Positions 1-64,000 of a stretch of 64,000 nt of DNA are shown here, in pieces. The position numbers were made by a program, and so were the translations under genes. The DNA comes from an uncultured Eubacteriales bacterium. Its GTDB lineage: Bacteria; Bacillota; Clostridia; Christensenellales; Aristaeellaceae. The stretch's first letter is position 1; every line of letters starts with the position of its first letter. The notes beneath the pieces were generated by a model. It worked only from the letters and a program-made list of their open reading frames with translations. It did not search any database and was not told where the DNA came from. The stretch is from assembly GCA_902789795.1 (NCBI GenBank), contig CADAPM010000002.1, positions 1-64,000 of the forward strand, written 5' to 3'.

Positions 1-153
1 AGAAACAGCAACTCCCTTCCGATGCGGCCTCTCCATTGGCTTTCTCCGACGGATATCCTGCATAACTTCACTGTCCAAAATGTTTGACAAACCTACATAT
101 TATTGAATTCTTTGGAAAATGAATGGACAGCGTGCTGCTTACGTTTTTCAAAA

Positions 154-182
154 TTGACAAAAACTCTGTTGGATTCTATAAT
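154..182 (+). promoter_or_regulatory. Consensus sigma-A promoter of the LRR protein gene
   Basis: A perfect TTGACA (154-159) and a perfect TATAAT (177-182) are separated by 17 bp. Transcription would begin near 189, giving a leader of about 45 nt before the start codon at 233. The 153 bases to the left hold no gene that can be supported. Confidence 0.85.
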
Positions 183-232
183 CAATAACAACTGCTTTTT
201 TCCGGTTGCATTGAATGAAAGGAGTAACGCAA

Positions 233-1147
233 ATGCCAAATAAATACACCCGTATGGCGATCCGTACCATGGCTCTTACTATGGCTCTGATTGTTTTACT
301 GTCTTCGACCTTAGCCCAGGCATCGCAAGAGGTAGAGATCCAAGGACTGTCATTTCCGGTCGACAGTGAAAGCATCGACTTGGGTGATCTGAAACTGTCT
401 ATGAAAGAACTGACAGTTTTTTTGGATCAATTTCCTAACTTGACGCGTGTTGATATGTTTGGGACGAAGGTCAATAAGGAAGATATAGAACTGCTGGTAT
501 CACGCTATCCCAATATTAAGTTCGGCTGGACGATCCATATATTCGGGAAAAAGAAGGGGCACGATGTCCGCACGGACCAAACTGCTTTTTCTACATTGCA
601 TGGTGATTGCTATTCTCACAGCAGCGAGCAACTTGAGGTTTTGAAATACTGCACAGAATTGAGAGCGTTGGATTTAGGACACAATTTGGTTCGTGATCTG
701 TCATTCCTCTCTGGCCTGACTAAGCTGCGTGTTTTGATTCTCGCTTGCAATGACGTTTCTGATCTTACACCTCTGAGCAACATGACTGAGATGGAATATC
801 TGGAATTGTTCTCAAACCGCATCACTGACATAACACCGCTGCTAAACATGCCAAGGCTGGTTGACCTGAACCTGATCTATAATAAGCTTCCTAATATCGA
901 AGTCTTAAAGCAGATGCCACAGCTTAGGCGTCTTTGGGTGGCCCACTGCGTTAAAGGGCTTCAGGGAAAGAAGCTTCAGGAGCTGCAGTCAGCCCTGCCG
1001 AATACACAAATAATCGCCGTGGGCGACCCGACTCAAAATGGATGGCGCAAGCACCCTCATTATGATACGATCTATCGGATGTTCAATGAAACCAAAACAT
1101 ACGAACCGTTTGAAGATATGCCTTGGCCTGAAGATGATGCCTATTAA
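233..1147 (+). CDS. Secreted leucine-rich repeat protein
   Basis: The 304-residue product begins with a basic stretch and a hydrophobic segment ending near LAQASQ, which reads as a Sec signal peptide. Roughly residues 130-240 contain consecutive leucine-rich repeats (LRALDLGHN, LRVLILACN, MEYLELFSN, LVDLNLIYN), which form a curved protein-binding solenoid. The ATG at 233 is chosen because AAAGGAG at 218-224 sits 8 nt upstream; an in-frame ATG at 215 would overlap that ribosome site. The C-terminal tail is acidic and proline-containing. No LPXTG or cell-wall binding domain is seen, so it is probably released or loosely attached. The ligand is unknown. It has its own strong promoter and no partner gene on the same strand. 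Confidence 0.8.
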   Translation: MPNKYTRMAIRTMALTMALIVLLSSTLAQASQEVEIQGLSFPVDSESIDLGDLKLSMKELTVFLDQFPNLTRVDMFGTKVNKEDIELLVSRYPNIKFGWTIHIFGKKKGHDVRTDQTAFSTLHGDCYSHSSEQLEVLKYCTELRALDLGHNLVRDLSFLSGLTKLRVLILACNDVSDLTPLSNMTEMEYLELFSNRITDITPLLNMPRLVDLNLIYNKLPNIEVLKQMPQLRRLWVAHCVKGLQGKKLQELQSALPNTQIIAVGDPTQNGWRKHPHYDTIYRMFNETKTYEPFEDMPWPEDDAY

Positions 1148-1303
1148 GATGCTTTTGCAGGATGAACAACTATAGTCCGCAATGAGCGGAGGGTATGCTA
1201 ACTTTGTGTTCATTATCCTTGATTTATGAGTCGATGATTTGATGATCGGTTCTGATATAACAACTATATCTATATATGAAAACATGATTTCACATACATT
1301 GCC

Positions 1304-1332
1304 TTGACATTTGAAAGTGTAGAAGATATTAT
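1304..1332 (+). promoter_or_regulatory. Promoter of the amidotransferase-phosphoesterase-SDR cassette
   Basis: TTGACA at 1304-1309 and TATTAT at 1327-1332 have a 17-bp spacer. It lies 52 bp before the ATG at 1385. The rest of the 1148-1384 gap shows no other recognisable element. Confidence 0.75.
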
Positions 1333-1384
1333 AATCGGGCAAATATGGTTTGTTTAGAGTTGCTTTATCTTGGAGGAATGCTGA

Positions 1385-2101
1385 ATGAAGCCCTTGATCG
1401 GATTAACACCGTCTATCAGTGACAATAAAAAGCTGCTGAACATGAACCGCGATTATATGGATGCGGTACAGCGCAGCGGGGCGCTGCCGGTGGTGCTGCC
1501 CGCGACGGACGACGAGAGCGTGCTGTCGGCGATCTATGACCGGCTGGACGGGATCGTGTTTACGGGTGGGGCCGACCTGGTGCCGGCTTTGTATGGGCAG
1601 GAGACGCTGCCGGTTTGCGGCAGCACGGAGCCGATCCGGGACGCCCTGGAAATGTACCTTATGAAGCGGTGCCTTGAGGATGGGAAGCCTTTGCTGGCCA
1701 TCTGCAGGGGTTTTGAAGTGCTGAATGTCGCCCTGGGCGGCACGCTTTACCAGGATATCGAGACCCAGAGGCCCGATTCCCTGTTCCACCCTTGCTATGA
1801 TACGCCTGCGGCTCAGGTGCATGCGGCCAGCCTGGTTCCGGACACACGCCTGATGGATATCATGGGCATGAAAGAAATCCGGGTCAATTCCCGCCACCAT
1901 CAGGGGATCTGCGAGGTCGGCAAGGGACTGACCGTGTCCGCGTACGCCAGCGACGGGCTGATCGAAGGCCTGGAGCTGCCCGATCATCCTTTCGCGGTCG
2001 GCATCCAGTGGCATCCGGAGACGCTGTCCTCATTCGCGCCCGAAGAACAGGCGATCTTTAACGCTTTCAGGCAAGCCTGCGAGCCGAGGAATATAGGATG
2101 A
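1385..2101 (+). CDS. Class I glutamine amidotransferase-like hydrolase (gamma-glutamyl-GABA hydrolase family)
   Basis: The 238-residue protein has the layout of peptidase C26/PuuD-type amidotransferases. GITPSISD-like sequence lies at the N-terminus, the nucleophile elbow LLAICRGFEVLNVALGG supplies the catalytic Cys, and the QWHPE motif near residue 200 supplies His and Glu. Such enzymes hydrolyse gamma-glutamyl amide bonds, for example gamma-glutamyl-GABA in putrescine degradation, but no other putrescine genes are nearby, so the substrate is open. GGAGG at 1372-1376 fits the ATG at 1385. The stop overlaps the next start (ATGA), which implies translational coupling to the phosphoesterase. 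Confidence 0.85.
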   Translation: MKPLIGLTPSISDNKKLLNMNRDYMDAVQRSGALPVVLPATDDESVLSAIYDRLDGIVFTGGADLVPALYGQETLPVCGSTEPIRDALEMYLMKRCLEDGKPLLAICRGFEVLNVALGGTLYQDIETQRPDSLFHPCYDTPAAQVHAASLVPDTRLMDIMGMKEIRVNSRHHQGICEVGKGLTVSAYASDGLIEGLELPDHPFAVGIQWHPETLSSFAPEEQAIFNAFRQACEPRNIG

Positions 2102-2817
2102 TCCGCGAAATCGCAGTCATCGCGGATCTGCACGGAAATGTACCCGCAGTGCAGGCGCTGGAAATAGACCTGAACCGCCGGAGCATCGGGACCGTCTACT
2201 GCCTGGGGGATATCGTGGGCAAGGGGCCTTCCTCGGCGGAGACCTTCGATTGGGCGTTTCAGCACTGCCAGGTCATCGTACAGGGAAACTGGGATTACGG
2301 GATCGGGGAAAAGCTGTTCCCGAATGACCAGTTTTATTACGATCAGCTGGGATCGGACCGGATGCAAAAGCTCCGGGACCTGCCGAAGGAATACTCCTTC
2401 ACTTTGAGCGGCCGCAAGATCCGCCTGATCCACGGCCGGCCGGTCATGCAGACGCTGCTTACGCCGTCCGCCAGCTCGGAAAGCCTGCTCCCGTTCTTTG
2501 CGCCGGATTATCAGGTCGTCGGTTATGCTGACGTGCACCGCCAAGGCATGCGCATGGTAGACACGCAGGGCATCCTGTTCAATACCGGAGCCGTGGGGAA
2601 TCCATTAGGCGTGACGATGGTGCAGTACTGCATCCTGCGCGGGGACGATCAGGACAGCGAGGCGCCGCTGGACATCAACTTTGTCACCCTGCCATATGAC
2701 CGGGAAGCCGCTGTCAGAGACACTGAGGCTGCGCCCTTGCTCCCGAATGGCGCGCTGTTCAGCACAGAACTGAAAAACGGGATCTATGCCCGTTCTCACC
2801 TGAAAGGGAAGAAATAA
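2098..2817 (+). CDS. Calcineurin-like metallophosphoesterase (YfcE/MJ0936 type)
   Basis: The metal-binding motifs of the calcineurin-like superfamily appear in order: IADLHGN (D-x-H), LGDIVGKGP (GD), QGNWD (GN-D), LIHGRP and a late GYADVHRQG in place of the usual GHTH. The last motif is therefore partly altered. The family includes 2',3'- and 3',5'-cyclic phosphodiesterases and protein or sugar phosphatases, and the substrate cannot be told from sequence. The start overlaps the stop of the amidotransferase gene by 4 nt, and the stop is 2 nt before the following SDR gene. The three genes therefore form one transcript. Confidence 0.8.
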   Translation: MIREIAVIADLHGNVPAVQALEIDLNRRSIGTVYCLGDIVGKGPSSAETFDWAFQHCQVIVQGNWDYGIGEKLFPNDQFYYDQLGSDRMQKLRDLPKEYSFTLSGRKIRLIHGRPVMQTLLTPSASSESLLPFFAPDYQVVGYADVHRQGMRMVDTQGILFNTGAVGNPLGVTMVQYCILRGDDQDSEAPLDINFVTLPYDREAAVRDTEAAPLLPNGALFSTELKNGIYARSHLKGKK

Positions 2818-2819
2818 TC

Positions 2820-3533
2820 ATGCCCAGGAAGATCATCATTACCGGCGGTTCATCGGGCATTGGCGAGGCGCTGGTACGTCGGTTTGCATCCGAAGGCTGG
2901 ATCGTGGCGTTTACGTATCTGCACCACGAAGCGGAGGCGAAAAGGATCGCCGATGAAACCGGCGCGCTTTGCTATCGCTGCGACAATAACGATCCGGAGA
3001 GCATCAGGATGGCGGCTGAAAAGATCCTGAAGCTCCTGCATCGGCCGGATGGGCTGATCAACAATGCGGGCATCGCCCAAAAGAGCCTGATCGAAGAAAT
3101 GAGTCTGGGGGAATGGGACGCCCTGATGGGGGTCCATCTGCGGGGCGCGTTCCTCTGGACGAAGGCGCTGTTGCCTGAGCTGCGGGAAAGCGGCGGAGCG
3201 ATCCTGAATATCGCCTCGATCTGGGGGCAGACCGGCGCATCCTGTGAGGCTGCATATTCGGCGGCAAAGTCGGGCCTGATCGGTCTGACGAAGGCCCTGG
3301 CGAAGGAGGCCGCGCCGGACGTGCGCGTGAACGCCATTGCTCCGGGCGTCATTGAAACGCCGATGCTCGACTGTTATACAGAGGATGAACTGGACGCAAT
3401 GCGCAGCAGCATCCCGCTGGCCTGCCTTGGAAAGCCGGAGGACGTGGCAGGAGCAGCCAGCTTCCTGATGTCCGATGCGGCGGCCTACATCACGGGCCAG
3501 GTCCTGGCGGTCAACGGCGGCTTATACTGCTGA
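2820..3533 (+). CDS. SDR-family NAD(P)-dependent oxidoreductase (FabG-like)
   Basis: A classical short-chain dehydrogenase of 237 residues. It has the Rossmann motif GGSSGIGEA at the N-terminus, NNAGIAQ at the end of beta-4, and the catalytic Ser and Y-x-x-x-K (IASIWGQ..., AYSAAKSG). A PGVIETPM segment and the terminal GQVLAVNGG are typical of FabG-like 3-oxoacyl reductases. The context gives no fatty-acid genes, so a specific FabG role is not claimed. It is the last gene of the three-gene cassette. A CGGCAG/CTGCCG hairpin at 3539-3554 follows but has no T-tract. Confidence 0.8.
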   Translation: MPRKIIITGGSSGIGEALVRRFASEGWIVAFTYLHHEAEAKRIADETGALCYRCDNNDPESIRMAAEKILKLLHRPDGLINNAGIAQKSLIEEMSLGEWDALMGVHLRGAFLWTKALLPELRESGGAILNIASIWGQTGASCEAAYSAAKSGLIGLTKALAKEAAPDVRVNAIAPGVIETPMLDCYTEDELDAMRSSIPLACLGKPEDVAGAASFLMSDAAAYITGQVLAVNGGLYC

Positions 3534-3606
3534 GAGAACGGCAGAACCCTGCCGAGAATATGGATCGCAGACAATAATGCAAACGAGAAAAAAACATCTC
3601 GATGCG

Positions 3607-3635
3607 TTGACAAAGAATGCTTATGTGGGTACAAT
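3607..3635 (+). promoter_or_regulatory. Promoter of the aromatic amino acid operon
   Basis: TTGACA (3607-3612) and TACAAT (3630-3635) are separated by exactly 17 bp. Transcription should start near 3642, just upstream of the leader-peptide ribosome site AAAGGAG at 3653-3659. Confidence 0.85.
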
Positions 3636-3667
3636 GATTTCGAATCTGACGCAAAGGAGCGGCGCGC

Positions 3668-3751
3668 GTGAAGAACGGAACCTCAAGTGCTTATTATTAC
3701 TTTAGCTTTGCCGGGTATGAGCTGGCAAGGCATTTTGGGGTTGGCCGCTGA
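3668..3751 (+). CDS. Tyr/Phe-rich leader peptide of the aro operon attenuator
   Basis: A 27-codon frame starts with GTG and has AAAGGAG (3653-3659) 8 nt upstream, a full-strength ribosome site. The peptide has a core Tyr-Tyr-Tyr-Phe-Ser-Phe (codons 9-14), then Tyr17 and Phe23. That is four Tyr and three Phe with no Trp, which fits the end products of the downstream genes. The stop codon (3749-3751) lies within the sequence that would form the antiterminator, so a ribosome reaching the stop would cover it. A 7-bp hairpin (3706-3712 with 3724-3730) inside the reading frame could act as the pause hairpin. The function is inferred from this architecture; it is too short to be recognised by homology. 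Confidence 0.85.
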   Translation: MKNGTSSAYYYFSFAGYELARHFGVGR

Positions 3752-3800
3752 GGGCACTGAGTTTTATTGCAGCCCGCGGTTGATCCGCGGGTTGTTTTTT
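3745..3800 (+). promoter_or_regulatory. Attenuator: competing antiterminator and rho-independent terminator
   Basis: The terminator is a 9-pair stem, 3771-3779 with 3785-3793, around a TTGAT loop and followed by TTTTTT at 3795-3800. The left arm can instead pair upstream: CCGC (3745-3748) with GCGG (3776-3779) and GGGC (3752-3755) with GCCC (3772-3775), leaving the leader stop codon as a 3-nt bulge. A ribosome stalled at the Tyr/Phe codons would leave 3745-3755 free to form the antiterminator. A ribosome at the stop codon would block it and let the terminator form. This lies directly before the aroF ribosome site. Confidence 0.8.
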
Positions 3801-3817
3801 ATGGGGAGGGAAACAGA

Positions 3818-4843
3818 ATGATCGTTATCCTGAAGGAGCATCCGAATCCGAAACAGTTGGAAAACCTGAAGGCCTGGCTGACCAGCATGGGCCTGAAGAT
3901 CCATGAGAGCGACGGCGTCAACCATCAGATCCTCGGTCTGGTAGGCGACACCTCCAGGGTGGACATCGACCTGATCCAGGCCCTGGATATCGTTGAAAAC
4001 GTCAAGCGCATCCAGGAGCCCTATAAGAACGCGAACCGGAAATTCCATCCCCTCGACACCGTCGTCTCTGTGGGTGATGCCAAGCTGGGCGGCGGCAACT
4101 TTTCTGTCATCGCGGGCCCCTGCTCGGTAGAGAGCGAAGAACAGATTATCTCTATCGCCAAGGCCGTGAAGGCCGCCGGCGCGACGATGCTCCGCGGCGG
4201 GGCGTTCAAACCGCGGACTTCTCCCTACGCCTTCCAGGGCCTGCGCGCCACGGGGATCGAATTGCTGCTGGAGGCGAAGAAGGAGACCGGACTCCCCGTG
4301 GTCACTGAGATCATGGACCTGAGCCAGCTCAGCCTGTTTGAGGACGTGGATGTCATTCAGGTGGGCGCACGAAATATGCAGAATTTTGAGATGCTGCGGG
4401 AGCTGGGGCATCTGCACAAGCCGATCCTGCTGAAGCGCGGCCTCGCCAATACTTTACAGGAGCTCCTGATGAGCGCTGAGTATATCATGTCGGGCGGGGA
4501 CTGTGACGTGATCCTCTGCGAGCGCGGCATCCGCACGTTTGAAACCTATACCCGCAATACGATGGATATTTCGGCGATTCCCGCCCTGCACACCCTCACG
4601 CACCTGCCGGTCATTGCGGACCCCAGTCACGCTACGGGCCGCAGCTCCATGGTGGCTCCGATGGCGTATGCTGCCACAGCTGCGGGAGCAGACGGCCTGA
4701 TCATAGAAGTCCATAACGACCCCCAGCACGCGCTGTGCGACGGACCCCAATCGCAGACGCCCGAGGAGTTCAGCGCGACCATGGAAAAGATCCGGCAGAT
4801 CCGTTCCCTGCTGTTTGATCAGGACGGAGGGCAGAAAGCATGA
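3818..4843 (+). CDS. aroF: 3-deoxy-7-phosphoheptulonate synthase (DAHP synthase, type I-beta)
   Basis: The enzyme condenses phosphoenolpyruvate with erythrose 4-phosphate, the first step of the shikimate pathway. The 341-residue product has an N-terminal ferredoxin-like/ACT-like regulatory domain of about 90 residues (starting MIVILKEHPNPKQL), as in Thermotoga-type enzymes. The TIM barrel follows, with GPCSVES, the substrate-binding LRGGAFKPRTSP and DPSHATGR. The ATG at 3818 is preferred because GGGAGGG lies 8 nt upstream; a longer frame would run back through the terminator hairpin. The regulatory domain suggests feedback inhibition by Tyr or Phe in addition to transcriptional attenuation. 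The stop overlaps the tyrA start. Confidence 0.95.
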   Translation: MIVILKEHPNPKQLENLKAWLTSMGLKIHESDGVNHQILGLVGDTSRVDIDLIQALDIVENVKRIQEPYKNANRKFHPLDTVVSVGDAKLGGGNFSVIAGPCSVESEEQIISIAKAVKAAGATMLRGGAFKPRTSPYAFQGLRATGIELLLEAKKETGLPVVTEIMDLSQLSLFEDVDVIQVGARNMQNFEMLRELGHLHKPILLKRGLANTLQELLMSAEYIMSGGDCDVILCERGIRTFETYTRNTMDISAIPALHTLTHLPVIADPSHATGRSSMVAPMAYAATAAGADGLIIEVHNDPQHALCDGPQSQTPEEFSATMEKIRQIRSLLFDQDGGQKA

Positions 4844-5685
4844 TCGTCGGGATCGTAGGCTTGGGGCTGATCGGCGGTTCCATGGCCCGGGCTGTCAAAA
4901 ACGCTGGTTTTACAGTCTACGGTGACGATATCGACCGCACGGTGTTACTGAAAGCCCAGATGCTGGAGATCGTGGATCAGCCGCTCACCGATGAGAATAT
5001 CGGTAGCTGCTCGGTGATCATCCTGGGCATCTATCCGGGAGCCACTTTGGAATGGCTCAGTTCCCACGCGCCTTATATCAATCAGGACACGGTGGTCATG
5101 GACACCTGCGGCGTCAAAAGGGCGGTCTGCTATAAGGCTTGGGAGATCGCGGAACAGCATGGCTTTACCTTTGTGGGTGGGCACCCGATGGAAGGGGCCG
5201 CGAAGATCGGCTTCAACTATTCCAACCCGGCCATGTTCCAGAAGGCTTCCATGATCCTGTGCCCCAAAGCGGATATCACCCTTGAAAAGATGAAGGTCCT
5301 CAAGGACGTGCTGGACGCCGCCGGCTTCGGCAGGTATGAAATGACGACGCCAGAGCACCACGACGAAATGATCGCCCTGACCAGCCAGCTGGCGCACGTA
5401 GTGTCCAGCGCTTACGCCATGGCGCCGAACTGCAGGGCCCATAAAGGCTACTCCGCTGGCAGCTTCAAGGATATGACCCGGGTCGCATACCTGAATGAAA
5501 CGATGTGGACGGAGCTGTTTCTGGATAATCGCGAAAACCTGCTGAACGAGCTGGGGGGCCTGATCGGCAGGCTCAGCGAATACCTGGATGTGCTTGAACG
5601 GGGCAAAGCGGACGAGCTGCGTTCGCTGCTGGCGAAGGGACGCAGGTGTAAAGAGATCATGGACGCGGAGGCGGCCGAGAAATGA
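4840..5685 (+). CDS. tyrA: Prephenate dehydrogenase
   Basis: Oxidative decarboxylation of prephenate to 4-hydroxyphenylpyruvate for tyrosine. The 281-residue protein begins with the NAD-binding GLGLIGGSMARA and contains the conserved GGHPMEGA and TPEHHDE segments of the TyrA family. It ends after the all-helical dimerisation domain and has no C-terminal ACT domain, so it may not be Tyr-inhibited directly; control may rest on aroF and attenuation. The start overlaps the aroF stop (ATGA) and the stop overlaps the aroB start, so translation is coupled. Confidence 0.93.
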   Translation: MIVGIVGLGLIGGSMARAVKNAGFTVYGDDIDRTVLLKAQMLEIVDQPLTDENIGSCSVIILGIYPGATLEWLSSHAPYINQDTVVMDTCGVKRAVCYKAWEIAEQHGFTFVGGHPMEGAAKIGFNYSNPAMFQKASMILCPKADITLEKMKVLKDVLDAAGFGRYEMTTPEHHDEMIALTSQLAHVVSSAYAMAPNCRAHKGYSAGSFKDMTRVAYLNETMWTELFLDNRENLLNELGGLIGRLSEYLDVLERGKADELRSLLAKGRRCKEIMDAEAAEK

Positions 5686-6731
5686 GAAGGATCCTGATCG
5701 ATACCGATCCCGCATATACCGTGAATATCGGCGTGGGCCTGATCGAACGGCTGGGCAGCTCGATCCAGGAGCTTGAAAAGCAGCCGGAAAGTGTCATGAT
5801 CGTCACGGATTCGACGGTCGGCCCGCTCTATGCTAAACAAGTCCAGGATGCGCTCAGCCATTATCACACGATCGTTCATACCTTCCCGGCAGGGGAAGCA
5901 CACAAGACGCCGGAAACGCTGTTGGGCATCCTGCGAGCGATGGCCCAGCATGAGCTGACCCGCAGCGACCTGGTGCTGGCCCTGGGCGGCGGCGTGGTCG
6001 GGGATATGGCGGGTTTCGCCGCGGCGGTGTTCCAGCGGGGTATGCGGTTTATTCAGTGCCCCACGACCTGGCTCAGCGCGGTGGATGCGTCGGTCGGCGG
6101 TAAAACGGCGGTGGACCTGCCCGAGGGAAAAAATATGATCGGCGCGTTCCATCAGCCGGCCATGGTGGTCTGCGACGTCGAGACCTTTAAAACCCTGCCG
6201 GAGCTGCGCTTTGCAGACGGAGCGGCTGAGATGATCAAGCATGGCGTGATCGCATCTCCGGAGCTGTTCGCGAGGATGAAGGATCTCACCTGGCGGCTCG
6301 ATCCCGAGACCACGGTGGCCATGAACGTAGAGATCAAAAGATCTTTTGTCCTCGGTGATGTCCACGATCAGGCTGACCGGCAGATGCTGAACTTTGGACA
6401 TACCATCGGACATGCAATAGAAGCCTGGAGCGATTTCAAGCTGTCCCATGGTCAGGCCGTGGCGATCGGCATGGTCATGGAGACCCGCGCCGCCAGGAAG
6501 CTCGGCTTGAGCGATCTTGATGAATCGGAATTGATCGCTGTCTTAAACAAAAACGGCCTGCCGACAGAGACGGAAGCGTCGTCGGAAGAGATCCTGGAGT
6601 TTGCGCTGCACGACAAGAAGCGCAGGTGTTCGGGCGTGACGGTGGTCATACCGGAAAGGATCGGCCGGGCGAGACTGCAGACGCTTGACATGGAGACCTT
6701 CAAGCGATATATCGAGGCGGGAAGATCATGA
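5682..6731 (+). CDS. aroB: 3-dehydroquinate synthase
   Basis: Converts DAHP to 3-dehydroquinate with NAD and a divalent metal. The 349-residue length is typical. Visible signatures are the NAD-binding LALGGGVVGDMAGF, the PTTWLSAVDASVGGKTAVD segment, the metal ligands in GAAEMIKHG and the NFGHTIGHAIE motif, and the late DKKRR. It overlaps tyrA upstream and aroA downstream by 4 nt each, within the aro operon. Confidence 0.96.
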   Translation: MRRILIDTDPAYTVNIGVGLIERLGSSIQELEKQPESVMIVTDSTVGPLYAKQVQDALSHYHTIVHTFPAGEAHKTPETLLGILRAMAQHELTRSDLVLALGGGVVGDMAGFAAAVFQRGMRFIQCPTTWLSAVDASVGGKTAVDLPEGKNMIGAFHQPAMVVCDVETFKTLPELRFADGAAEMIKHGVIASPELFARMKDLTWRLDPETTVAMNVEIKRSFVLGDVHDQADRQMLNFGHTIGHAIEAWSDFKLSHGQAVAIGMVMETRAARKLGLSDLDESELIAVLNKNGLPTETEASSEEILEFALHDKKRRCSGVTVVIPERIGRARLQTLDMETFKRYIEAGRS

Positions 6732-7993
6732 GAATACGGATCACGCCATTCAGGGCAGAAGGCTGCACCGCGGTGCCCTCCTCCAAATCCGAGCTGCACC
6801 GCCTGCTGATCGCCGCGGCCCTATCGGATCGGCCCACGCTGATCCGCTGCAGGGGCATCAGTGACGACGTCGCCGCGACGGTCGATTGCCTCAAAGCGCT
6901 TGGCGCAGGGATCAAGAACCAGGTTGACGGTCTGCTGGTCGAACCGATCAAAAAGGCGGCAGTCATCGGATCCGCAGCCCTCAATTGCAGGGAGAGCGGC
7001 TCCACCTTCCGCTTTCTGCTCCCGGTCGCGGCGGCCCTTGGGGGCGCTTCGTTCACCGGGAGCGGCAGACTGCCCAGCCGCCCGGTGGTGGACCTGGTCA
7101 AGGCCATGAAGGAGCATGGAGCGGCCTTTTCAGCTGATCAGCTGCCCTTCACGGTGACCGGTCCTTTGGCCGGAGGCACCTTTGAACTGCCCGGCAACGT
7201 CAGCTCCCAGTACATGACCGGTCTGATGCTCGCCGCGCCGCTGATGGGCGAAACGAGGATCAGGATCCTCGGGCAGCTGCAATCCATCCACTATGTACAG
7301 ATGACGGCGGATGTGATGTCCAGGTTTGGCGTTTCGGTCTCCATCTCTTCTGACAGCATTGTGATCGGGAAAGGACAGACCTATCAGAGCTCCGGAACGG
7401 TCGATGCTGAAGGGGATTGGTCCGCCGCGGCTTTCCCAGTTGGTTTGGGTGCTCTTGGCGGCCCGGTCACGGTCGAAGGTCTCAGACTAAAGTCTATCCA
7501 GGGGGACAGCGGGATCCTGGAGATCATGGAGGCAGCAGGCGCGCGGATCGAAAGCGGTGAGCACTCTGCGACTGTGACGGGAAAACCCGTTGCCGGGTTG
7601 ACGCTGGATGTATCTGATATCCCGGATCTGGTGCCGGTTCTGGCGGCTGTATTCATGCACGCGAAGGGAGAAACCGTATTTTCGCATGCAGAGCGCCTTC
7701 GCCTGAAGGAATCGGATCGCCTGCAGACGACATGCGACATGGTGAACGCCCTGGGCGGTCAGGCGAGCATCGTCGGCGATTCGCTCTGCATCAGGGGCTC
7801 TGATCACTGCAGCGGCGGGACCGTCAACGGCGCAGGCGATCACCGGATCGTGATGGCGGCATTCGTCGGTGCCAGTGCCTGTAAGGGGGCGAGCGTGATC
7901 GAAGGGGCAGAGGCCGTCAAAAAGTCATGGCCGTCTTTCTTTGAAGATATGAAAAGGATCGGAGGCGTGTTCGATGTCATCGATGTTCGGTAA
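6728..7993 (+). CDS. aroA: 3-phosphoshikimate 1-carboxyvinyltransferase (EPSP synthase)
   Basis: Transfers the enolpyruvyl group of PEP to shikimate 3-phosphate. The 421-residue protein shows the two-domain inverse-barrel family features: SKSELHRLLIAAAL at the N-terminus, the NCRESGSTFRFLLPVAA active-site segment, SSQYMTGLMLAAP, and LRLKESDRL near residue 330. The segment corresponding to the E. coli loop around Gly96 reads ESGSTFRFL. The frame runs on past the aroC start, with a 20-nt overlap. Confidence 0.95.
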   Translation: MRIRITPFRAEGCTAVPSSKSELHRLLIAAALSDRPTLIRCRGISDDVAATVDCLKALGAGIKNQVDGLLVEPIKKAAVIGSAALNCRESGSTFRFLLPVAAALGGASFTGSGRLPSRPVVDLVKAMKEHGAAFSADQLPFTVTGPLAGGTFELPGNVSSQYMTGLMLAAPLMGETRIRILGQLQSIHYVQMTADVMSRFGVSVSISSDSIVIGKGQTYQSSGTVDAEGDWSAAAFPVGLGALGGPVTVEGLRLKSIQGDSGILEIMEAAGARIESGEHSATVTGKPVAGLTLDVSDIPDLVPVLAAVFMHAKGETVFSHAERLRLKESDRLQTTCDMVNALGGQASIVGDSLCIRGSDHCSGGTVNGAGDHRIVMAAFVGASACKGASVIEGAEAVKKSWPSFFEDMKRIGGVFDVIDVR

Positions 7994-9053
7994 ACGGTTG
8001 AGGGTCTCCCTGTTTGGCCAATCCCATGGCGAATGCATCGGCTGTGTGATCGACGGGCTGCCCGCCGGTGAGCCGATCGATCTGGAGGCCCTTCAGGCCT
8101 TCATGCAGCGGCGCGCCCCGGGCGGGGCCTATGCGACCAAACGCAAGGAGAGCGATACCCCGCATATCGTTTCAGGGCTGTACAACGGGCACACCTGTGG
8201 CGCGCCCTTGACTGTTTTGATCCAGAACAGTGATACGGTTTCCAGGGACTACGACCAGCTGAAGGACCAGCCGCGCCCGGGGCATGCGGATTATCCCGCC
8301 GAGGTCAAAAACCGCGGTTTTCAGGACCATCGGGGCGGAGGCCACTTTTCGGCGCGGCTCACAGCGGCTCTGGCTGCGGCAGGCGGCATTTGCCTGCAGA
8401 TCCTCGCCCGAAAGGGTATTCACGTAGGCGCACACTTGTTTTCTGTGGGCGATGTGATGGACCAGCCCTTTGATCCGCTGAAGGTCTCCATGGCAGATTT
8501 TGACCAGGCCAGGACCGGTTTTCCCACCCTGTCGGAAGAAGCGGCGGAAAGCATGAAGGGCGTGATCGATGCTGCGCGGGAACAGCTGGATTCCGTCGGC
8601 GGCATCGTGGAATGTGCGGTCATCGGCATGCCGGTGGGCATCGGGGAGCCGGTGTTCGACGGGATTGAGAATCAGATCGCCCAGGCTGTCTTTGCAATCC
8701 CCGCGGTGAAAGGGATCGAGTTCGGCGAGGGTTTTGCCTGCGCTAAAATGAAGGGTTCAGAGAACAATGATCCCTATATGTGGCAGGACGGGAAAACCAT
8801 GCTGGGCAGCAACCATGCGGGAGGGATCCTCGGCGGGCTCACGGACGGTGCGCCGATCCTATTCCGGGCCGCTTTTAAGCCGACGCCATCCATCGGCCTT
8901 TCCCAGCACACCGTCAGTTTGAGCGCCAGGAGAGACGCGATTCTGGAGATCACCGGCCGCCACGATCCCTGTGTTGCGGTCCGGGCGGTGCCCGTCGTAG
9001 AGGCCGCCGCGGCGCTGGCTGTACTGGATATGATCCTGATGCGGGAGGATTGA
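7974..9053 (+). CDS. aroC: Chorismate synthase
   Basis: Makes chorismate from EPSP by an anti-1,4-elimination that needs reduced FMN. The N-terminal motif FGQSHGECIGCVIDGLPAG, the RPGHADYPA segment and the GGxxSARLTAALAAAG segment are characteristic, and the 359-residue length is normal. The ATG at 7974 has GGAGG at 7960-7964. An ATG three codons later is possible but less well spaced. The 20-nt overlap with aroA indicates coupled translation. No flavin reductase domain is fused, so the enzyme is probably monofunctional. Confidence 0.95.
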   Translation: MSSMFGKRLRVSLFGQSHGECIGCVIDGLPAGEPIDLEALQAFMQRRAPGGAYATKRKESDTPHIVSGLYNGHTCGAPLTVLIQNSDTVSRDYDQLKDQPRPGHADYPAEVKNRGFQDHRGGGHFSARLTAALAAAGGICLQILARKGIHVGAHLFSVGDVMDQPFDPLKVSMADFDQARTGFPTLSEEAAESMKGVIDAAREQLDSVGGIVECAVIGMPVGIGEPVFDGIENQIAQAVFAIPAVKGIEFGEGFACAKMKGSENNDPYMWQDGKTMLGSNHAGGILGGLTDGAPILFRAAFKPTPSIGLSQHTVSLSARRDAILEITGRHDPCVAVRAVPVVEAAAALAVLDMILMRED

Positions 9054-9055
9054 AT

Positions 9056-10177
9056 ATGGAATTGAGTGAATTGCGCGAAGAGATCAATCAGGTCGACGCG
9101 AAAATGCTCCCCTTGTTCCTGAAAAGGATGGAGTTGGGCAAGCAGATCGGCGAAGTCAAGAAGGCCCTGGGCCTGTCCGTCTACAACGCCAAGCGCGAGC
9201 GCGAGATCCTGTCCTGGGTGACCCGTGAATCGGGGGATATGGACACTTACGCGCGGCTATTTTTCAACAATATGTTCGAGCTTTCCCGCTCCTATCAGTC
9301 GCAGCTGATCTCCGAAGCGGGGGAAAGTCAGTTCCCGGAAGCGGGCAACGAGACTTTCCCGCAGGCAGCGGTCGTCGCCTGCCAGGGGGTGGAAGGCGCC
9401 TATTCGCAGCTGGCAGCAGATAAGGTCTTCCGCTTTGCGGACATCGTCTACATGAAAACCTTCGATGGCGTTTTCCAGGCGGTGGAAAAAGGCCTTTGCC
9501 GCTTCGGCGTCCTCCCGATCGAAAACAGCGCGCACGGTTCCGTGACTAAGGTGTACGACCTGATGCGGAGCCACAAGTTTTCCATCGTGCGGGCGGTCAA
9601 GCTGCACATCGATCATCACCTGCTCGCAAAAAAGGGAGCGCAGCTCAGCGATATCCGGACCATCCTGTCCCATGAGCAGGCCCTGGGGCAATGCAGCGCC
9701 TTCCTGGACAGCAATAAAAACATCCAGATCCGGGTGTGCGAGAATACGGCTGTCGCCGCGCGCATGGTTTCTGAATCGGATGATCCGACGCTCGCCGCCA
9801 TCTCCTCGGAGGAATGCGCGCGCCAGTACAGTCTGGATATTCTGAAATCCCATATCCAGAATACGGACAACAACTATACCCGCTTTATCGTGATCGAAAA
9901 AACGCCGAAGGTCTATCCCGGCTCCAACAAGATCTCCCTGATGTTCAGCCTGCCGAACACGCCGGGCTCCCTGGGCCGGACCCTGGCGCAGTTTACGACC
10001 GGCAACCTGAACCTTTCCAAACTGGAATCGCGCCCCGTGGAGGGGACGGATTTCCATTATGTGTTCTATACGGACCTGGAGGCCAGCGCGGACGATCCGG
10101 CGGTCCGCAGGCTGATCAACAGCATGAGCACGGAATTGCCCATGTTCACTTTTCTCGGCGCATATCAGGAGGTTTAG
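9056..10177 (+). CDS. pheA: Bifunctional chorismate mutase / prephenate dehydratase (P-protein)
   Basis: Three modules are visible. An AroQ-type chorismate mutase helix bundle covers about residues 1-90 (LREEINQVDAKMLPLFLKRM). A prephenate dehydratase domain covers about 105-285, with the GVEGAYSQLAA start and the TRFIVIEK threonine motif. A C-terminal ACT domain carries ESRP, the phenylalanine-binding motif of P-proteins. The enzyme leads from chorismate to phenylpyruvate and should be inhibited by Phe. The ATG at 9056 is chosen because GGGAGGA (9043-9049) is 6 nt upstream; a TTG at 9050 would be too close. It lies just after the aroC stop. Confidence 0.93.
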   Translation: MELSELREEINQVDAKMLPLFLKRMELGKQIGEVKKALGLSVYNAKREREILSWVTRESGDMDTYARLFFNNMFELSRSYQSQLISEAGESQFPEAGNETFPQAAVVACQGVEGAYSQLAADKVFRFADIVYMKTFDGVFQAVEKGLCRFGVLPIENSAHGSVTKVYDLMRSHKFSIVRAVKLHIDHHLLAKKGAQLSDIRTILSHEQALGQCSAFLDSNKNIQIRVCENTAVAARMVSESDDPTLAAISSEECARQYSLDILKSHIQNTDNNYTRFIVIEKTPKVYPGSNKISLMFSLPNTPGSLGRTLAQFTTGNLNLSKLESRPVEGTDFHYVFYTDLEASADDPAVRRLINSMSTELPMFTFLGAYQEV

Positions 10178-10183
10178 TTTTTC

Positions 10184-11431
10184 ATGGCGTATTACCTGAT
10201 CGGGCATCCGCTGGGCCACAGCTGTTCGCCTGAACTGCACAGCTACTTTGGGAACGATGATTATTCCCTGCGCGACCTCCAGGAGAACGAGCTGAAGGAC
10301 TTCATCCAGCAGGGGAACTTTGACGGCCTGAACGTGACGATCCCTTTCAAGACCCGTGTCGCGGCTTATATGGATGTGCTGAGCCCCCGCGCCCGGGAGA
10401 CCGGAGCGGTGAACACCGTCGTCCGTACCCGCGACGGCAGGCTTATGGGGGACAATACGGATATCGACGGCATGGAGAGCCTGATCCGCAGCGCGTGCAT
10501 CGAGCTGGAAGGCAAGTATGTGCTGATCCTCGGCACGGGCGGTACGGCGCATACCGCGAACTATATCGCGCATAAGCACGGCGCTTCCAAGGTCGTCCAT
10601 GTCTCCCGCACCGGGAGCATCCATTATCAGAACGTCTACGAAGAATGTGCGGATACAGAGATCCTGATCAATACGACCCCGGTCGGCATGTATCCGGACC
10701 TGGATGGACAGGCAGTGGATCTTGAGCGTTTCGGGAAGCTGGAAGCGGTGATCGACGTCGTATACAACCCCCTTAGGACGGCGCTGACCCAGCAGGCCAG
10801 GAGACTGGGGATCCCGCATGCGAACGGCCTTGCCATGCTGGTCGAACAGGCGAAGGCCGCGGAGGAGTTATTCTTCGCCCGCACCATCACTGAGGAAGAA
10901 TCGAAAGCCGCCTATGACCGCCTGCTGCGTCGGCATACCAATATCGTGCTGATCGGGATGCCGGGGAGCGGCAAGACCAGTGTGGGCAAGCTGCTGGCCG
11001 ACCAGATGGGAAGGAAATTTTACGATACTGACCAGATGATCGTCGACGCCTGCGGGATGGAGATCCCCGCCATCTTTGAGCAGTATGGCGAAGCCTATTT
11101 CCGTGAGAGGGAAACGGAGGCGGTCAAAAAAGCCGCCGGAAACCAGGGCGCGATCATCGCGGTGGGCGGCGGCGCACCGATCTCTGAAAAGAATAAAGAT
11201 TATCTGCGCAGGAACGGCCGGATCTATCTGCTGGAGCGTTCCTTATCACAGTTGGACCGTACGGGACGACCGCTTTCGAGCTCCGCGAAGGTGCTCGAGA
11301 AAATGTTTGTGGCGCGGATGCCCCATTACCTGGAGCTGGCGGATCAGTCGGTCAGCAATCATGAAACGATCGAACACTGCGCACAGCTGATCGGGGAGGA
11401 TTTTCATAATTATGCGAGTATTGGTGATTAA
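10184..11431 (+). CDS. aroEK: Fused shikimate dehydrogenase - shikimate kinase
   Basis: One 415-residue frame carries two consecutive pathway enzymes. Residues 1-250 are shikimate dehydrogenase: GHPLGHSCSPELH, NVTIPFK with the catalytic Lys, GAVNTVV, GDNTDIDG and the NADP-binding LGTGGTAHT. From about 252, shikimate kinase begins (IVLIGMPGSGKTSVGKLL, Walker A), followed by DTDQMI and VGGGAPI. The linker is short and helical (EEESKAAYDRLLRRH). No stop or frameshift separates them, so this is a genuine fusion rather than two genes. It would reduce 3-dehydroshikimate and phosphorylate the product. The end overlaps aroQ by 20 nt. Confidence 0.93.
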   Translation: MAYYLIGHPLGHSCSPELHSYFGNDDYSLRDLQENELKDFIQQGNFDGLNVTIPFKTRVAAYMDVLSPRARETGAVNTVVRTRDGRLMGDNTDIDGMESLIRSACIELEGKYVLILGTGGTAHTANYIAHKHGASKVVHVSRTGSIHYQNVYEECADTEILINTTPVGMYPDLDGQAVDLERFGKLEAVIDVVYNPLRTALTQQARRLGIPHANGLAMLVEQAKAAEELFFARTITEEESKAAYDRLLRRHTNIVLIGMPGSGKTSVGKLLADQMGRKFYDTDQMIVDACGMEIPAIFEQYGEAYFRERETEAVKKAAGNQGAIIAVGGGAPISEKNKDYLRRNGRIYLLERSLSQLDRTGRPLSSSAKVLEKMFVARMPHYLELADQSVSNHETIEHCAQLIGEDFHNYASIGD

Positions 11432-11840
11432 CGGCCCGAACCTGAATATGCTCGGGATCCGTGAACCGGCGGTGTACGGCAGACGTACGTTCTCCGATCT
11501 GGAGGAGTATATCCGCAGCGAAGCAAATAAGCTCAATATCGAAGTCTCTTTGTATCAATCGAATCACGAGGGTGATCTGGTGGATAAGATCCAGGAGGCT
11601 CTGAATCAGTATGACGGGATCCTGATCAATCCCGCGGCTTATACCCATACCTCTGTCGCGATCCTGGATGCGCTTAAGGCGGTGCAGCTGCCGACGGTGG
11701 AGGTCCACCTGTCTGATATCAACGAAAGAGAGCCCTTCCGCCGGTTCTCTTACGTTTCCCTTTACGCGCAGAAGACGATCTACGGGAAGGGATTCGAAGG
11801 ATATGCGGAAGGGCTCACGTGGCTCAAGGAGAACTGCTGA
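11412..11840 (+). CDS. aroQ: Type II 3-dehydroquinate dehydratase
   Basis: The 142-residue enzyme dehydrates 3-dehydroquinate to 3-dehydroshikimate. Family signatures are INGPNLNMLGIREPAVYG with the catalytic Tyr, the NPAAYTHTSVA segment and EVHLSDINERE with the active-site His. GGGGAGGA at 11394-11401 lies within the end of aroEK. It is the last gene of the aro operon. Its stop is only 3 nt from the stop of a gene on the other strand, and no terminator is evident in between. Confidence 0.95.
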   Translation: MRVLVINGPNLNMLGIREPAVYGRRTFSDLEEYIRSEANKLNIEVSLYQSNHEGDLVDKIQEALNQYDGILINPAAYTHTSVAILDALKAVQLPTVEVHLSDINEREPFRRFSYVSLYAQKTIYGKGFEGYAEGLTWLKENC

Positions 11841-11843
11841 GCT

Positions 11844-13358
11844 TTACCAGGAGGCTTTCAGGGCCTTTTGGATGGCGGCCTGGTGCGCCGCGTCCACGAC
11901 CTTGGTGGAAGAGGTCGTGCTGCCGGTAAAGTGGATGCAGAACTGTCCGTCAAAGTTGTTGTCCTGGATGCTGTAATCCCCGTGGGGCTCGCCGTACATA
12001 CTGCCTGCGTATACGTGCCCGTTGTACTTGACCAGTACGGGACGGCGGACATAATTGATCGTGCCGCCATAGGCGGATTTCATGATAGCGGTATCAGAAG
12101 CCGTCAGAGGCTCGGCGTCGAGATGATTGCCGGCGTAGAGGCGTTTACAATTCCATACTTTGCCGGAGCCGACGTCCTTGACCTGGAAGGTGGCGCCGGC
12201 TTTAAAAATGCTCTTGCCGGCACTGAACCAGTCGAGATTCTCCGTGCCATTGCTGGATACCGCGGGCGTGGCGGTCTTCTTAGGCGTGGGTGTGGCCGTC
12301 TTCTTGGGAGTAGGCGTTGCGGTTTTCTTAGGAGTAGGAGTCGCTGTCTTCTTGGGTGTGGGTGTTGCAGTCTTCTTAGGAGTAGGTGTGGCCGTCTTCT
12401 TCGGAGTGGGCGTTGCGGTCTTCTTTGGTGTGGGTGTCGCGGTCTTCTTGGGGGTTGCAGTCTTCTTGGGGGTAGGCGACGGCGTCGGCTTGAAGTTGGC
12501 CGCGTCTTTACCGAACAGCTTCTTGATGGTCGCAAAATCCGCCTGGCCGGTCTGGGTCAGCTTAGAAGCTTTTTGAAACGCCTTGACCGCCGCGACGGTG
12601 GCATCGTCAAATCTGCTGTTGATGGCCGGATGGTATAAGCCCTTGATCTTCAGCGCCTGCTGGAGGGCCAGCACGTTTTTTCCGGTATTTCCCTTTCTCG
12701 TGGTGGTGGGAACGGTGATCTGGGAGATCTTGGTGATCCCATTCATTTTGGGATCTGTCTTCACCGTCGTCGCGTTGGCCGCATCCTTGCCGAACAGCTT
12801 CTTGATCGTCGCATAGTCCGCTTCGCCTGTCTGGGTCAGCTTGACAGCCTTCTGATAGGCTTTGACCGCATCTACAGTGGCGTTGTCGAATTTGCTGTTG
12901 ATCGGCGGCTTATAGTAGCCCTTGATCTTCAAAGCCTGCTGCAGGGCCAGCACGTATTTGCCGCTGTTTCCCTTTTTCGTCGTTTTCGGTACAGCGATCT
13001 GGGAGATCTTGGTGATCCCGTTCATCTTGGGATCATTCTTGACCGTCGTCACCTCAGCCGCGGCAAGGGCTTTAGCGGAAGCGGACGGGAGACTGACCTT
13101 GGTTTTCTGGATATATCCGGTCTTTTTGTTGTAAGTGGCCTTATAGAAATTTCCCGTGAGCGCGCTGACCTCGACCTTGACACCCTTTTTCAGAGTCAGC
13201 ACGGTTTTGCTGGTCGTTGACGCGGCGGAATACATGATGACGTTATTCGCGTTGATGGTGCCGGTATAGGTTTTTGCCGCATCAGCAGCCAGGGGAATGG
13301 ATGTAAACAGCATGACCAGAATGGTCAAAACGATCAGCAGACGCTTGTGATTGCGCAT
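11844..13358 (-). CDS. Secreted SH3 / peptidoglycan-binding repeat protein
   Basis: The 504-residue protein has a signal peptide (residues 1-28, ending AADA), a bacterial SH3 domain (about 35-95) and two peptidoglycan-binding type 1 domains (about 130-195 and 225-290, each with LALQQALKIKG and AVKAYQK/AVKAFQK). A Pro-Thr-Lys linker made of about nine PKKTA repeats follows. The C-terminal domain (about 380-504) has conserved-looking NHLDAEPLT, RRPVLV, GEPHG, NNFDGQFCIHF and a final VDAAHQAAIQKAL. Similar C-terminal domains occur, from memory, in clostridial cell-wall proteins, but no enzymatic function is known to me. The Cys-Ile-His triplet is the best catalytic candidate. It probably acts in the cell wall. 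It is transcribed leftward from its own promoter. Confidence 0.8.
   Translation of the reverse strand: MRNHKRLLIVLTILVMLFTSIPLAADAAKTYTGTINANNVIMYSAASTTSKTVLTLKKGVKVEVSALTGNFYKATYNKKTGYIQKTKVSLPSASAKALAAAEVTTVKNDPKMNGITKISQIAVPKTTKKGNSGKYVLALQQALKIKGYYKPPINSKFDNATVDAVKAYQKAVKLTQTGEADYATIKKLFGKDAANATTVKTDPKMNGITKISQITVPTTTRKGNTGKNVLALQQALKIKGLYHPAINSRFDDATVAAVKAFQKASKLTQTGQADFATIKKLFGKDAANFKPTPSPTPKKTATPKKTATPTPKKTATPTPKKTATPTPKKTATPTPKKTATPTPKKTATPTPKKTATPTPKKTATPAVSSNGTENLDWFSAGKSIFKAGATFQVKDVGSGKVWNCKRLYAGNHLDAEPLTASDTAIMKSAYGGTINYVRRPVLVKYNGHVYAGSMYGEPHGDYSIQDNNFDGQFCIHFTGSTTSSTKVVDAAHQAAIQKALKASW
12263..12486 (-). repeat. Tandem 24-bp repeats encoding the TPTPKKTA linker
   Basis: Nine copies of a unit containing gtcttctt on the + strand (Lys-Lys-Thr on the coding strand) follow each other, mostly at 24-bp spacing with one 18-bp unit. 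Third codon positions differ between units while the peptide is kept, so the array looks maintained by selection on the protein rather than freshly amplified. Confidence 0.9.
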
Positions 13359-13442
13359 AGTGTTCTCCTTTTTGACGCCGTTTCAGCTTGCGCAGCAGTC
13401 ACCGTTCAAACCGATGGATCGTCATGACCCATATTTGAACTC

Positions 13443-13472
13443 ATTATAATAATAACGTACTTTTTATCCCAA
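13443..13472 (-). promoter_or_regulatory. Possible promoter of the SH3/peptidoglycan-binding protein gene
   Basis: On the minus strand, TATAAT (13448-13443) is preceded after 18 bp by TTGGGA (13472-13467). The -35 box is weak. It lies in the 164-bp gap upstream of the ATG at 13358, which otherwise shows nothing recognisable. Confidence 0.45.
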
Positions 13473-13522
13473 ATCAAGCATCCGCATGTGATTGTTGACA
13501 AAAAGTTCATAAATCAGATGAT

Positions 13523-14533
13523 TCAGTTAAGCGGCTCCCCGATCCATGCCGTCTGCGGCTCAATAAGAAAGGCGTGCAGCTGCCGGGCGTGATCGGGATA
13601 CAACTCGCTCACTCTGCGCATTCCCTGGACGAGGGGATCGATACTCCTTTTCTTGGCGGGGACCTGACGCGGGTTCAGAAGTCTTTCCGGATGATCAGAT
13701 ACTATGACCGTGTGCAGGTGAGTGAATTCGCGCCATCGTGCCTTAAAACCCTCGTTCGCGCAAAGCAGAGCTATGACCTGCTGTTCTGTGGTATAAAGCG
13801 CTTCGGTATTCAGGATCCCGGCGCGGTTCGCGTCCCGGATGAGCTCGGCCAGGCGCTGCATGGCATAACGGTCCTCAGGGGATACATACAACTTGGAGCA
13901 GCACAGAGCAAGTTGTGAAAATTCGAGGGCGATGTCTGCGTGCCGGAAGCCGATCTCCGCTGCGCCGTCTTCCGCAGTGAGCACCGTCAGGTCCTGATAG
14001 ATCCTGTCCACCGTTTCCGCAGTGCCGAAACCATAGTGCAGGATATTGCCCAGGGTGTATTCAAGGCGGTCGGCGGCCAGGCGGGGGCTGTCATTATCCG
14101 CGATAGGGTAAACATGGTAATCGCAGACATCATCCACAGCAAGCAAGTAACGATTCAGGATCGAAAGAAGCTGGCTGTCCGCTTCGATGATCTCCCGGGT
14201 CCCGGCCTCCGTGGCTTCCTGCTTGATATAATCGCCGCGCACGAAGTCGATGACATGGGCGAAGACAGGCGTCGCAATATCGTGCAGCAGCGCTGCCGTC
14301 GCCTGCTTCAGGTCGCCGGTAAAGCGCCAGACGATCAGCGCGGCGCCCAAACTGTGTTCGTACCGGTGATAGCTTCCCGGCCTCAAAAAGATGGGAAAGG
14401 ACGTATACTCGCACCCGCAGTTCATCCCCACATCCCGCAAGCGCTGAAGGGACGGTGTCCTAAGCATTTCCAGAATCGGTGCGGGGATGTCAATGGTATA
14501 TAAATATTTCAGGCCGTGCTGCAGCTCAACCAT
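13523..14533 (-). CDS. HD-domain phosphohydrolase
   Basis: The 336-residue protein has the HD-superfamily metal site: HRYEHSLG near residue 57, LLHDIATPVFAH near residue 84, and a later Asp (DRLEYTLGN). The RYEHS...HDI arrangement is that of dGTPase/SAMHD1-like and YfbR-like phosphohydrolases, so a nucleotide or other phosphoester substrate is likely. The substrate cannot be assigned. It lies 11 bp downstream of argH in the same direction and ends the long leftward gene series. No obvious terminator follows. Confidence 0.75.
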   Translation of the reverse strand: MVELQHGLKYLYTIDIPAPILEMLRTPSLQRLRDVGMNCGCEYTSFPIFLRPGSYHRYEHSLGAALIVWRFTGDLKQATAALLHDIATPVFAHVIDFVRGDYIKQEATEAGTREIIEADSQLLSILNRYLLAVDDVCDYHVYPIADNDSPRLAADRLEYTLGNILHYGFGTAETVDRIYQDLTVLTAEDGAAEIGFRHADIALEFSQLALCCSKLYVSPEDRYAMQRLAELIRDANRAGILNTEALYTTEQQVIALLCANEGFKARWREFTHLHTVIVSDHPERLLNPRQVPAKKRSIDPLVQGMRRVSELYPDHARQLHAFLIEPQTAWIGEPLN

Positions 14534-14544
14534 GGCAGGTTTTA

Positions 14545-15921
14545 TCAGTATTCAGCCAGGGCTGCGCGGCCTGCCTCGATGGCAGCGCGGACCTGTGCCG
14601 GAGCGGGGCCGCCGGGGATATCCCGGAGCCTGACGCAAGTTTCTGGTGCCAGGGCCTCGTAAACGTCATCCCCGAAGGCCGGAGAGAAGCCCTTGAATTC
14701 ATCCAGGGACAGGTCATTAAGGGCCTTGCCCTTGGAAAGGCAATGGCTCACCAGCTGGCCCACGATGTGGTGCGCGTCGCGGAACGCCACGCCGTGCCGG
14801 ACCAGATAATCCGCGCAGTCCGTCGCGTTGGAGAAGCCGAGGTTGGCTTTCCGCTTCATGACATCGGTGCGGAAGGTGAGGGTGCCCAGCATCGCGGTAA
14901 AGATCTCCAGGCAATGGATCAAGGTGTCCGTGCTGTCAAAATAGGCTTCCTTATCCTCCTGCATGTCCTTGTTATAGGCCAGGGGGATGCCTTTCATCAC
15001 GGTCAAAAGGGCAGTAAGGTCCCCGTAGACGCGGCCGGTCTTCCCGCGGATCAGCTCCGCGACGTCGGGGTTCTTCTTTTGCGGCATCATGCTGGAGCCG
15101 GTGGAGTAGGTATCATCCATGCTGACAAACGCGAACTCCTGCGTGCTGTAGATGATCAATTCTTCGCAGAAACGGCTCAGGTGCATCATGCAGATGGCGG
15201 AAGCGCTCATGGCGTCGAGCAGGAAGTCGCGGTTGCTGACACCGTCCAGTGAGTTCATGGAGATGCGGCTGAAGCCCAGCTGATCTGCGACAAAGGGGCG
15301 GTCCAGGGGATAGGTGGTCGCGGCAAGCGCGCCGCTGCCGAGCACCATCTCGTCCGCCGCGTCCTTGGCGTGGCTGAATCTCCGCATATCGCGCAAGAAC
15401 ATCTGGAAATAGGCCATCAGGTAATGGCCGAGGGAAATGGGCTGCGCCTGCTGCATGTGTGTATAGCCGGGCATGATGTCGTCCAGGTGCTTTTCCGAAA
15501 GGTCCAGCAAGAGCCTGCACAGAGCTTTCAGGCGGGATATGATCTCATCCGCGGTCCGCATCGCGTACAGGTGCATATCCAGCGCCACCTGGTCGTTGCG
15601 GCTGCGGCCGGTATGCAGACGCTTCCCGGGCTCTCCGATACGCTCGGTCAGCAGCTCTTCCACCCGCATGTGGATGTCTTCGCTTTCGGGCGGGAAATCG
15701 ACCTTGCCTTCTTCCATGTCATGGAGGATCCCTAAAAGGCCAGCGTGGATGGCGGCTTCGTCCTCCGCGCTGATGATGCCCTGCTTTTTGAGCATAGCGG
15801 CATGGGCGAGGCTGCCCTCGATATCCTCCCGGAACAGCCTGTGATCGAAGCCGATGGAGGAATGGAAATCGTCCATCAGATGGCTCGTGTTTTTACTGAA
15901 ACGACCGCTCCAAAGCTTCAT
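14545..15921 (-). CDS. argH: Argininosuccinate lyase
   Basis: Cleaves argininosuccinate to arginine and fumarate. The 458-residue sequence starts with KLWSGRFSKNTSHL and has the HTGRSRNDQVALD motif, the TPLDRP-like segment and the superfamily signature GSSMMPQKKNPD. It is not next to argG or other arginine genes here. It overlaps the TrmH-family gene upstream by 4 nt, so its expression is tied to translation-related genes. Confidence 0.96.
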   Translation of the reverse strand: MKLWSGRFSKNTSHLMDDFHSSIGFDHRLFREDIEGSLAHAAMLKKQGIISAEDEAAIHAGLLGILHDMEEGKVDFPPESEDIHMRVEELLTERIGEPGKRLHTGRSRNDQVALDMHLYAMRTADEIISRLKALCRLLLDLSEKHLDDIMPGYTHMQQAQPISLGHYLMAYFQMFLRDMRRFSHAKDAADEMVLGSGALAATTYPLDRPFVADQLGFSRISMNSLDGVSNRDFLLDAMSASAICMMHLSRFCEELIIYSTQEFAFVSMDDTYSTGSSMMPQKKNPDVAELIRGKTGRVYGDLTALLTVMKGIPLAYNKDMQEDKEAYFDSTDTLIHCLEIFTAMLGTLTFRTDVMKRKANLGFSNATDCADYLVRHGVAFRDAHHIVGQLVSHCLSKGKALNDLSLDEFKGFSPAFGDDVYEALAPETCVRLRDIPGGPAPAQVRAAIEAGRAALAEY

Positions 15922-16643
15922 AGTGACTCCTTTTTCATTTCATACATGCCAATGGCAGCGGCGATCGACAGGTTCAGCGAGTCGATGCTGCTGCTGTGGG
16001 GGATCCTGACGGGCGTACCGCAGGTGAGAAAAGAATCGGGGAGGCCGCTGCCTTCATTGCCAAAAATCAGCGCAAAGGGGCTGCCGGGATGATCGGCGGC
16101 CTGGCTGAGGGGGACGGAGCCCTTCAGCATGAACGGATACAGTTGGTGATCCGGGTAGAGAGCCCTGTAATCCTCAAAGCAGTCGTATTCATGAATTCGC
16201 AGGGAAAAGAGCGCGCCCATGGAGGCTCGCACCACATGGGGGTTGAACACGTCAGTGCAAGGGCGGATGAGAGCGATGTCGAGGTAACCAAAGCCCAGGG
16301 CAGTCCTCAGCATGGTGCCCAGGTTGCCCGCGTCCGAAGGATGGTGCAGCACGAGGTGCGGGGCCGATGCGTTCAGCTGAGACTGCTCCTTGGAAAACAC
16401 AGCCGCCGCATAGCAGTTATCCTTGCCGGACAATCTGCTCAGCACCTTGTCTGCGGTCTCGATCCGGATCGAGTGTTCCTGGCAGAGTTCGCTGACCCGC
16501 AGGAGGCCGTCAGACGCCGCCTGGGAAGAGATCAGGACCCGCCTGACCCGTTCCGGGGCGTGAGTGAGCGCTTCAATGGTGGGGAAAAACCCCGGGGCAT
16601 AGGAATAATCAAGTTCCCGTTTGTAGGCTGTCAATGCCGGCAT
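15918..16643 (-). CDS. TrmH/SpoU-family RNA 2'-O-methyltransferase
   Basis: The 241-residue protein has an N-terminal substrate-binding region and a SPOUT methyltransferase domain with the three knot motifs: DAGNLGTMLRTALGFG, FALIFGNEGSGLPDSF and VRIPHSSSIDSLNLSIAAAI. These bind S-adenosylmethionine in the deep trefoil knot. The target could be rRNA or tRNA; the family members RlmB, TsnR and TrmH cannot be separated here. It is coupled to argH downstream. Confidence 0.85.
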   Translation of the reverse strand: MPALTAYKRELDYSYAPGFFPTIEALTHAPERVRRVLISSQAASDGLLRVSELCQEHSIRIETADKVLSRLSGKDNCYAAAVFSKEQSQLNASAPHLVLHHPSDAGNLGTMLRTALGFGYLDIALIRPCTDVFNPHVVRASMGALFSLRIHEYDCFEDYRALYPDHQLYPFMLKGSVPLSQAADHPGSPFALIFGNEGSGLPDSFLTCGTPVRIPHSSSIDSLNLSIAAAIGMYEMKKESL

Positions 16644-16653
16644 AGTTTCCCTT

Positions 16654-18921
16654 TCATGCCTCCATATTCTGGCGCAGGATCGTTAAGAGTTCTTGAGCAA
16701 GGCGCTTCCCGTTCACGCCGATCTCAGCGACCGGTCCGGCGCAGGAGGGGCAGCCGTTCTCGCAGCCGCAGTCCCTGACGATAGTCTGGGCGCTGTCAAA
16801 GATCGCGCTGCGCATATGGTAGGCCTTTTCCGCGATACCGACGCCGCCGGGGCAGTTGTCGTACAGGATCAGGGTCGGTCTGTTGGTGAAGGTGCATTTG
16901 ACCTGATAGGTGACCACGATATCGTGCGGGGAGCACATGAGAAGCAACGGGGCTGCGATGCGGACCAGATTCGCGACGCCCAGCATCCCGTTCTGCAGAT
17001 CGTCTTTCCCGTACTTTTCGGTGATCTCGTCGGGCAGCGTCCACCAGGCGGCGACGGTGTGCATCTCCGTTTCCGGCAGCATGACCGGGCCGTAGCCGAC
17101 GTTCTCACCCGTATCAAAGCGCATTTTCTTAAAGATGCGCACCCGCGCGGTGACGTTGATCTCGCCCAGGGCGGCATTTTTGCGCTCCTGCTGTATATCC
17201 AGGAGGCTCAGGCCCACGTTCAGGTCCGCGTCGGTATAATAATCGACGTCCACCCGCTTGATAAACGCCTTGCAGGCGTCGAAATCGAGCTTCTCCACCT
17301 GATAGGTCGTGCCTTCGTGCATATAGATGGCGTTTTCGTGCAGGAGCATCGGCACCGTAAAGCGGTCCATCTCGCCCACCATCCGCACATGGGCCGGATC
17401 GGTGATATCCATGATCAGGAAGTTTTCCGTCATCGCCGTGCGCAGGGAGATCTCGCTGGCGGGGAAGTCCTCTTCCGACCAGTGATAGGTCTCCCCGACA
17501 TGACGCAGGATATTGGCGCCTTCAAGATAGGAGAGCATCTCGTTGGCTCCGACGGCGTTGCCGAAGCCTTCGCCGTCGTGGAAGGGGAGCTCATAAGCGG
17601 AGCACTTCAGATGGTTGAGGAGGATGTAGAGATTGTCCGGGTTCAGCAGCGCATTTTCGGGACTGGCGCCGAAGAAGTAGTCCGGGTGCGTGATGATGAA
17701 CTGGTCGAGGGCGGAGGAGTTAGCGACCATGATCACGAGGCTTGCGCCCTTGCGCCGACCGGCGCGGCCGGCTTCCTGCCAGGCAGAGGCGATGGTGCCC
17801 GGATAGCCGCACATGACGCAGGCCTCCAGGGATCCGATATCGATGCCCAATTCCAGCGCGTTGGTGGATACGACCGCGTCCACCGTGCCCTGACGGAGGC
17901 CGCGCTCGATCTCCCGGCGCTCGCCGGGCAGATAGCCGCCCCGATAGCCGCGCACGCTGTCGCTGCGGCCCACCTGGTTGGTGACCAGTTCTTTCAGCTG
18001 CCGGGTCAGGACTTCGACCTGCACGCGACTTTTTGCGAAAACGATGGTCTTGATGCTGTTGCGCACCAGCATGGTGGCGAGCCTTCGGGTCTCGCCCAGA
18101 GCGCTCTTCCGGATCCCGAGCTGACGGTTGACGACGGGCGGGTTGTAGAAGATGAAATGCCTTTCGCCGGTGGGAGCACCGTTTCTGTCGATCTTGACCA
18201 CCGGACGTCCGATCAGGGTCTGGGCCAGCTCTTCGGGGTTCTCGATAGTGGCTGAACAGAGGATGAACTGGGGATGGCTGCCGTAAAATTCGCAAAGCCG
18301 GATCAGACGCCGGAGCACGTTGGCCAGGTTGCTGCCAAAGATACCGCGGTATGTATGGATCTCATCGATCACGATGTACTTCAGGTTTTCAAACAGCTTG
18401 ACCCACTTGGTGTGATGCGGGAGGATACCGGAGTGCAGCATATCCGGGTTGGTGACGACCACGTGCCCGGCCTGGCGGATCGCGCGCCGCGCAGCGCCAG
18501 GCGTATCGCCGTCGTAGGTGTAAGTCTTGATATCCACACCCATGAGCTCGATCAGCTCATACAGCTCGCTGACCTGATCCGCAGAGAGCGCCTTGGTGGG
18601 AAAGAGATACAGGGACCGCGTGTCGGGATCGTGCAGGATCTCATTGAGCACGGGAAGGTTATAGCACAGCGTTTTGCCTGAGGCGGTCGGGGTGACGATG
18701 ACGACGTCCTTGCCTTCCGAGATGGCCCGGAAAGCATCTGCCTGATGCGTGTAGAGCTGGTGGACATGGTGCTTTTCGAGTGCCGGCAGCAGCCGACGGT
18801 CCAGCTGTTCCGGAAACGGCGCATAGGTGGCGGGCCGTTTTTCGATGGTTTTCCAGGCAGTCACGTTTTCCATAAAGGCAGGATCCTGCCTGAGCGAATC
18901 GAGCAGCTGTTCAAGCGTCAA
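16654..18921 (-). CDS. mrfA: DEAD/DEAH-box helicase with C-terminal zinc domain (MrfA/YprA-like)
   Basis: The 755-residue protein shows a superfamily 2 helicase core: Walker A VTPTASGKTLCYNLP near residue 80, DEIH (VIDEIHTYRG) and SATIENPEEL, then the second RecA domain with STNALELGIDIGSLEA and QEAGRAGRR. The C-terminal part matches the DUF1998-type domain and ends with a four-cysteine cluster (DCGCENGCPSCAG) likely to bind zinc. In Bacillus, MrfA (YprA) works with MrfB in repair of mitomycin C lesions. No MrfB-like exonuclease is adjacent here. The symbol is given by architecture, not by genetic evidence. Confidence 0.85.
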   Translation of the reverse strand: MTLEQLLDSLRQDPAFMENVTAWKTIEKRPATYAPFPEQLDRRLLPALEKHHVHQLYTHQADAFRAISEGKDVVIVTPTASGKTLCYNLPVLNEILHDPDTRSLYLFPTKALSADQVSELYELIELMGVDIKTYTYDGDTPGAARRAIRQAGHVVVTNPDMLHSGILPHHTKWVKLFENLKYIVIDEIHTYRGIFGSNLANVLRRLIRLCEFYGSHPQFILCSATIENPEELAQTLIGRPVVKIDRNGAPTGERHFIFYNPPVVNRQLGIRKSALGETRRLATMLVRNSIKTIVFAKSRVQVEVLTRQLKELVTNQVGRSDSVRGYRGGYLPGERREIERGLRQGTVDAVVSTNALELGIDIGSLEACVMCGYPGTIASAWQEAGRAGRRKGASLVIMVANSSALDQFIITHPDYFFGASPENALLNPDNLYILLNHLKCSAYELPFHDGEGFGNAVGANEMLSYLEGANILRHVGETYHWSEEDFPASEISLRTAMTENFLIMDITDPAHVRMVGEMDRFTVPMLLHENAIYMHEGTTYQVEKLDFDACKAFIKRVDVDYYTDADLNVGLSLLDIQQERKNAALGEINVTARVRIFKKMRFDTGENVGYGPVMLPETEMHTVAAWWTLPDEITEKYGKDDLQNGMLGVANLVRIAAPLLLMCSPHDIVVTYQVKCTFTNRPTLILYDNCPGGVGIAEKAYHMRSAIFDSAQTIVRDCGCENGCPSCAGPVAEIGVNGKRLAQELLTILRQNMEA

Positions 18922-18933
18922 GGTCTCACCCCC

Positions 18934-19482
18934 TCAGATTTCAAGTTCTTCTTCGGCTTCCACCTGCTTGGCATCCGGCGGTGCGGGCAGCTCGCTCAGC
19001 GTGCGCAGGCCGAAGTGGGATAAAAAGGTATCGGTGGTCCCGTACAGGATCGGGTGCCCCACGGAGTCCCGGCGTCCGACTTCCATGATCAGGCCCTTGT
19101 TCATGAGAGACTGGACGGAATAGTCGCACTTGACGCCGCGGATCTGCTCCATTTCCAGCTTGGTGACGGGCTGCCGGTAGGCGATGATGGCCAGGGTCTC
19201 AAGTGCCGACTGGGACAGGGATTGCTTTTGCACGGGCTGCAGCAGCTTTTCGATGAAGGGCTTCAGCTCGGCGGAGGTGGTCAATTGCACGTGCTCCCCG
19301 AAGCGCTTGAGCTTCAGGCCGCGCTTTTGCGTCTCCATGGTATCGGACATGCGCTCAAGCACTTCTTCCAATTGGAACGGGGCGATCTCCAGCGCGCGGG
19401 CCAGATCAGGGATCGCGACGGGTTCGCCGGATACGAAGAGCATGGCTTCTATGGCGGCGAAGAGTTCGGGGTCTTCAAGCAT
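18934..19482 (-). CDS. scpB: Segregation and condensation protein B
   Basis: The 182-residue winged-helix protein starts with IEAMLFVSGEPVAIPDLARAL and contains LSQSALETLAIIAYRQPVTKLEMEQIRG-like sequence, typical of ScpB. It binds the ScpA kleisin linking SMC heads and takes part in chromosome organisation. It overlaps the 3' end of scpA by 8 nt, the usual scpA-scpB order. No smc gene lies in this window. Confidence 0.95.
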   Translation of the reverse strand: MLEDPELFAAIEAMLFVSGEPVAIPDLARALEIAPFQLEEVLERMSDTMETQKRGLKLKRFGEHVQLTTSAELKPFIEKLLQPVQKQSLSQSALETLAIIAYRQPVTKLEMEQIRGVKCDYSVQSLMNKGLIMEVGRRDSVGHPILYGTTDTFLSHFGLRTLSELPAPPDAKQVEAEEELEI

Positions 19483-20242
19483 CGGTGATCTCTCCTTGGG
19501 GGATGGGGCTTTCCAGAGTTTCGGGCGCTGCCGGTTCGATCAGGATCTCGGCATAGGTCTTTTCCTGCTTCACGCTGGCGCGCCCGGCTTTGATCAGCTC
19601 AAGCAGCGCCAGGAAGGTGGAGACGACTTCGTCCCGGGACGCGTTCTCGGGAAATAGCGTCGAAAAGGTCACGGGCCCGCGCCGGAGCCGGCGGATGATG
19701 TTCGTCATGCAGCGCGGGACCGAGTACAGATCCCGGCTGATGCGGCGCTCCTCCGGCTCTGCCTGCTCGGCGGGATGGGTGCGGCTCAGCACGCGGGCAA
19801 AGGCGTCGATCAGCCCGTCCAGGGTCAGGTTGCTCAGCTCAAAGCTGGGCGGTGGGAGGGGGAATTCCTCAGGCAGCTTGGAGAACATGCCCGCCGCAGC
19901 CTTTTCGAACTGCTGCATCTGGCCCGCCGCTTCCTTGATCGCCTGGTATTCCTCCAGATGACGGATCAGCGCTTGGGCAGGATCCTCCTCTTCCAGCTCG
20001 CCCTCCCGGGGCTCCCGGGGAAGAAGGGAACGGGATTTGATCTCCAGCAGCGTCGCGGCCATGGCCAGGAATCCACTGGCGTCGTCCATGTCCAGATCGG
20101 GGGCGCTGGATACATAGTCGATGTACTGCTGCGTGACCTCCGAGACAAAGATATCCTTGATATCTACTTTGGCCCGGCCGATCAGGTACAAAAGCATGTC
20201 CAGCGGGCCTTCAAAATCGCTCAGATGAATTGAAAACGCCAT
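19475..20242 (-). CDS. scpA: Segregation and condensation protein A (kleisin)
   Basis: The 255-residue kleisin begins with FSIHLSDFEGPLDMLLYLI, the classic ScpA opening. The middle is acidic (PREGELEEEDPAQALIRHLEEYQ) and the C-terminal winged helix contains RDEVVSTFLALLELIKAGR. The ATG at 20242 is chosen because the conserved sequence begins there; a longer frame to 20281 would overlap the neighbouring gene. The start is 4 nt from the stop of the site-2 protease gene. Confidence 0.93.
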   Translation of the reverse strand: MAFSIHLSDFEGPLDMLLYLIGRAKVDIKDIFVSEVTQQYIDYVSSAPDLDMDDASGFLAMAATLLEIKSRSLLPREPREGELEEEDPAQALIRHLEEYQAIKEAAGQMQQFEKAAAGMFSKLPEEFPLPPPSFELSNLTLDGLIDAFARVLSRTHPAEQAEPEERRISRDLYSVPRCMTNIIRRLRRGPVTFSTLFPENASRDEVVSTFLALLELIKAGRASVKQEKTYAEILIEPAAPETLESPIPQGEITDA

Positions 20243-20246
20243 AGCT

Positions 20247-20924
20247 TTATAACAGAACTTTGATATAAAAGCCGACCACACCGCTCCAGATGGAGCCGGC
20301 CACAGTGCTGACCAGGTTGCTGACGATGTTGGTGGAATAACAGAGGACCAGGAACAGGATCTGGAACCCCGTCAGAACCTGACCGCTCAGGCGCAGGCGG
20401 CCTTTGAGCAGGATGTCATTGAGGATATGATAGCCGTCCAGCGGCGGGAAGGGGATCAGGTTGAAGATCGCCAGGCTCAGATTGATGGACGCAAATGTGG
20501 TGAAGAACCGGAAAATATAAGTCATGAAGCCGTCAGTCTGGGACAGCGCGACCATCAGGAAGGAAGAAACGAGGAACAGCAGGAAGTTCATGGTGATGCC
20601 CGCGATGGAGACAAGGAAATCATCCCGGACATAGTGCTTGAAGTTCCTCGGATTGATGGGCACAGGCTTGGCCCAGCCGAAACCAAACAGCACCAGGCAG
20701 AGCGTACCGATCGGGTCCAGATGGTGACTGGGGTTCAGGCTCAGCCGGCCCATCATCTTGGCGGTGCCGTCTCCGCACCACAGGGCGACATAGCCGTGGG
20801 AGATCTCATGCAAAATCAGCGCCAGCAGCAGCGCGGGGATCTCGATGAGCAGGGAAATGAACAGGGAAAGAGGATCGCTCTGAAAAGCCTCGATCCATCG
20901 TGACAGCATACCGCCTCTCAACAT
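20247..20924 (-). CDS. Site-2 protease family protein (peptidase M50)
   Basis: A 225-residue polytopic membrane protein with the zinc motif HEISHG in the first transmembrane region (LLLALILHEISHGYVAL). The second M50 motif NLIPFPPLDGYHIL supplies the Asp ligand. Several hydrophobic helices follow. This short form lacks a PDZ domain and matches the clostridial YwhC/YdaF-like M50 group often found beside scpA. The natural substrate is unknown. It lies immediately upstream of scpA in the operon. An ATG 5 codons in is an alternative start. Confidence 0.88.
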   Translation of the reverse strand: MLRGGMLSRWIEAFQSDPLSLFISLLIEIPALLLALILHEISHGYVALWCGDGTAKMMGRLSLNPSHHLDPIGTLCLVLFGFGWAKPVPINPRNFKHYVRDDFLVSIAGITMNFLLFLVSSFLMVALSQTDGFMTYIFRFFTTFASINLSLAIFNLIPFPPLDGYHILNDILLKGRLRLSGQVLTGFQILFLVLCYSTNIVSNLVSTVAGSIWSGVVGFYIKVLL

Positions 20925-20948
20925 GCTTTGAGCCTCCGGTGAATGGTT

Positions 20949-21980
20949 TTAAAGTGCTTTGATATCAGCGACCAAAGCCTGGACCTGCTCTTGGGATGTG
21001 GCCCAGGAGGTGCAGAAACGGATCGCGGTATGACCGTCCGGCAGCTTTTCCCAGATATCGTAGCTGTATTTCTGATTCAGGATCTGAAGCTGCGCGTCAG
21101 GCACGACGAAGAACTGCTGGTTGGTCGGCGACGCGCTGTACAGCTTCCACCCCTTGTTGAGACCCGCTTCCCGGATCTGCTGGGCGAGGTCCACGGCGTG
21201 TTTTGAGATATTCAGGTAGGTATCGTCTTCCAGCAGGCACTCGAACTGGATGCCCAGCAGACGGCCCTTGGCCAGCATACCGCCGCGCTGCTTCAGGATA
21301 TAGCGGAAGTCTTTCTTCAGCGCGGGATGCAGGATCACCATCGCTTCCCCAAACAGCGCGCCTACCTTGGTGCCGCCGATGTAGAAGGCGTCAGCGACCT
21401 CGGCCAGCAGGGGGAAGGTGATCTCCGGGCAGGCAGCCATGGCGTAGCCCAGGCGCGCGCCGTCGATATAGAGGTAAGTGCCGTATTCGTGGCACGCTGC
21501 AGAAATGGCTTTGAGTTCTTCGGCGGAGTAGACAGTGCCGTTCTCGGTCGGTTCGGAAATGTACACGAGGCCCGGCTGCACGGTGTGCTCGGCGTGGGAA
21601 TCGGAGAAGTGGGCATGAAGGGCATTCCGCACCTGTTCGGCGCGGATCTTGCCGTCATTCGCTGGCAGTGCCAGCACCTTGTGGCCGGTCGCTTCGATGG
21701 CACCGGACTCGTGCACATTCACGTGCCCGGTCTCGGCGGCCAGGACGCCCTGATGGGCGCGGAGCGCAGCGGCAATCAGCGTCGCATTGGCCTGGGTGCC
21801 GCCCAGGAGGAACTGGACTTCGGCATCCTCGCGGCCGCAGAGCTTTCTGATAATGCTCCTGGCGCGCTCGCAGTGCGGGTCCATGCCGTATCCCGGCGTC
21901 TGGTCCAGATTGGTCGCGATGAGCGCCTGCTGGATCTTGTCGATGCAGCCTTCGGAGTAATCGCATTCAAATCGGATCAC
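20949..21980 (-). CDS. ltaE: Low-specificity threonine aldolase-type PLP enzyme
   Basis: The 343-residue protein belongs to the beta-eliminating lyase/threonine aldolase group of fold-type I PLP enzymes. Visible landmarks are FLLGGTQANATLIAAALR, ETGHVNVHESGAIE, YIDGARLGYAM with the PLP-binding Asp, and FYIGGTKVGALFGE with the PLP Lys. It is expected to cleave threonine or allo-threonine to glycine and acetaldehyde. The exact stereospecificity cannot be read. It lies 24 bp upstream of the site-2 protease gene on the same strand. Confidence 0.88.
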   Translation of the reverse strand: MIRFECDYSEGCIDKIQQALIATNLDQTPGYGMDPHCERARSIIRKLCGREDAEVQFLLGGTQANATLIAAALRAHQGVLAAETGHVNVHESGAIEATGHKVLALPANDGKIRAEQVRNALHAHFSDSHAEHTVQPGLVYISEPTENGTVYSAEELKAISAACHEYGTYLYIDGARLGYAMAACPEITFPLLAEVADAFYIGGTKVGALFGEAMVILHPALKKDFRYILKQRGGMLAKGRLLGIQFECLLEDDTYLNISKHAVDLAQQIREAGLNKGWKLYSASPTNQQFFVVPDAQLQILNQKYSYDIWEKLPDGHTAIRFCTSWATSQEQVQALVADIKAL

Positions 21981-22017
21981 GAGGTTTCCTCCTGTCGTTG
22001 TCAGTCGTGCAGGTTTG

Positions 22018-25000
22018 TCAGCGCTTCTTGCCGCCGAAGGACCAGTCGGTGGTCGGGATCGTATCCATCACGGAGGGATACTTGCCTTCTTCGCGGAGCC
22101 TGAAGCCAAGGTCCACGGAAAGATTCCTGGTCCCGCTCGGCACGATCACGTCCTCGGCATCGACTTCGGTCTCTTCCGATTCGGGGAGTACGCTGCCGAT
22201 CAGCGGGAACTCGGTCTGATGCACGGTGGATTTGAGTTCAGGCTGCATGGCCACACGCAGCGTGTAGTGGCCGGGATAGAGGCCTTCGAGCATGTAGTGG
22301 CCATAGATGTCGGTTTCCGTCTCGGCCAGGACCTCGCCGTCCTGGATCAGCTGGATCTTGATGCCGGGGATACCGGGTTCGCCGATATCCTGCATGCCGT
22401 TTTCATTCAGGTCCAGCCAGGCCAGATCGCCGATGGAGCCCTTCGCGCCGAAGCCGAAGTCTGCGTTGGCAATACTCAGACCCATGTGCAGGCGCAGGAT
22501 GTCGCTGACCTTGGATTCGTCATTGCTCAGGATCAAGCTGACGCGCTCTTCATTCACATCCGCCTTGCGGGCAAAGCCGTGGCCCTCGGGCAGCGTGACG
22601 GACAGGCGGTACTCACCGGGATACAGGCGGGCAAACTGGTATTCGCCCTGCTTGTTCGTCTTCGTCACAGCGATCGGCGTCTTGGGGTCTTCAGCTTTGA
22701 ACAGCTGCACCTCATGGCCGCTCACGAAATCCAGGGATTCATCCAGGCTCCACAGCTTGCCGCTTATGGAGGCGAACTGCAGCACGGGGATCTGGGCGTC
22801 GGTGTTCTGGCCGCTGACAGCTTCCACTTCCTGATACCACTGGTCTTCCGTGACCTGGCTGCCATTGAGCAGGATGCAGTCGTCTTCGAGCGGCAACGTC
22901 ACCTGATACTTACCGGGAATGAGCTTCGGACTGACGAAGCAGCCGTTTTCATCGGCGGTCAGTTCGGCGGCGGGGTTGCCGTCACGGTTCACAAGAAGGA
23001 TGGTGTGGCCGGTGAACGGCTTTTCATCCTCATCCCAGGTCTCGGACAGGTTCTCATCCAGGAAGACGCGACCGGTCATCGTGGCGGGGCGGGTCACGAG
23101 AATCTTCTGACCGTCCAGCGCGTCGCCCATGACGAAGGTGTATTCTTTTTCGGAAACATGCTCAGCAATCGCGGGCACCAGGTCGGTATCCTCCGCAAAG
23201 CTGTAACCTTCTTCGAGGGTCACCGCCACGCGCCAGTGACCAGGGCGCAGCAGGTGCAATTCGAAACGGCCTTCAGATGCGGCATCCGCGTTGGCAGAGA
23301 TTTCGAAGCCGTTTTCAGTGTTCAAAGCTGTGATGGCGGCGTTCATCGGTTCTCCCTCGCAGAGGACCTGGCCTGTGATCCGGGCCGTCCGCACCGCAAA
23401 GATATCTGGCATCTGCAGGTCAGTGCCCATCGCGGACGTAAAGGCGTCGGATTCGTCGATACTCAGTTCGTCCGTATCCGCAAAGAGCGCGTCTTCCGGT
23501 AGCTCATAGCGCAGGGAGTATTCACCGGGCAGGATGCCCTTCAGGTAATAGCTGCCGTCCTCCTCAGAAACGGCGTCCGTGTAATCGGCCACCAGGCTTC
23601 CGTCCGGATGGATCAGGAAAACTTCCACACCAGCGAGACCTGCGCCCATACCCGCGGGTCGGTCGTCGGTCAGCAGCACGCGGCCGCTGATGGTGCCGGC
23701 CTTGAACAGGCCTGCGTCGATGCCGGGGGTAAAGGAACCGGGCGCGAGGGGATAGGAAGCCGTCTCGCCGTAGTCGGTGTTCTGCTCGACGATGCGGTTC
23801 CCATTCTCAGAATAGGGAGAGGAGATATAGGGATCGTTCAGCAGGAAACGGAAGGTATGGGGAACAGGCAGCAGAGCGTCAAAGTGGTAGGAGCCGTTGA
23901 CGTCCGTTACAACGGAGGCTGCGAGCTGACCGTTATTGTCGATAGCCTGGACCGTGAAGCCCTCCGCCGGCTGATCCTGAGCGGAACGGACGCCGTCATT
24001 GTCGCTGTCCATAAAGACGGTGCCTCCCGCCTGGGCGGGCAGCGTCACAGCCGCGTAGAAATCAGTGATTTTCCCGGGCTCAAGATTGATCTCCAGGGAG
24101 GACTGAGCGCCCGCCACGGGCAGGGCAAAGCTGTTGTCCGGTCCGGCCGGGGAGAAGATATCTCCGGACATCACTCTGGCAACGATCTGCAGCTTGCCGG
24201 CCCTGATGATCGGCACGCTGACCTTGCCCGAAGCATCCGTGCTGATCTGGGCGATCGTCTTGCCATCGCGGGCCAGGATGATCTCACCCTGGTCGTAAGC
24301 GCTTTCATCAGCATCAAAAGCGCCGTTGCCGTTGCTGTCCTTATAGAAGATCACGTTGAGACCGGTCGCCTGCATCAGACCGACGTCGGGGATCAGGACG
24401 GTTTTCTCAGCTTTGACCGTGGCTTTGCCTTCATCAGTGTCGGAATAGCCTTCGGTCAGCCAGCTGTCCCCGCCCTCTTTCGTGAACATGTAGCCTGCAG
24501 GCGCCGTGACCCGGACGGTGTAATTGCCCGGCTGCAGATGATTGAAGGTATAATTGCCGCTCTCGTCCGTCTTCGCGGTGCGCGTCAGGCTGCCGTCTTC
24601 GGAGATCATCGTGATATTGACGCCGCCGAGGCCGCCTTCTCCGGCGCTCTTCTTTCCGTCATTGTCCGCGTCGAACCAGACTCTGCCCTGGGCGCTGCCG
24701 GTCACGACGGCGCCAATGCCGATGCCCTGGGAGCCGGAGGCCAGCAGGAAGGGCTCCGACCACGCCTCCTGGCTGTCGGAGGGCTTGATGCAGTTGTAGA
24801 ACTGGTTGACCTTCAGGCCCAGCGGTCCTGCGCTGTAATTCTGGGGATAAACGACTTTTACGATATAGTTGGCAGGGGAGAGGTCATCCAGGGTCAGTTG
24901 GCCTTTCCTGTCCGTTGTGCCGCTCGCCACGGCGAGATCGGGGTGCTCCGCGGAATAGAGCGTCACTTCGACGTTGGATAGCGCCGCCTCGTTGGACTTG

Positions 25001-25425
25001 CGCCCGCCGTTAGCGTTCTCATCGACGAAAGCGGCGAACTTGATATAAACGGTGGCTCTCGTCGAGGCCAGATCGATCGTTTTGTTGCCATCCACCATGA
25101 ACCAGTCCGTAAAGGCCTTATTCTTCTGAGCGGGGAGCAGCCAGTTGTCCTCATTCATCATCGCCGGGACGTGATCAGAGGGCAGCTTGACCTCGATCCT
25201 GTGCTCTCCCTGGTTCACGCTGGTGAAGCGGTAACGGCCGTTGTCGTCGGTAACTGCCTCGGAAACAGAACCATCTTTCGATTCCAGCAGGATCGTGATG
25301 CCTTCGAGCTGCCGGGTAGAATGATTGGATATCTGGGTCAGCGTACCGCTGACGGTGGCAGCGCTGGCGATGCAGGGCAGGGCCAGTGCGGTGAGGACGA
25401 GCAAAAGGGTGAATAGCTTGCGCAT
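22018..25425 (-). CDS. Large secreted Cna-B/SdrD-like repeat protein
   Basis: The 1135-residue protein has a signal peptide (residues 1-22, ending ASA) and then a string of beta-sandwich modules of the SdrD-B/Cna-B/carboxypeptidase-regulatory type. Several repeats carry the calcium-binding-like D-x-D/N-x-D/N-G opening (FDADNDGKKSAGE, MDSDNDGVRSAQD, LDLNENGMQDIGE), each followed by a G-x-Y-x-F and a PGxYxLR strand. No LPXTG, GW, SLH or transmembrane anchor is visible at the C-terminus (FGGKKR), so attachment is unclear. It is likely an adhesin-like or structural surface protein. It is read 28 bp after the MBL-fold gene and before the threonine aldolase gene. Confidence 0.8.
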   Translation of the reverse strand: MRKLFTLLLVLTALALPCIASAATVSGTLTQISNHSTRQLEGITILLESKDGSVSEAVTDDNGRYRFTSVNQGEHRIEVKLPSDHVPAMMNEDNWLLPAQKNKAFTDWFMVDGNKTIDLASTRATVYIKFAAFVDENANGGRKSNEAALSNVEVTLYSAEHPDLAVASGTTDRKGQLTLDDLSPANYIVKVVYPQNYSAGPLGLKVNQFYNCIKPSDSQEAWSEPFLLASGSQGIGIGAVVTGSAQGRVWFDADNDGKKSAGEGGLGGVNITMISEDGSLTRTAKTDESGNYTFNHLQPGNYTVRVTAPAGYMFTKEGGDSWLTEGYSDTDEGKATVKAEKTVLIPDVGLMQATGLNVIFYKDSNGNGAFDADESAYDQGEIILARDGKTIAQISTDASGKVSVPIIRAGKLQIVARVMSGDIFSPAGPDNSFALPVAGAQSSLEINLEPGKITDFYAAVTLPAQAGGTVFMDSDNDGVRSAQDQPAEGFTVQAIDNNGQLAASVVTDVNGSYHFDALLPVPHTFRFLLNDPYISSPYSENGNRIVEQNTDYGETASYPLAPGSFTPGIDAGLFKAGTISGRVLLTDDRPAGMGAGLAGVEVFLIHPDGSLVADYTDAVSEEDGSYYLKGILPGEYSLRYELPEDALFADTDELSIDESDAFTSAMGTDLQMPDIFAVRTARITGQVLCEGEPMNAAITALNTENGFEISANADAASEGRFELHLLRPGHWRVAVTLEEGYSFAEDTDLVPAIAEHVSEKEYTFVMGDALDGQKILVTRPATMTGRVFLDENLSETWDEDEKPFTGHTILLVNRDGNPAAELTADENGCFVSPKLIPGKYQVTLPLEDDCILLNGSQVTEDQWYQEVEAVSGQNTDAQIPVLQFASISGKLWSLDESLDFVSGHEVQLFKAEDPKTPIAVTKTNKQGEYQFARLYPGEYRLSVTLPEGHGFARKADVNEERVSLILSNDESKVSDILRLHMGLSIANADFGFGAKGSIGDLAWLDLNENGMQDIGEPGIPGIKIQLIQDGEVLAETETDIYGHYMLEGLYPGHYTLRVAMQPELKSTVHQTEFPLIGSVLPESEETEVDAEDVIVPSGTRNLSVDLGFRLREEGKYPSVMDTIPTTDWSFGGKKR

Positions 25426-25453
25426 GGGGATGGCCTCCGTGTAGTTGTTAGTT

Positions 25454-26317
25454 TCAATCCTGTTTCCAGTTTTCCATGGAAACGGTTATCTTGCCGTCGT
25501 CGAGCACCAGGCGTATGGCGCTCTCGGCGTTCTGGGTCACATAGGTTTCGCAGCCGACAGCCGCGAGACGGTAAAGGGTATCTTTAGAGGGGGTGTCCTT
25601 CTCCTCGGCGGACGAAGTCGAGATCACGCCGACCCGCGGCCTGACCGCGGCCAGAAAGGAATCGCTCGTGCTGGTGTTGTCGCCGTGAAAAGCGACTTTC
25701 AGCACGTCGGTCATGCTCAGAAGACCGCTCTTTAACAGATCGCGTTCTTCTTCAAACTTCATGTCTCCGGTCAGGAGGATGCTTCCGTCCGGGGTTTCTA
25801 ACCGCATCACCAGGGAATTGTTGTTCTCGTTTTCACGGTCGAAGCTCACAGGACCGAGGATATCAAAGCGCGCTGTTTTCGAGATATCCAGCGAATCCCC
25901 GGACTGCAGGAACTGGACGGCCTGCCCTCGCCTGGCGGCGGCGATCACCAGCGGATGCTTGGCGCCGTTGCCATCGACGCAGTACTGGGGAGCATAGAAA
26001 GCGTCGATCGGGATCGAAGATGCAGCCAAAGCGGTCAGCCCGCCGTAATGGTCCTTGTGGCTGTGGGTCAAAAAGACGCCCTTCAGCCGGTCGACGCCCT
26101 CGCGCTTGAGCATTTCCAGCATGAGATCAGCGGTGTGTTTATACCCGGTATCGATCAGGTAATAGTTCCCCTCGATACTGAGCAGGATGCAGTCTGCCTT
26201 GCCGGCGTTCAGACAGATCATCGTCACGGAAGTGTCCGGCGCGTCCTCGCAGGAGCAGACGGTGCAGAGTGAGATCAGAATGATCAAGATCAGCGGTAGA
26301 GTCAATAGGCGGCGCAT
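25454..26317 (-). CDS. Exported MBL-fold hydrolase (ComEC C-terminal-like)
   Basis: The 287-residue protein has a hydrophobic N-terminus followed by LCTVCSC, which could be a lipobox or a normal signal peptide. The mature part is a metallo-beta-lactamase fold: LNAGKADCILLS, DTGYKHTADLM, the metal motif THSHKDHYGGL, LTGDMKFEEE and KVAFHGDN. This matches the stand-alone ComEC/Rec2-type MBL domain found in many clostridia. Substrate is unknown; DNA or a phosphodiester is possible. It is the first gene of the long leftward series. TATAAT at 26351-26346 is a candidate -10 box, but no good -35 is seen. Confidence 0.8.
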   Translation of the reverse strand: MRRLLTLPLILIILISLCTVCSCEDAPDTSVTMICLNAGKADCILLSIEGNYYLIDTGYKHTADLMLEMLKREGVDRLKGVFLTHSHKDHYGGLTALAASSIPIDAFYAPQYCVDGNGAKHPLVIAAARRGQAVQFLQSGDSLDISKTARFDILGPVSFDRENENNNSLVMRLETPDGSILLTGDMKFEEERDLLKSGLLSMTDVLKVAFHGDNTSTSDSFLAAVRPRVGVISTSSAEEKDTPSKDTLYRLAAVGCETYVTQNAESAIRLVLDDGKITVSMENWKQD

Positions 26318-26415
26318 GTTCCCTCCTCAAAACAGTTGACATATTATTATACCTGAAAACACACTCCGGGAAAAGAGCTATTTGAAAATTTACATCAAAA
26401 TCTGAATAAAAGAAT

Positions 26416-26447
26416 GGAAGCCAGGGGCTTTCGCCGGCCTGGCTTCC
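26416..26447 (-). terminator. Hairpin terminator after the SPFH gene
   Basis: A perfect 10-bp stem (26416-26425 with 26438-26447, GGAAGCCAGG/CCTGGCTTCC) follows the SPFH stop in the leftward direction. It is trailed by a T-rich stretch (ATTCTTTTATT on the minus strand). Confidence 0.75.
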
Positions 26448-26479
26448 GTTTCTTTGCTAATGAATGGGTTTATTCCCGA

Positions 26480-27529
26480 TTATTCCTGCTTCGCGCCGCA
26501 TTCGGGGCAGAACTTCGCGCCCGCCTGCAGCGGTGCACCGCACTTTACGCAGCGCTGGACTTCCTGACGGGCTCCGCACTGGGAGCAGAACTTTGCGCCT
26601 GCCTGCAGCGGTGCGCCGCAGGCGATGCACACCGCGGCGGGAGCCTGAGCGGGCTGCTGAGGAGCGGCCTGAGGCTGCATAGCGCCGTTCATGACCTGGC
26701 TCATCATGGCCGCAGCGCCCATCCCGGCACCGAGGCCCGCAGCGCCATTCTGATTGTTGGCGGCGTCGCGCATGGCGGCAGCAGCCTGGAACTGGGTGTA
26801 CTGGTTCAGGTCACCGACTACGCCCATGGAGGTGCGCTGGTCCATGGCTTTCTGGACTTCTTCAGGCAGGGAGATGTTTTCGATCACAAAGGAGGACAGC
26901 TTCAGGCCCAGCGGTGCGATCTTGGGGGAGAGCACCTGCAGCGCATAAGCGCTCAGCTCGTCATAATTCGCGGCGAGATCCAGCGCGGGGATCTTGCTCT
27001 GGGCGATCGCGTCGGAGAGGCCGGATACGATGGTGCGCTTGATCTGGCCGGTCACATAATCGGTGGTATACAGACCGTTGGTGCCGAAGACCTCTTTCAG
27101 GAACACCTTCGGGTCGCTGACCTGGAAGGAGTAGATGCCGTGGGCCAGCAGGCGGACCATACCGAATTCCGCATCCCGCATCATGACCGGAGCGCTGGTG
27201 CCCCATTTCTGGTCGATGAACTGCTTGGTGTTGATGAAGTAGACTTCAGCCTTGAAGGGGGAGTTGAAGCCATACTTCCAGGATTTGAGCGCGGTGAGGA
27301 TCGGCATGTTCTGGGTCTGGAGCTCATACCGGCCGGGGGTGAACACGTCCGCCAGCTGGCCTTCGTTGACCATCACGGCGACCTGGCTTTCACGCACGGT
27401 CAGCTGCGCGCCCATCATGATTTCCTTACCGCCGCAATCGTAACGGTATACCATTGTCTGCTGATCCGGATCTTTCCATTCGATCACGTCGATCAGTTGT
27501 CCGCGAACCAGGTTAGAAAAAATGCCCAT
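26480..27529 (-). CDS. SPFH-domain protein with C-terminal zinc ribbons (YdjI-like)
   Basis: The 349-residue protein begins with MGIFSNLVRGQLIDVIEW and has an SPFH/band-7 fold to about residue 240, including VAVMVNEGQLADVFTPGRYEL and an amphipathic helix around the DQRTSMGVVGDLNQY segment. An Ala/Gly/Met/Gln-rich linker follows. Two zinc ribbons (CIACGAPLQAGAKFCSQCG and CVKCGAPLQAGAKFCPECG) end the protein. This is the architecture of Bacillus YdjI, linked to membrane stress in known cases. No pspA-like gene is nearby; the partner here is the receiver-like protein encoded 2 nt upstream. Confidence 0.88.
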   Translation of the reverse strand: MGIFSNLVRGQLIDVIEWKDPDQQTMVYRYDCGGKEIMMGAQLTVRESQVAVMVNEGQLADVFTPGRYELQTQNMPILTALKSWKYGFNSPFKAEVYFINTKQFIDQKWGTSAPVMMRDAEFGMVRLLAHGIYSFQVSDPKVFLKEVFGTNGLYTTDYVTGQIKRTIVSGLSDAIAQSKIPALDLAANYDELSAYALQVLSPKIAPLGLKLSSFVIENISLPEEVQKAMDQRTSMGVVGDLNQYTQFQAAAAMRDAANNQNGAAGLGAGMGAAAMMSQVMNGAMQPQAAPQQPAQAPAAVCIACGAPLQAGAKFCSQCGARQEVQRCVKCGAPLQAGAKFCPECGAKQE

Positions 27530-27531
27530 AA

Positions 27532-28323
27532 TCAGTCCTCCTTAGTGTTGTTCATCGCAATATCGGCGATACAAGCGGCAGTCCCCGCTTGATAAACATC
27601 AATATCGAGGTCGAGGTAGGATTTGATCTCGTTGACCGTATGCAGGACGGAGTTGTCCAAGGCATCAGTCAGGCTGTCGCAGTCCTCTGCTGCGCCGGGC
27701 ACCAACAGAAGGCGCGCTTCCACAGGCGAGATAAAGGAGACCGCGCAGTAAGCGACATGATCGATATGGCTGAAGAAATTGCGCTCCAGCGCTTTCTGCA
27801 GCCTCTGCTGACCATGGTGCCAATGGTCGGTCAGGTAAAGATCTCCCTGAGGCATCCCGAGGGAATAGACCCGGCAGGGAAGATTGAGGGGGATATCGCT
27901 CCTCAGCATATCGAACCAGCGGTACAGCTTCTCCGCATCATTCGCTTTGCCGGAAAGAAGGTTGTGGACCATTTCGTACTGGACGATGGCGGAAAGCTCT
28001 TCCAGGGAGTACTGTTCGTCGATATAATCGACATGGAGCCTGTGAAGCAGGTGGCGGACGTCCTTCAGGATCGCGGCCTGCGTTTCGGGATCGCGGGAAA
28101 ACACGAACGCAGGCGTATGGTTCTGTTTCGCTTTCAATTGATCAGAAAGATGCTCAAAATCCTTGTCCGTAAACACGCCGACAGCGTCATAGGTCTTTTG
28201 ACCAATGCATTCTACCGCTGCAGCGACATCCGGAACAAATTGGACTGGATCATAGCCCTGCGTTCTCAGCAGAGCTGGATCAGCCACATCTGACGGTTGA
28301 GCAATGAGCAGCAGACGATACAT
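27532..28323 (-). CDS. Orphan receiver-like protein of unknown function
   Basis: I do not recognise this 263-residue protein as a named family. The first 110 residues (MYRLLLIAQPSDVADPALL, then YDAVGVFTDKDF and TPAFVFSRD) have the alternating strand-helix pattern of a response-regulator receiver. The position of the phosphoacceptor Asp reads as a hydrophobic or Thr residue, so phosphorylation is doubtful. The rest resembles the middle region of YesN/AraC-type regulators, but the protein stops without a helix-turn-helix. It is the first gene of a two-gene transcript with the SPFH protein and probably works with it. Confidence 0.6.
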   Translation of the reverse strand: MYRLLLIAQPSDVADPALLRTQGYDPVQFVPDVAAAVECIGQKTYDAVGVFTDKDFEHLSDQLKAKQNHTPAFVFSRDPETQAAILKDVRHLLHRLHVDYIDEQYSLEELSAIVQYEMVHNLLSGKANDAEKLYRWFDMLRSDIPLNLPCRVYSLGMPQGDLYLTDHWHHGQQRLQKALERNFFSHIDHVAYCAVSFISPVEARLLLVPGAAEDCDSLTDALDNSVLHTVNEIKSYLDLDIDVYQAGTAACIADIAMNNTKED

Positions 28324-28354
28324 TCCAAAACCTCCATCAAAAGATTATGAGCTT

Positions 28355-28383
28355 ATTATACAAGAAATTTTGAAAATTTGCAA
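28355..28383 (-). promoter_or_regulatory. Promoter of the receiver-like/SPFH operon
   Basis: On the minus strand, TTGCAA (28383-28378) and TATAAT (28360-28355) are separated by 17 bp. It lies about 30 bp before the ATG at 28323. Confidence 0.8.
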
Positions 28384-28390
28384 CAGTTTG

Positions 28391-29203
28391 TCATAATTGG
28401 CCGTAATAGTGCGAGATTATTGCTGAAAACCATTTTGTTGGCAGAAGTTTGTGCAGGGTCACAGCCAGTTTCTGGTCGGGCTTTGCGATGAGCAGACGCG
28501 CCGGAAGGTGGCGCTTGCAGAGCGCTTTGGCGATCTTTTTTCCCAGCTCGTCCGGATTGCTGCCGGTGCTTTCGTCATGCTCAATCTGATGCACTGCCCT
28601 GGTATAACGCTGGTGGTACGGGCTTTCCGGGGAGTCCGCTGCACCGTGGCGGCGGTACTGTTTCTGGCCGCTCTGATGGTCTCCCGGGGTCACCAGGCAC
28701 ACCTCGATCCCCTCCGGTTTTGCCTCCATCCTGAGGCATTCCGCATACCCTTCAATGGCGTGCTTGCTGGCGGTGTATCCCCCCTGGAAAGGGATGCCTA
28801 AGAGGCCGTTGATGGAGGAGAACAGAATGATTTTTCCTTGTTTTTTTTCTCTGAAAAGCGGCATGACCTGTCGGATGAGGCGAACGCTCCCTAAAAAGTT
28901 GGTGTCCAGGATGTCATTAAGCTCCTGATCCGTATATTCGGCGGCCGCGTTCTGGTTCAAAAGCCCCTGGGCGCAGATGAGAGCATCGGGTGGTCCAAAC
29001 TTCTCACAGGCCAGGCGCACGAAACGCTCGACAGAAGCCTCTGCCCGCACATCCAGCGCTAGGCGGTACTGACCGTCGGGAGCGCGGCCCTCGCACTCCG
29101 CAAAAGACCGCGCGCCGGCCACGACGGTCATGCCGGCCGCCTGAAGCTGCTGTGCGGTATGCAGGCCCAGCCCACTGGAAGCGCCCGCTATATAGATAAC
29201 CAT
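28391..29203 (-). CDS. SDR-family oxidoreductase
   Basis: The 270-residue protein has the Rossmann motif AGASSGLGLHTA, a Ser (ILFSSINGLLG) and the catalytic YTASKHAIEG motif. The LVTPGDH segment is typical of extended classical SDRs that act on lipids, retinol-like or sterol-like substrates, but the substrate is not determinable. It is the second SDR in the window and is only distantly similar to the one at 2820-3533. It stands alone between two leftward units. AAAGGA lies 7 nt before the ATG. Confidence 0.78.
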   Translation of the reverse strand: MVIYIAGASSGLGLHTAQQLQAAGMTVVAGARSFAECEGRAPDGQYRLALDVRAEASVERFVRLACEKFGPPDALICAQGLLNQNAAAEYTDQELNDILDTNFLGSVRLIRQVMPLFREKKQGKIILFSSINGLLGIPFQGGYTASKHAIEGYAECLRMEAKPEGIEVCLVTPGDHQSGQKQYRRHGAADSPESPYHQRYTRAVHQIEHDESTGSNPDELGKKIAKALCKRHLPARLLIAKPDQKLAVTLHKLLPTKWFSAIISHYYGQL

Positions 29204-29242
29204 ACCAAAGTTCCTTTCTTAGCAATTGTAATCTGTATTGAA

Positions 29243-29297
29243 AAGGCCAGCCCTGCCGAACGTGTGAACTGACACGAATACTGCAGAGACCGGCCTT
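29243..29297 (-). terminator. Imperfect hairpin terminator after aspartokinase
   Basis: AAGGCC/GGCCTT (29243-29248 with 29292-29297) and CTGC/GCAG (29253-29256 with 29283-29286) can form an interrupted stem. On the minus strand it is followed by TTTT. The long loop makes this a moderate call. Confidence 0.5.
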
Positions 29298-29317
29298 CAA
29301 ATGCGTTTCACCTGTGA

Positions 29318-30631
29318 TCAGACGCGGACAAAGGTATCGTAGATCGCTTTAACGGTGGTATCGAAATCGTCCTCATCCACGCCCACGATGATGTTCAGCT
29401 CGCTGGAGCCCTGATCGATGATGCGGATGGAGACACCCTGCGCGGAGATGGCGGTGAACAGCCGGGCGGCGGTGCCGTAATTGCGCACCATGCCCCGGCC
29501 GACGGTGGCGATCAGGGCCAGGTGATCGTGGATGGTCACGCTGTCCGGATGGGTCAGCTCTACGATGCGCTGCACCAGCTGCTCGCGGTGGGGACGCAGC
29601 TCCTTTTCGCTGAGCACAACGCACATGGTGTCGATGCCCGTGGGCAGGTGCTCGAAGTTGAGCCCGCATTCCTCGACTGCCTGGAGCACGCGGCGTCCGA
29701 AGCCGGATTCGGAGTTCATCAGGTCTTTTTCGACCGTGATGATCGAGAAGCCCTTGTGGCCCGCAATGCCGGTGATGACGTGCTCGTTCTCGTGCCGGTC
29801 CGCATTGTGGCGGATCATGGTGCCGGGATGCAGGGGGTCATTGGTATTGCGGATGTTGGTGGGAATGCCCGCTCGGCGCACCGGGAAGATGGCTTCCTCA
29901 TGCAGGACGGAAGCGCCCATATAGCTGAGCTCTCTGAGCTCGCGGTAGGTCATGCTGGAAATGTACTGCGCGTCCGGCACGATCCGGGGGTCGGCCATCC
30001 TGAAGCCGGTCACGTCGGTCCAGTTTTCATAGACGTCGGCGTTGACGGCGCGGGCGACCAGAGCGCCGGTGATATCGCTGCCGCCGCGGGAGAAGGTATG
30101 GATGTTCCCTTCTTCATCGGAGCCGTAGAATCCGGGGATCACGGCATTCGGGAGGGAGGAGAGCGTATCGGCGATCAGGCTGTTGGTCTCTTCTTCCAGC
30201 AGCATCCCGTTTTTGTCAAATCGGATGACCTTGTCGGCGTCCACAAAGGGGAAGCCCAGGTATTCGGAGAGGAGCAGGCCGTTCAGATACTCGCCGCGGC
30301 TCGCCGCGTAATCGCGGGATACGCCGGACATCATCACCGAGGCGATCTTGGTGAACTCCGCTTCAAGAGGCACATCGATCTTCAATTCCTGCGCGATGCG
30401 CTCATAGCGGTAGCGGATGCGCTCCAGGATATGCAGGAAGGGGCTGCCCACCTGCCGGGCCGCGGCGGCCTCATAGAGCAGATCGGTCACCTTTTCGTCC
30501 CCGTCTCCGCGCTTTCCAGGCGCGCTGGGCACCACGAAACGGCGGTTTTTATCCGCCATGACGATGTCTTTGACTTTCCTGAACTGTTCTGCGTCCGCCA
30601 GGGACGATCCGCCGAATTTACATACGAGCAT
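29318..30631 (-). CDS. lysC: Aspartate kinase
   Basis: Phosphorylates aspartate for lysine, threonine and methionine biosynthesis. The 437-residue protein starts with VCKFGGSSLADAEQF and contains GRGGSDITGALVARA and WTDVTGF...ADPRIV. The C-terminal part has two ACT domains (ITVEKDLMNSESGF and IATVGRGM...), which normally bind lysine or threonine for feedback inhibition. The ATG at 30631 is preferred: GGAGA lies 7 nt before it, whereas the ATG at 30637 would be adjacent to that site. It is 18-24 bp downstream of araD, an unusual neighbour. Confidence 0.92.
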   Translation of the reverse strand: MLVCKFGGSSLADAEQFRKVKDIVMADKNRRFVVPSAPGKRGDGDEKVTDLLYEAAAARQVGSPFLHILERIRYRYERIAQELKIDVPLEAEFTKIASVMMSGVSRDYAASRGEYLNGLLLSEYLGFPFVDADKVIRFDKNGMLLEEETNSLIADTLSSLPNAVIPGFYGSDEEGNIHTFSRGGSDITGALVARAVNADVYENWTDVTGFRMADPRIVPDAQYISSMTYRELRELSYMGASVLHEEAIFPVRRAGIPTNIRNTNDPLHPGTMIRHNADRHENEHVITGIAGHKGFSIITVEKDLMNSESGFGRRVLQAVEECGLNFEHLPTGIDTMCVVLSEKELRPHREQLVQRIVELTHPDSVTIHDHLALIATVGRGMVRNYGTAARLFTAISAQGVSIRIIDQGSSELNIIVGVDEDDFDTTVKAIYDTFVRV

Positions 30632-30655
30632 AATCATTCTCCGTTCTTGTTGTGA

Positions 30656-31345
30656 TCAGTTCTGGCCGTAATACGCGTTCTTTCCGTGCTTTCTTAAGAA
30701 GTGCTTGTCCAGTAGCGATCTCTGCATGCTGCGGTGGGTAGGATCCAGCATGATAGCATGCCAGTCCATGAACGCCACTTCTTCCAGGACAACGGCGTTA
30801 TGAACGGCCTCCATCGGGTCCTTGCCCCAGGTGAAGGGACCGTGGGAATACACTAGCACTGCAGGGATCGATACGGGATCTTTATTCAGAAAGGTCTCAA
30901 TGATGACCTTACCGGTCTCTTTTTCATACTCGCCGTTGATCTCGGCATCCGTCATGGGACGTGTGCAGGGGATATCGCCGTAAAAGTAATCTCCCTGCGT
31001 GGTCCCCATGGCGGGAATATCCTGCCCGGCCTGGGCAAAGGTGGTCGCCCAGCGGGAGTGGGTGTGTACGATGCCGCCGCATTCGGGGAAGGCTTTATAG
31101 AGCTCAAGGTGGGTCGGCATATCGCTCGAAGGCTTCAGCTTCCCTTCGACCACATGGCCGTTCAGGTCGACTACCACCATGTCTTCCGGCTGCATGTGCT
31201 CATAGGATACGCCGGAGGGCTTGATCACAAAGAGACCGCTTTCCCGGTCGATCCCGCTGACATTGCCCCAGGTGAAGGTGACGAGCTGATGCGCCGGCAG
31301 GAGGAGATTGGCCTTGCATACAGTTTCTTTCAACGCTTCAAGCAT
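30656..31345 (-). CDS. araD: L-ribulose-5-phosphate 4-epimerase
   Basis: Converts L-ribulose 5-phosphate to D-xylulose 5-phosphate for entry to the pentose phosphate pathway. The 229-residue class II aldolase-like protein has [13 protein letters not shown] at the N-terminus, the zinc-binding [18 protein letters not shown], and [28 protein letters not shown] precedes it; a GTG one codon earlier (31348) is an equally spaced alternative. It is encoded directly after the FGGY kinase, which fits arabinose or related pentose use. Confidence 0.92.
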
Positions 31346-31350
31346 CACAC

Positions 31351-32934
31351 TCAGTCCTCCTTCCAGTTCACTTTTACAGCGGCTTCGTGCACGGGCAGCG
31401 CCTGACGATACAGGCTGAGGAATTGCTCGAACCCGCGGACATCCTTTTCATCCGCCATGATCGTCGTGCTCTTGGCGTCGGCGAAAACGCGGCCGTTCAG
31501 ATATTCGGGCAGTGTTTCATTTTCGTTTTTCCAGAGCATATAAGCGCAGAGCAGCGCCATGCCGTAGGGCCCGCCTTCTCCGGCGGTCTCCATGACGGAA
31601 ACGGGAGCATTGACCGCAGCGCTGAGCAGCTTCTGCCCGACCACAGGGGTCTTGAAGAGCCCGCCGTGCCCATAGAGCCGGTCGATGGGTACCTTTTCCT
31701 GGGCGGTCAGGATGTCCAGACCGATCTTCAGTGTGGCGAGGGAGGAAAGAAGCTGCTCTCTCATGAAGTTGGCCAGGGTCATCCGGGCATTGGGGAGACG
31801 CATCAGGAGCGGGCGGCCTTCCGTGAAGCCGGTGATGCTCTCGCCGGAAAGATAGTTGAATCCGATCAGGCCTCCGCAGTCGGGATCTCCCTCCAGCGCC
31901 TGCTCAAACATGAGCGTATAGAGCTGGTTCTTGTTGATTTTTGAACCGATCTTCTCGGCGAACTCGCCGAACAGATTGATCCAGGCGTTCAGGTCGCTGG
32001 TGCAGTTATTACAGTGCACCATGGCGACCGGCTTTCCGTCGGGGGTGGTGACCATATCAATCTCGCGGTGGATGCCGATAGAGTTCTCCAGTACGATCAT
32101 CGCGAAGTCGGAGGTGCCCGCGGACACATTGCCGGTGCGGGCGGCGACGGAATTGGTGGCGGTCATGCCCGTCCCCGCGTCGCCTTCGGGCGGCGCAAAG
32201 GGCACGCCGGCCTGGAATTCTCCGGAAGGATCCAGCAGCAGAGCGCCGGCCTCGGTGAGGGTGCCTGCACATTCCCCGGCGAGCAGGCACTTGGGCAGGA
32301 TGTCCCTGAGCTTCCAGGGATAGCCTTTTTCCGCAGTCAAGGCGTCAAAGGCATCGATCATGCGCTGGTCATAGTCCAGCGTCTTTTCGTCAATGGGCAG
32401 CATGCCGGAGGCTTCGCCGATGCCGGCCACGAACTGGCCGGTCAGCTTTTCGTGGATGAAGACGGCGAGGGTATTCAGCCGGCTGATGCGCGGCAGATGG
32501 TTTTCTCCATTCAGGATCGCCTGATACAGGTGGGCGATGGACCAGCGCTCCGGGATATTGAAGCGGAAAAGGTCGGTGAGCTTTTGCGCTGCTTCCCCGG
32601 TGATCGTATTTCGCCAGGTGCGGAATTCGGTCAGAGGTTCGCCCTCCGCATCCGTGGGGAGATAGCCGTGCATCATAGCGGAAATGCCCATAGCGCCGGC
32701 GGTCGTCAGGCGGATCCCGTATTTCTGCAGGACATCAGCTTTCAGGCTCGCAAAGCAGGCCTGCATGCCGGTCAGGATATCTTCGAGGGTATAGGTCCAT
32801 ATGCCGTTGATCAGGCGGTTTTCCCATTCATAGCTGCCCGAGGCCAAAGGAGCGTGGTTTTTGTCTACCAGGACAGCCTTTATGCGCGTCGAGCCGAATT
32901 CAAGACCGATCACGGTATCTTTCAGATTGATCAT
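31351..32934 (-). CDS. FGGY-family carbohydrate kinase (ribulokinase/xylulokinase-like)
   Basis: The 527-residue protein has the actin-like ATPase opening [17 protein letters not shown], a central [15 protein letters not shown] region and a C-terminal ATP-binding segment ([24 protein letters not shown]). These are FGGY-kinase features. Pairing with araD suggests L-ribulose or a related ketopentose as substrate, but the sequence alone does not separate ribulokinase from xylulokinase. No isomerase or transporter gene is adjacent, so the rest of the pathway must lie elsewhere. It is the first gene of the kinase-araD-lysC group, with a promoter at 32976-33004. Confidence 0.85.
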
Positions 32935-32975
32935 GGCAGTCTCCTTTCAAACATCTTTCGTAAGCAGCTGAAATC

Positions 32976-33004
32976 ATTTTAACATTATGAGAAAGAAAAT
33001 GCAA
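32976..33004 (-). promoter_or_regulatory. Promoter of the FGGY kinase-araD-lysC group
   Basis: On the minus strand, TTGCAT (33004-32999) and TAAAAT (32981-32976) are separated by 17 bp, about 40 bp before the start codon at 32934. GAAAGGAG precedes that start. Confidence 0.7.
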
Positions 33005-33079
33005 TCTCCCGCAGGGCAAAAACATGAAACAAATCATCCGGCCGTGTTCAATGCCTTGCTACTATAGTATAACCCTCAA

Positions 33080-33113
33080 AAAGGTTGACAAATATAGTGA
33101 AAACCTTTATGAT
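33080..33113 (+). promoter_or_regulatory. guaB promoter with an overlapping inverted repeat
   Basis: TTGACA (33085-33090) and TATGAT (33108-33113) are separated by 17 bp. A 7-bp inverted repeat, AAAGGTT (33080-33086) and AACCTTT (33102-33108), spans the spacer and touches both boxes, so it could be an operator. The 5' leader is only about 26 nt, too short for a purine riboswitch. Confidence 0.75.
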
Positions 33114-33145
33114 TAGCAGCAACTATCATGTAGGGAGGCGGCTTA

Positions 33146-34651
33146 ATGGCGTATTATTACAATGAACCGTGCCATACTTTCAGTGAGTACCTTCTGATCC
33201 CTGGTTACACAGGGCCCGAATGTGTGCCGCAGAACGTCAGCCTGAAGACCGCGCTGACGAAATACAGAAAAGGAGAAGAAGAGCCTGCGATCACGCTCAA
33301 CATTCCGCTGGTCAGCGCGATCATGCAGTCCGTCTCCGACGACCGTCTCGCGATCGCCCTGGCGAAGGAAGGTGGTATCTCTTTCGTTTACGGAGCGCAG
33401 TCCATGGAGGATGAAGCCGCAATGGTCGCGAGGGTCAAGGGCTATAAGGCCGGCTTCGTGCCTTCGGCATCAAACCTGACCCCGGATAAGACCCTGCAGG
33501 ACGTGCTGGATCTGAAGGCGAAGAACGGCTTCTCCACCATCGCCGTCACGGACGACGGCACCGCGAACGGCCACCTGCTGGGCATCGTCACTTCCCGTGA
33601 CTACCGTGTGTCGCGCATGGACGTGAACACCAAGATCACCGAATTCATGACCCCCATCGACAAGATGGTGACTGCTCCCGCCGATACGTCCCTCAAAAGC
33701 GCGAACGACATCATCTGGGAGCACAAGCTGAACTCCCTGCCGATCATCGACGACGACGGACGGCTTTTGTATTTCGTCTTCAGGAAAGACTATGCCTCGC
33801 ACAAGGAAAACCCCCTCGAGCTCCTGGACAGCAAAAAGCGCTTCCTGGTGGGTGCCGGCATCAACACCCGCGATTATGAACAGCGTATCCCTGCTCTGCT
33901 GGAGGCAGGCGCGGACGTGCTGTGCATCGACTCTTCCGAAGGCTATACCGTCTGGCAGAAGAACGTGCTGGACTGGGTGCGCGAGCGCTACGGGGAGACC
34001 GTCAAGATCGGCGCCGGAAACGTGGTGGACCGCGACGGTTTCCTGTTCCTGGCGAAAGCCGGGGCGGACTTCGTCAAGGTCGGCATCGGCGGCGGCTCCA
34101 TCTGCATCACCCGCGAGACCAAGGGTATCGGCCGCGGCCAGGCGACAGCGCTGATCGAAGTGGCGAAGGCTCGCGACGAGTACTTTGAGCAGACGGGCAT
34201 CTATGTGCCGATCTGCTCCGACGGCGGCATCGTGTACGACCACCATATGACCATGGCCTTGGCCATGGGCGCCGATTTCCTGATGATGGGCCGGTACTTC
34301 GCGAGATTTGACGAGAGCCCGGGAAACCGCGTCATGGTCAACGGCGTTTACATGAAGGAGTATTGGGGCGAAGGATCCAACCGCGCCCGCAACTGGCAGC
34401 GCTATGACCTGGGCGGCGCCAGCAAGCTGAGCTTTGAAGAGGGCGTGGATAGCTATGTGGTCTATGCGGGCGCTCTGCACGACAACGTGGAGATCAGCCT
34501 TTACAAGGTGAAATCGACCATGTGCAACTGCGGCGTGACGGACCTCGAATCTCTCCGCCGGGACGCGAAGATCACCCTGGTTTCCGCCACCTCGCTGGTG
34601 GAAGGCGGTTACCATGATGTCACGCTTCGCTCGACCCAGCAAATGAAGTAA
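33146..34651 (+). CDS. guaB: IMP dehydrogenase (clostridial variant)
   Basis: Oxidises IMP to XMP, the committed step to GMP. The 501-residue protein has an N-terminal barrel part ([21 protein letters not shown]), two CBS domains (about residues 100-230) and the catalytic loop SICITRE with Cys320. The loop reads [11 protein letters not shown] instead of the common GVGPGSICTTR, and the usual C-terminal region is replaced by NWQRYDLGG...CNCG segments. This form is, from memory, found in several clostridia. It has its own promoter and a GGGAGG ribosome site. Confidence 0.9.
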
Positions 34652-34681
34652 CCCATTTATTGCTTGGAGGCTAAGTCGATC

Positions 34682-34894
34682 ATGACGGAAGACGGCGTGT
34701 ATCTGGGGGACGTGGTTCGGACCCGCAAACCCCACCCCTGCGGCGGGGATACCTGGACGGTCATACGCACCGGCGCGGATATCAAGCTGCGCTGTCTGAC
34801 CTGCGGCCGCATCGTCATGCTGGACCGCGTCGCCTTCCTGAAGCGGCGCAAAGCGACCCTGTCCAGGACTGAGCAGCCTGAGAATAACGAATAG
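34682..34894 (+). CDS. DUF951-family small zinc-ribbon-like protein
   Basis: A 70-residue protein that reads [28 protein letters not shown] in two parts and [14 protein letters not shown]. The C-G and C-x-x-C residues could bind a metal. This pattern matches the DUF951 family, common in Firmicutes and without a known function. The ATG at 34682 has GGAGG at 34666-34670; an in-frame TTG at 34664 would overlap that site. It lies between guaB and lepB and is probably on the guaB transcript. Confidence 0.85.
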
Positions 34895-34916
34895 TATGTG
34901 AAGGGAGCAGATCCTT

Positions 34917-35591
34917 ATGAGTGAAGAACAGAAACCACAGTCTCCGGAGGCCGAACAGCTGACCGGCTTCAAAGCGTTTTGGAACAAGCCCTTGAAAATG
35001 AGCGACAAGGAGATCGAAAAGCTCAAAAAGAAGGGGAAGGAGATCAAGCAAAAGACGGTGGGGAGCGAGATTATCAGCTGGATCCTGACCATCGCAACCG
35101 CGGTCGTGCTGGCGCTGGTGATCAGGACGTTCCTGTTCGAGATCTACGGCGTGGACGGCCGCAGCATGACCAATACCCTGCAGAACCATGAAAAGCTGTT
35201 CTGCACAAAGCTGGATTACCTGACCGGCGAGCCCGAGCGCGGCGATGTGGTCATCTGCCACTATCCCGGCCGGGGCAACCAGGCCTTCGTCAAGCGGCTC
35301 GTCGGCATGCCCGGAGATACCGTGGAGATGAAAGATCGTCACCTCTATGTGAACGGCGTACAGATCGCGGACCCGGTGAACATGGGGACAGCGCCTAACT
35401 ACAGCATGGATAAGTTTACCCTGGACGAAGACGAATATTTCGTCCTGGGCGATAACCGCGGCAACTCCAACGACAGCCATTCCATCGGACCGATCCCGCG
35501 CAGCATGATCATCGCCCATGTGCGCACCGTGATCTGGCCGTTCAACTCGATCCGCGAAGTGGCGAATGAGAATAACCCGGTCGCGGAATAA
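34917..35591 (+). CDS. lepB: Signal peptidase I
   Basis: Membrane-bound serine protease that removes signal peptides from exported proteins. The 224-residue protein has a charged cytosolic N-terminus of about 55 residues, one transmembrane helix (IISWILTIATAVVLALVI), the catalytic Ser motif VDGRSMTNTLQ, the Lys motif AFVKRLVGMPGD and the box E GDNRGNSNDSHSIGP. The window encodes several exported proteins that would be its clients. GAAGGGAG precedes the ATG by 10 nt. It is followed closely by obgE. Confidence 0.93.
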   Translation: MSEEQKPQSPEAEQLTGFKAFWNKPLKMSDKEIEKLKKKGKEIKQKTVGSEIISWILTIATAVVLALVIRTFLFEIYGVDGRSMTNTLQNHEKLFCTKLDYLTGEPERGDVVICHYPGRGNQAFVKRLVGMPGDTVEMKDRHLYVNGVQIADPVNMGTAPNYSMDKFTLDEDEYFVLGDNRGNSNDSHSIGPIPRSMIIAHVRTVIWPFNSIREVANENNPVAE

Positions 35592-35605
35592 GAACCAAGA
35601 AGTAA

Positions 35606-36895
<1,290 letters not shown>

Positions 36896-36909
36896 TCGGA
36901 GGAAAGAAC

Positions 36910-37203
36910 ATGACAGGCAAACAGCGCGCGTATCTGCGCTCCATGTGCAACACGCTGCCGGCGATCATCCTGGTCGGCAAGGAAGGGATTACAGATACTC
37001 TGTGCCAGAGCGTAGACGAAGCGCTCGTCGCCCGGGAGCTGATCAAAATGGGCGTCCAGCGCGGCGCGCCCATGACGGCCCGCGAAGCGTGCACGGAGCT
37101 GTGCGAGCGGCTCAAGGCCGAGCCGGTGCAGTGCATCGGCAATAAGTTCTGCATTTATAGAGCGCGTGAAAAAGACCCGGAGATCGTACTTCCCCGGGCC
37201 TAA
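36910..37203 (+). CDS. yhbY: YhbY-family CRM-domain RNA-binding protein
   Basis: The 97-residue protein has the CRM fold, with KQRAYLRSMCNTLPAIILVGKEG and the later ELIKM...GNKFCIYRAR. CRM proteins associate with pre-50S ribosomal subunits. The ATG at 36910 is supported by GGAGG (36898-36902), 7 nt upstream. The last codons double as a rho-independent terminator for the opposite-strand operon (see 37169-37200). It follows obgE, a common arrangement. Confidence 0.92.
   Translation: MTGKQRAYLRSMCNTLPAIILVGKEGITDTLCQSVDEALVARELIKMGVQRGAPMTAREACTELCERLKAEPVQCIGNKFCIYRAREKDPEIVLPRA
37169..37200 (-). terminator. Terminator of the hflX operon, embedded in the end of yhbY
   Basis: On the minus strand, a 7-bp stem (37200-37194 with 37180-37174) with a 13-nt loop is followed by TTTTT (37173-37169). 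It lies wholly in the last codons of yhbY on the opposite strand. Confidence 0.75.
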
Positions 37204-37221
37204 GGTAAAACGGATTATGGA

Positions 37222-39021
37222 TCAGGCGTCTTCGTCCTGATCCAGGATTTCATAAGTGAGGTTTCCGCCGCCAGCTTTGATGATACGGTTCAGCGTTGCC
37301 TGATCGAGCTCGGCGCAGATGACGGCTCCATCGGCCTGATAATCCGTCGTCACCTGCTGACCGGCCTCATGGATCAGCGAAGCCAATTGCATAGCAGAAT
37401 AAGGGATCATAAACTGAACGGGACAGAGCTTGCCGCCAAGGCGGGCGCTGATCTCGTTTTTCAGTATATCGAGACCGTCGCCGTTGAGGGCGCTGATCTT
37501 GACCGCGTCGGGGAAGCTATCCAATACTTCCGGCAGCGCCTGGTCGCACTTGTTCAGCACCTCGATGCAGGGCTTCTGATCCGCTCCCAAGCGGGCCAGG
37601 GTCTCATGCACGACGCGGCGCTGGGCCAAAGCTTCGGGGTTGGAGGCGTCCGATACGATCAGCAGCAGGTCGGAATAGACCGCTTCTTCCAAAGTGGACT
37701 GGAAAGCCTCGATCAGCTCCGTGGGCAGGTTCGAGATGAACCCGACGGTATCCGTCAGCAGGAAATCCCGGCCTTCCTCAATGCCGATGCGGCGCGTCGT
37801 AGCGTCGAGGGTGGCGAAAAGCTGGTTCTCCACATAGACGTTCGATTCGGTCAGCGCGTTGAAGATCGTCGATTTTCCGGCGTTCGTATATCCGACCAGA
37901 GCGGTGGACGGGATCTCGCTGCGCGTGCGGCGCTTTTTCTGGAGAGAGCGCTGCTTTTTTAGGCCGTCCAACTGCTCGCGCAGCTGAGTGCGCCGCCTTT
38001 TGATGGCGCGGCGGTCCATTTCCAGCTTGGTTTCGCCGGGGCCGCGGGTGCCGATGCCGCCGCCGAGACGGGAAAGCGAGAGGCCGAAGCCGACCAGGTG
38101 CGACACCTGATAGCTGAGCTGGGCCAGGGAGACCTGCAGCTGGCCTTCCCGGGTGCGGGCGCGTTGGGCAAAGATGTCCAGGATCAGGTTGGTGCGGTCA
38201 ATGACCCGGATCCCGGTCTGGGATTCCAGCTGGTGGATCTGGACGCCGTTCAGTTCATCCTGCGCGATGATCAGATCCGCATTGAGGGTCTGGGCGGCCA
38301 GGGCCAGTTCCCGGACTTTGCCGGTCCCGATATAGGTGGCGCTGTCAGGGGCGGGACGCTTCTGCAGGAGTGTGCCAACAGGTATAGCGCCTGCGGTCCT
38401 GGCCAGGGAATCGAGCTCATTGAAGGAACTGTCATCGCTGATGCCGATCAGGATCGCCCGTTCTGCCTGCTCCGGCTCCGGGACGGACGAGGCGCGCATC
38501 TGTTCTTCGCAGTCTCGGATCCTGTCCATCCAATTGAGGCGGGGAAGCTTCGACAGGGGATAGATGTCGGTCTGTTCGATCTTCAGCTGGCCGAATTCCT
38601 GCCCGACGATAAACGCTGCCGAGATGCCCGACACGTCGCCTGACTGGGTGACGCCCACCGCACAGATAGCGTCCAGCCGCAGGGAGGTGAGGGCGGTCAG
38701 ATCGAGCTCAGAAAGCTGCGCCGACGCGCTGGGATGCGTGTGGATGACGCGGACGCGGGAGAGAGTATTCTGGTTTCTGCGCAACCGGTATTCAGGCAGC
38801 GAGACCGTGCTGCTGTCACCGATGACGACATCCAGGATCTCGCCACTCCGGCTCACATAGAGGGCCAACTCGCGGTTGAGTTTCGCGGATGCCGATGCCA
38901 GCGCCGTGACCAGTTCTTCTGTCATGAAGGTATCGGCGTCCAGCTCGGCCATATAAAAGGCCTGCAGCTTGGTCAGCTCCGTTTGCCGGACGCCTTCTGT
39001 ATTCCCATGGATCTCAAACAT
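37222..39021 (-). CDS. hflX: HflX GTPase with an N-terminal JAMM-motif extension
   Basis: HflX is a ribosome-binding GTPase that splits stalled or heat-stressed ribosomes. The HflX part runs from about residue 187, with the glycine-rich GGGIGTRGPGETKLE, the G1 motif GYTNAGKS (377-384), DTVGFISNLP and NKCD. The preceding 180 residues are extra. They contain H94-T-H96-P, seven residues, then S104-x-x-D107, which is a perfect H-x-H-x7-S-x2-D JAMM signature, with Glu51 upstream in a RadC/JAB-like strand context. A metalloprotease-like or deubiquitinase-like domain is therefore likely; whether it is active is unknown. The start overlaps the cysteine desulfurase stop by 8 nt. It is the last gene of an eight-gene operon. 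Confidence 0.9.
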   Translation of the reverse strand: MFEIHGNTEGVRQTELTKLQAFYMAELDADTFMTEELVTALASASAKLNRELALYVSRSGEILDVVIGDSSTVSLPEYRLRRNQNTLSRVRVIHTHPSASAQLSELDLTALTSLRLDAICAVGVTQSGDVSGISAAFIVGQEFGQLKIEQTDIYPLSKLPRLNWMDRIRDCEEQMRASSVPEPEQAERAILIGISDDSSFNELDSLARTAGAIPVGTLLQKRPAPDSATYIGTGKVRELALAAQTLNADLIIAQDELNGVQIHQLESQTGIRVIDRTNLILDIFAQRARTREGQLQVSLAQLSYQVSHLVGFGLSLSRLGGGIGTRGPGETKLEMDRRAIKRRRTQLREQLDGLKKQRSLQKKRRTRSEIPSTALVGYTNAGKSTIFNALTESNVYVENQLFATLDATTRRIGIEEGRDFLLTDTVGFISNLPTELIEAFQSTLEEAVYSDLLLIVSDASNPEALAQRRVVHETLARLGADQKPCIEVLNKCDQALPEVLDSFPDAVKISALNGDGLDILKNEISARLGGKLCPVQFMIPYSAMQLASLIHEAGQQVTTDYQADGAVICAELDQATLNRIIKAGGGNLTYEILDQDEDA

Positions 39022-40174
39022 ATCTGTGATTATTCCTCAGTGATTTGACGGTTTGAACGATGCTGCGAGCGGCCTCGTTGATATCTTCTTCCCGGCTGTC
39101 CCTGCCCAGGGTCAGCCGCAGGCTGCCGCGCAGAAGTTCGGCGGGCACCCCGATGGCTTTCAGAACGTGGCTCTCCACGTAGGATCCTGCTGTACAGGCG
39201 GAGCCCGCCGAGGCTTCGATTCCGTTGATATCGAGGAGCGGGATCAGCGCCTTGTCATCCACGCCGGGGATCGTCAGATGGAGATTGCCGGGCAGACGGC
39301 TGGTCATGGAGCCGTTGACGATGATGTCCGGGAGCGCTTCTTTCAATTCGTGAAGGAGCTGATCGCGCAGGCTGCTCAGGCGGGTGGATTCCTCAGCCTG
39401 GTGCTGTTCGGTTGATCTCAGCGCTGCGGCAAGGCCGACTGCGCTGCAGACGTTTTCCGTGGACGCGCGCAGCCCGCGCTCCTGTTCTCCGCCGTGGATG
39501 AGAGGCTCTATAGCGATCCCTCTGCGAATATAGAGCACGCCGATACCCTTGGGGCCATAAAACTTGTGCGCCGACAGCGACAGCAGGCCGATGCCGTCTC
39601 TGTGGACGTCGATCGGGAGGCTGCCTGCGGCCTGTACCGCATCCGTATGAAACAGGACACCTGCTTCGTGTGACGCTTCAGCGATCTGGCTTACGGGCTG
39701 GATCGTGCCGATCTCGTTATTCGCCCACATGACAGAGACGAGAACGGTTTCCGGCCTGATCGCATTCCGTACGTCTTCGGGATGGATGAACCCCTCGTGA
39801 TCGGGCTCAACATAGCTGACCGCAAACCCTTGCATTTCCAGAAAACGGCAGGTATTCAGGATGGCGGGATGTTCTATGGCGCTTGTGACGATATGGCTGC
39901 CGGGCTTGGACCGGAAGGTGATGCCCTTCAGCGCCCAGTTGTCGCTTTCGCTGCCTCCGGAGGTGAAATAGATCTCATCAGGGAAAGCGTGCAGGATGCG
40001 GGCGACTTCTGATCGCGCCTGTTCCAGATAGCGCTTGGCTTCGCGCGCTGTCTGATAGACTCCGGACGCGTTGCCGGGGATCTCCGTCATGCAGCGGATC
40101 ATGGCATCGCGGGCTTCGGGACAAAGCGGCGTCGTCGCTGCGTGATCCAGATAGATGCGCTGGTGGTTTTCCAT
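39014..40174 (-). CDS. Cysteine desulfurase (NifS/IscS family)
   Basis: A PLP enzyme that removes sulfur from cysteine for Fe-S clusters or tRNA thiolation. The 386-residue protein has YLDHAATTPLCPEAR, FTSGGSESDNWALKG, the PLP Lys in LSLSAHKFYGPKG and the persulfide Cys in ASAGSACTAGS. No iscU or mnmA gene is adjacent. It overlaps hflX by 8 nt and lies 13 bp after the zinc-ribbon membrane protein gene. Confidence 0.93.
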   Translation of the reverse strand: MENHQRIYLDHAATTPLCPEARDAMIRCMTEIPGNASGVYQTAREAKRYLEQARSEVARILHAFPDEIYFTSGGSESDNWALKGITFRSKPGSHIVTSAIEHPAILNTCRFLEMQGFAVSYVEPDHEGFIHPEDVRNAIRPETVLVSVMWANNEIGTIQPVSQIAEASHEAGVLFHTDAVQAAGSLPIDVHRDGIGLLSLSAHKFYGPKGIGVLYIRRGIAIEPLIHGGEQERGLRASTENVCSAVGLAAALRSTEQHQAEESTRLSSLRDQLLHELKEALPDIIVNGSMTSRLPGNLHLTIPGVDDKALIPLLDINGIEASAGSACTAGSYVESHVLKAIGVPAELLRGSLRLTLGRDSREEDINEAARSIVQTVKSLRNNHRYV

Positions 40175-40187
40175 AAAGGGTGCTACC

Positions 40188-41960
40188 TCAGTTGGTCGTA
40201 AAGCTGTTGACGACGCGTGTCACTATCCCGTCGGTCAGGTAATAGCTCAGCACGATGGTCGCCGGATAAGAATTGTCCACCTGCGTGTAATCGATGCGCT
40301 TCTGGCCGTTGCTCAGGATATTGATCTTGCCGTAGCAGCGCTCGCCGGAGTCATTGTACAGGCTCCGGGTCCCGTCCTGGTTGTTCTTCTGTCCGAGGTC
40401 GCGGAACTGTTCGGTCACTTCCGTCTCCTTCATGCCGATGCGCGTGCTGCGGGGGAACCTCATAGAAGTCGAGGTCGTATCGATATAGTAGAGCAAAGTC
40501 CCGGATTCGGAAACGTAGAAGCGCGCTTCGCCCCAGGAATAGGTCAGGCGCGAGCAGGTGCCGCGGATCGCAGTGTCTGTGATATTTTCCTCCTTGAGGG
40601 GCTGACCGAACTTGCTCACGAACTGGTTTTTAGTGGTCTTCATCAGCTGAGCGCCATCGATGGGATCATCGGTATAGCGGTAATATTTTTTGAAGGGAAT
40701 GTCGATCTGCAGTTCGACGGACATTTCGTTGGAGACTTTGCCGTAGCTGTTCACAGCGACGGCGCGGACCTTGATCTTGCCGCCGGGGAGCAGAATTCCG
40801 TCTTCATCGTAGATCGGGGAATTGATGGTGGGCGGCGTATTGTCGATGGTATAGTAGAAGGTGACGTTCGGATCGTCGCCCACGTTCCTCAGGCGGATCC
40901 TCTGGCGCTGGGTGTACCGCTGCGGTGCGAGGGAGGCCTTCGGGGCGTCTGGAGAAGGATAGGTGATCACGTATTTCGCGTTCAGCTCATCGCTGACCAG
41001 CTCCGTGGAGACGCAGACAGCGCGGATGGTCCAGCCGCCTTCTTTCAGCAGGATCGGTTCTTCATAAAGCTGTCCGTCTTCAGGAAGAGAGCCATCATCG
41101 CCGATGATGTAGTAGATATCGTTGCCTTCGGGGCTGATCAGCTCAACATATTTGTCTTCTTTATACCTGCCGGCGCCGACATCTTCGGAAACGGTCGGGG
41201 AAGCGGGGATCATTTCCAGACGCTCTGTTTCAAAGGAGCTGAGGCCGGTGTTGGCATAGGCGATCTTCAAAAACTGGGACGCCTCCATGTTCCGGCCTTG
41301 GGAGCGCATCAGACGCAGGATATTCTGATAGGCGATGGGGTTGGTCTTGTCCAGCTTTTCGTACATCAGCGTGTAAAGCCGTTCCGCGTCCGCAGGCCGC
41401 TCGGCAGCTTCGTAGGCTTCGCAGAGCTGCTGGAGGCGGTCGTACATGTCTTCGCGTTCCGGCTCCTTGGCGTAGGCCTCCTCCTCGATCTGGATCGCCT
41501 TTTCGATGTAGCCCTGATCCATGTACTCCGCGCCGATATCCCACATGGCGGTGGCGTCGGCTTCATAGCCCATGCGCGCAAGGATCATCTGGCCCGTGTG
41601 GGTCAGGCGCAGGAACACATAGCCGCCGATCACGGACAGGACTGCCAGCGTCAGCAGCACCGCAAAGATCATGGCCCAATTGATGTTCGTCCGTTTGCGC
41701 GGCTTGTGCACGACAATGGTCTGCTGGCCCATCGCCGCATGGTCGGCACGGTCCCGGTCATCCAGCTTCTCAGTATATTCATCGGTCACAGGTCGGGAGG
41801 AACCGACGGTGCTCTCGTTGACCAGCGGCCTTCCGCGGCCCTGGCGCAGCGCCGCGGCGCCCCGGTTCAGGTCACGCACGGGCAGCATCGCGCCGCAGGC
41901 GTGACAGATCAACTCGCCCTCGGATGCAACGGTGCCGCAATGCTCACAAATGACTACCAT
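40188..41960 (-). CDS. Zinc-ribbon, TPR-like, CHB_HEX membrane protein of unknown function
   Basis: The 590-residue protein begins with a zinc ribbon (CEHCGTVASEGELICHACG). A disordered charged linker and one transmembrane helix (about 75-100, IFAVLLTLAVLSVIGGYVFL) follow. The presumed outer part has helical TPR-like repeats (about 130-220), a chitobiase-like C-terminal beta-sandwich (VTFYYTIDNTPPTINSP) and a C-terminal region ending in repeats of charged beta strands. The zinc ribbon would be cytosolic. I do not know a function. The layout resembles other clostridial proteins that pair a zinc ribbon with an outward-facing repeat domain. Confidence 0.7.
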   Translation of the reverse strand: MVVICEHCGTVASEGELICHACGAMLPVRDLNRGAAALRQGRGRPLVNESTVGSSRPVTDEYTEKLDDRDRADHAAMGQQTIVVHKPRKRTNINWAMIFAVLLTLAVLSVIGGYVFLRLTHTGQMILARMGYEADATAMWDIGAEYMDQGYIEKAIQIEEEAYAKEPEREDMYDRLQQLCEAYEAAERPADAERLYTLMYEKLDKTNPIAYQNILRLMRSQGRNMEASQFLKIAYANTGLSSFETERLEMIPASPTVSEDVGAGRYKEDKYVELISPEGNDIYYIIGDDGSLPEDGQLYEEPILLKEGGWTIRAVCVSTELVSDELNAKYVITYPSPDAPKASLAPQRYTQRQRIRLRNVGDDPNVTFYYTIDNTPPTINSPIYDEDGILLPGGKIKVRAVAVNSYGKVSNEMSVELQIDIPFKKYYRYTDDPIDGAQLMKTTKNQFVSKFGQPLKEENITDTAIRGTCSRLTYSWGEARFYVSESGTLLYYIDTTSTSMRFPRSTRIGMKETEVTEQFRDLGQKNNQDGTRSLYNDSGERCYGKINILSNGQKRIDYTQVDNSYPATIVLSYYLTDGIVTRVVNSFTTN

Positions 41961-41974
41961 TCAAATCTCCTGAT

Positions 41975-42829
41975 TTATTCCTGATCCTGAAGCAGCCTCA
42001 GGGAGTCGTATTCGGGATCATCGTCGCTAAATTTACGCTTCGGCGCGTCTCCGCCCAGGGCCTCGATGGCGCTGCGCAGCTCGATAAACAGCAGATACCC
42101 CGTTTCACTGCTCAGCGCGGCCTTTTTGAGGGCCGGGAGCGCGGAAGCCTTCCCAAAGCGGGCCAGGATCGGGGCTAAGTGGATGCGGAGGGCGGGAGTC
42201 TGTTCAAACAGACGGATCGCAGGCTCCACCATATCCTCGTTCCCGGCGGTACGGGAAAGGATCGAGAGAAACGCCATTTTGCCGGAGGGCGTCGCGCTAT
42301 CATACGCCGCCTTGATCCGCTGCACGGCGTCCGTCGGACGAAGGTCAGCGCTCTCAAGCGTCTCAACGGCGTTCTCGGTCAGCTCATCCTCACCGTCCCA
42401 ATGAGTGATCCAGCTGATGAACAGCGGATAGGGGAGAGAAGAATCGATCTCTCGGAGCAGGGAAATCAGGTGCATCCTGAGCTCAGCCGGCTCATGGCTG
42501 TCCTCCAGCATTTCCACGATGGTGGGAGCGGCGTTTTCGCCCAGGTCGGAGATCCGATTGAGCAGCATGTCCGGAACGTTGATATCCTGGTGCACATATT
42601 CTTTGAGCCAATCCACCAGCAGCACTGGATCATCAAACTTTTCAAAGTATTCTCCCGGCTTCTCGCCGTTCAGAAACGGCGCGGGGGAATCAAGGAAGGT
42701 CTGATAAACCTCGGGCACGTAGTCCTCCATCTCGTCATAGGTGCGGAAACGGCCGAAGTTCTTCTCATACCATTTTTGCAGGTAATTTGAAAATTCGGTA
42801 TCAAAATCATAAAGCTTGAATTCAGCCAT
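41975..42829 (-). CDS. HEAT-like repeat protein, function unknown
   Basis: The 284-residue acidic protein has regular paired helices, for example LNRISDLGENAAPTIVEML, LRMHLISLLREI and the final ALPALKKAALSSETG. These resemble HEAT/PBS-lyase-type repeats and suggest a protein-binding scaffold. No signal peptide or catalytic motif is seen. Its start overlaps the end of the TPR gene by 8 nt, so the two are coupled and probably work together. Confidence 0.6.
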   Translation of the reverse strand: MAEFKLYDFDTEFSNYLQKWYEKNFGRFRTYDEMEDYVPEVYQTFLDSPAPFLNGEKPGEYFEKFDDPVLLVDWLKEYVHQDINVPDMLLNRISDLGENAAPTIVEMLEDSHEPAELRMHLISLLREIDSSLPYPLFISWITHWDGEDELTENAVETLESADLRPTDAVQRIKAAYDSATPSGKMAFLSILSRTAGNEDMVEPAIRLFEQTPALRIHLAPILARFGKASALPALKKAALSSETGYLLFIELRSAIEALGGDAPKRKFSDDDPEYDSLRLLQDQE

Positions 42830-44171
42830 GGGGATCGACCTCCGTTTTTGTCAGGGTTTTCATCAGGTATTTACTCATGCGGCGCACGCGGCGCTTGTGA
42901 CGGTCCAATGGCCACAGCGCAGCGGTTTCCGGCAGGTCGTAAACTCTGTAGCGGGCGCTGAGCATCCGGTAAAACGCGTTGGGCCATTCGCTGCGGCGGT
43001 CGCATAAATGGCGCTGCAAGGGATTGAGGCTGTCCCACAGCTTGGTTGTGATCCCCCTCACCTCAGTATAGGTGAGAGCGCCGCCCATGCTGATGGTCAG
43101 ACCGTGTACGAGACGTCGGAGCGCCAGGTCTCCTTCAGGATAAGGCTCAGAGCAGAGCTCGTCCACCAGCTGCGCGTCGTCCGGGATGCGGTAAAAGGGG
43201 ACCGGACCATAGCCGAGGATGCAAAGCGCCGCTTTGGCGTCGCGGTCGTCCGGGTCGCGGTTGAGGATGGCGTTCAGGCAGCGGATGGCGTCGTTAAAAC
43301 GTCCAGAATTGGCGTCGATGGCCGCTAAAACATACAGCAGATCATTGGACTCGGGAGCATCGCGCAGGGCCTGCTTGAGCGCCTCAACGACGACCTCCGG
43401 GCAATTCATATAGAACGAAGCGGCGGCTGTGATGCCCCACTCCCGGGAAGTACACACGTGCTCAATGGCGTTTGACAGAGCGCGGGTGGCGTCATCATTA
43501 TTGCCGACTGCCCAATTTGCCTGCGCCAGCAGTACCCAGACGGAAGGATGATCGTTAAGAGAATCAGCCGCGCGGCGCAGATGGCGGATGCTTTCCGTAT
43601 ATTTCTTTTTGCAGAACAGCAGTTCACCGAGCAGGGCTTCAGCCTCGGGACAGTTCCCGCGGCGCACCGAACGCTGAAGGAAGTTTTCTGCCTCCTCCGT
43701 CCTGCTGGAAGCAAGCTCCCGGAGCGCCTTGTCATACAGGCACCAAGCGCGCTGGGACCGCCGGCTGGTGTACGGCTCCGTCCAAGGGTAATCGCTCAGG
43801 AGATCCTGGATCTCGTCCGCGATGGGCAGGTCCCAGCCCTTCTTGAGCGCCAGGGCCAGGGCCTGTTCGCCCAGCTCCTCGTCCTTTTCCGCGAGCGCCG
43901 TACGGGCCAGCCAGTAATAGGCCATGGCGTTGGATCGGCTCTTTGCAAGCAGATCCACGCAGATCCTCCGCGCAGCGGTGTAGCAGCCCATATGGAAATA
44001 GTTCTCGGCCATTTTGACCGCGATATCAGCCTGGTGGGACTGCTCAAAAGCCTGACGGTAGAGGTACTGGGCAGCGGAGCGCTCGGCATTGCTCTTCCGT
44101 TTTCCGGCCCGCATCACCCAATAATCCGGCGTACGGCTGAAGGGGACAAGGTTGTTCCGGGTACGGGTCAT
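42822..44171 (-). CDS. Tetratricopeptide-repeat protein
   Basis: The 449-residue cytosolic protein contains repeated TPR-type helix pairs, such as YWLARTALAEKDEELGEQALALA, AEALLGELLFCKKKYTESIRHLRRA and LLYVLAAIDANSGRFNDAIRCLNAIL. The remainder is basic and helical (RHLCDRRSEWPNAF and the C-terminal KRRVRRMSKYLMK). TPR proteins act as adaptors; its partner is unknown. It overlaps the HEAT-like gene and overlaps hslO by 4 nt, so three genes are translationally linked. Confidence 0.8.
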   Translation of the reverse strand: MTRTRNNLVPFSRTPDYWVMRAGKRKSNAERSAAQYLYRQAFEQSHQADIAVKMAENYFHMGCYTAARRICVDLLAKSRSNAMAYYWLARTALAEKDEELGEQALALALKKGWDLPIADEIQDLLSDYPWTEPYTSRRSQRAWCLYDKALRELASSRTEEAENFLQRSVRRGNCPEAEALLGELLFCKKKYTESIRHLRRAADSLNDHPSVWVLLAQANWAVGNNDDATRALSNAIEHVCTSREWGITAAASFYMNCPEVVVEALKQALRDAPESNDLLYVLAAIDANSGRFNDAIRCLNAILNRDPDDRDAKAALCILGYGPVPFYRIPDDAQLVDELCSEPYPEGDLALRRLVHGLTISMGGALTYTEVRGITTKLWDSLNPLQRHLCDRRSEWPNAFYRMLSARYRVYDLPETAALWPLDRHKRRVRRMSKYLMKTLTKTEVDPHG

Positions 44172-45049
44172 GCGTCCTCCAGAAGCTTGCGGATATCCTC
44201 CTCAGAGAACACGCGCGCTTTTCTGCAGAAATGGCAGGTGAGGGTGGCGTGACCATCCGTGCGCAGGATGTCCTCCAGCTCCTCCTTGCCTAAAGCCGCC
44301 AGTGCTCTTCTCATCCGTTCGCGGCTGCAATCACAGCGATACATCACGGGCTCGCGTTTGACGATCACTGGCTTGAGGCCGTCGAACCAGAGCTCGATCA
44401 GCCGGTCTAGGGGCTGGTCGGCCAGCTCAATGCTGATATCGGAAAAGAGCATGCTCCTGAGCTCCAGCTGGTCGATCACCTCATCGGAGCAGCCGGGGAG
44501 GGTCTGCACCAGGATCCCGCCGGAGGACAGGGGCTGGCCGTCATAGACCCGTGCGCCGAGGGCCACCAGGGAGGGGACTTGTTCAGATGCGGTATAGTAT
44601 TGCGCGAAGTCCTCCGCCAGTTCGCCCGAGATCAGGTTGACCTGGCCCACATAGGGCCGATCCATTCCCAGATCCTTGACGACGGACATGCGACCGTGAT
44701 GCCCGACCAGGCCGCCCACGTCCAGATGACCATCCTGACGCAGCGGCACATCCGCCTGGGCGTACTCCGCAGTGACTTTGACGGCGTTCTGCATGCCCGC
44801 AGCGGTCATCTTGCCGAGAGGACCGTCTCCGGCAACGGTCACAGTGACCGAGTCGGTGGGGTTTTTCATGACCACGGACAGCATAAGCGTGCCGCTCATG
44901 AGCCTCGACATGGCCGCGCAGGCTGTATTCGAGGGATGATGGATGCGGGCTGCGTCGGCAGAAAGCTGAGTCGTCCGGCACAGTAACACGCGGGCCTGGC
45001 CGTCCATCAGGGTCACATGCAGCATCTCGTCGGGAAAAGAATAAGTCAT
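44168..45049 (-). CDS. hslO: Redox-regulated molecular chaperone Hsp33
   Basis: The 294-residue chaperone has the N-terminal substrate domain and a C-terminal redox switch, C-D-C...C-H-F-C, in YRCDCSRERM and LTCHFCRKARVFS. Reduced Hsp33 binds zinc and oxidised Hsp33 is active as a holdase. The ATG at 45049 has AAAGGAG 12 nt upstream and begins the conserved MTYSFPDEML. The longer frame to 45097 would overlap the methyltransferase gene. Its place beside HflX suggests a stress role for the operon. Confidence 0.93.
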   Translation of the reverse strand: MTYSFPDEMLHVTLMDGQARVLLCRTTQLSADAARIHHPSNTACAAMSRLMSGTLMLSVVMKNPTDSVTVTVAGDGPLGKMTAAGMQNAVKVTAEYAQADVPLRQDGHLDVGGLVGHHGRMSVVKDLGMDRPYVGQVNLISGELAEDFAQYYTASEQVPSLVALGARVYDGQPLSSGGILVQTLPGCSDEVIDQLELRSMLFSDISIELADQPLDRLIELWFDGLKPVIVKREPVMYRCDCSRERMRRALAALGKEELEDILRTDGHATLTCHFCRKARVFSEEDIRKLLEDA

Positions 45050-45050
45050 A

Positions 45051-45803
45051 TCAGCAATTGGCTCCTTTTTGTGCGATGATATGCCAGCGCAGCGCATCCG
45101 GCTCCGGGCTCACCAGCGTCCGATCCCCGTAGATCCGGATGTTGGAAAAGCCTGTCTGATCGAGCAGTGTCATCAGTTCGTCCTGCGTGTAGGCGCGCTG
45201 CTGCTGGTCTTCCTGGATCCGGCGGTACATCTCGTCACCGGAACCGGTGAATATGTCAAGGTGAATATCGAGGAGATGGCGTTTCTCGTCATACTGTCCC
45301 TGCCAGACGTAGACCAGATCCTCCTCGCTGGCTGTAAAGAGGCGGTCGCCCAAGCGGCTGGACAGCTTGTAGGGCGTGGAAACGTCAAAAGCCAGGATCC
45401 CGCTGGGCTTCAGCGCTGCGTATGCGCTTTGGAAGAATCGAAGCAGATCGGCATCCTTTAGCAGGTAATTCGGCCCGTCGCAGGTCGCCAGAACGGCGTC
45501 TACAAGGCGCTGGACTGACAGCGTGCGCATGTCCATCCGGATAAAAGGGATCATAACCCCGCTATTGCGGGCTTTTTGCTGCGCGAGGTTCAGCATTTCC
45601 GGGCTCAGGTCCGCGCCTGTCATCCGATAGCCGAGGCGGGCGAGGGGAATGGTGATGCTGCCTGTACCGCAGGCGCATTCCACGACCCGAGAGCCGGGCC
45701 CTATATGTTCGTGCGCGAGCAGGTCAGCATAATACCGCGCCCATTCCTCATAGGGTACATCGCCCATCATGCGGTCGTAAACAGATGCAAAATCGGTATA
45801 CAT
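45051..45803 (-). CDS. Class I SAM-dependent methyltransferase
   Basis: The 250-residue protein starts MYTDFASVYDRMMGD, typical of a clostridial methyltransferase group. Motif I is VVECACGTGSITIPLARLG, followed by GADLSPEMLNLAQQ and LATCDGPNYLL. The fold binds S-adenosylmethionine. The substrate is unknown; small-molecule, protein and RNA targets all occur in this family. The stop is 1 nt from the hslO start, and the gene is 9 bp after the DUF624-type gene. Confidence 0.83.
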   Translation of the reverse strand: MYTDFASVYDRMMGDVPYEEWARYYADLLAHEHIGPGSRVVECACGTGSITIPLARLGYRMTGADLSPEMLNLAQQKARNSGVMIPFIRMDMRTLSVQRLVDAVLATCDGPNYLLKDADLLRFFQSAYAALKPSGILAFDVSTPYKLSSRLGDRLFTASEEDLVYVWQGQYDEKRHLLDIHLDIFTGSGDEMYRRIQEDQQQRAYTQDELMTLLDQTGFSNIRIYGDRTLVSPEPDALRWHIIAQKGANC

Positions 45804-45812
45804 GATGGCAGT

Positions 45813-46856
45813 TCACTCTTCAGACGTGGGTTCTGCGTCTTCATCGCCTTCGTCATCATCCGTTTCCTCGGACATTCCGCGGTTGATCCGGACGCCTTCG
45901 ATCTTGGAGTTAATGAATTTATCGAAGATGGCATTGGTGTAGCTGGCATAGATAAAGCGGTTGAGGGAGACGCCGATGAGCAGGTAGAACAGGCCGATCA
46001 CGAGGATCGCGTACAGACCGACGCTGGTGAACAGCAGCAGTACAGCGCAGATGATCGGCATGGTCAGGGAGAGCAGCTTGAGGCCGACGCTCTGGGGCAG
46101 ACGCCCGACGCTCAGGATCAAGCCGTTTTTGAACAGCTGGCTGAAGGTCAGCTTATAGTTGACCATGAGGGGATAGAAATAGATGAGGCTGAGGCTCCAG
46201 ATGGCGCCGATCATGATCACCAGCACCTGCGGGATCATGAAAATGACGCGCTGTTCCGCCATGTTTCCGTAGAACAGGTAGCATACATAGATGATCGCGG
46301 GAAAGACGGAGGTGATGGCCGAGATTGCCAGACCCTGCTTCCAGTTGTCCTTGACGGCGTCCTTGAAGTCGCTCCAGATGAATGCGTGTTCGTCCCGCGC
46401 CCAGTTCCTGCAAACGTAGGCGAGGCCCGCTTCCACAGGGCCGGTGATGAGGATGGCGGGGATCAGGAAGAGCACCGTCGTCCATAAGCACGCCTGGGCC
46501 ATATCCTGGGCATACTGGCCGAGCTGGAAAACGCCGTCGGTCATATAGCGTGCATAAACCGTCTGCATTGCGGGAGAGGCGATCTCTTCGGTGATCTCCG
46601 CACCGGAGGCCAGGGCTTCCTGGTATGCGACCGCGTTGCTCCAGCCGGTGAGCAGGTTCATGACGTTGATCAGGATCACCAGGAAATAGGGAAGGAAGGC
46701 GACGATGGTCATCAGGTTCAGCCGTACTAGTGCGGACAGACGCACCCGCAGCATGGCCCAGAAGAGCTCCCAACGGTTCTTGGGCAGATCGTCCGGGGTG
46801 AAATCACCTTTGCCGCTCTTGCCGTAATAGTAGCTGTTCATCATTCTTCCAAACAT
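45813..46856 (-). CDS. DUF624 (YesL-like) membrane protein
   Basis: The 347-residue protein begins MFGRMMNSYYYGKSGKGDF and has about six hydrophobic segments, for example LNLMTIVAFLPYFLVILINVMNLL, VLFLIPAILITG, AIIYVCYLFYG and VLVIMIGAIWSLSLIYFY. The tail is strongly acidic (ETDDDEGDEDAEPTSEE). It matches the DUF624 family of YesL-like proteins, of unknown function and often found near carbohydrate uptake or envelope genes. It is the promoter-proximal gene of the eight-gene operon. Confidence 0.8.
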   Translation of the reverse strand: MFGRMMNSYYYGKSGKGDFTPDDLPKNRWELFWAMLRVRLSALVRLNLMTIVAFLPYFLVILINVMNLLTGWSNAVAYQEALASGAEITEEIASPAMQTVYARYMTDGVFQLGQYAQDMAQACLWTTVLFLIPAILITGPVEAGLAYVCRNWARDEHAFIWSDFKDAVKDNWKQGLAISAITSVFPAIIYVCYLFYGNMAEQRVIFMIPQVLVIMIGAIWSLSLIYFYPLMVNYKLTFSQLFKNGLILSVGRLPQSVGLKLLSLTMPIICAVLLLFTSVGLYAILVIGLFYLLIGVSLNRFIYASYTNAIFDKFINSKIEGVRINRGMSEETDDDEGDEDAEPTSEE

Positions 46857-46942
46857 GGCAGATTACGCTCCTGTACTCATGGCCGACGCATGATCGGCGA
46901 TTCGATATCCGCAGCGGAAACGACTTGCAAAATATCCTTCTA

Positions 46943-46971
46943 ATTATATCGAAGCAAGAAGAAAAATACAA
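46943..46971 (-). promoter_or_regulatory. Promoter of the DUF624...hflX operon
   Basis: On the minus strand, TTGTAT (46971-46966) and TATAAT (46948-46943) are separated by 17 bp, about 85 bp before the ATG at 46856. Confidence 0.75.
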
Positions 46972-47020
46972 GTCATATTTCCCAGGATTTACTTTTTTTC
47001 GGGCGGCGGGGGACGGCTGG

Positions 47021-47049
47021 TTGTCTTTTGTGTCCAACTGTGATAGGAT
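47021..47049 (+). promoter_or_regulatory. Promoter of purB
   Basis: TTGTCT (47021-47026) and TAGGAT (47044-47049) are separated by 17 bp. CAGGAGG lies 9 nt before the purB ATG at 47080. Confidence 0.6.
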
Positions 47050-47079
47050 AAGTGGGTATTAAGCAGGAGGTAACTTTCA

Positions 47080-48513
47080 ATGTCTGAAAATACCTATGTA
47101 TCGCCGCTTTCCCAGCGTTATGCAGGCCGTGACATGCAAAAGCTGTTTTCCGAGGGCCACAGGGCGCTTTTGTGGCGGCAGCTATGGGTGATCCTGGCCC
47201 AGACGGAGCACGACTTAGGGCTTCCCGTGACCCAGGAGCAGGTGGATGAGCTGAAAGCGCACGCAGATCATGTGGATCTTGAGCGCTGCAAGGAATACGA
47301 GAAAGTCCTCCGGCACGACGTTATGGCCCATATCCATGCATACGCTGGTGAATGCCCTGCAGCGGCTCCGATCATCCACCTGGGAGCCACGAGCTGCTAT
47401 GTGGGCGATAACAGCGATATGATGATCTATCGTGACGGCATCCGCCTCCTGCAAGGCAGGATCGTCCGAGTCCTCAGGAACCTGGAAGCGTTCGCACGGA
47501 AATACAAGGATCTGCCGACGCTGGCCTATACGCATTTCCAGCCTGCGCAGCCCACGACGGTGGGAAAGCGCGCCACGCTATGGATGCAGGATCTTTTGTA
47601 TGATCTGGAGGAGCTGGATTTTGTGCTGAGTCACCTGCGCCCGCTGGGCTGCAAGGGCACCACCGGCACGCAGGCCAGCTTCCTTGAACTCTTTCATGGG
47701 GACGAAGACAAGGTGCTCGAGCTGGACCGACGGATCGTAGCAGCGATGGGATTCGAGCGGGGGGCAGCGGTATCCGGTCAGACCTATTCCCGCAAGCAGG
47801 ATGCCCGTATCCTGAACGCGCTGGCGCAGATCGCCGCGTCCGCCCAGAAATTCGCGACCGATCTGAGGCTCTTGCAGCATGAGAAGGAGATCGAGGAGCC
47901 CTTTGAATCCACGCAGGTCGGCTCATCTGCCATGCCGTATAAAAGGAATCCCATGCGTTCAGAACGTATGACGGCGCAGGCCCGGTATCTGATCGGCAAC
48001 GCCCATAACGCGCTGACGACGGCTGCCGAGCAGTGGCTGGAGCGCAGCCTGGATGACAGCGCTAACCGCCGCCTCAGCATGGCGGAGGGCTTCCTGTGCG
48101 CGGACGGGCTGCTGATGCTGTATGAGAATGTCACCTCAAATCTGACCGTTAATCCCCAGGTGATCAGCCGCCATCTTAAGGCTGAAATGCCCTTTATGGC
48201 TTCCGAAAACCTGATGATGCGGGCTGTCGAAAAGGGCGGAGACCGCCAGAAGCTGCACGAGATCATCCGTAAAGCCTCCATGGAAGCCGGACGGCGCGTC
48301 AAGCAGGAAGGCGCTGAGTGCGATCTGCTGGATCGCCTGGCGCAGGATCCGGAGTTCCCGATGAACGAACAAGAGATCCATCAACACCTGGATCCCACTT
48401 TGTATACTGGGATGGCCGCAAGACAGACCGAAGTCTTTTTGGATGACATTGTCCAAGAATTCATTGAAAGCCATGCCGATCTGCCGGATCCCGAAGAAAG
48501 CATCCTGCTGTAA
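47080..48513 (+). CDS. purB: Adenylosuccinate lyase
   Basis: Catalyses two purine steps: SAICAR to AICAR and adenylosuccinate to AMP. The 477-residue protein shows HDVMAHIHAY, LGATSCYVGDNSD and the superfamily signature GSSAMPYKRNPMRSER. It belongs to the same superfamily as argH in this window, but the two are not close homologues. The stop is 4 bp from the stop of the opposite-strand pseudouridine synthase gene, with no room for a terminator. Confidence 0.96.
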   Translation: MSENTYVSPLSQRYAGRDMQKLFSEGHRALLWRQLWVILAQTEHDLGLPVTQEQVDELKAHADHVDLERCKEYEKVLRHDVMAHIHAYAGECPAAAPIIHLGATSCYVGDNSDMMIYRDGIRLLQGRIVRVLRNLEAFARKYKDLPTLAYTHFQPAQPTTVGKRATLWMQDLLYDLEELDFVLSHLRPLGCKGTTGTQASFLELFHGDEDKVLELDRRIVAAMGFERGAAVSGQTYSRKQDARILNALAQIAASAQKFATDLRLLQHEKEIEEPFESTQVGSSAMPYKRNPMRSERMTAQARYLIGNAHNALTTAAEQWLERSLDDSANRRLSMAEGFLCADGLLMLYENVTSNLTVNPQVISRHLKAEMPFMASENLMMRAVEKGGDRQKLHEIIRKASMEAGRRVKQEGAECDLLDRLAQDPEFPMNEQEIHQHLDPTLYTGMAARQTEVFLDDIVQEFIESHADLPDPEESILL

Positions 48514-48517
48514 AGCA

Positions 48518-49384
48518 TTAAAACAGACTTTGGTCTAATAATTGCAAAAATCGTTGATCAGGCCTGCTTTTAAAGAACAGTATTTCATGAGTTTTGGGAT
48601 GTCGGATGAACAGATATGCGCTGTGCAGCGCAAAAGAATCCGTAAATTCAGGCAGGGGAGAGCCGTACAGGTGATCGCCGCAGATCGGATGCCCGATGGC
48701 GCTCAGGTGCACGCGGATCTGGTGGGTCCTGCCGGTCATGAGCCTGAGTCTCAGAAGGGTTCTATCGTTTCCAGAATCCAGCACACGGTAAAATGTACAA
48801 GAGGGTTTGCCATCGGGGTCGATCCTGCGGAGATTGTTTGATCCAGGCACATGGCCGATGGATAAAGAAATGCAGCCTGTTTCCGAAGACATCCTTCCTT
48901 CGACGACAGCGAGGTATTCGCGGATAAAACAGTCTGAATGAAGCTGTTCGCTCAAGAGATGCTGATAATAACCCGTTGTTGCGCAGACCATCAGGCCGCC
49001 GGTCCCTTTATCCAGACGATTCACCGGCCTGAAATCTCCATAAAGTGATGTATATTCGCTTTCGATCGAATCACCGCCTGCCCTCATGGAAGCCATCGTG
49101 GCGATCCCGGCGGGCTTATCAATGACCCTCATCACTTCGTCTTCATATACGAGACTGAAAGTGACGGGCACGGCATTGGACGGCACAGGGTCCGGCAGAC
49201 AGATGGAAAGCAGCATGCCGGCCGAAACGCGGTCGATCTGTCGGATGGGATTTCCGTCTGCCAATAAACCGTTCGTCTGCTTCAGGTATGCCAGATCATG
49301 CTGAGACAGATGGAACTTCTCAGCGGTAAGACGTCCCGCACGCCGGCCTGCATCCTCGACAGTGACTCGGTAATCCAAACGCAT
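48518..49384 (-). CDS. RluA-family pseudouridine synthase
   Basis: The 288-residue protein has the family signature with the catalytic Asp in NRLDKGTGGLMV. Before it lies KPAGIATMASM, and after it are LRLRLMTGRTHQIRVHLSAIGHPICGDHLYG segments, all typical. The N-terminal S4-like region is short. The rRNA or tRNA target is not clear. The ATG at 49384 is preferred because GGGAAGG lies 8 nt upstream; a GTG three codons earlier (49393) would overlap it. Confidence 0.87.
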   Translation of the reverse strand: MRLDYRVTVEDAGRRAGRLTAEKFHLSQHDLAYLKQTNGLLADGNPIRQIDRVSAGMLLSICLPDPVPSNAVPVTFSLVYEDEVMRVIDKPAGIATMASMRAGGDSIESEYTSLYGDFRPVNRLDKGTGGLMVCATTGYYQHLLSEQLHSDCFIREYLAVVEGRMSSETGCISLSIGHVPGSNNLRRIDPDGKPSCTFYRVLDSGNDRTLLRLRLMTGRTHQIRVHLSAIGHPICGDHLYGSPLPEFTDSFALHSAYLFIRHPKTHEILFFKSRPDQRFLQLLDQSLF

Positions 49385-49416
49385 CAGCAGCACCTTCCCA
49401 GCAAATCACACAGCAG

Positions 49417-49445
49417 TTGCAAAAATGAAACGACAATGATATAAT
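49417..49445 (+). promoter_or_regulatory. Promoter of smpB and ssrA
   Basis: TTGCAA (49417-49422) and TATAAT (49440-49445) have a 17-bp spacer. As ssrA begins 3 nt after smpB, this promoter is probably the main source of tmRNA too. Confidence 0.8.
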
Positions 49446-49468
49446 ACCACAGAAAAGGAGGTTTTGCA

Positions 49469-49930
49469 TTGGCTAAAAAAACGGGCGTCAAGCCGGTCGC
49501 GGAAAATCGAAAAGCACGCCATGATTATTTCATCGAAGAGACGTATGAGTGCGGGATCGAGCTCAAAGGCACGGAAGTAAAATCCATGCGCCAGGGGAAA
49601 GTCAACCTGAAGGAGAGCTTTGCCCACGTCAAGAACGGTGAGATGCTGGTAGAGGGCATGCATATCAGCCCCTATGATCATGGCAGTTATTTTAATACGG
49701 ATCCGCTGCGCCCCAAGCGCCTGCTGCTGCACAAGAATGAGATCAGGAAACTGAGCCAGCAGGTCCAGAAGCAGGGCTACACGCTGGTACCGCTGAGCGT
49801 GTACCTGAAAAACGGCCGAATGAAACTCTCCTTAGGCGTCTGCGTCGGCAAGCACCTGCACGACAAGCGGGACGCCATGGCAGAACGGAGCGTCAAGCGC
49901 GACATCGAGCGCGCAATGAGGACGCACTGA
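49469..49930 (+). CDS. smpB: SsrA-binding protein SmpB
   Basis: The 153-residue protein binds tmRNA and brings it to stalled ribosomes. It has ENRKARHDYFIEETYECGIELKGTEVKS, split by the OB-fold strands, NLKESFAHVKNGE, and the basic C-terminal tail with KHLHDKRDAMAERS-type sequence. The start is TTG, with AAAGGAGG at 49454-49461 placed 7 nt upstream and no better ATG nearby. The stop is 3 nt before the tmRNA gene. Confidence 0.96.
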   Translation: MAKKTGVKPVAENRKARHDYFIEETYECGIELKGTEVKSMRQGKVNLKESFAHVKNGEMLVEGMHISPYDHGSYFNTDPLRPKRLLLHKNEIRKLSQQVQKQGYTLVPLSVYLKNGRMKLSLGVCVGKHLHDKRDAMAERSVKRDIERAMRTH

Positions 49931-49933
49931 TAT

Positions 49934-50280
49934 GGGGGTGTACTGGTTTCGACGGGGATTGTCGGGGATCGGGTAAGCGAGCTGCGGACCCTGGCCGCAT
50001 AAAAACGGGGAATTAAAATTAACTGACAACAATCAGTACGTTCTCGCGGCGGCTTAACGCTGCGCGTCGGCCTCAAGCGCCTACTGCTTGAGTCACCGGC
50101 GTCGTGAAGTAGGGTACGGATGCGCTTAAGCTTTGCGGCGCATCGGCACTATGAAGCTACTGAAATCATCAGCCGGTGCGTAGGCGGATGACGGAGGGAA
50201 TGTCAAATCTCGCACTGCGCTCGGAGAAAACCCGGTAAACGAGTCTTCGGACAGGAGTTCGATTCTCCTCACCTCCACCA
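49934..50280 (+). ncRNA. ssrA: Transfer-messenger RNA
   Basis: The 347-nt gene starts with GGGGGTG, which pairs with CACCTCC at the 3' end, giving the acceptor stem; CCA is encoded (50278-50280). The 5' part has the conserved GTACTGGTTTCGACGGGG tRNA-like sequence and the 3' part has GGAGTTCGATTCTCC, the T arm. The tag frame ends at TAA 50055-50057 and reads Thr-Asp-Asn-Asn-Gln-Tyr-Val-Leu-Ala-Ala-Ala from ACT at 50022. The exact resume codon is uncertain. Its 5' end directly follows smpB. Confidence 0.95.
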
Positions 50281-50281
50281 A

Positions 50282-50321
50282 AGCAAAAATCCTGTCGACG
50301 AATGTCGGCGGGGTTTTTGCT
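50282..50321 (+). terminator. Terminator of the smpB-ssrA unit
   Basis: A long stem (50282-50299 with 50304-50321) including three G-T pairs closes on a GAAT loop. The right arm includes TTTTT. It immediately follows the CCA end of tmRNA. Confidence 0.8.
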
Positions 50322-50425
50322 TATATTATTCATTTAAGTATTCGGCAGGAATAAGGCAGCAATAAGTGCGACCTGACAAAGTTGCATAAAGATTGCTCAA
50401 GTTTAGCTGAATATCCGGGCAGCTA

Positions 50426-50453
50426 TTGAAATATTTGCCAGCGCATGTATAAT
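50426..50453 (+). promoter_or_regulatory. Promoter of the GH10 gene
   Basis: TTGAAA (50426-50431) and TATAAT (50448-50453) are separated by 16 bp. The leader to the ATG at 50543 is about 80 nt. Confidence 0.65.
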
Positions 50454-50542
50454 CAGTATAGTTGTACGATCAACAAAATTATCCGAACTGCAAGAGAAAG
50501 CGGCTGAAAAAGCTGGAAAAGAAGAAAACGGGGAAAAGGCAA

Positions 50543-51769
50543 ATGCCAAACGTAGATCACAGAAAAGCTCAAAAGCAGATCAGGATCCTGAACCCTGACG
50601 GGACACCGGCGGCTGGCCGACAGGTGGCCGTCGATCAGGTGAGCCATCAGTTTTTGTTCGGCTGCGGCGCTTTTGACGCAGTAGCCTTGACCAAAGCAAA
50701 AGATGAAGCCGAACGCACGCAGCTGACGCAGCGGCTGGAAAAATGGCTGAAGCTCTTTAATTACGGAACGCTGCCGTTCTATTGGGGACGCTATGAGCCG
50801 GTGGAGGGACAACCGGCCTATGAAGAAACGATGACCGCCGCCAAGTGGCTCACGGAGCGCGGAGTAAAGCTAAAGGGACATCCGCTCTGCTGGCATACGG
50901 TATGTGCGCCCTGGCTCATGAAATATGACAACGAGACCATCCTGCGCAAGCAGCTGGAGCGCATCCACCGGGACGTGACCGCCTACAAAGGGGTCATCGA
51001 TATGTGGGACGTCATCAACGAAGTGGTGATCATGCCGGTCTTTGATAAATATGACAATGCTGTGACCCGTATCTGCCAGGATAATGGCAGGATCCGCCTG
51101 GTCAAGGAAGTATTTGAAGCGGCCAAGGAGAGCAATCCCGGCGCGACACTGCTGATCAATGATTTCAATACCAGCGTTTCCTATGAGATCCTGCTGGAAG
51201 GCCTGCTCGAAGCGGGCGTGCCCATCACGGCTATCGGCATCCAGAGCCACCAGCACCAGGGATACTGGGGGCTGGAAAAGCTGAACGACGTGCTTGAAAG
51301 GTTTTCGCGCTTCCATCTGCCCATTCATTTTACGGAGAACACGCTCATATCGGGAGAGCTGATGCCTCCGCACATCGTGGACCTGAACGACTGGCAGGTC
51401 GACGAATGGCCGAGCACGCCGGAGGGAGAGGCGCGGCAGGCCCGGGAGATCAAAGAGATGTATACTGTGCTCTTTGAGCATCCGTTGATCGAAGCCATCA
51501 CCACCTGGGACTTCAATGACGGCTGCTGGCTGAAAGCCCCGTCGGGTCTCGTGCGGATCGACGGCACAGAAAAACCAGCTTATCACGTGCTCCGGAAGCT
51601 GATCCATGAGGATTGGGAGACGCATGAAAAGCTGGTCACAGATGAGAACGGCTGTATCACGGTGAATGGGTTCAAGGGCTGTTATCAGATCTCTGACGGT
51701 CGGTGGAAAGGAACCTTCAGCTTGGACGATGATACCGTCAGTCAGATCATGCTGTCAGATAATGACTAA
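50543..51769 (+). CDS. Intracellular GH10 family endo-1,4-beta-xylanase-like enzyme
   Basis: The 408-residue protein has a GH10 barrel with KGHPLCWHT, the acid/base in WDVINE (Glu160) and the nucleophile in IHFTEN (Glu265). The usual nucleophile context is ITELD, so this is a divergent form. A short N-terminal beta region (IRILNPDGTPAAGRQV) precedes the barrel. No signal peptide is present, so it acts on imported xylo-oligosaccharides rather than polymeric xylan. The ATG at 50543 is preferred over an upstream TTG frame because AAAAGG lies 4-8 nt before it. It converges with the GH113 gene. Confidence 0.85.
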   Translation: MPNVDHRKAQKQIRILNPDGTPAAGRQVAVDQVSHQFLFGCGAFDAVALTKAKDEAERTQLTQRLEKWLKLFNYGTLPFYWGRYEPVEGQPAYEETMTAAKWLTERGVKLKGHPLCWHTVCAPWLMKYDNETILRKQLERIHRDVTAYKGVIDMWDVINEVVIMPVFDKYDNAVTRICQDNGRIRLVKEVFEAAKESNPGATLLINDFNTSVSYEILLEGLLEAGVPITAIGIQSHQHQGYWGLEKLNDVLERFSRFHLPIHFTENTLISGELMPPHIVDLNDWQVDEWPSTPEGEARQAREIKEMYTVLFEHPLIEAITTWDFNDGCWLKAPSGLVRIDGTEKPAYHVLRKLIHEDWETHEKLVTDENGCITVNGFKGCYQISDGRWKGTFSLDDDTVSQIMLSDND

Positions 51770-51782
51770 AGTGTAAGTAATA

Positions 51783-52751
51783 TCAGTAATTTTGTAACTT
51801 TTCCGAGAAGCGGAGCAGGGTTTCATTAGCGGGTTTGCCGTAGGTGCAATAGCCGTTATTGCCTGCTCCGCTTTCTATTGGAGACAATCGTGTGGCTGAC
51901 CAATCCCACCAGCCGGTCCCGCGCACGAAGGGATGGCGCTCAATGCAGGCTGTAAACGCCTCATACCACTGCTGCTGAGCGGCCATGTCCGTTTCTCCGC
52001 CAAATCTCCAATCATTCGGCCGGTACTGGCTGTTTTGTCTTGAGGGACAGCCGCATTCCATGAACATGAAGGGCTTGTTTTCCCGCTCGGCCACATCCCG
52101 GATCCTGGCAAAGTTCTGATCCAGTTCATCAACGGGATAATAGCCGGAAGATGAGATCACATCCACAGCGTCCCACCAGGTCAGACGATCTTCCTGGTAT
52201 TTATCGCAATTATAGGTGATCGGACCGTGATAGATGGCGCGGACTTCGGAAATGAGGTGGCGCCATTCCTGTTCGCGATGGTCTGTACCGACCATTTCGC
52301 AGCCGATGCAGAAGAGATCTGCGTGCTGATCTTCAGCCATCCGGGCGACCCGCTTGACATGATCTCCCCAGGAAGGGAACCAATCCGCCCAGGAAGGCTC
52401 CGTCGGGACGGGGGAGTCAAAGAAGCGGATATAGGCACGCCAGTAGCCGTCGCGGCAATTGACCATGGCTTTCAGGATGATCTTCAAGCCCAGCTCCCGC
52501 GCATAATTGCAAACAGCGGCAACGTCATCTTCACACATGACATCTGGCGAATCGGAGACGACCTCAGTCGAATAAGCGTGCTCCTGCCAGGCGCATACCG
52601 GTAGGATGATCGTGTTGCATCCGGTCGTACGCTTGAGCTCTGAAAGTGATGTTTTCCATTGAGGGTGTTCACGCGTGAAGAAACGCTTTTCGCAAAAACC
52701 AAACGTGTAAGCGTTCAGGAAACCATCAAGCGTATAGTGCTCATTTATCAT
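51783..52751 (-). CDS. GH113-like glycoside hydrolase
   Basis: The 322-residue protein matches the GH113 beta-mannanase-like barrel: an N-terminal NAYTFGFCEKRFF, a central FCIGCEMVGTD with candidate acid/base Glu152, and MECGCPS with candidate nucleophile Glu232. Trp-rich loops (WADWFPSWGD, TGWWDWSATR) are suited to sugar binding. No signal peptide is seen. The substrate may be mannan or another beta-glycan oligosaccharide. The ATG at 52751 is chosen over a TTG at 52775; AGG lies 8 nt upstream. A palindrome sits about 75 bp upstream. Confidence 0.75.
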   Translation of the reverse strand: MINEHYTLDGFLNAYTFGFCEKRFFTREHPQWKTSLSELKRTTGCNTIILPVCAWQEHAYSTEVVSDSPDVMCEDDVAAVCNYARELGLKIILKAMVNCRDGYWRAYIRFFDSPVPTEPSWADWFPSWGDHVKRVARMAEDQHADLFCIGCEMVGTDHREQEWRHLISEVRAIYHGPITYNCDKYQEDRLTWWDAVDVISSSGYYPVDELDQNFARIRDVAERENKPFMFMECGCPSRQNSQYRPNDWRFGGETDMAAQQQWYEAFTACIERHPFVRGTGWWDWSATRLSPIESGAGNNGYCTYGKPANETLLRFSEKLQNY

Positions 52752-52824
52752 ATATATACCTGCAGACACGGCCAAAGAGAATAGGTGAGGCCAGGACGGG
52801 GGAGCTTATGGATATATCCTTAAC

Positions 52825-52852
52825 TATTCGCAAAAGAACGCTTTTACGAATA
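52825..52852. promoter_or_regulatory. Palindrome upstream of the GH113 gene
   Basis: TATTCGCAAAAG (52825-52836) and CTTTTACGAATA (52841-52852) form a 12-bp inverted repeat with one mismatch and an AACG centre. Its place and shape suit an operator for a sugar-responsive regulator. It could instead be a hairpin after the M32 gene; no T-tract follows. Confidence 0.5.
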
Positions 52853-52888
52853 AAACTGCCTATTTTGGGGGATACAGGGGAGACCTAC

Positions 52889-54391
52889 TCAGATCCCGTA
52901 GATATCCTTGCACTTGTTTTCCAGATATTCAAGATACACCGCAGGATCAAAAGGCTCACCCAATGTATCGTTCAGAATCTGATCCGGTGTCTTTGTTCTT
53001 CCGTGCTGCCAGATGTGCTCCTTGTTCCACGCGTTGATCTTTGAGAAGTCTCCTTGGCTGATGGCAGCGTCCGTATCGATGGTTTCCTTCATCTTTTTCA
53101 GGAATTGTGCGCCGTAGGCGCTGCCCAGCGCGTATGACGGGAAATATCCGATGGCGCCAAAGGACCAATGACTGTCCTGCAATACGCCGTGTTTGTCGTC
53201 CGGCACATCGATGCCCAGGTACTCTTTGTACAGTCGGTTCCATTCCCCTGGAAGATCATGTATTTTCAGGCTGCCTTTCAGTACCGCTTTTTCAATTTCA
53301 TAGCGGATCATCACGTGCAAGGAATACGTAACTTCGTCGGCTTCCGTGCGGATCAGGCTCGGTTCGACGCGATTAACTGCCTTGTATACATCCAACCAGG
53401 TGTATTCACGCAGGTGCTCCGGGAACAACTCCTGGAGTTTCGGGAAGATGAATTGGATAAATGCCTTGCTGCGACCGAGGATATTCTCATAAAAGCGGCT
53501 CTGGCTCTCATGAATGCCCATGGATGTGCCGCCGTCCAGCACGGTAAATGCCAGTTCCCGGTTGGAGCCGGTATCATAAAGAGCATGGCCGCCCTCGTGA
53601 ATGACCGAGAACATGGAATAGGTATAATCTTCCTCATAATAATGGGTCGTGATGCGCTCATCCAGGTGGGATCCCAGGCTCGTGGTAAAGGGATGCTCCG
53701 TCGTGGAAAGGCCCACGTGCTCCGGATCAAGGCCGATGACGCCTATCAGATAATGGGAAAGCTTGTCCTGTGCCTGCACATCAAAATGACCTTTGATGCT
53801 GGCATTGTCGACCTGGGGCTGTTCGCTGACTTTTTTGATCAGCGGCACGAGGTGTTCGCGAAGCTGCGCGAAGAAACGGTCGCAGGTCGCCTGGCTGATC
53901 CCGGGCTCGTATTCATTGAGCCAGTAATCATAGGGATCCATATCAGGATCGGCATACTGGGCAAACTTCTTGGTGGTGGCGAACATTTTTTCCAGATAAG
54001 GCTCAAAGAGCGCAAAGTCCGACGTCGCCTTCGCCTTGTGCCACACCGCCTGGGATTCGACGATCAGCTGCTGGTAAGCGATGTATTCGTCCATCGGGAT
54101 CTTCTGCTGGAAACGGATATCCTTCAGCATGAGCCAGACCATCCGCTGCTCGGCTTCGGTCAGCTGCTCCTTGTTCGCATCCAGGAATTCAAGCAGCTCG
54201 ACTGTTTCCTTCGCGGTAGAAAGCTTGTAGGTCTCTTCGCTCAGCACTCCCAGGGTGTGCGCACGGTTTTCAGCGGTGCCGGCGGGCGCGGCGGTATCAC
54301 CATCGTAGTTGAGAAGGCTCAGCGCATGGCCGTATGCGCTCATCTTTGCCTGCAGGGCCATCAGCTGTTCACGGGCTTGTTTCAGTTCCAT
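52889..54391 (-). CDS. M32 family carboxypeptidase Taq
   Basis: The 500-residue metallo-carboxypeptidase shows the zinc motif IHEGGHALYD and the M32-specific GIHESQSRFYEN segment, plus TTEHPFTTSLG and HYYEEDYT. It trims C-terminal residues from peptides in the cytosol. The ATG at 54391 begins the conserved MELKQAREQLMAL; GAAAGGA lies 13 nt upstream, a long spacing. A longer frame to 54442 has no support. Confidence 0.93.
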   Translation of the reverse strand: MELKQAREQLMALQAKMSAYGHALSLLNYDGDTAAPAGTAENRAHTLGVLSEETYKLSTAKETVELLEFLDANKEQLTEAEQRMVWLMLKDIRFQQKIPMDEYIAYQQLIVESQAVWHKAKATSDFALFEPYLEKMFATTKKFAQYADPDMDPYDYWLNEYEPGISQATCDRFFAQLREHLVPLIKKVSEQPQVDNASIKGHFDVQAQDKLSHYLIGVIGLDPEHVGLSTTEHPFTTSLGSHLDERITTHYYEEDYTYSMFSVIHEGGHALYDTGSNRELAFTVLDGGTSMGIHESQSRFYENILGRSKAFIQFIFPKLQELFPEHLREYTWLDVYKAVNRVEPSLIRTEADEVTYSLHVMIRYEIEKAVLKGSLKIHDLPGEWNRLYKEYLGIDVPDDKHGVLQDSHWSFGAIGYFPSYALGSAYGAQFLKKMKETIDTDAAISQGDFSKINAWNKEHIWQHGRTKTPDQILNDTLGEPFDPAVYLEYLENKCKDIYGI

Positions 54392-54546
54392 AAAATACCA
54401 GCTTCCTTTCAGAGAATTGACTTGGGTTATTCTGAACATCATAATACTTTATTATTGATTGATTTGCAAGTTTGAATTACGGCAAGTGTAAGCATCATCA
54501 GAATCAAACGATCTTCCCGTATCAGTCTCCCCCGCTGTTTTGGTTA

Positions 54547-54571
54547 TTACTTTTTTGTCAGAAAAAAGTAA
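54547..54571. repeat. AT-rich perfect palindrome between M32 and coiled-coil genes
   Basis: TTACTTTTTT (54547-54556) and AAAAAAGTAA (54562-54571) form a perfect 10-bp inverted repeat around GTCAG. It lies 12 bp upstream of the coiled-coil gene promoter, so it may be a regulator site. Confidence 0.55.
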
Positions 54572-54582
54572 AACTTGTGCAA

Positions 54583-54611
54583 TGTACAAAGCAGGAAGAA
54601 TCCTATATAAT
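54583..54611 (+). promoter_or_regulatory. Promoter of the coiled-coil protein gene
   Basis: TGTACA (54583-54588) and TATAAT (54606-54611) are separated by 17 bp. GGGGAAAGGA precedes the ATG at 54671. Confidence 0.65.
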
Positions 54612-54670
54612 TATTGGGCCGGAAAATAGCCATCCGGTATAAAAGTTTATGGGGAAAGGATGCGTAAACG

Positions 54671-56836
54671 ATGAAAAAACGCATGATTATCGCCATTATT
54701 TGCCTTGTTCTCAGTTTGGCTGTGATCGCCGTCCTGGCTGTCAGGCTAAACAATGAAACAAAGCTCAAGGAAGATGTGACTGCGCAGCTCTCCGACGCGA
54801 ACAGCCGCAACGAAGAGCTGCAAAAGAATAAGGATGATCTGATGGGCCAGCTGGCCACGGCCCAGGCCGTCAACGAACAGCTGACGACAGATAACGGCAC
54901 CCTGCAGGCCCAGCTCACGGAAACAAAAGAGCATCTCTCCCAGGAAACGGAGGCCAAAGAGAAATCTCTGGCCGAGAATGAACTATTGACCCAGGACCTG
55001 GCCGCCCGCACCACTGAGGCCGAAACTGAAAAAGCCCAGAAGGAGCAGGCGGAGGCCGATAAGGCGGAGCTCAGCACCCAGGTGGCGCAGCTCAGCAGCG
55101 AACGCGACGAGCTGAAACAGCAGGTCACCCTGCTCAATGAAGACCTGTCCGTACTGACGCTGGCCAAGGATGCCGCCCAGAAACAGTCTCAGGATCTGAC
55201 GCAGCAGCTGACCAACGTGACCGCCCAGACCGAGACCCTGAAAAAGGATCTTTCAGAGATCAGAACGAGCAGCGACGCCCTGGCCGAGCAGGTGACTACG
55301 CTGCAGGAAACGCTGGCCAATACCGAAAGTGAAAAGGACACCGTTGCCGAAGAGAATCAGGCGCTCCAGAGCCAGCTCGCGCAGATCAGCGCTGATAACG
55401 TAGCGCTGCAGGAACGCATCGCCATCATCACGGAAGAAATGAACCGCCTGATTGCGGAAAACGCCGCCCTGACCGAAAAACTCGCGGCCACCTCTGAAGA
55501 GATCGAGCGGGTCAACGGCCGCATCGGAGAGCTGACCACTGAGCGCGAACGCCTGTTCAGCGAAGTCCAGGAGCTTGAAGCGACCCAGGCTGAGAACGAA
55601 ACGCTGTCTGTGGAGCTGGAAAGCGTCAACGGAGAGATCCAGCGCCTGAACGGTCAGCTGACAGATGTGACGAATGCTCACGACAGCCTGAGCGGACAGA
55701 TCGCTACTCTGAATACCCAGCTCACCACGGCGACCGAACAGCTGGAGCAGCTGAAGGCAGAGCGCGATGCGCTTTCTGAGACGCTGACCACAACTACCGC
55801 AGAGCGCGACGCGCTGAACCATGATCTGGGTGAGATCACCGAGCAGCTGACGGATATGAATGCCCGTATCGCAGGCGTCAGCGCTACTGAAGAAGAAGCA
55901 AATACAGAAGATTCGCAGACGGCGGAAGCCCAGATCCTCAACGAAAAGCTGGCCGCCCAGCTGGTGGGCTTGAATGAGCACCTGAATCAATTGACCGCCG
56001 AGCGCGACGAGCTGAACAAGCAGCTGGCAGAACTCAGCACGACGCTGAACGACAGCGATGCGGAGAAGGAAGCGGCCAAGGTCAAGAACGAAGAACTGAC
56101 GTTGCAGCTGAACGATCTGAATACTCAGCTGAATGGTCTGTTTGAAGAACGCGAGCAGCTGACGGCCCAGATCACTGAACTCAACTCTACGCTGAGCAGC
56201 AGCGACGCGCAGAAGGAAGAAGCAGAGAAGAGCAACGTGCAGCTGAGCGCCCAGCTGGCCAGCCTGAATGAGCACGTGGATGCGCTGACCCAGGAACGCG
56301 ATCAGCTCAACGCGCAGATCGCGGATCTCAATGGCGACCTGGCGGAAATGCAGGCGAAGAACACCGAGCTGGCATCCCGGGCTTCTGATATGGAAGCTCA
56401 GGTGGAGCTTGCGGCGCGCAGAAATCTGCCTAGGATCACACGGAATATTCCCGATGACAATCAGCCGACTCTCTGCTGGTTCCGGATGCGGATCGACGCC
56501 AAGGGCTATCCGCAAATGTGGGTCTCCATGAAGGACAAGAAAGCGTTGTTAAAGGTTATCTTCGTTCGCAGCTATATCGACGAGAACGGCGAGGATAAAG
56601 AAGAGATCTATGATATTTACAACCTCAAAGAGCTGAATGAAGCGATCCGCTATCGCACGCTGACCAGGGAAGGCACCTATGGGGTCGCGATCCTGAACAG
56701 CGACGAGATCTACTATCATTCCGGCACATTGATCACCCTGGAAGACTTTGACGGGAACGGTATCATCGATCATATGACCGATAACAGCGGCAAGGTCACC
56801 GCGCTTGATATCGAAGGCGCGTTTGCGGTCAATTGA
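54671..56836 (+). CDS. Membrane-anchored long coiled-coil protein
   Basis: The 721-residue protein has an N-terminal transmembrane helix (MIIAIICLVLSLAVIAVLAV) and then about 560 residues of nearly unbroken coiled coil, rich in Glu, Gln, Leu and Thr, with few aromatic residues or prolines. Between about residues 430 and 560 an approximately 50-residue pattern recurs three times (LNEHLNQLTAERDEL, LNTQLNGLFEEREQL, LNEHVDALTQERDQL). The C-terminal 110 residues form a separate globular domain ending in FDGNGIIDHM, an EF-hand-like acidic loop. It probably extends from the membrane into the envelope. I know no assigned function. A strong terminator follows. Confidence 0.75.
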   Translation: MKKRMIIAIICLVLSLAVIAVLAVRLNNETKLKEDVTAQLSDANSRNEELQKNKDDLMGQLATAQAVNEQLTTDNGTLQAQLTETKEHLSQETEAKEKSLAENELLTQDLAARTTEAETEKAQKEQAEADKAELSTQVAQLSSERDELKQQVTLLNEDLSVLTLAKDAAQKQSQDLTQQLTNVTAQTETLKKDLSEIRTSSDALAEQVTTLQETLANTESEKDTVAEENQALQSQLAQISADNVALQERIAIITEEMNRLIAENAALTEKLAATSEEIERVNGRIGELTTERERLFSEVQELEATQAENETLSVELESVNGEIQRLNGQLTDVTNAHDSLSGQIATLNTQLTTATEQLEQLKAERDALSETLTTTTAERDALNHDLGEITEQLTDMNARIAGVSATEEEANTEDSQTAEAQILNEKLAAQLVGLNEHLNQLTAERDELNKQLAELSTTLNDSDAEKEAAKVKNEELTLQLNDLNTQLNGLFEEREQLTAQITELNSTLSSSDAQKEEAEKSNVQLSAQLASLNEHVDALTQERDQLNAQIADLNGDLAEMQAKNTELASRASDMEAQVELAARRNLPRITRNIPDDNQPTLCWFRMRIDAKGYPQMWVSMKDKKALLKVIFVRSYIDENGEDKEEIYDIYNLKELNEAIRYRTLTREGTYGVAILNSDEIYYHSGTLITLEDFDGNGIIDHMTDNSGKVTALDIEGAFAVN

Positions 56837-56852
56837 ACTAACGCCAATAAAA

Positions 56853-56887
56853 ACGCCTTCCGAAGCTTCATTGCCTCGGGAGGCGCT
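56853..56887. terminator. Bidirectional terminator between the coiled-coil gene and a small unknown gene
   Basis: A 10-bp stem (56854-56863 with 56876-56885) has T-rich or A-rich flanks on both sides (AAAAA at left, TTTT at right). It can terminate transcripts from both converging genes. Confidence 0.8.
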
Positions 56888-56901
56888 TTTGTATATCGAT
56901 A

Positions 56902-57435
56902 TCAGACTGAGTAGATGAAGTATTGTGCATTCTCCGGAAAGAAGACCCTGTAGGATTCAGACGGGATCATCATGTATTCATCATTGATCTGGATCAGGCG
57001 CTTGTTGCTGCGGGACATTCCTTTCCCCTGCTGTATCGACGGATTGATGACATAGATCGTGCCGTTGCAGTACTGGTCGATCATGTAATACCGCATCTGC
57101 CCGTCCGGCTGATAGCGGTAGCGGACAATGGCCTTTGCCCCATCCCGGATCCACGCCATTGCGTTTTCTTCATCACATATCCTGTGCTTCAGTGAGAAGC
57201 GGCCGGCGATCGCGCCTGACAGCAGATAGAAGCCTGTATCGTCGGTCAATGCGCCGCTGCGTTCCGCAAAATAGGCACACAGTTCCGGCGGGAAACTCAG
57301 ATCCAGCATCCGCTCCACCATCATGGAAACACAGCAGACGGCAGCGGTGCTCAATGTCTGTTTGTCTTTATTGATTCCTGTGACACGTTGGATTGCCTGT
57401 TCCGATTCCTCGGAGATATATAACCTGTATCCCAT
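56902..57435 (-). CDS. Small protein of unknown function
   Basis: I do not recognise the 177-residue product. It begins MGYRLYISEESEQAIQR, has a helical region (TAAVCCVSMMVERML), and a beta-rich second half with aromatic and basic residues (AIVRYRYQPDG, MRYYMIDQYCNGTIYVI). No signal peptide or known motif is visible. The ATG at 57435 is supported by GAGGAGG 4-10 nt upstream; a longer frame to 57468 is not. It is divergent from htrA, with a 242-bp AT-rich gap in which no confident promoter was found. Confidence 0.65.
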   Translation of the reverse strand: MGYRLYISEESEQAIQRVTGINKDKQTLSTAAVCCVSMMVERMLDLSFPPELCAYFAERSGALTDDTGFYLLSGAIAGRFSLKHRICDEENAMAWIRDGAKAIVRYRYQPDGQMRYYMIDQYCNGTIYVINPSIQQGKGMSRSNKRLIQINDEYMMIPSESYRVFFPENAQYFIYSV

Positions 57436-57677
57436 AATTTCCTCCTCATGAGCAGGTTGTATATGCATGTTTATAAACGTTCCTATTTGGCCATATATTA
57501 CATTTATTCTTCATGGATCTTTATTTTCCTGCTGGTCAAACAAAAAAATATCGGATAAATTTGAATTTTAATATTTTTTTTCATATTGTGTTCATACTTT
57601 TATCAAAATTATGGGTTATTATATAGCTGTATCCGAAAGAAAGATACGCGCACAATGAGCAGAGGAGGTCTGACACT

Positions 57678-58964
57678 ATGAAACAAATCAGTTTTAAACA
57701 TTTACTGGCGATCACGCTGGCAGCCGTATTGCTGATCAGTGCTGTCGCTATTGCAGCTGATGATCAGAAGATCAGTCAGGAAGATATTGATGCGATCATC
57801 AATACCACAACGGATGCCAGCCAGATCAGCAGTCCCTTTACCGCGGTCGCCAACAAGGTGCGCGACAGTGTCGTGGGCATCAACAACTATCAGATGCAGC
57901 GCAACAACTACTATAACTATTACGGCTTCGGCTTTGGTTATGGCGGCTATGGCCGCGGAAACAATAACGCCAATGAAGAGGTCCTGTACGCGAAAGGCTC
58001 CGGCGTGGTCGTCACTTCCTATGGTCATGTGGTCACGAACTATCACGTGATCGAGGATGCGACGCGCATCACCGTTACGATCGCTGACAGCGACAAAGAG
58101 TATGACGCGCAGCTGATCTCCTACAGTGAAGATGAAGATATCGCGGTCCTGCTGGTCCCTGATCTGCCCGTGGAGCCTGTTCAGATGGGCGACAGTGATC
58201 AGCTGCAGGTCGGTGAATGGGCTATCGTGATCGGCAACCCGCTGTCCGACGTTTTCGCGCGTACAGTGACTGTCGGCGTCGTATCCGCCCTCAACCGCAA
58301 CATCACGGATACTTCCTATGACCGTTATGGACGCCGCACCAATATCACCAACAGCATGATCCAGGTGGACGCTGCGATCAACTCCGGCAACTCCGGCGGC
58401 GGCATGTTCAACACGCTGGGTCAGCTGATGGGCATTCCTGCGCGCAAGTATTCCTCCAGCGGCACTTTCTCCAGCGCTTCTGTTGAAAACATCGGTATGT
58501 GCATCCCGATCAACGCCGCAAAGCCTTATATCCGCGAGGCGCTTGAGAAATACAACGGTTCTTCCGTGACCACCCTTAACGGCGCTCAGGACGCCGCCTC
58601 GACCGGCAATCGACCGATGCTGGGTGTCACTGTGTTCACGCAGACGAACGTCAATGATGTGCTCCCCAACGGCGCCATCGTCAGCAAGGTCAATGATGGC
58701 TCCAATGCCCAGCGCGCCGGCATCCAGGTGGGCGACGTGATCGTTGAGATCAACGGCACAACCATCGGCTCTTCTACGGAGCTCGTCAGCTTCATCCAGA
58801 ACTGCGCCGAGAATGACACTCTCACCGTAAAAGTTTACCGCGCTCCCGGCATGGATCAGGCGATCACAGATAAGGGCGTCGACCTGACAAACGTCGAAAA
58901 AGAGTACAGCACTGATTATTACCTCACGCTGGAGGTCGTTCTGCTGAACGATAAAGCGGCCTGA
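57678..58964 (+). CDS. htrA: HtrA/DegP-type serine protease with PDZ domain
   Basis: The 428-residue protein has an N-terminal membrane anchor or signal (about residues 8-28), a Tyr/Asn/Gly-rich low-complexity stretch (about 75-100) and a trypsin-like domain. The catalytic triad is His123 (VVTNYHVIED), Asp154 (EDEDIAVLLV) and Ser239 (INSGNSGGGMF). One PDZ domain (about 300-400) contains QRAGIQVGDVIVEINGT. It is expected to degrade misfolded exported proteins. GAGGAGG precedes the ATG by 10 nt. A terminator follows. Confidence 0.93.
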   Translation: MKQISFKHLLAITLAAVLLISAVAIAADDQKISQEDIDAIINTTTDASQISSPFTAVANKVRDSVVGINNYQMQRNNYYNYYGFGFGYGGYGRGNNNANEEVLYAKGSGVVVTSYGHVVTNYHVIEDATRITVTIADSDKEYDAQLISYSEDEDIAVLLVPDLPVEPVQMGDSDQLQVGEWAIVIGNPLSDVFARTVTVGVVSALNRNITDTSYDRYGRRTNITNSMIQVDAAINSGNSGGGMFNTLGQLMGIPARKYSSSGTFSSASVENIGMCIPINAAKPYIREALEKYNGSSVTTLNGAQDAASTGNRPMLGVTVFTQTNVNDVLPNGAIVSKVNDGSNAQRAGIQVGDVIVEINGTTIGSSTELVSFIQNCAENDTLTVKVYRAPGMDQAITDKGVDLTNVEKEYSTDYYLTLEVVLLNDKAA

Positions 58965-58986
58965 GCGATAATCAAAGATACAAAGG

Positions 58987-59014
58987 ACGTCCCTTCCGGA
59001 TCCGGAGGGGACGT
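58987..59014. terminator. Hairpin after htrA
   Basis: ACGTCCCTTCCGGA (58987-59000) pairs with TCCGGAGGGGACGT (59001-59014), a near-perfect inverted repeat. A T-rich sequence follows on the + side. It may also end leftward transcripts from dusB. Confidence 0.7.
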
Positions 59015-59053
59015 TTCATATATATCGGGAAGAATATGCAGCTTCTAAAGCAA

Positions 59054-60061
59054 TTAGCCTTCCAAATTGGATTCCTGAAGCTCGCTCAGCACTGTTTGTA
59101 TCTCATCGAAATCTGAAGCCTGATTGATGCGGGTGCGGCATTCCGCTGCCCCGCGCATGCCTTTGATATACCAGGCATAGAACTTCCTCATTTCCAGGAG
59201 CGCCCTGTGTTCCGGCAGCCAGGCCCTGAGCAGTCGGGCGTGCTTTTCCGCTTCTTTCAGGCGTTCGCTTCCTGTGGGAGGAGTGTATACTTCGCCGCGG
59301 ATGGTGCTGTGTACCGCTCGGAAAACCCAGGGATTCCCCAAGGATGCTCTGCCGATGGCCAGGCCGTCGGCCTTTGTCGTTTTCAGGGCTTCAACAGCTG
59401 AAGCACCGTCAGCTATATCTCCGTTTGCGATGACCGGGATCTTTACGCTCTGCTTGACCTCTGCGATGGCCGCCCAGTTGGCATGACCGGAATATTGCTG
59501 GGCTGTTGTCCTGCCGTGTACGGTGATGAACGCTGCGCCTTCCGATTCGGCAATCTTTGCAAGATTGACCGCATTGATATGGTCCTGATCCCAGCCAAGG
59601 CGCATTTTTACGGAAACCGGGAGCAAGGAGCCCTTGACCACTGAAGCAATCACTTGTCCGGCCAGCACTTCATTGCGCATCAATGCGCTTCCCGAACCGC
59701 CGGAGGTGACCTTTCTGGCCGGACAGCCCATATTGATGTCAATGCACGAATAGCGCTGGAGGTTCGAAAGAAGATGAGCGGCCTCCCCCATGTACACCGG
59801 CTCATGACCAAAGAGCTGCACAGAGAGCGGCTTTTCATAAGGCGCTCGGGCAATGAGACGCTGATAGTTGCTCAGAGATCTCTTGGCATAGATATACCCT
59901 TGGGCACTGATCATTTCGGTCGTGGCTGCGTCACAGCCCTGGGCTTCCGCCGGGGTGCGGTATGCCCAGTCTGTAATCCCGGCCATGGGAGCCAACAGGA
60001 CAGGAATGTCTGAATCCCCTTGCAGGGTATTGATCGAAAGTATCTCTGCCAGTCTATTCAT
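59054..60061 (-). CDS. dusB: tRNA-dihydrouridine synthase
   Basis: Flavoenzyme that reduces uridines in tRNA D-loops. The 335-residue protein has VLLAPMAGITDWAYR, the catalytic Cys region DINMGCPARKVT, VKMRLGWD, and TVHGRTTAQQYSG. The ATG at 60061 is within the last codons of the next upstream gene, an overlap of about 8 nt. The subfamily is given as DusB by family resemblance; DusA/C-type cannot be excluded. Confidence 0.88.
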   Translation of the reverse strand: MNRLAEILSINTLQGDSDIPVLLAPMAGITDWAYRTPAEAQGCDAATTEMISAQGYIYAKRSLSNYQRLIARAPYEKPLSVQLFGHEPVYMGEAAHLLSNLQRYSCIDINMGCPARKVTSGGSGSALMRNEVLAGQVIASVVKGSLLPVSVKMRLGWDQDHINAVNLAKIAESEGAAFITVHGRTTAQQYSGHANWAAIAEVKQSVKIPVIANGDIADGASAVEALKTTKADGLAIGRASLGNPWVFRAVHSTIRGEVYTPPTGSERLKEAEKHARLLRAWLPEHRALLEMRKFYAWYIKGMRGAAECRTRINQASDFDEIQTVLSELQESNLEG

Positions 60062-60590
60062 CAATGGTTCCTAAATAGTTGATCGTATTGATCTTCCAGT
60101 GGCCGTTCTGCTGGATCAGCGTGACACGGTAGCGCCCGGCGTTCCATGCCGGCGGTGTACTGGAGAGGGACAGCGCGTTGGCCCAGTTTCGTCCTTCATT
60201 GTTCAGCTTTCCGTCAATGGCCGGGATCCGTTCATCTATCGTGCAGGTCGCTGTTACATCCCACGGCCAGCACCAGAAGGACCGCATATTGATCCGGTGG
60301 TCGAATCCGGTAATGGAGTAATACAGCTGATAGGCAGAAGCACCCTGCCTCGCGGTACGCAGATCGGCATCGGCTTCCAGACAGGCCGCGGTAAAATAGT
60401 CCTGCAGATCATCCTCGGGCGCGCCCATCATAATGGTCTGGGCTCGCTTGGCCATGCCGTCCTTAATAATGACATAGGTATTGCTGGCGTTCATGGCAAG
60501 GTAAAAAGCCATCAGCATCAGCCCCAACGCCAAAGTCAGGATCAGGATCCTGGTTGCAAAATACCAGATAAATCTTCTGAAGTACTTCAA
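60054..60590 (-). CDS. Membrane-anchored protein of unknown function
   Basis: The 178-residue product has a basic N-terminus followed by one transmembrane helix (ILILTLALGLMLMAFYLAM). The remainder may be a beta-rich extracellular domain with several Trp (FWCWPWDVTATC) and a GHWKINTINYLG end. The start is TTG at 60590, with GAGG 8 nt upstream; no ATG is suitably placed. I do not recognise a family. It lies between a NAGPA-like glycosidase and dusB. Confidence 0.6.
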   Translation of the reverse strand: MKYFRRFIWYFATRILILTLALGLMLMAFYLAMNASNTYVIIKDGMAKRAQTIMMGAPEDDLQDYFTAACLEADADLRTARQGASAYQLYYSITGFDHRINMRSFWCWPWDVTATCTIDERIPAIDGKLNNEGRNWANALSLSSTPPAWNAGRYRVTLIQQNGHWKINTINYLGTIDE

Positions 60591-60605
60591 GTCTTAAACC
60601 TCAGC

Positions 60606-61496
60606 TTATTTTGCATCCCCTGTGCTGTCTGTCAGGTAAACGATGTCGCCGACGCCTCGGCCGCCTTTGTACGGAGTCGAGATGACTTTGCCATTGAACC
60701 ACATGAGGGCAGACTGTCCGCCGTCCAGATTGTAAGCGGCCTTGCAGCCGAGGCTTTCCATATAGGCGGCCAGTTCAGCCATTTTCATGCCCACGTTTTT
60801 ACCGGAGATAGCGCTGGTGGTCCCGCGCCCGTCTATCTGGACCAGGCAGTAGTGGCCGGGCTCATAGTAACCGATCACAGCTCTCGGATTGGCCGGATTG
60901 ACGCCGGTTGTGGAGAATTCAGTCAGCGCATGGCCTTCTTCATCGAGCAGTCCGGGTCCGAAGAGGAAACTCTGCCAGACCTTTCCGTCCAATTCCTTGA
61001 TCTTATCAGCAGTCAGGGTGCGCCCCTTGAAGACTTCCATCCTGCCATCCATATAAATGACGCAGACGTCGCGCTTGTTGTTCGTTTTCTTTTGCAGCAT
61101 CTTTCCGTTCGCGAATACGACGCCTTTGCCAAAGTTATGGCCGTTATCGCCGGTCAGCGCCAGGATCGCGCCTTCGTTTTTAGCGATCACGGGGATCTTT
61201 TGCATCTTGCCGCGATAGCGTCCACCGCCGAAGCCGCGGCGGAGCAGCCCTAAATCCTTGACCCAGATATCGGCGATATAGACATCGGAACGGTTTTCCC
61301 GGACAAGGCTGATCTCAATGGAGAGGGAGTCGCTCTTATAGCTCATATCTCCGATAACAGGAGTCTCCCCAACTGCCAGAAAACGCCCGGCGACATCCTC
61401 AAAAACGGCGGGAGTTGCAGATGTTTCGTCCGCAGCCGCCGCAAAGACAGGCAGCATCAGCAGTATGAGCAAAAAGATAATGATCCTGTTTTTCAT
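60606..61496 (-). CDS. Exported phosphodiester glycosidase (NAGPA/DUF2233 family)
   Basis: The 296-residue protein has a signal peptide (residues 1-20, ending AAA). The core shows ADIWVKDLGLLRRGFGGGRY, VIAKNEGAILALTGDN, GRGTTSAISGKNVGMKMAELAAYM and YNLDGGQSALMWFNG, which match the NAGPA domain of phosphodiester glycosidases. In mammals this removes GlcNAc from phosphodiesters; in bacteria it is linked to polysaccharide or teichoic acid-type substrates. The substrate here is unknown. It overlaps udk by 4 nt. Confidence 0.85.
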   Translation of the reverse strand: MKNRIIIFLLILLMLPVFAAAADETSATPAVFEDVAGRFLAVGETPVIGDMSYKSDSLSIEISLVRENRSDVYIADIWVKDLGLLRRGFGGGRYRGKMQKIPVIAKNEGAILALTGDNGHNFGKGVVFANGKMLQKKTNNKRDVCVIYMDGRMEVFKGRTLTADKIKELDGKVWQSFLFGPGLLDEEGHALTEFSTTGVNPANPRAVIGYYEPGHYCLVQIDGRGTTSAISGKNVGMKMAELAAYMESLGCKAAYNLDGGQSALMWFNGKVISTPYKGGRGVGDIVYLTDSTGDAK

Positions 61497-62131
61497 TTCT
61501 GGTTCTCCATCGCTTTCTTGTGATCCAGTGTCAGCTGATCGCGCACGTATCCGGCCAGGATGTCCACGATCTTGGCATTTCTGCCGCCGCGGGCGACAAT
61601 GACGTCCGCATCATTGACATAATTGCGGATGTACTTGTCATACATGGGCTTGACTGTGTTCAGGTACTGGGCTGAAATGCTGTCGATATCACGCCCGCGT
61701 TCCTTGATATCGCGAGTGATCCTCCTCAAAAGGCAGATATCGGGCTCCACGCTGATGTAGAGCTTCAGGTACATTTTCTCTAAGAGGCGCTTATCATAGA
61801 AGGCGTGGATCCCTTCGACGATGAGGACTTCGTTGGGCTCTATGAGCTCCTGCGTGTCCGCGCGGGCATGCCTCGTAAAGTCGTAGCTCTTGCGGGTAAC
61901 GCACTTGCCCTCCAGCAGCGCGCAAATGTCTTCATACAGCAGATCGTGGTCGAAGATCTTTGGCTCGTCGTAATTCAGCTTGCAGCGTTCCTCAAATGTC
62001 ATCTCCGAGTGGTCCAGATAATAACAATCCTGATGGATGACCGTCACCGGTACAGCGAGGTCCTTGATCAGCTGTTCGGCCAAAGTGGTTTTACCTGAAC
62101 CGCTGGCGCCGCAGATTCCGATAAAAAGCAT
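61493..62131 (-). CDS. udk: Uridine kinase
   Basis: Phosphorylates uridine and cytidine in pyrimidine salvage. The 212-residue P-loop protein begins FIGICGASGSGKTTLAEQLI and has DCYYLDHSEMTFEER, YDEPKIFDHDLL, VEGIHAFYDKRL and RRITRDIKERGRD. It overlaps the glycosidase gene by 4 nt and lies after the yajC terminator, so it may need a separate promoter within the 67-bp gap, which I could not identify. Confidence 0.92.
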   Translation of the reverse strand: MLFIGICGASGSGKTTLAEQLIKDLAVPVTVIHQDCYYLDHSEMTFEERCKLNYDEPKIFDHDLLYEDICALLEGKCVTRKSYDFTRHARADTQELIEPNEVLIVEGIHAFYDKRLLEKMYLKLYISVEPDICLLRRITRDIKERGRDIDSISAQYLNTVKPMYDKYIRNYVNDADVIVARGGRNAKIVDILAGYVRDQLTLDHKKAMENQK

Positions 62132-62141
62132 AAGCCCTCCT

Positions 62142-62172
62142 AAAAAACCGCGGCCTGAAAGCTGCCGCGGTT
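62142..62172 (-). terminator. Terminator of yajC
   Basis: On the minus strand, AACCGCGGC (62172-62164) pairs perfectly with GCCGCGGTT (62154-62146), and a T-tract of six follows. It lies between yajC and udk. Confidence 0.85.
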
Positions 62173-62198
62173 ATGATTCGTCGACTTATTTGGTTGGA

Positions 62199-62591
62199 TT
62201 ACGCGAGCAGTTCGCCCTCGTTTTCCACAGAGACCTCTTCCACATTGCGGATGGCCCAGCGCGCAACGACCATTTCGGTGCGGTCGCCGCCGACGGCCAG
62301 GGTGATCGTGTCATCCTTGATCTTCGTGATGGTGCCGTAAATGCCGCCGATGGTGCAGATGCGGTCGCCGGATTTCAGCGCGGCAAGCATCTCCTTGACC
62401 TTTTTATCCTTCTTGCGCTGGGGACGGATCAGCAGGAAATAGAACACGGCGATCATCAGCACCATGCTGATCAGCATGGAGATCAACTGAGCTCCGCCGG
62501 CTCCAGCCATATCCGCTCCCGCTTCGCCGGTCGCGGCAGCAGCGCCCTCTGCATAGGCCGCAGTAATGCCAAAGATTTTTTCCAACATCAA
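62199..62591 (-). CDS. yajC: Preprotein translocase subunit YajC
   Basis: The 130-residue protein has an Ala/Gly-rich N-terminus, one transmembrane helix (LISMLISMVLMIAVFYFLLI) and the hallmark RPQRKKDKKVKEML, followed by LKSGDRICTIGGIYGTI, typical of YajC. It associates with SecDF in protein export. secD and secF are not in this window. It has its own promoter and terminator. Confidence 0.93.
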   Translation of the reverse strand: MMLEKIFGITAAYAEGAAAATGEAGADMAGAGGAQLISMLISMVLMIAVFYFLLIRPQRKKDKKVKEMLAALKSGDRICTIGGIYGTITKIKDDTITLAVGGDRTEMVVARWAIRNVEEVSVENEGELLA

Positions 62592-62644
62592 TTCTGACCT
62601 GCCTTTCAGTTATACGCATATTCCTGACAATGCGTTCGAAGAGC

Positions 62645-62673
62645 ATTATAGCAAAAGAATCGGTTATTGTAAA
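62645..62673 (-). promoter_or_regulatory. Promoter of yajC
   Basis: On the minus strand, TTTACA (62673-62668) and TATAAT (62650-62645) are separated by 17 bp. It is about 55 bp before the ATG at 62591. Confidence 0.8.
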
Positions 62674-62713
62674 GCAATTTGAACAAGATGTTTTTAAGGG
62701 GCCGATCTGATAC

Positions 62714-63403
62714 TTAAGCCCGATGCGCACACAGCACGCGGAGCGAAGCGGCCAGATGCTGATGGTGAACTCTCGTAGCGTCAAAATGGACGCTCTGGAA
62801 GGCCAACTGCATGATCGGGCCGGACGCGAACGCGCAGATCAGTGTGCCGATCCCAACGGGCCCACCCAGCAGCCAGCCCACAAAGGTCGCGAAACTCAGC
62901 AGACAGATGCTGACCGCTCCAATCGGCATGAACCGGATACGTTTGGACAGCCCAACGAGCAGAGTGTCCCTGGGCCCGCAACCAAGGGATGCGATCATAT
63001 ATGCGTACTGCGTATAGGCGCTGATCACGAGACCGGCCAGCATCATCAGGATCCCGGACAGCATCGTATTTGCTTTGGGAAACAGATTCAGCATATTGAA
63101 AAAGTCCACCGATTTTCCTACGACGATGGAATCAATGATCATCGTGATCCCGATCGGTTCCCTTAACAGGATATCAATGACCAGGATGGTAAATGAGACC
63201 GTGATCGATGCGGTGCCGTACAGCATCCCGGTGCTTTTGGAGAGCCCCAGGTTCAGCACGTCCTATGGTCCTGCTCCAATGTTCGCATGGATCGTCAGAT
63301 AGACGCCGAACCCGTTGATAAACAGACTGACAGCTGCCGTTAATGCGTTGAGAAGGATCGATACGGGGGTCCTGTTATCATGCAGTGTATGCATTGAGAT
63401 CAT
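62714..63403 (-). pseudogene. YczE/YyaS/YitT-family membrane protein gene with an in-frame amber codon
   Basis: The first part reads ...INGFGVYLTIHANIGAGP and then TAG (63265-63263). The same frame continues DVLNLGLSKSTGMLYG and then a polytopic membrane protein to 62714. In YczE-family proteins this position is normally GPWDVL, so the TAG replaces a Trp codon (TGG), a single-base change. The full frame from ATG 63403 (GAGG 6 nt upstream) would give about 229 residues, the family length. TAG is an ordinary stop for other genes here. Either the gene is recently inactivated, or the base is an error. Confidence 0.8.
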
Positions 63404-63442
63404 AAGCGCCTCGTCTTGATTTCCAAATGTGATGAAAGAAGT

Positions 63443-63466
63443 AAAGCCCCTGTCAGCAGGGGCTTT
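63443..63466 (-). terminator. Terminator after tRNA-Ser
   Basis: AAAGCCCCTG (63443-63452) pairs with CAGGGGCTTT (63457-63466) around a TCAG loop. On the minus strand it is followed by a T-rich stretch. It separates tRNA-Ser from the YczE-family gene. Confidence 0.8.
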
Positions 63467-63491
63467 GACGGGCTGATTTGCCCGAAAGAGC

Positions 63492-63576
63492 GGAGCGGGT
63501 GGGATTCGAACCCACGGACGGTTGCCCGTCACCTGATTTCGAGTCAGGGCCGTTATGACCACTTCGATACCGCTCC
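63492..63576 (-). tRNA. tRNA-Ser(CGA)
   Basis: On the minus strand the sequence begins GGAGCGG and ends CCGCTCC, a 7-bp acceptor stem. The anticodon loop is CTCGAAA, giving anticodon CGA, which reads UCG. A long variable arm and a GTGGG-TTCGAAT-CCCAC T arm confirm a class II serine tRNA. CCA is not encoded. The sequence beyond the 3' end gives G as discriminator. Confidence 0.95.
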
Positions 63577-63615
63577 ATTTTTGTCCGCTTCAGTTATTCC
63601 GAACCGAACGCGGAG

Positions 63616-63644
63616 ATTATACGATGAAAACAGTTGCGTGTCAA
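63616..63644 (-). promoter_or_regulatory. Promoter of tRNA-Ser
   Basis: On the minus strand, TTGACA (63644-63639) and TATAAT (63621-63616) are both perfect and separated by 17 bp, 39 bp before the tRNA. Confidence 0.88.
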
Positions 63645-63717
63645 GATTTTAAGAAATATGATCCTGCAGGCTTCCATGGATTCAGAAATGAGGGATGTTT
63701 TTCAGAATAAAAACTGT

Positions 63718-63746
63718 TTGACAACAGAATTTTACTATGCTATAAT
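63718..63746 (+). promoter_or_regulatory. Promoter of tRNA-Leu
   Basis: TTGACA (63718-63723) and TATAAT (63741-63746) are perfect with a 17-bp spacer, and the tRNA starts 12 bp later. Confidence 0.9.
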
Positions 63747-63758
63747 ACGTCCGTTCTC

Positions 63759-63840
63759 GCGGCCATGGCGGAATTGGCATACGCGCACGTTTGAGGGGCG
63801 TGTCCTTAACCGGGTACGAGTTCAAGTCTCGTTGGCCGCA
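63759..63840 (+). tRNA. tRNA-Leu(GAG)
   Basis: The 82-nt sequence begins GCGGCCA and ends TGGCCGC plus A. The anticodon loop TTTGAGG gives GAG, reading CUC/CUU. A class II variable arm (TCCTTAACCGGGTA region) and a TTCAAGT T loop are present. CCA is not encoded. Confidence 0.93.
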
Positions 63841-63842
63841 CT

Positions 63843-63877
63843 AAAAACCTTGATTCCGTCACGGAACCAAGGTTTTT
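63843..63877 (+). terminator. Terminator of tRNA-Leu
   Basis: AAAAACCTTG pairs with CAAGGTTTTT in a stem extended by TTCCG/CGGAA around a TCA loop, and it ends in TTTTT. Confidence 0.85.
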
Positions 63878-63931
63878 CTCATATTCAGAATAATTACTGC
63901 TTCTGTGACCGTATAAAAGGAGGATGCTATC

Positions 63932-64000
63932 GTGGAACGGCAGGATGGTCGTCGGAATGACGAACTCAGGACCCATGAGATCATTGTGGATTTTGTACCG
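63932..64000 (+). CDS. rph: Start of RNase PH (partial)
   Basis: A GTG start at 63932 has AAAGGAGG at 63916-63923, 8 nt upstream. The 23 visible residues read MERQDGRRNDELRTHEI and then IVDFVP, matching the RDGR-NDELRP opening of RNase PH, which trims tRNA 3' ends and degrades structured RNA. The gene continues beyond the window. A tRNA gene just upstream is in keeping with this role but may be coincidental. Confidence 0.85.
   Translation, partial: MERQDGRRNDELRTHEIIVDFVP

Follow-up and report, generated by a model that had tools for sequence, protein, structure and literature searches.

A probable tyrosine- and phenylalanine-sensing leader-peptide attenuator before the shikimate operon of an uncultured member of the Clostridia, and its relatives in the phylum

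The shikimate (aro) operon of an uncultured Eubacteriales bacterium of the Aristaeellaceae is very probably preceded by a ribosome-mediated transcription attenuator whose signals are charged tRNA-Tyr and tRNA-Phe, the two not being separable by sequence. Ribosomes stalled at a leader rich in tyrosine and phenylalanine codons probably switch the operon on. The locus lies in the window, by which we mean the whole stretch of 64,000 nucleotides that was analyzed (positions 1 to 64,000 of contig CADAPM010000002.1, assembly GCA_902789795.1). By computation, the aromatic codons are conserved, the helices are conserved and covary, and the availability of the antiterminator arm follows the position of the ribosome. 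An initial annotation of this DNA had read the region as a leader-peptide attenuator, and this reading is supported in that relatives conserve both the Tyr/Phe codons and the pairing. Judged from sequence matches, the family is larger and more varied than that finding suggested.

The locus, which lies entirely on the forward strand, begins with a sigma-70/SigA-type promoter, TTGACA-17-TACAAT, at 3607-3635, which carries 11 of the 12 consensus bases. An 801-base promoter scan of both strands returned two sites with at least 9 of 12 bases, compared with a mean of 0.5 in shuffled sequences. Besides the window's own genome, aroF was detected in three of seven genomes of the same genus, and in all three (L002-L004) the promoter hexamers and the 17-base spacing are identical to those of the window. 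The ribosome-binding site of the leader gene, AAAGGAG at 3653-3659, stands 8 bases before the GTG start codon at 3668. The leader gene itself (3668-3751) has 27 codons and a stop, and its translation, MKNGTSSAYYYFSFAGYELARHFGVGR, contains four Tyr, three Phe and no Trp around the core Tyr-Tyr-Tyr-Phe-Ser-Phe; the core of L002, YYYFSFAG, is the same as in the window. Downstream, at 3769-3800, is an intrinsic terminator in which 3769-3779 pairs with 3785-3795 to form an 11-pair stem, with 8 of 11 pairs G-C, a loop at 3780-3784 and a T run to 3800. The consensus promoter, strong ribosome site, 27-codon leader with four Tyr and three Phe, and rho-independent terminator before aroF that the initial annotation had claimed are therefore all present.

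Two further structures complete the arrangement. The hairpin P1, which had been overlooked, was found by folding within the leader codons at 3705-3731 and joins 3705-3714 with 3722-3731 in 10 pairs; by analogy, it would be the counterpart of the 1:2 hairpin in classical attenuators. The left arm of the antiterminator (3738-3755) is composed of GGGTTGGCCGC, the bulged stop TGA and GGGC, and it pairs with 3772-3786. The best duplex, at -25.1 kcal/mol, joins 3738-3748 with 3776-3786 (11 pairs) and 3752-3755 with 3772-3775 (4 pairs), and the leader stop codon at 3749-3751 forms the bulge. Antiterminator and terminator share the left arm of the terminator, and the antiterminator additionally takes up the terminator loop. 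The alternative pairing first proposed at 3745-3755 is thus real but incomplete, as the arm starts at 3738 and the loop takes part. When compared with shuffled sequences, 3739-3800 folds with a z of -2.59 (4 of 200 shuffles as good) and 3700-3800 with a z of -3.43 (1 of 200), while 3655-3775, without the right arm of the terminator, folds no better than shuffles (z -0.77, 46 of 200 as good).

From this arrangement we infer where transcription starts, how the leader is translated and ribosomes stall on it, and how termination and the physiological response come about, as follows. Transcription would start near 3642, with a ribosome trailing RNA polymerase across the leader. With Tyr and Phe plentiful, the ribosome would get to the stop codon at 3749-3751 and cover the antiterminator arm, 3738-3755, such that the terminator at 3769-3795 would fold and transcription would end near 3800. 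With charged tRNA-Tyr or tRNA-Phe scarce, the ribosome would stall at codons 3692-3709 and P1 could not form. The free arm would then pair with 3772-3786, that is, with the left arm and loop of the terminator, before the right arm is made, and the polymerase would go on to transcribe aroF and the genes after it.

The operon downstream of the attenuator comprises eight genes on the forward strand, from aroF to aroQ, and ends at 11840. The first gene, aroF (3818-4843), encodes DAHP synthase (NF006421, 477.2 bits, and TIGR01361, 387 bits, both over cut-off) and is followed by a tyrA-like prephenate dehydrogenase gene (4840-5685) that matches NCBIfam models with E down to 1.4e-43, below their cut-offs. 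Next are aroB (5682-6731; TIGR01357), aroA (6728-7993; TIGR01356) and aroC (7974-9053; TIGR00033), each over cut-off, and pheA (9056-10177), assigned to chorismate mutase-prephenate dehydratase with the dehydratase model NF008865 over cut-off and the chorismate mutase models below. An aroE-aroK fusion (10184-11431) matches shikimate dehydrogenase (E 1.1e-44) and shikimate kinase (8.4e-29) on two parts, below cut-offs, and aroQ (11412-11840) encodes a type II dehydroquinase (TIGR01088 over cut-off). The assembly, which is 88% complete, has no trpE or trpB match; if this absence is real, Tyr and Phe would be the sole aromatic amino acids made by the pathway, fitting a Tyr/Phe leader without Trp. 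As to the neighbors of the operon, an SDR reductase is encoded upstream at 2820-3533, with a best match to the EF-P 5-aminopentanone reductase YmfI of 226.2 of 238 bits, below cut-off, and on the minus strand at 11844-13358 is a gene for a secreted-looking protein in which repeats and a long ATPTPKKT stretch were seen by eye.

The operon might instead be controlled by a T-box or another tRNA- or ligand-binding riboswitch, with the leader open reading frame being incidental. T-boxes are common in this lineage: of the 60 genomes searched, 59 have one or more, and the window's genome has nine matches (E 0.001). One of the latter, C2:197009-197242, lies outside the window on the same contig, directly before a leuA-like gene (197293-198654; gene match below cut-off), so T-boxes and the leader attenuator would coexist in one genome as two tRNA-sensing systems. 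However, no Rfam family, T-box RF00230 included, reaches its gathering score over the window leader, and the six matches with E up to 10 are all weak; the best has 21.7 of 50 bits (Leu_leader), and Trp_leader, at 14.7 of 41 bits, is likewise below its gathering score. Aromatic codons, moreover, are enriched in the leader frame only, and a riboswitch at this position is scarcely credible.

The case for attenuation by a leader peptide draws on conservation among relatives. Of 100 genomes searched for aroF, 68 had the gene, including that of the window, and 30 loci were kept. One contig scan gave at least 580 more loci, of which the best 80 were added. By aroF, the closest named relative is an uncultured Clostridiales bacterium (91% identity). 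The resulting 110 loci gave 102 distinct full-length aroF upstream regions. A leader, defined as an open reading frame preceded by a ribosome site and holding at least four Phe/Tyr within 8 residues, was called in 85 of the 102 regions, in 0 of 102 reverse strands and in 45 of 2040 first-order Markov shuffles. Of the 17 missed regions, at least four hold clear Tyr/Phe leaders with an atypical ribosome site; the covariance model R1 introduced below matches these four at 83-116 bits (L055, L087 and L100) and 44.6 bits (L022). When 20 aroF loci in which no leader had been called were searched for known RNA families, none was found, and 10 further loci gave only a single tRNA.

After four duplicates and L075, which has no called terminator, were left out, 83 distinct leaders with a terminator remained. 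Their 2433 residues include 387 Phe and 320 Tyr (707 together) and 7 Trp, and Phe/Tyr codons make up 30.1% in frame compared with 7.5% and 14.7% in the shifted frames; because these leaders were chosen for aromatic content, the fair measure is the count of 85 in 102 with its controls. At the four codons before P1, which lie outside the three counted helices, Phe or Tyr occupies 34, 30, 36 and 38 of 42 sequences, and the two residues swap for each other. The N- and C-terminal parts of the leaders diverge, the aromatic core and the RNA pairing are kept, and the antiterminator arm may sit inside the open reading frame or past its stop. Among the carriers of a related leader is a named organism, Oscillibacter valericigenes Sjm18-20 (L103). 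The initial annotation had staked its reading on relatives keeping the Tyr/Phe codons and the alternative pairing, and they keep both.

These patterns also bear on the idea that the leader gene makes a small protein serving some function of its own, or that the terminator attenuates constitutively, the Tyr and Phe residues reflecting a membrane-type peptide. The leader does look like an ordinary open reading frame with a good ribosome site, yet its divergent ends around a kept aromatic core and kept RNA pairing, and the variable position of the arm relative to the stop codon, speak against this idea. The sensor codons of most related switches described below also fit the amino-acid gene downstream, the MFS gene at L165 not evidently so, and we regard the small-protein explanation as highly unlikely. 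Three loci carry taxonomic titles from outside the phylum, Oligosphaeraceae (L039), Lentisphaerae (L041) and Lentisphaeria (L043); they have aroF at about 72% identity and a Tyr/Phe leader scoring 45.6-54.5 bits with R1, and either the gene and switch were transferred to another phylum or the contigs are mis-binned.

Alignment A2 was made from 42 of the 83 distinct leaders, picked by eye for a common architecture, a choice that favors the counts of consistent pairing that follow. P1 is paired in 96.8% of cells and shows two-sided changes at 5 of 9 pairs; the terminator is paired in 95.8%, with such changes at all 11 counted pairs. Together these two helices have a covariation score of 0.501 compared with 0.232 when shuffled, and the consensus fold of A2 recovers both unaided. 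In the antiterminator, the last part of the leader pairs with the 3' half of the terminator left arm and with the loop, and 84.0% of cells are paired compared with 75.8% in shuffles and 26-49% when the arm is slid by 1-3 columns. The covariation score of the antiterminator is 0.290 compared with 0.183 (0 of 500 shuffles as high), and 38 cells are doubly changed compared with 17.1 in shuffles. The number of pairs changed on both sides (6 compared with 5.6; 298 of 500 shuffles as high) and that of further pair types (21 compared with 18.7; 68 of 500) are close to those in shuffles. The antiterminator thus exceeds shuffles on three of five measures, and its covariation is weaker than that of P1 and the terminator. 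Pairing between columns 72 and 161 fails in 13 of 39 sequences, and columns 157-161 are common to the antiterminator and the terminator.

Duplex energies across the wider set of leaders point the same way. A leader's own arm-terminator duplex averages -18.8 kcal/mol, compared with -14.7 when swapped and -13.1 when shuffled, although no more than 28 of the 83 loci have an own pairing that outdoes 95% of the swapped leaders, and the median rank is 0.11. It is very improbable that Rho, polarity or translational coupling to aroF accounts for most of the leader's effect in place of the alternative helices. Such effects of leader translation are compatible with the sequence, but between leader and aroF stands an intrinsic terminator whose left arm is complementary, in the 42 sequences, to each of its two partners.

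The switch between alternative helices was also followed in a folding model in which the transcript was folded once the left arm and loop had emerged, after removal of everything up to 12 bases past the first base of the A-site codon. For the window, 11.9-13.3 antiterminator pairs form with the ribosome at the core Tyr/Phe codons (12.8 as the core figure), compared with 0.4 with the ribosome at the stop codon. Any ribosome position from codon 2 to 21 gives 11-13 pairs, so the model separates early from late ribosomes and does not single out the Tyr/Phe codons; 10.1 pairs form with no ribosome, although P1 is conserved, and the model therefore does not predict termination of untranslated RNA. 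Of the 83 leaders, 81 form more antiterminator pairs for a ribosome on the core than for one on the stop, with a margin above 3 pairs in 74, and for a ribosome on the core 80 form more than without any ribosome, with a margin above 3 pairs in 52. L003, L057, L067, L080 and L094 show little difference between core and stop, and fragment length alone explains part of the difference overall. With the ribosome at the core, shuffled arms form 8.3 pairs compared with 12.2 for real arms, and against 20 shuffles per locus the real arm ranks at 1 in 20 or better in 48 of the 83 loci. Within the computation, the position of the ribosome would decide between antiterminator and terminator.

The reach of the family was explored with R1, a covariance model built from A2 and so from aroF leaders, whose E-values are rough and whose matches above about 1e-4 need inspection. 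Up to E 10, the only match in the window's genome is the window copy. Counting the window's genome each time, R1 matches occur within the order in 61 of 297 genomes (at E 0.01, where the weak matches are partly due to chance), in 23 of 391 genomes drawn from the class (1e-4) and in 9 of 398 drawn from the phylum (1e-4). A set of 52 matched loci (L111-L162), which includes the window and some places used to build the model, has by tblastn aroF downstream in 45 and pheA in 3; among the remaining four are leuA with the leader MKSQFSAQLNLLNLALLLQG, ilvB with the leader MLSFIAAIVIIISISVIVLLVDSVHYNVAEIG and a TrpX-like ABC substrate-binding gene (match below cut-off) with the leader MKRYYGIANYWFWFSFTMRHSKVDL. 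The fourth, L139 (R1 E 1.2e-6), showed no leader. Twenty weak matches (E 1.3e-6 to 2.1e-3) were fetched and their genes named by eye from the protein start, giving three aroF, six ilvB, of which five places were confirmed, and one MFS gene; the other ten look like chance terminators. The MFS gene, at L165, has an Ile/Val leader and a best family match to an L-lactate transporter just below cut-off, so its codons and cargo are not evidently matched. In the phylum draw, L279 is an ilvB locus with Val codons and L281 a leuA locus with Leu codons.

Putative attenuators for other amino acids were thus found, by R1 or by an ilvB search, before ilvB (L187-L189, L195, L197, L209, L135 and L279), leuA (L148 and L281), pheA (L158, L159 and L161) and transporter genes (L137 and L165). 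Their sensor codons are Ile/Val/Leu for ilvB, Leu for leuA and Phe for pheA, and fit the downstream gene except at L165. At least six Ile/Leu/Val within 8 residues occur in 9 of 30 ilvB upstream regions, compared with 1 of 30 reverse strands and 4 of 300 shuffles. Leu and Trp leaders were not enriched over controls in 30 leuA and 27 trpE upstream regions of the order, and re-targeting is therefore not general before these two genes. Some terminators in these leuA and trpE regions appear T-box-like by eye.

With a weight matrix for the hairpin-to-arm segment, 8 of the 19 non-aroF loci outscored every one of the 170 controls, and one genus supplied five of these eight. None of the other 11 exceeds the highest control: L190, L200, L209 and L137 score above 96-98% of controls, and L194, L201, L135, L281 and the three pheA loci are unremarkable. 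Among aroF leaders outside A2, only 11 of 41 exceed the highest control. Common descent with the aroF leaders is likely for the eight high-scoring loci, and convergence is possible for the other 11. We lean slightly toward a single homologous scaffold, shared by Clostridia with further classes of the phylum, that would have been re-targeted by exchange of sensor codons: Tyr/Phe for aroF, Phe for pheA, Ile/Val/Leu for ilvB, Leu for leuA, Trp/Tyr/Phe for the TrpX-like transporter and Ile/Val for the MFS gene. The hairpin-to-arm segment (consensus GGTAAGGCTTATTTGGGTTTGGCTGAA) is kept in part of these loci, and serial duplication may have occurred. In genome G971 (L280, about 1480-1790, reverse strand), two Phe-rich leader-plus-terminator units, with the leaders MYNNFVFSNSFFSFTNFFSKVI and MNNLHNSTISFVFFFGFVFFTRLC, stand in series before one aroF, and R1 matches both; for the MYNNFVFSNSFFSFTNFFSKVI leader the string list gave no ribosome site, and AAGGGG was seen by eye.

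Classical ribosome-mediated attenuators are those of the enteric trp, pheA and his operons. Like them, the window has a leader gene rich in codons for the end product, a 1:2-like hairpin, an antiterminator, a terminator and a biosynthetic operon downstream. Unlike them, it is found in the Bacillota and places Tyr and Phe codons jointly over a whole shikimate operon; its P1 (to 3731) and antiterminator arm (from 3738) are adjacent rather than overlapping, and its antiterminator uses the terminator loop.

Leader peptides have been described elsewhere in this phylum. The ilv-leu operon of S. aureus has a leucine-rich attenuator peptide with reporter and mutant support (PMC5794164); likened by its description, it is also a case of leader-peptide attenuation in the Bacillota, for other amino acids and genes and in another class. 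Leader peptides with His codons are predicted before other genes in Firmicutes, namely bacillar hisS*/hisZ (PMC2965389) and, in a clostridium, hisZ of Clostridium difficile (PMC4833913). The uORFC-13-1 motif, with 24 representatives only from Acholeplasma and environmental sequences, is a proposed upstream open reading frame before aroF (PMC8632094). As described there, it shares with the window Phe codon(s), a ribosome site and a terminator, and it differs in that at least one Phe codon is specified and Tyr codons are not mentioned. In the Actinobacteria, the Corynebacterium ilvB upstream open reading frame, with Ile/Leu/Val leader codons, a terminator and an antiterminator (PMC11109978), resembles by its description the ilvB relatives found here. 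The words aroF, phenylalanine and tyrosine do not occur in the main text of that 50-genome survey (PMC11109978). Within an open-licence PubMed Central library, no account turned up of clostridial aroF genes preceded by Tyr/Phe leaders; the 2010 survey by Lopatovskaya and colleagues, cited in PMC4833913, could contain some. The initial annotation had taken aromatic genes in Firmicutes to be more often under T-boxes or TRAP. T-boxes do occur in the same genome, but leader peptides are less exceptional than it implied, as the published descriptions indicate (PMC5794164, PMC2965389, PMC4833913, PMC8632094).

The mechanism proposed here would thus be a classical one, in a phylum where leader peptides are already known, and the Tyr/Phe aroF family appears to be a well-supported addition to a known kind of regulator. 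Amino-acid genes in Clostridia are commonly assigned to T-boxes, to which this work would add a sizeable and comparatively supported family of leader-peptide attenuators. For the shikimate operon of many uncultured species, scarcity of charged Tyr- and Phe-tRNA becomes a testable means of control. If the ilvB, leuA, pheA and transporter relatives share ancestry with the aroF leaders, the specificity of these switches would change by codon exchange on an RNA switch that is itself kept.
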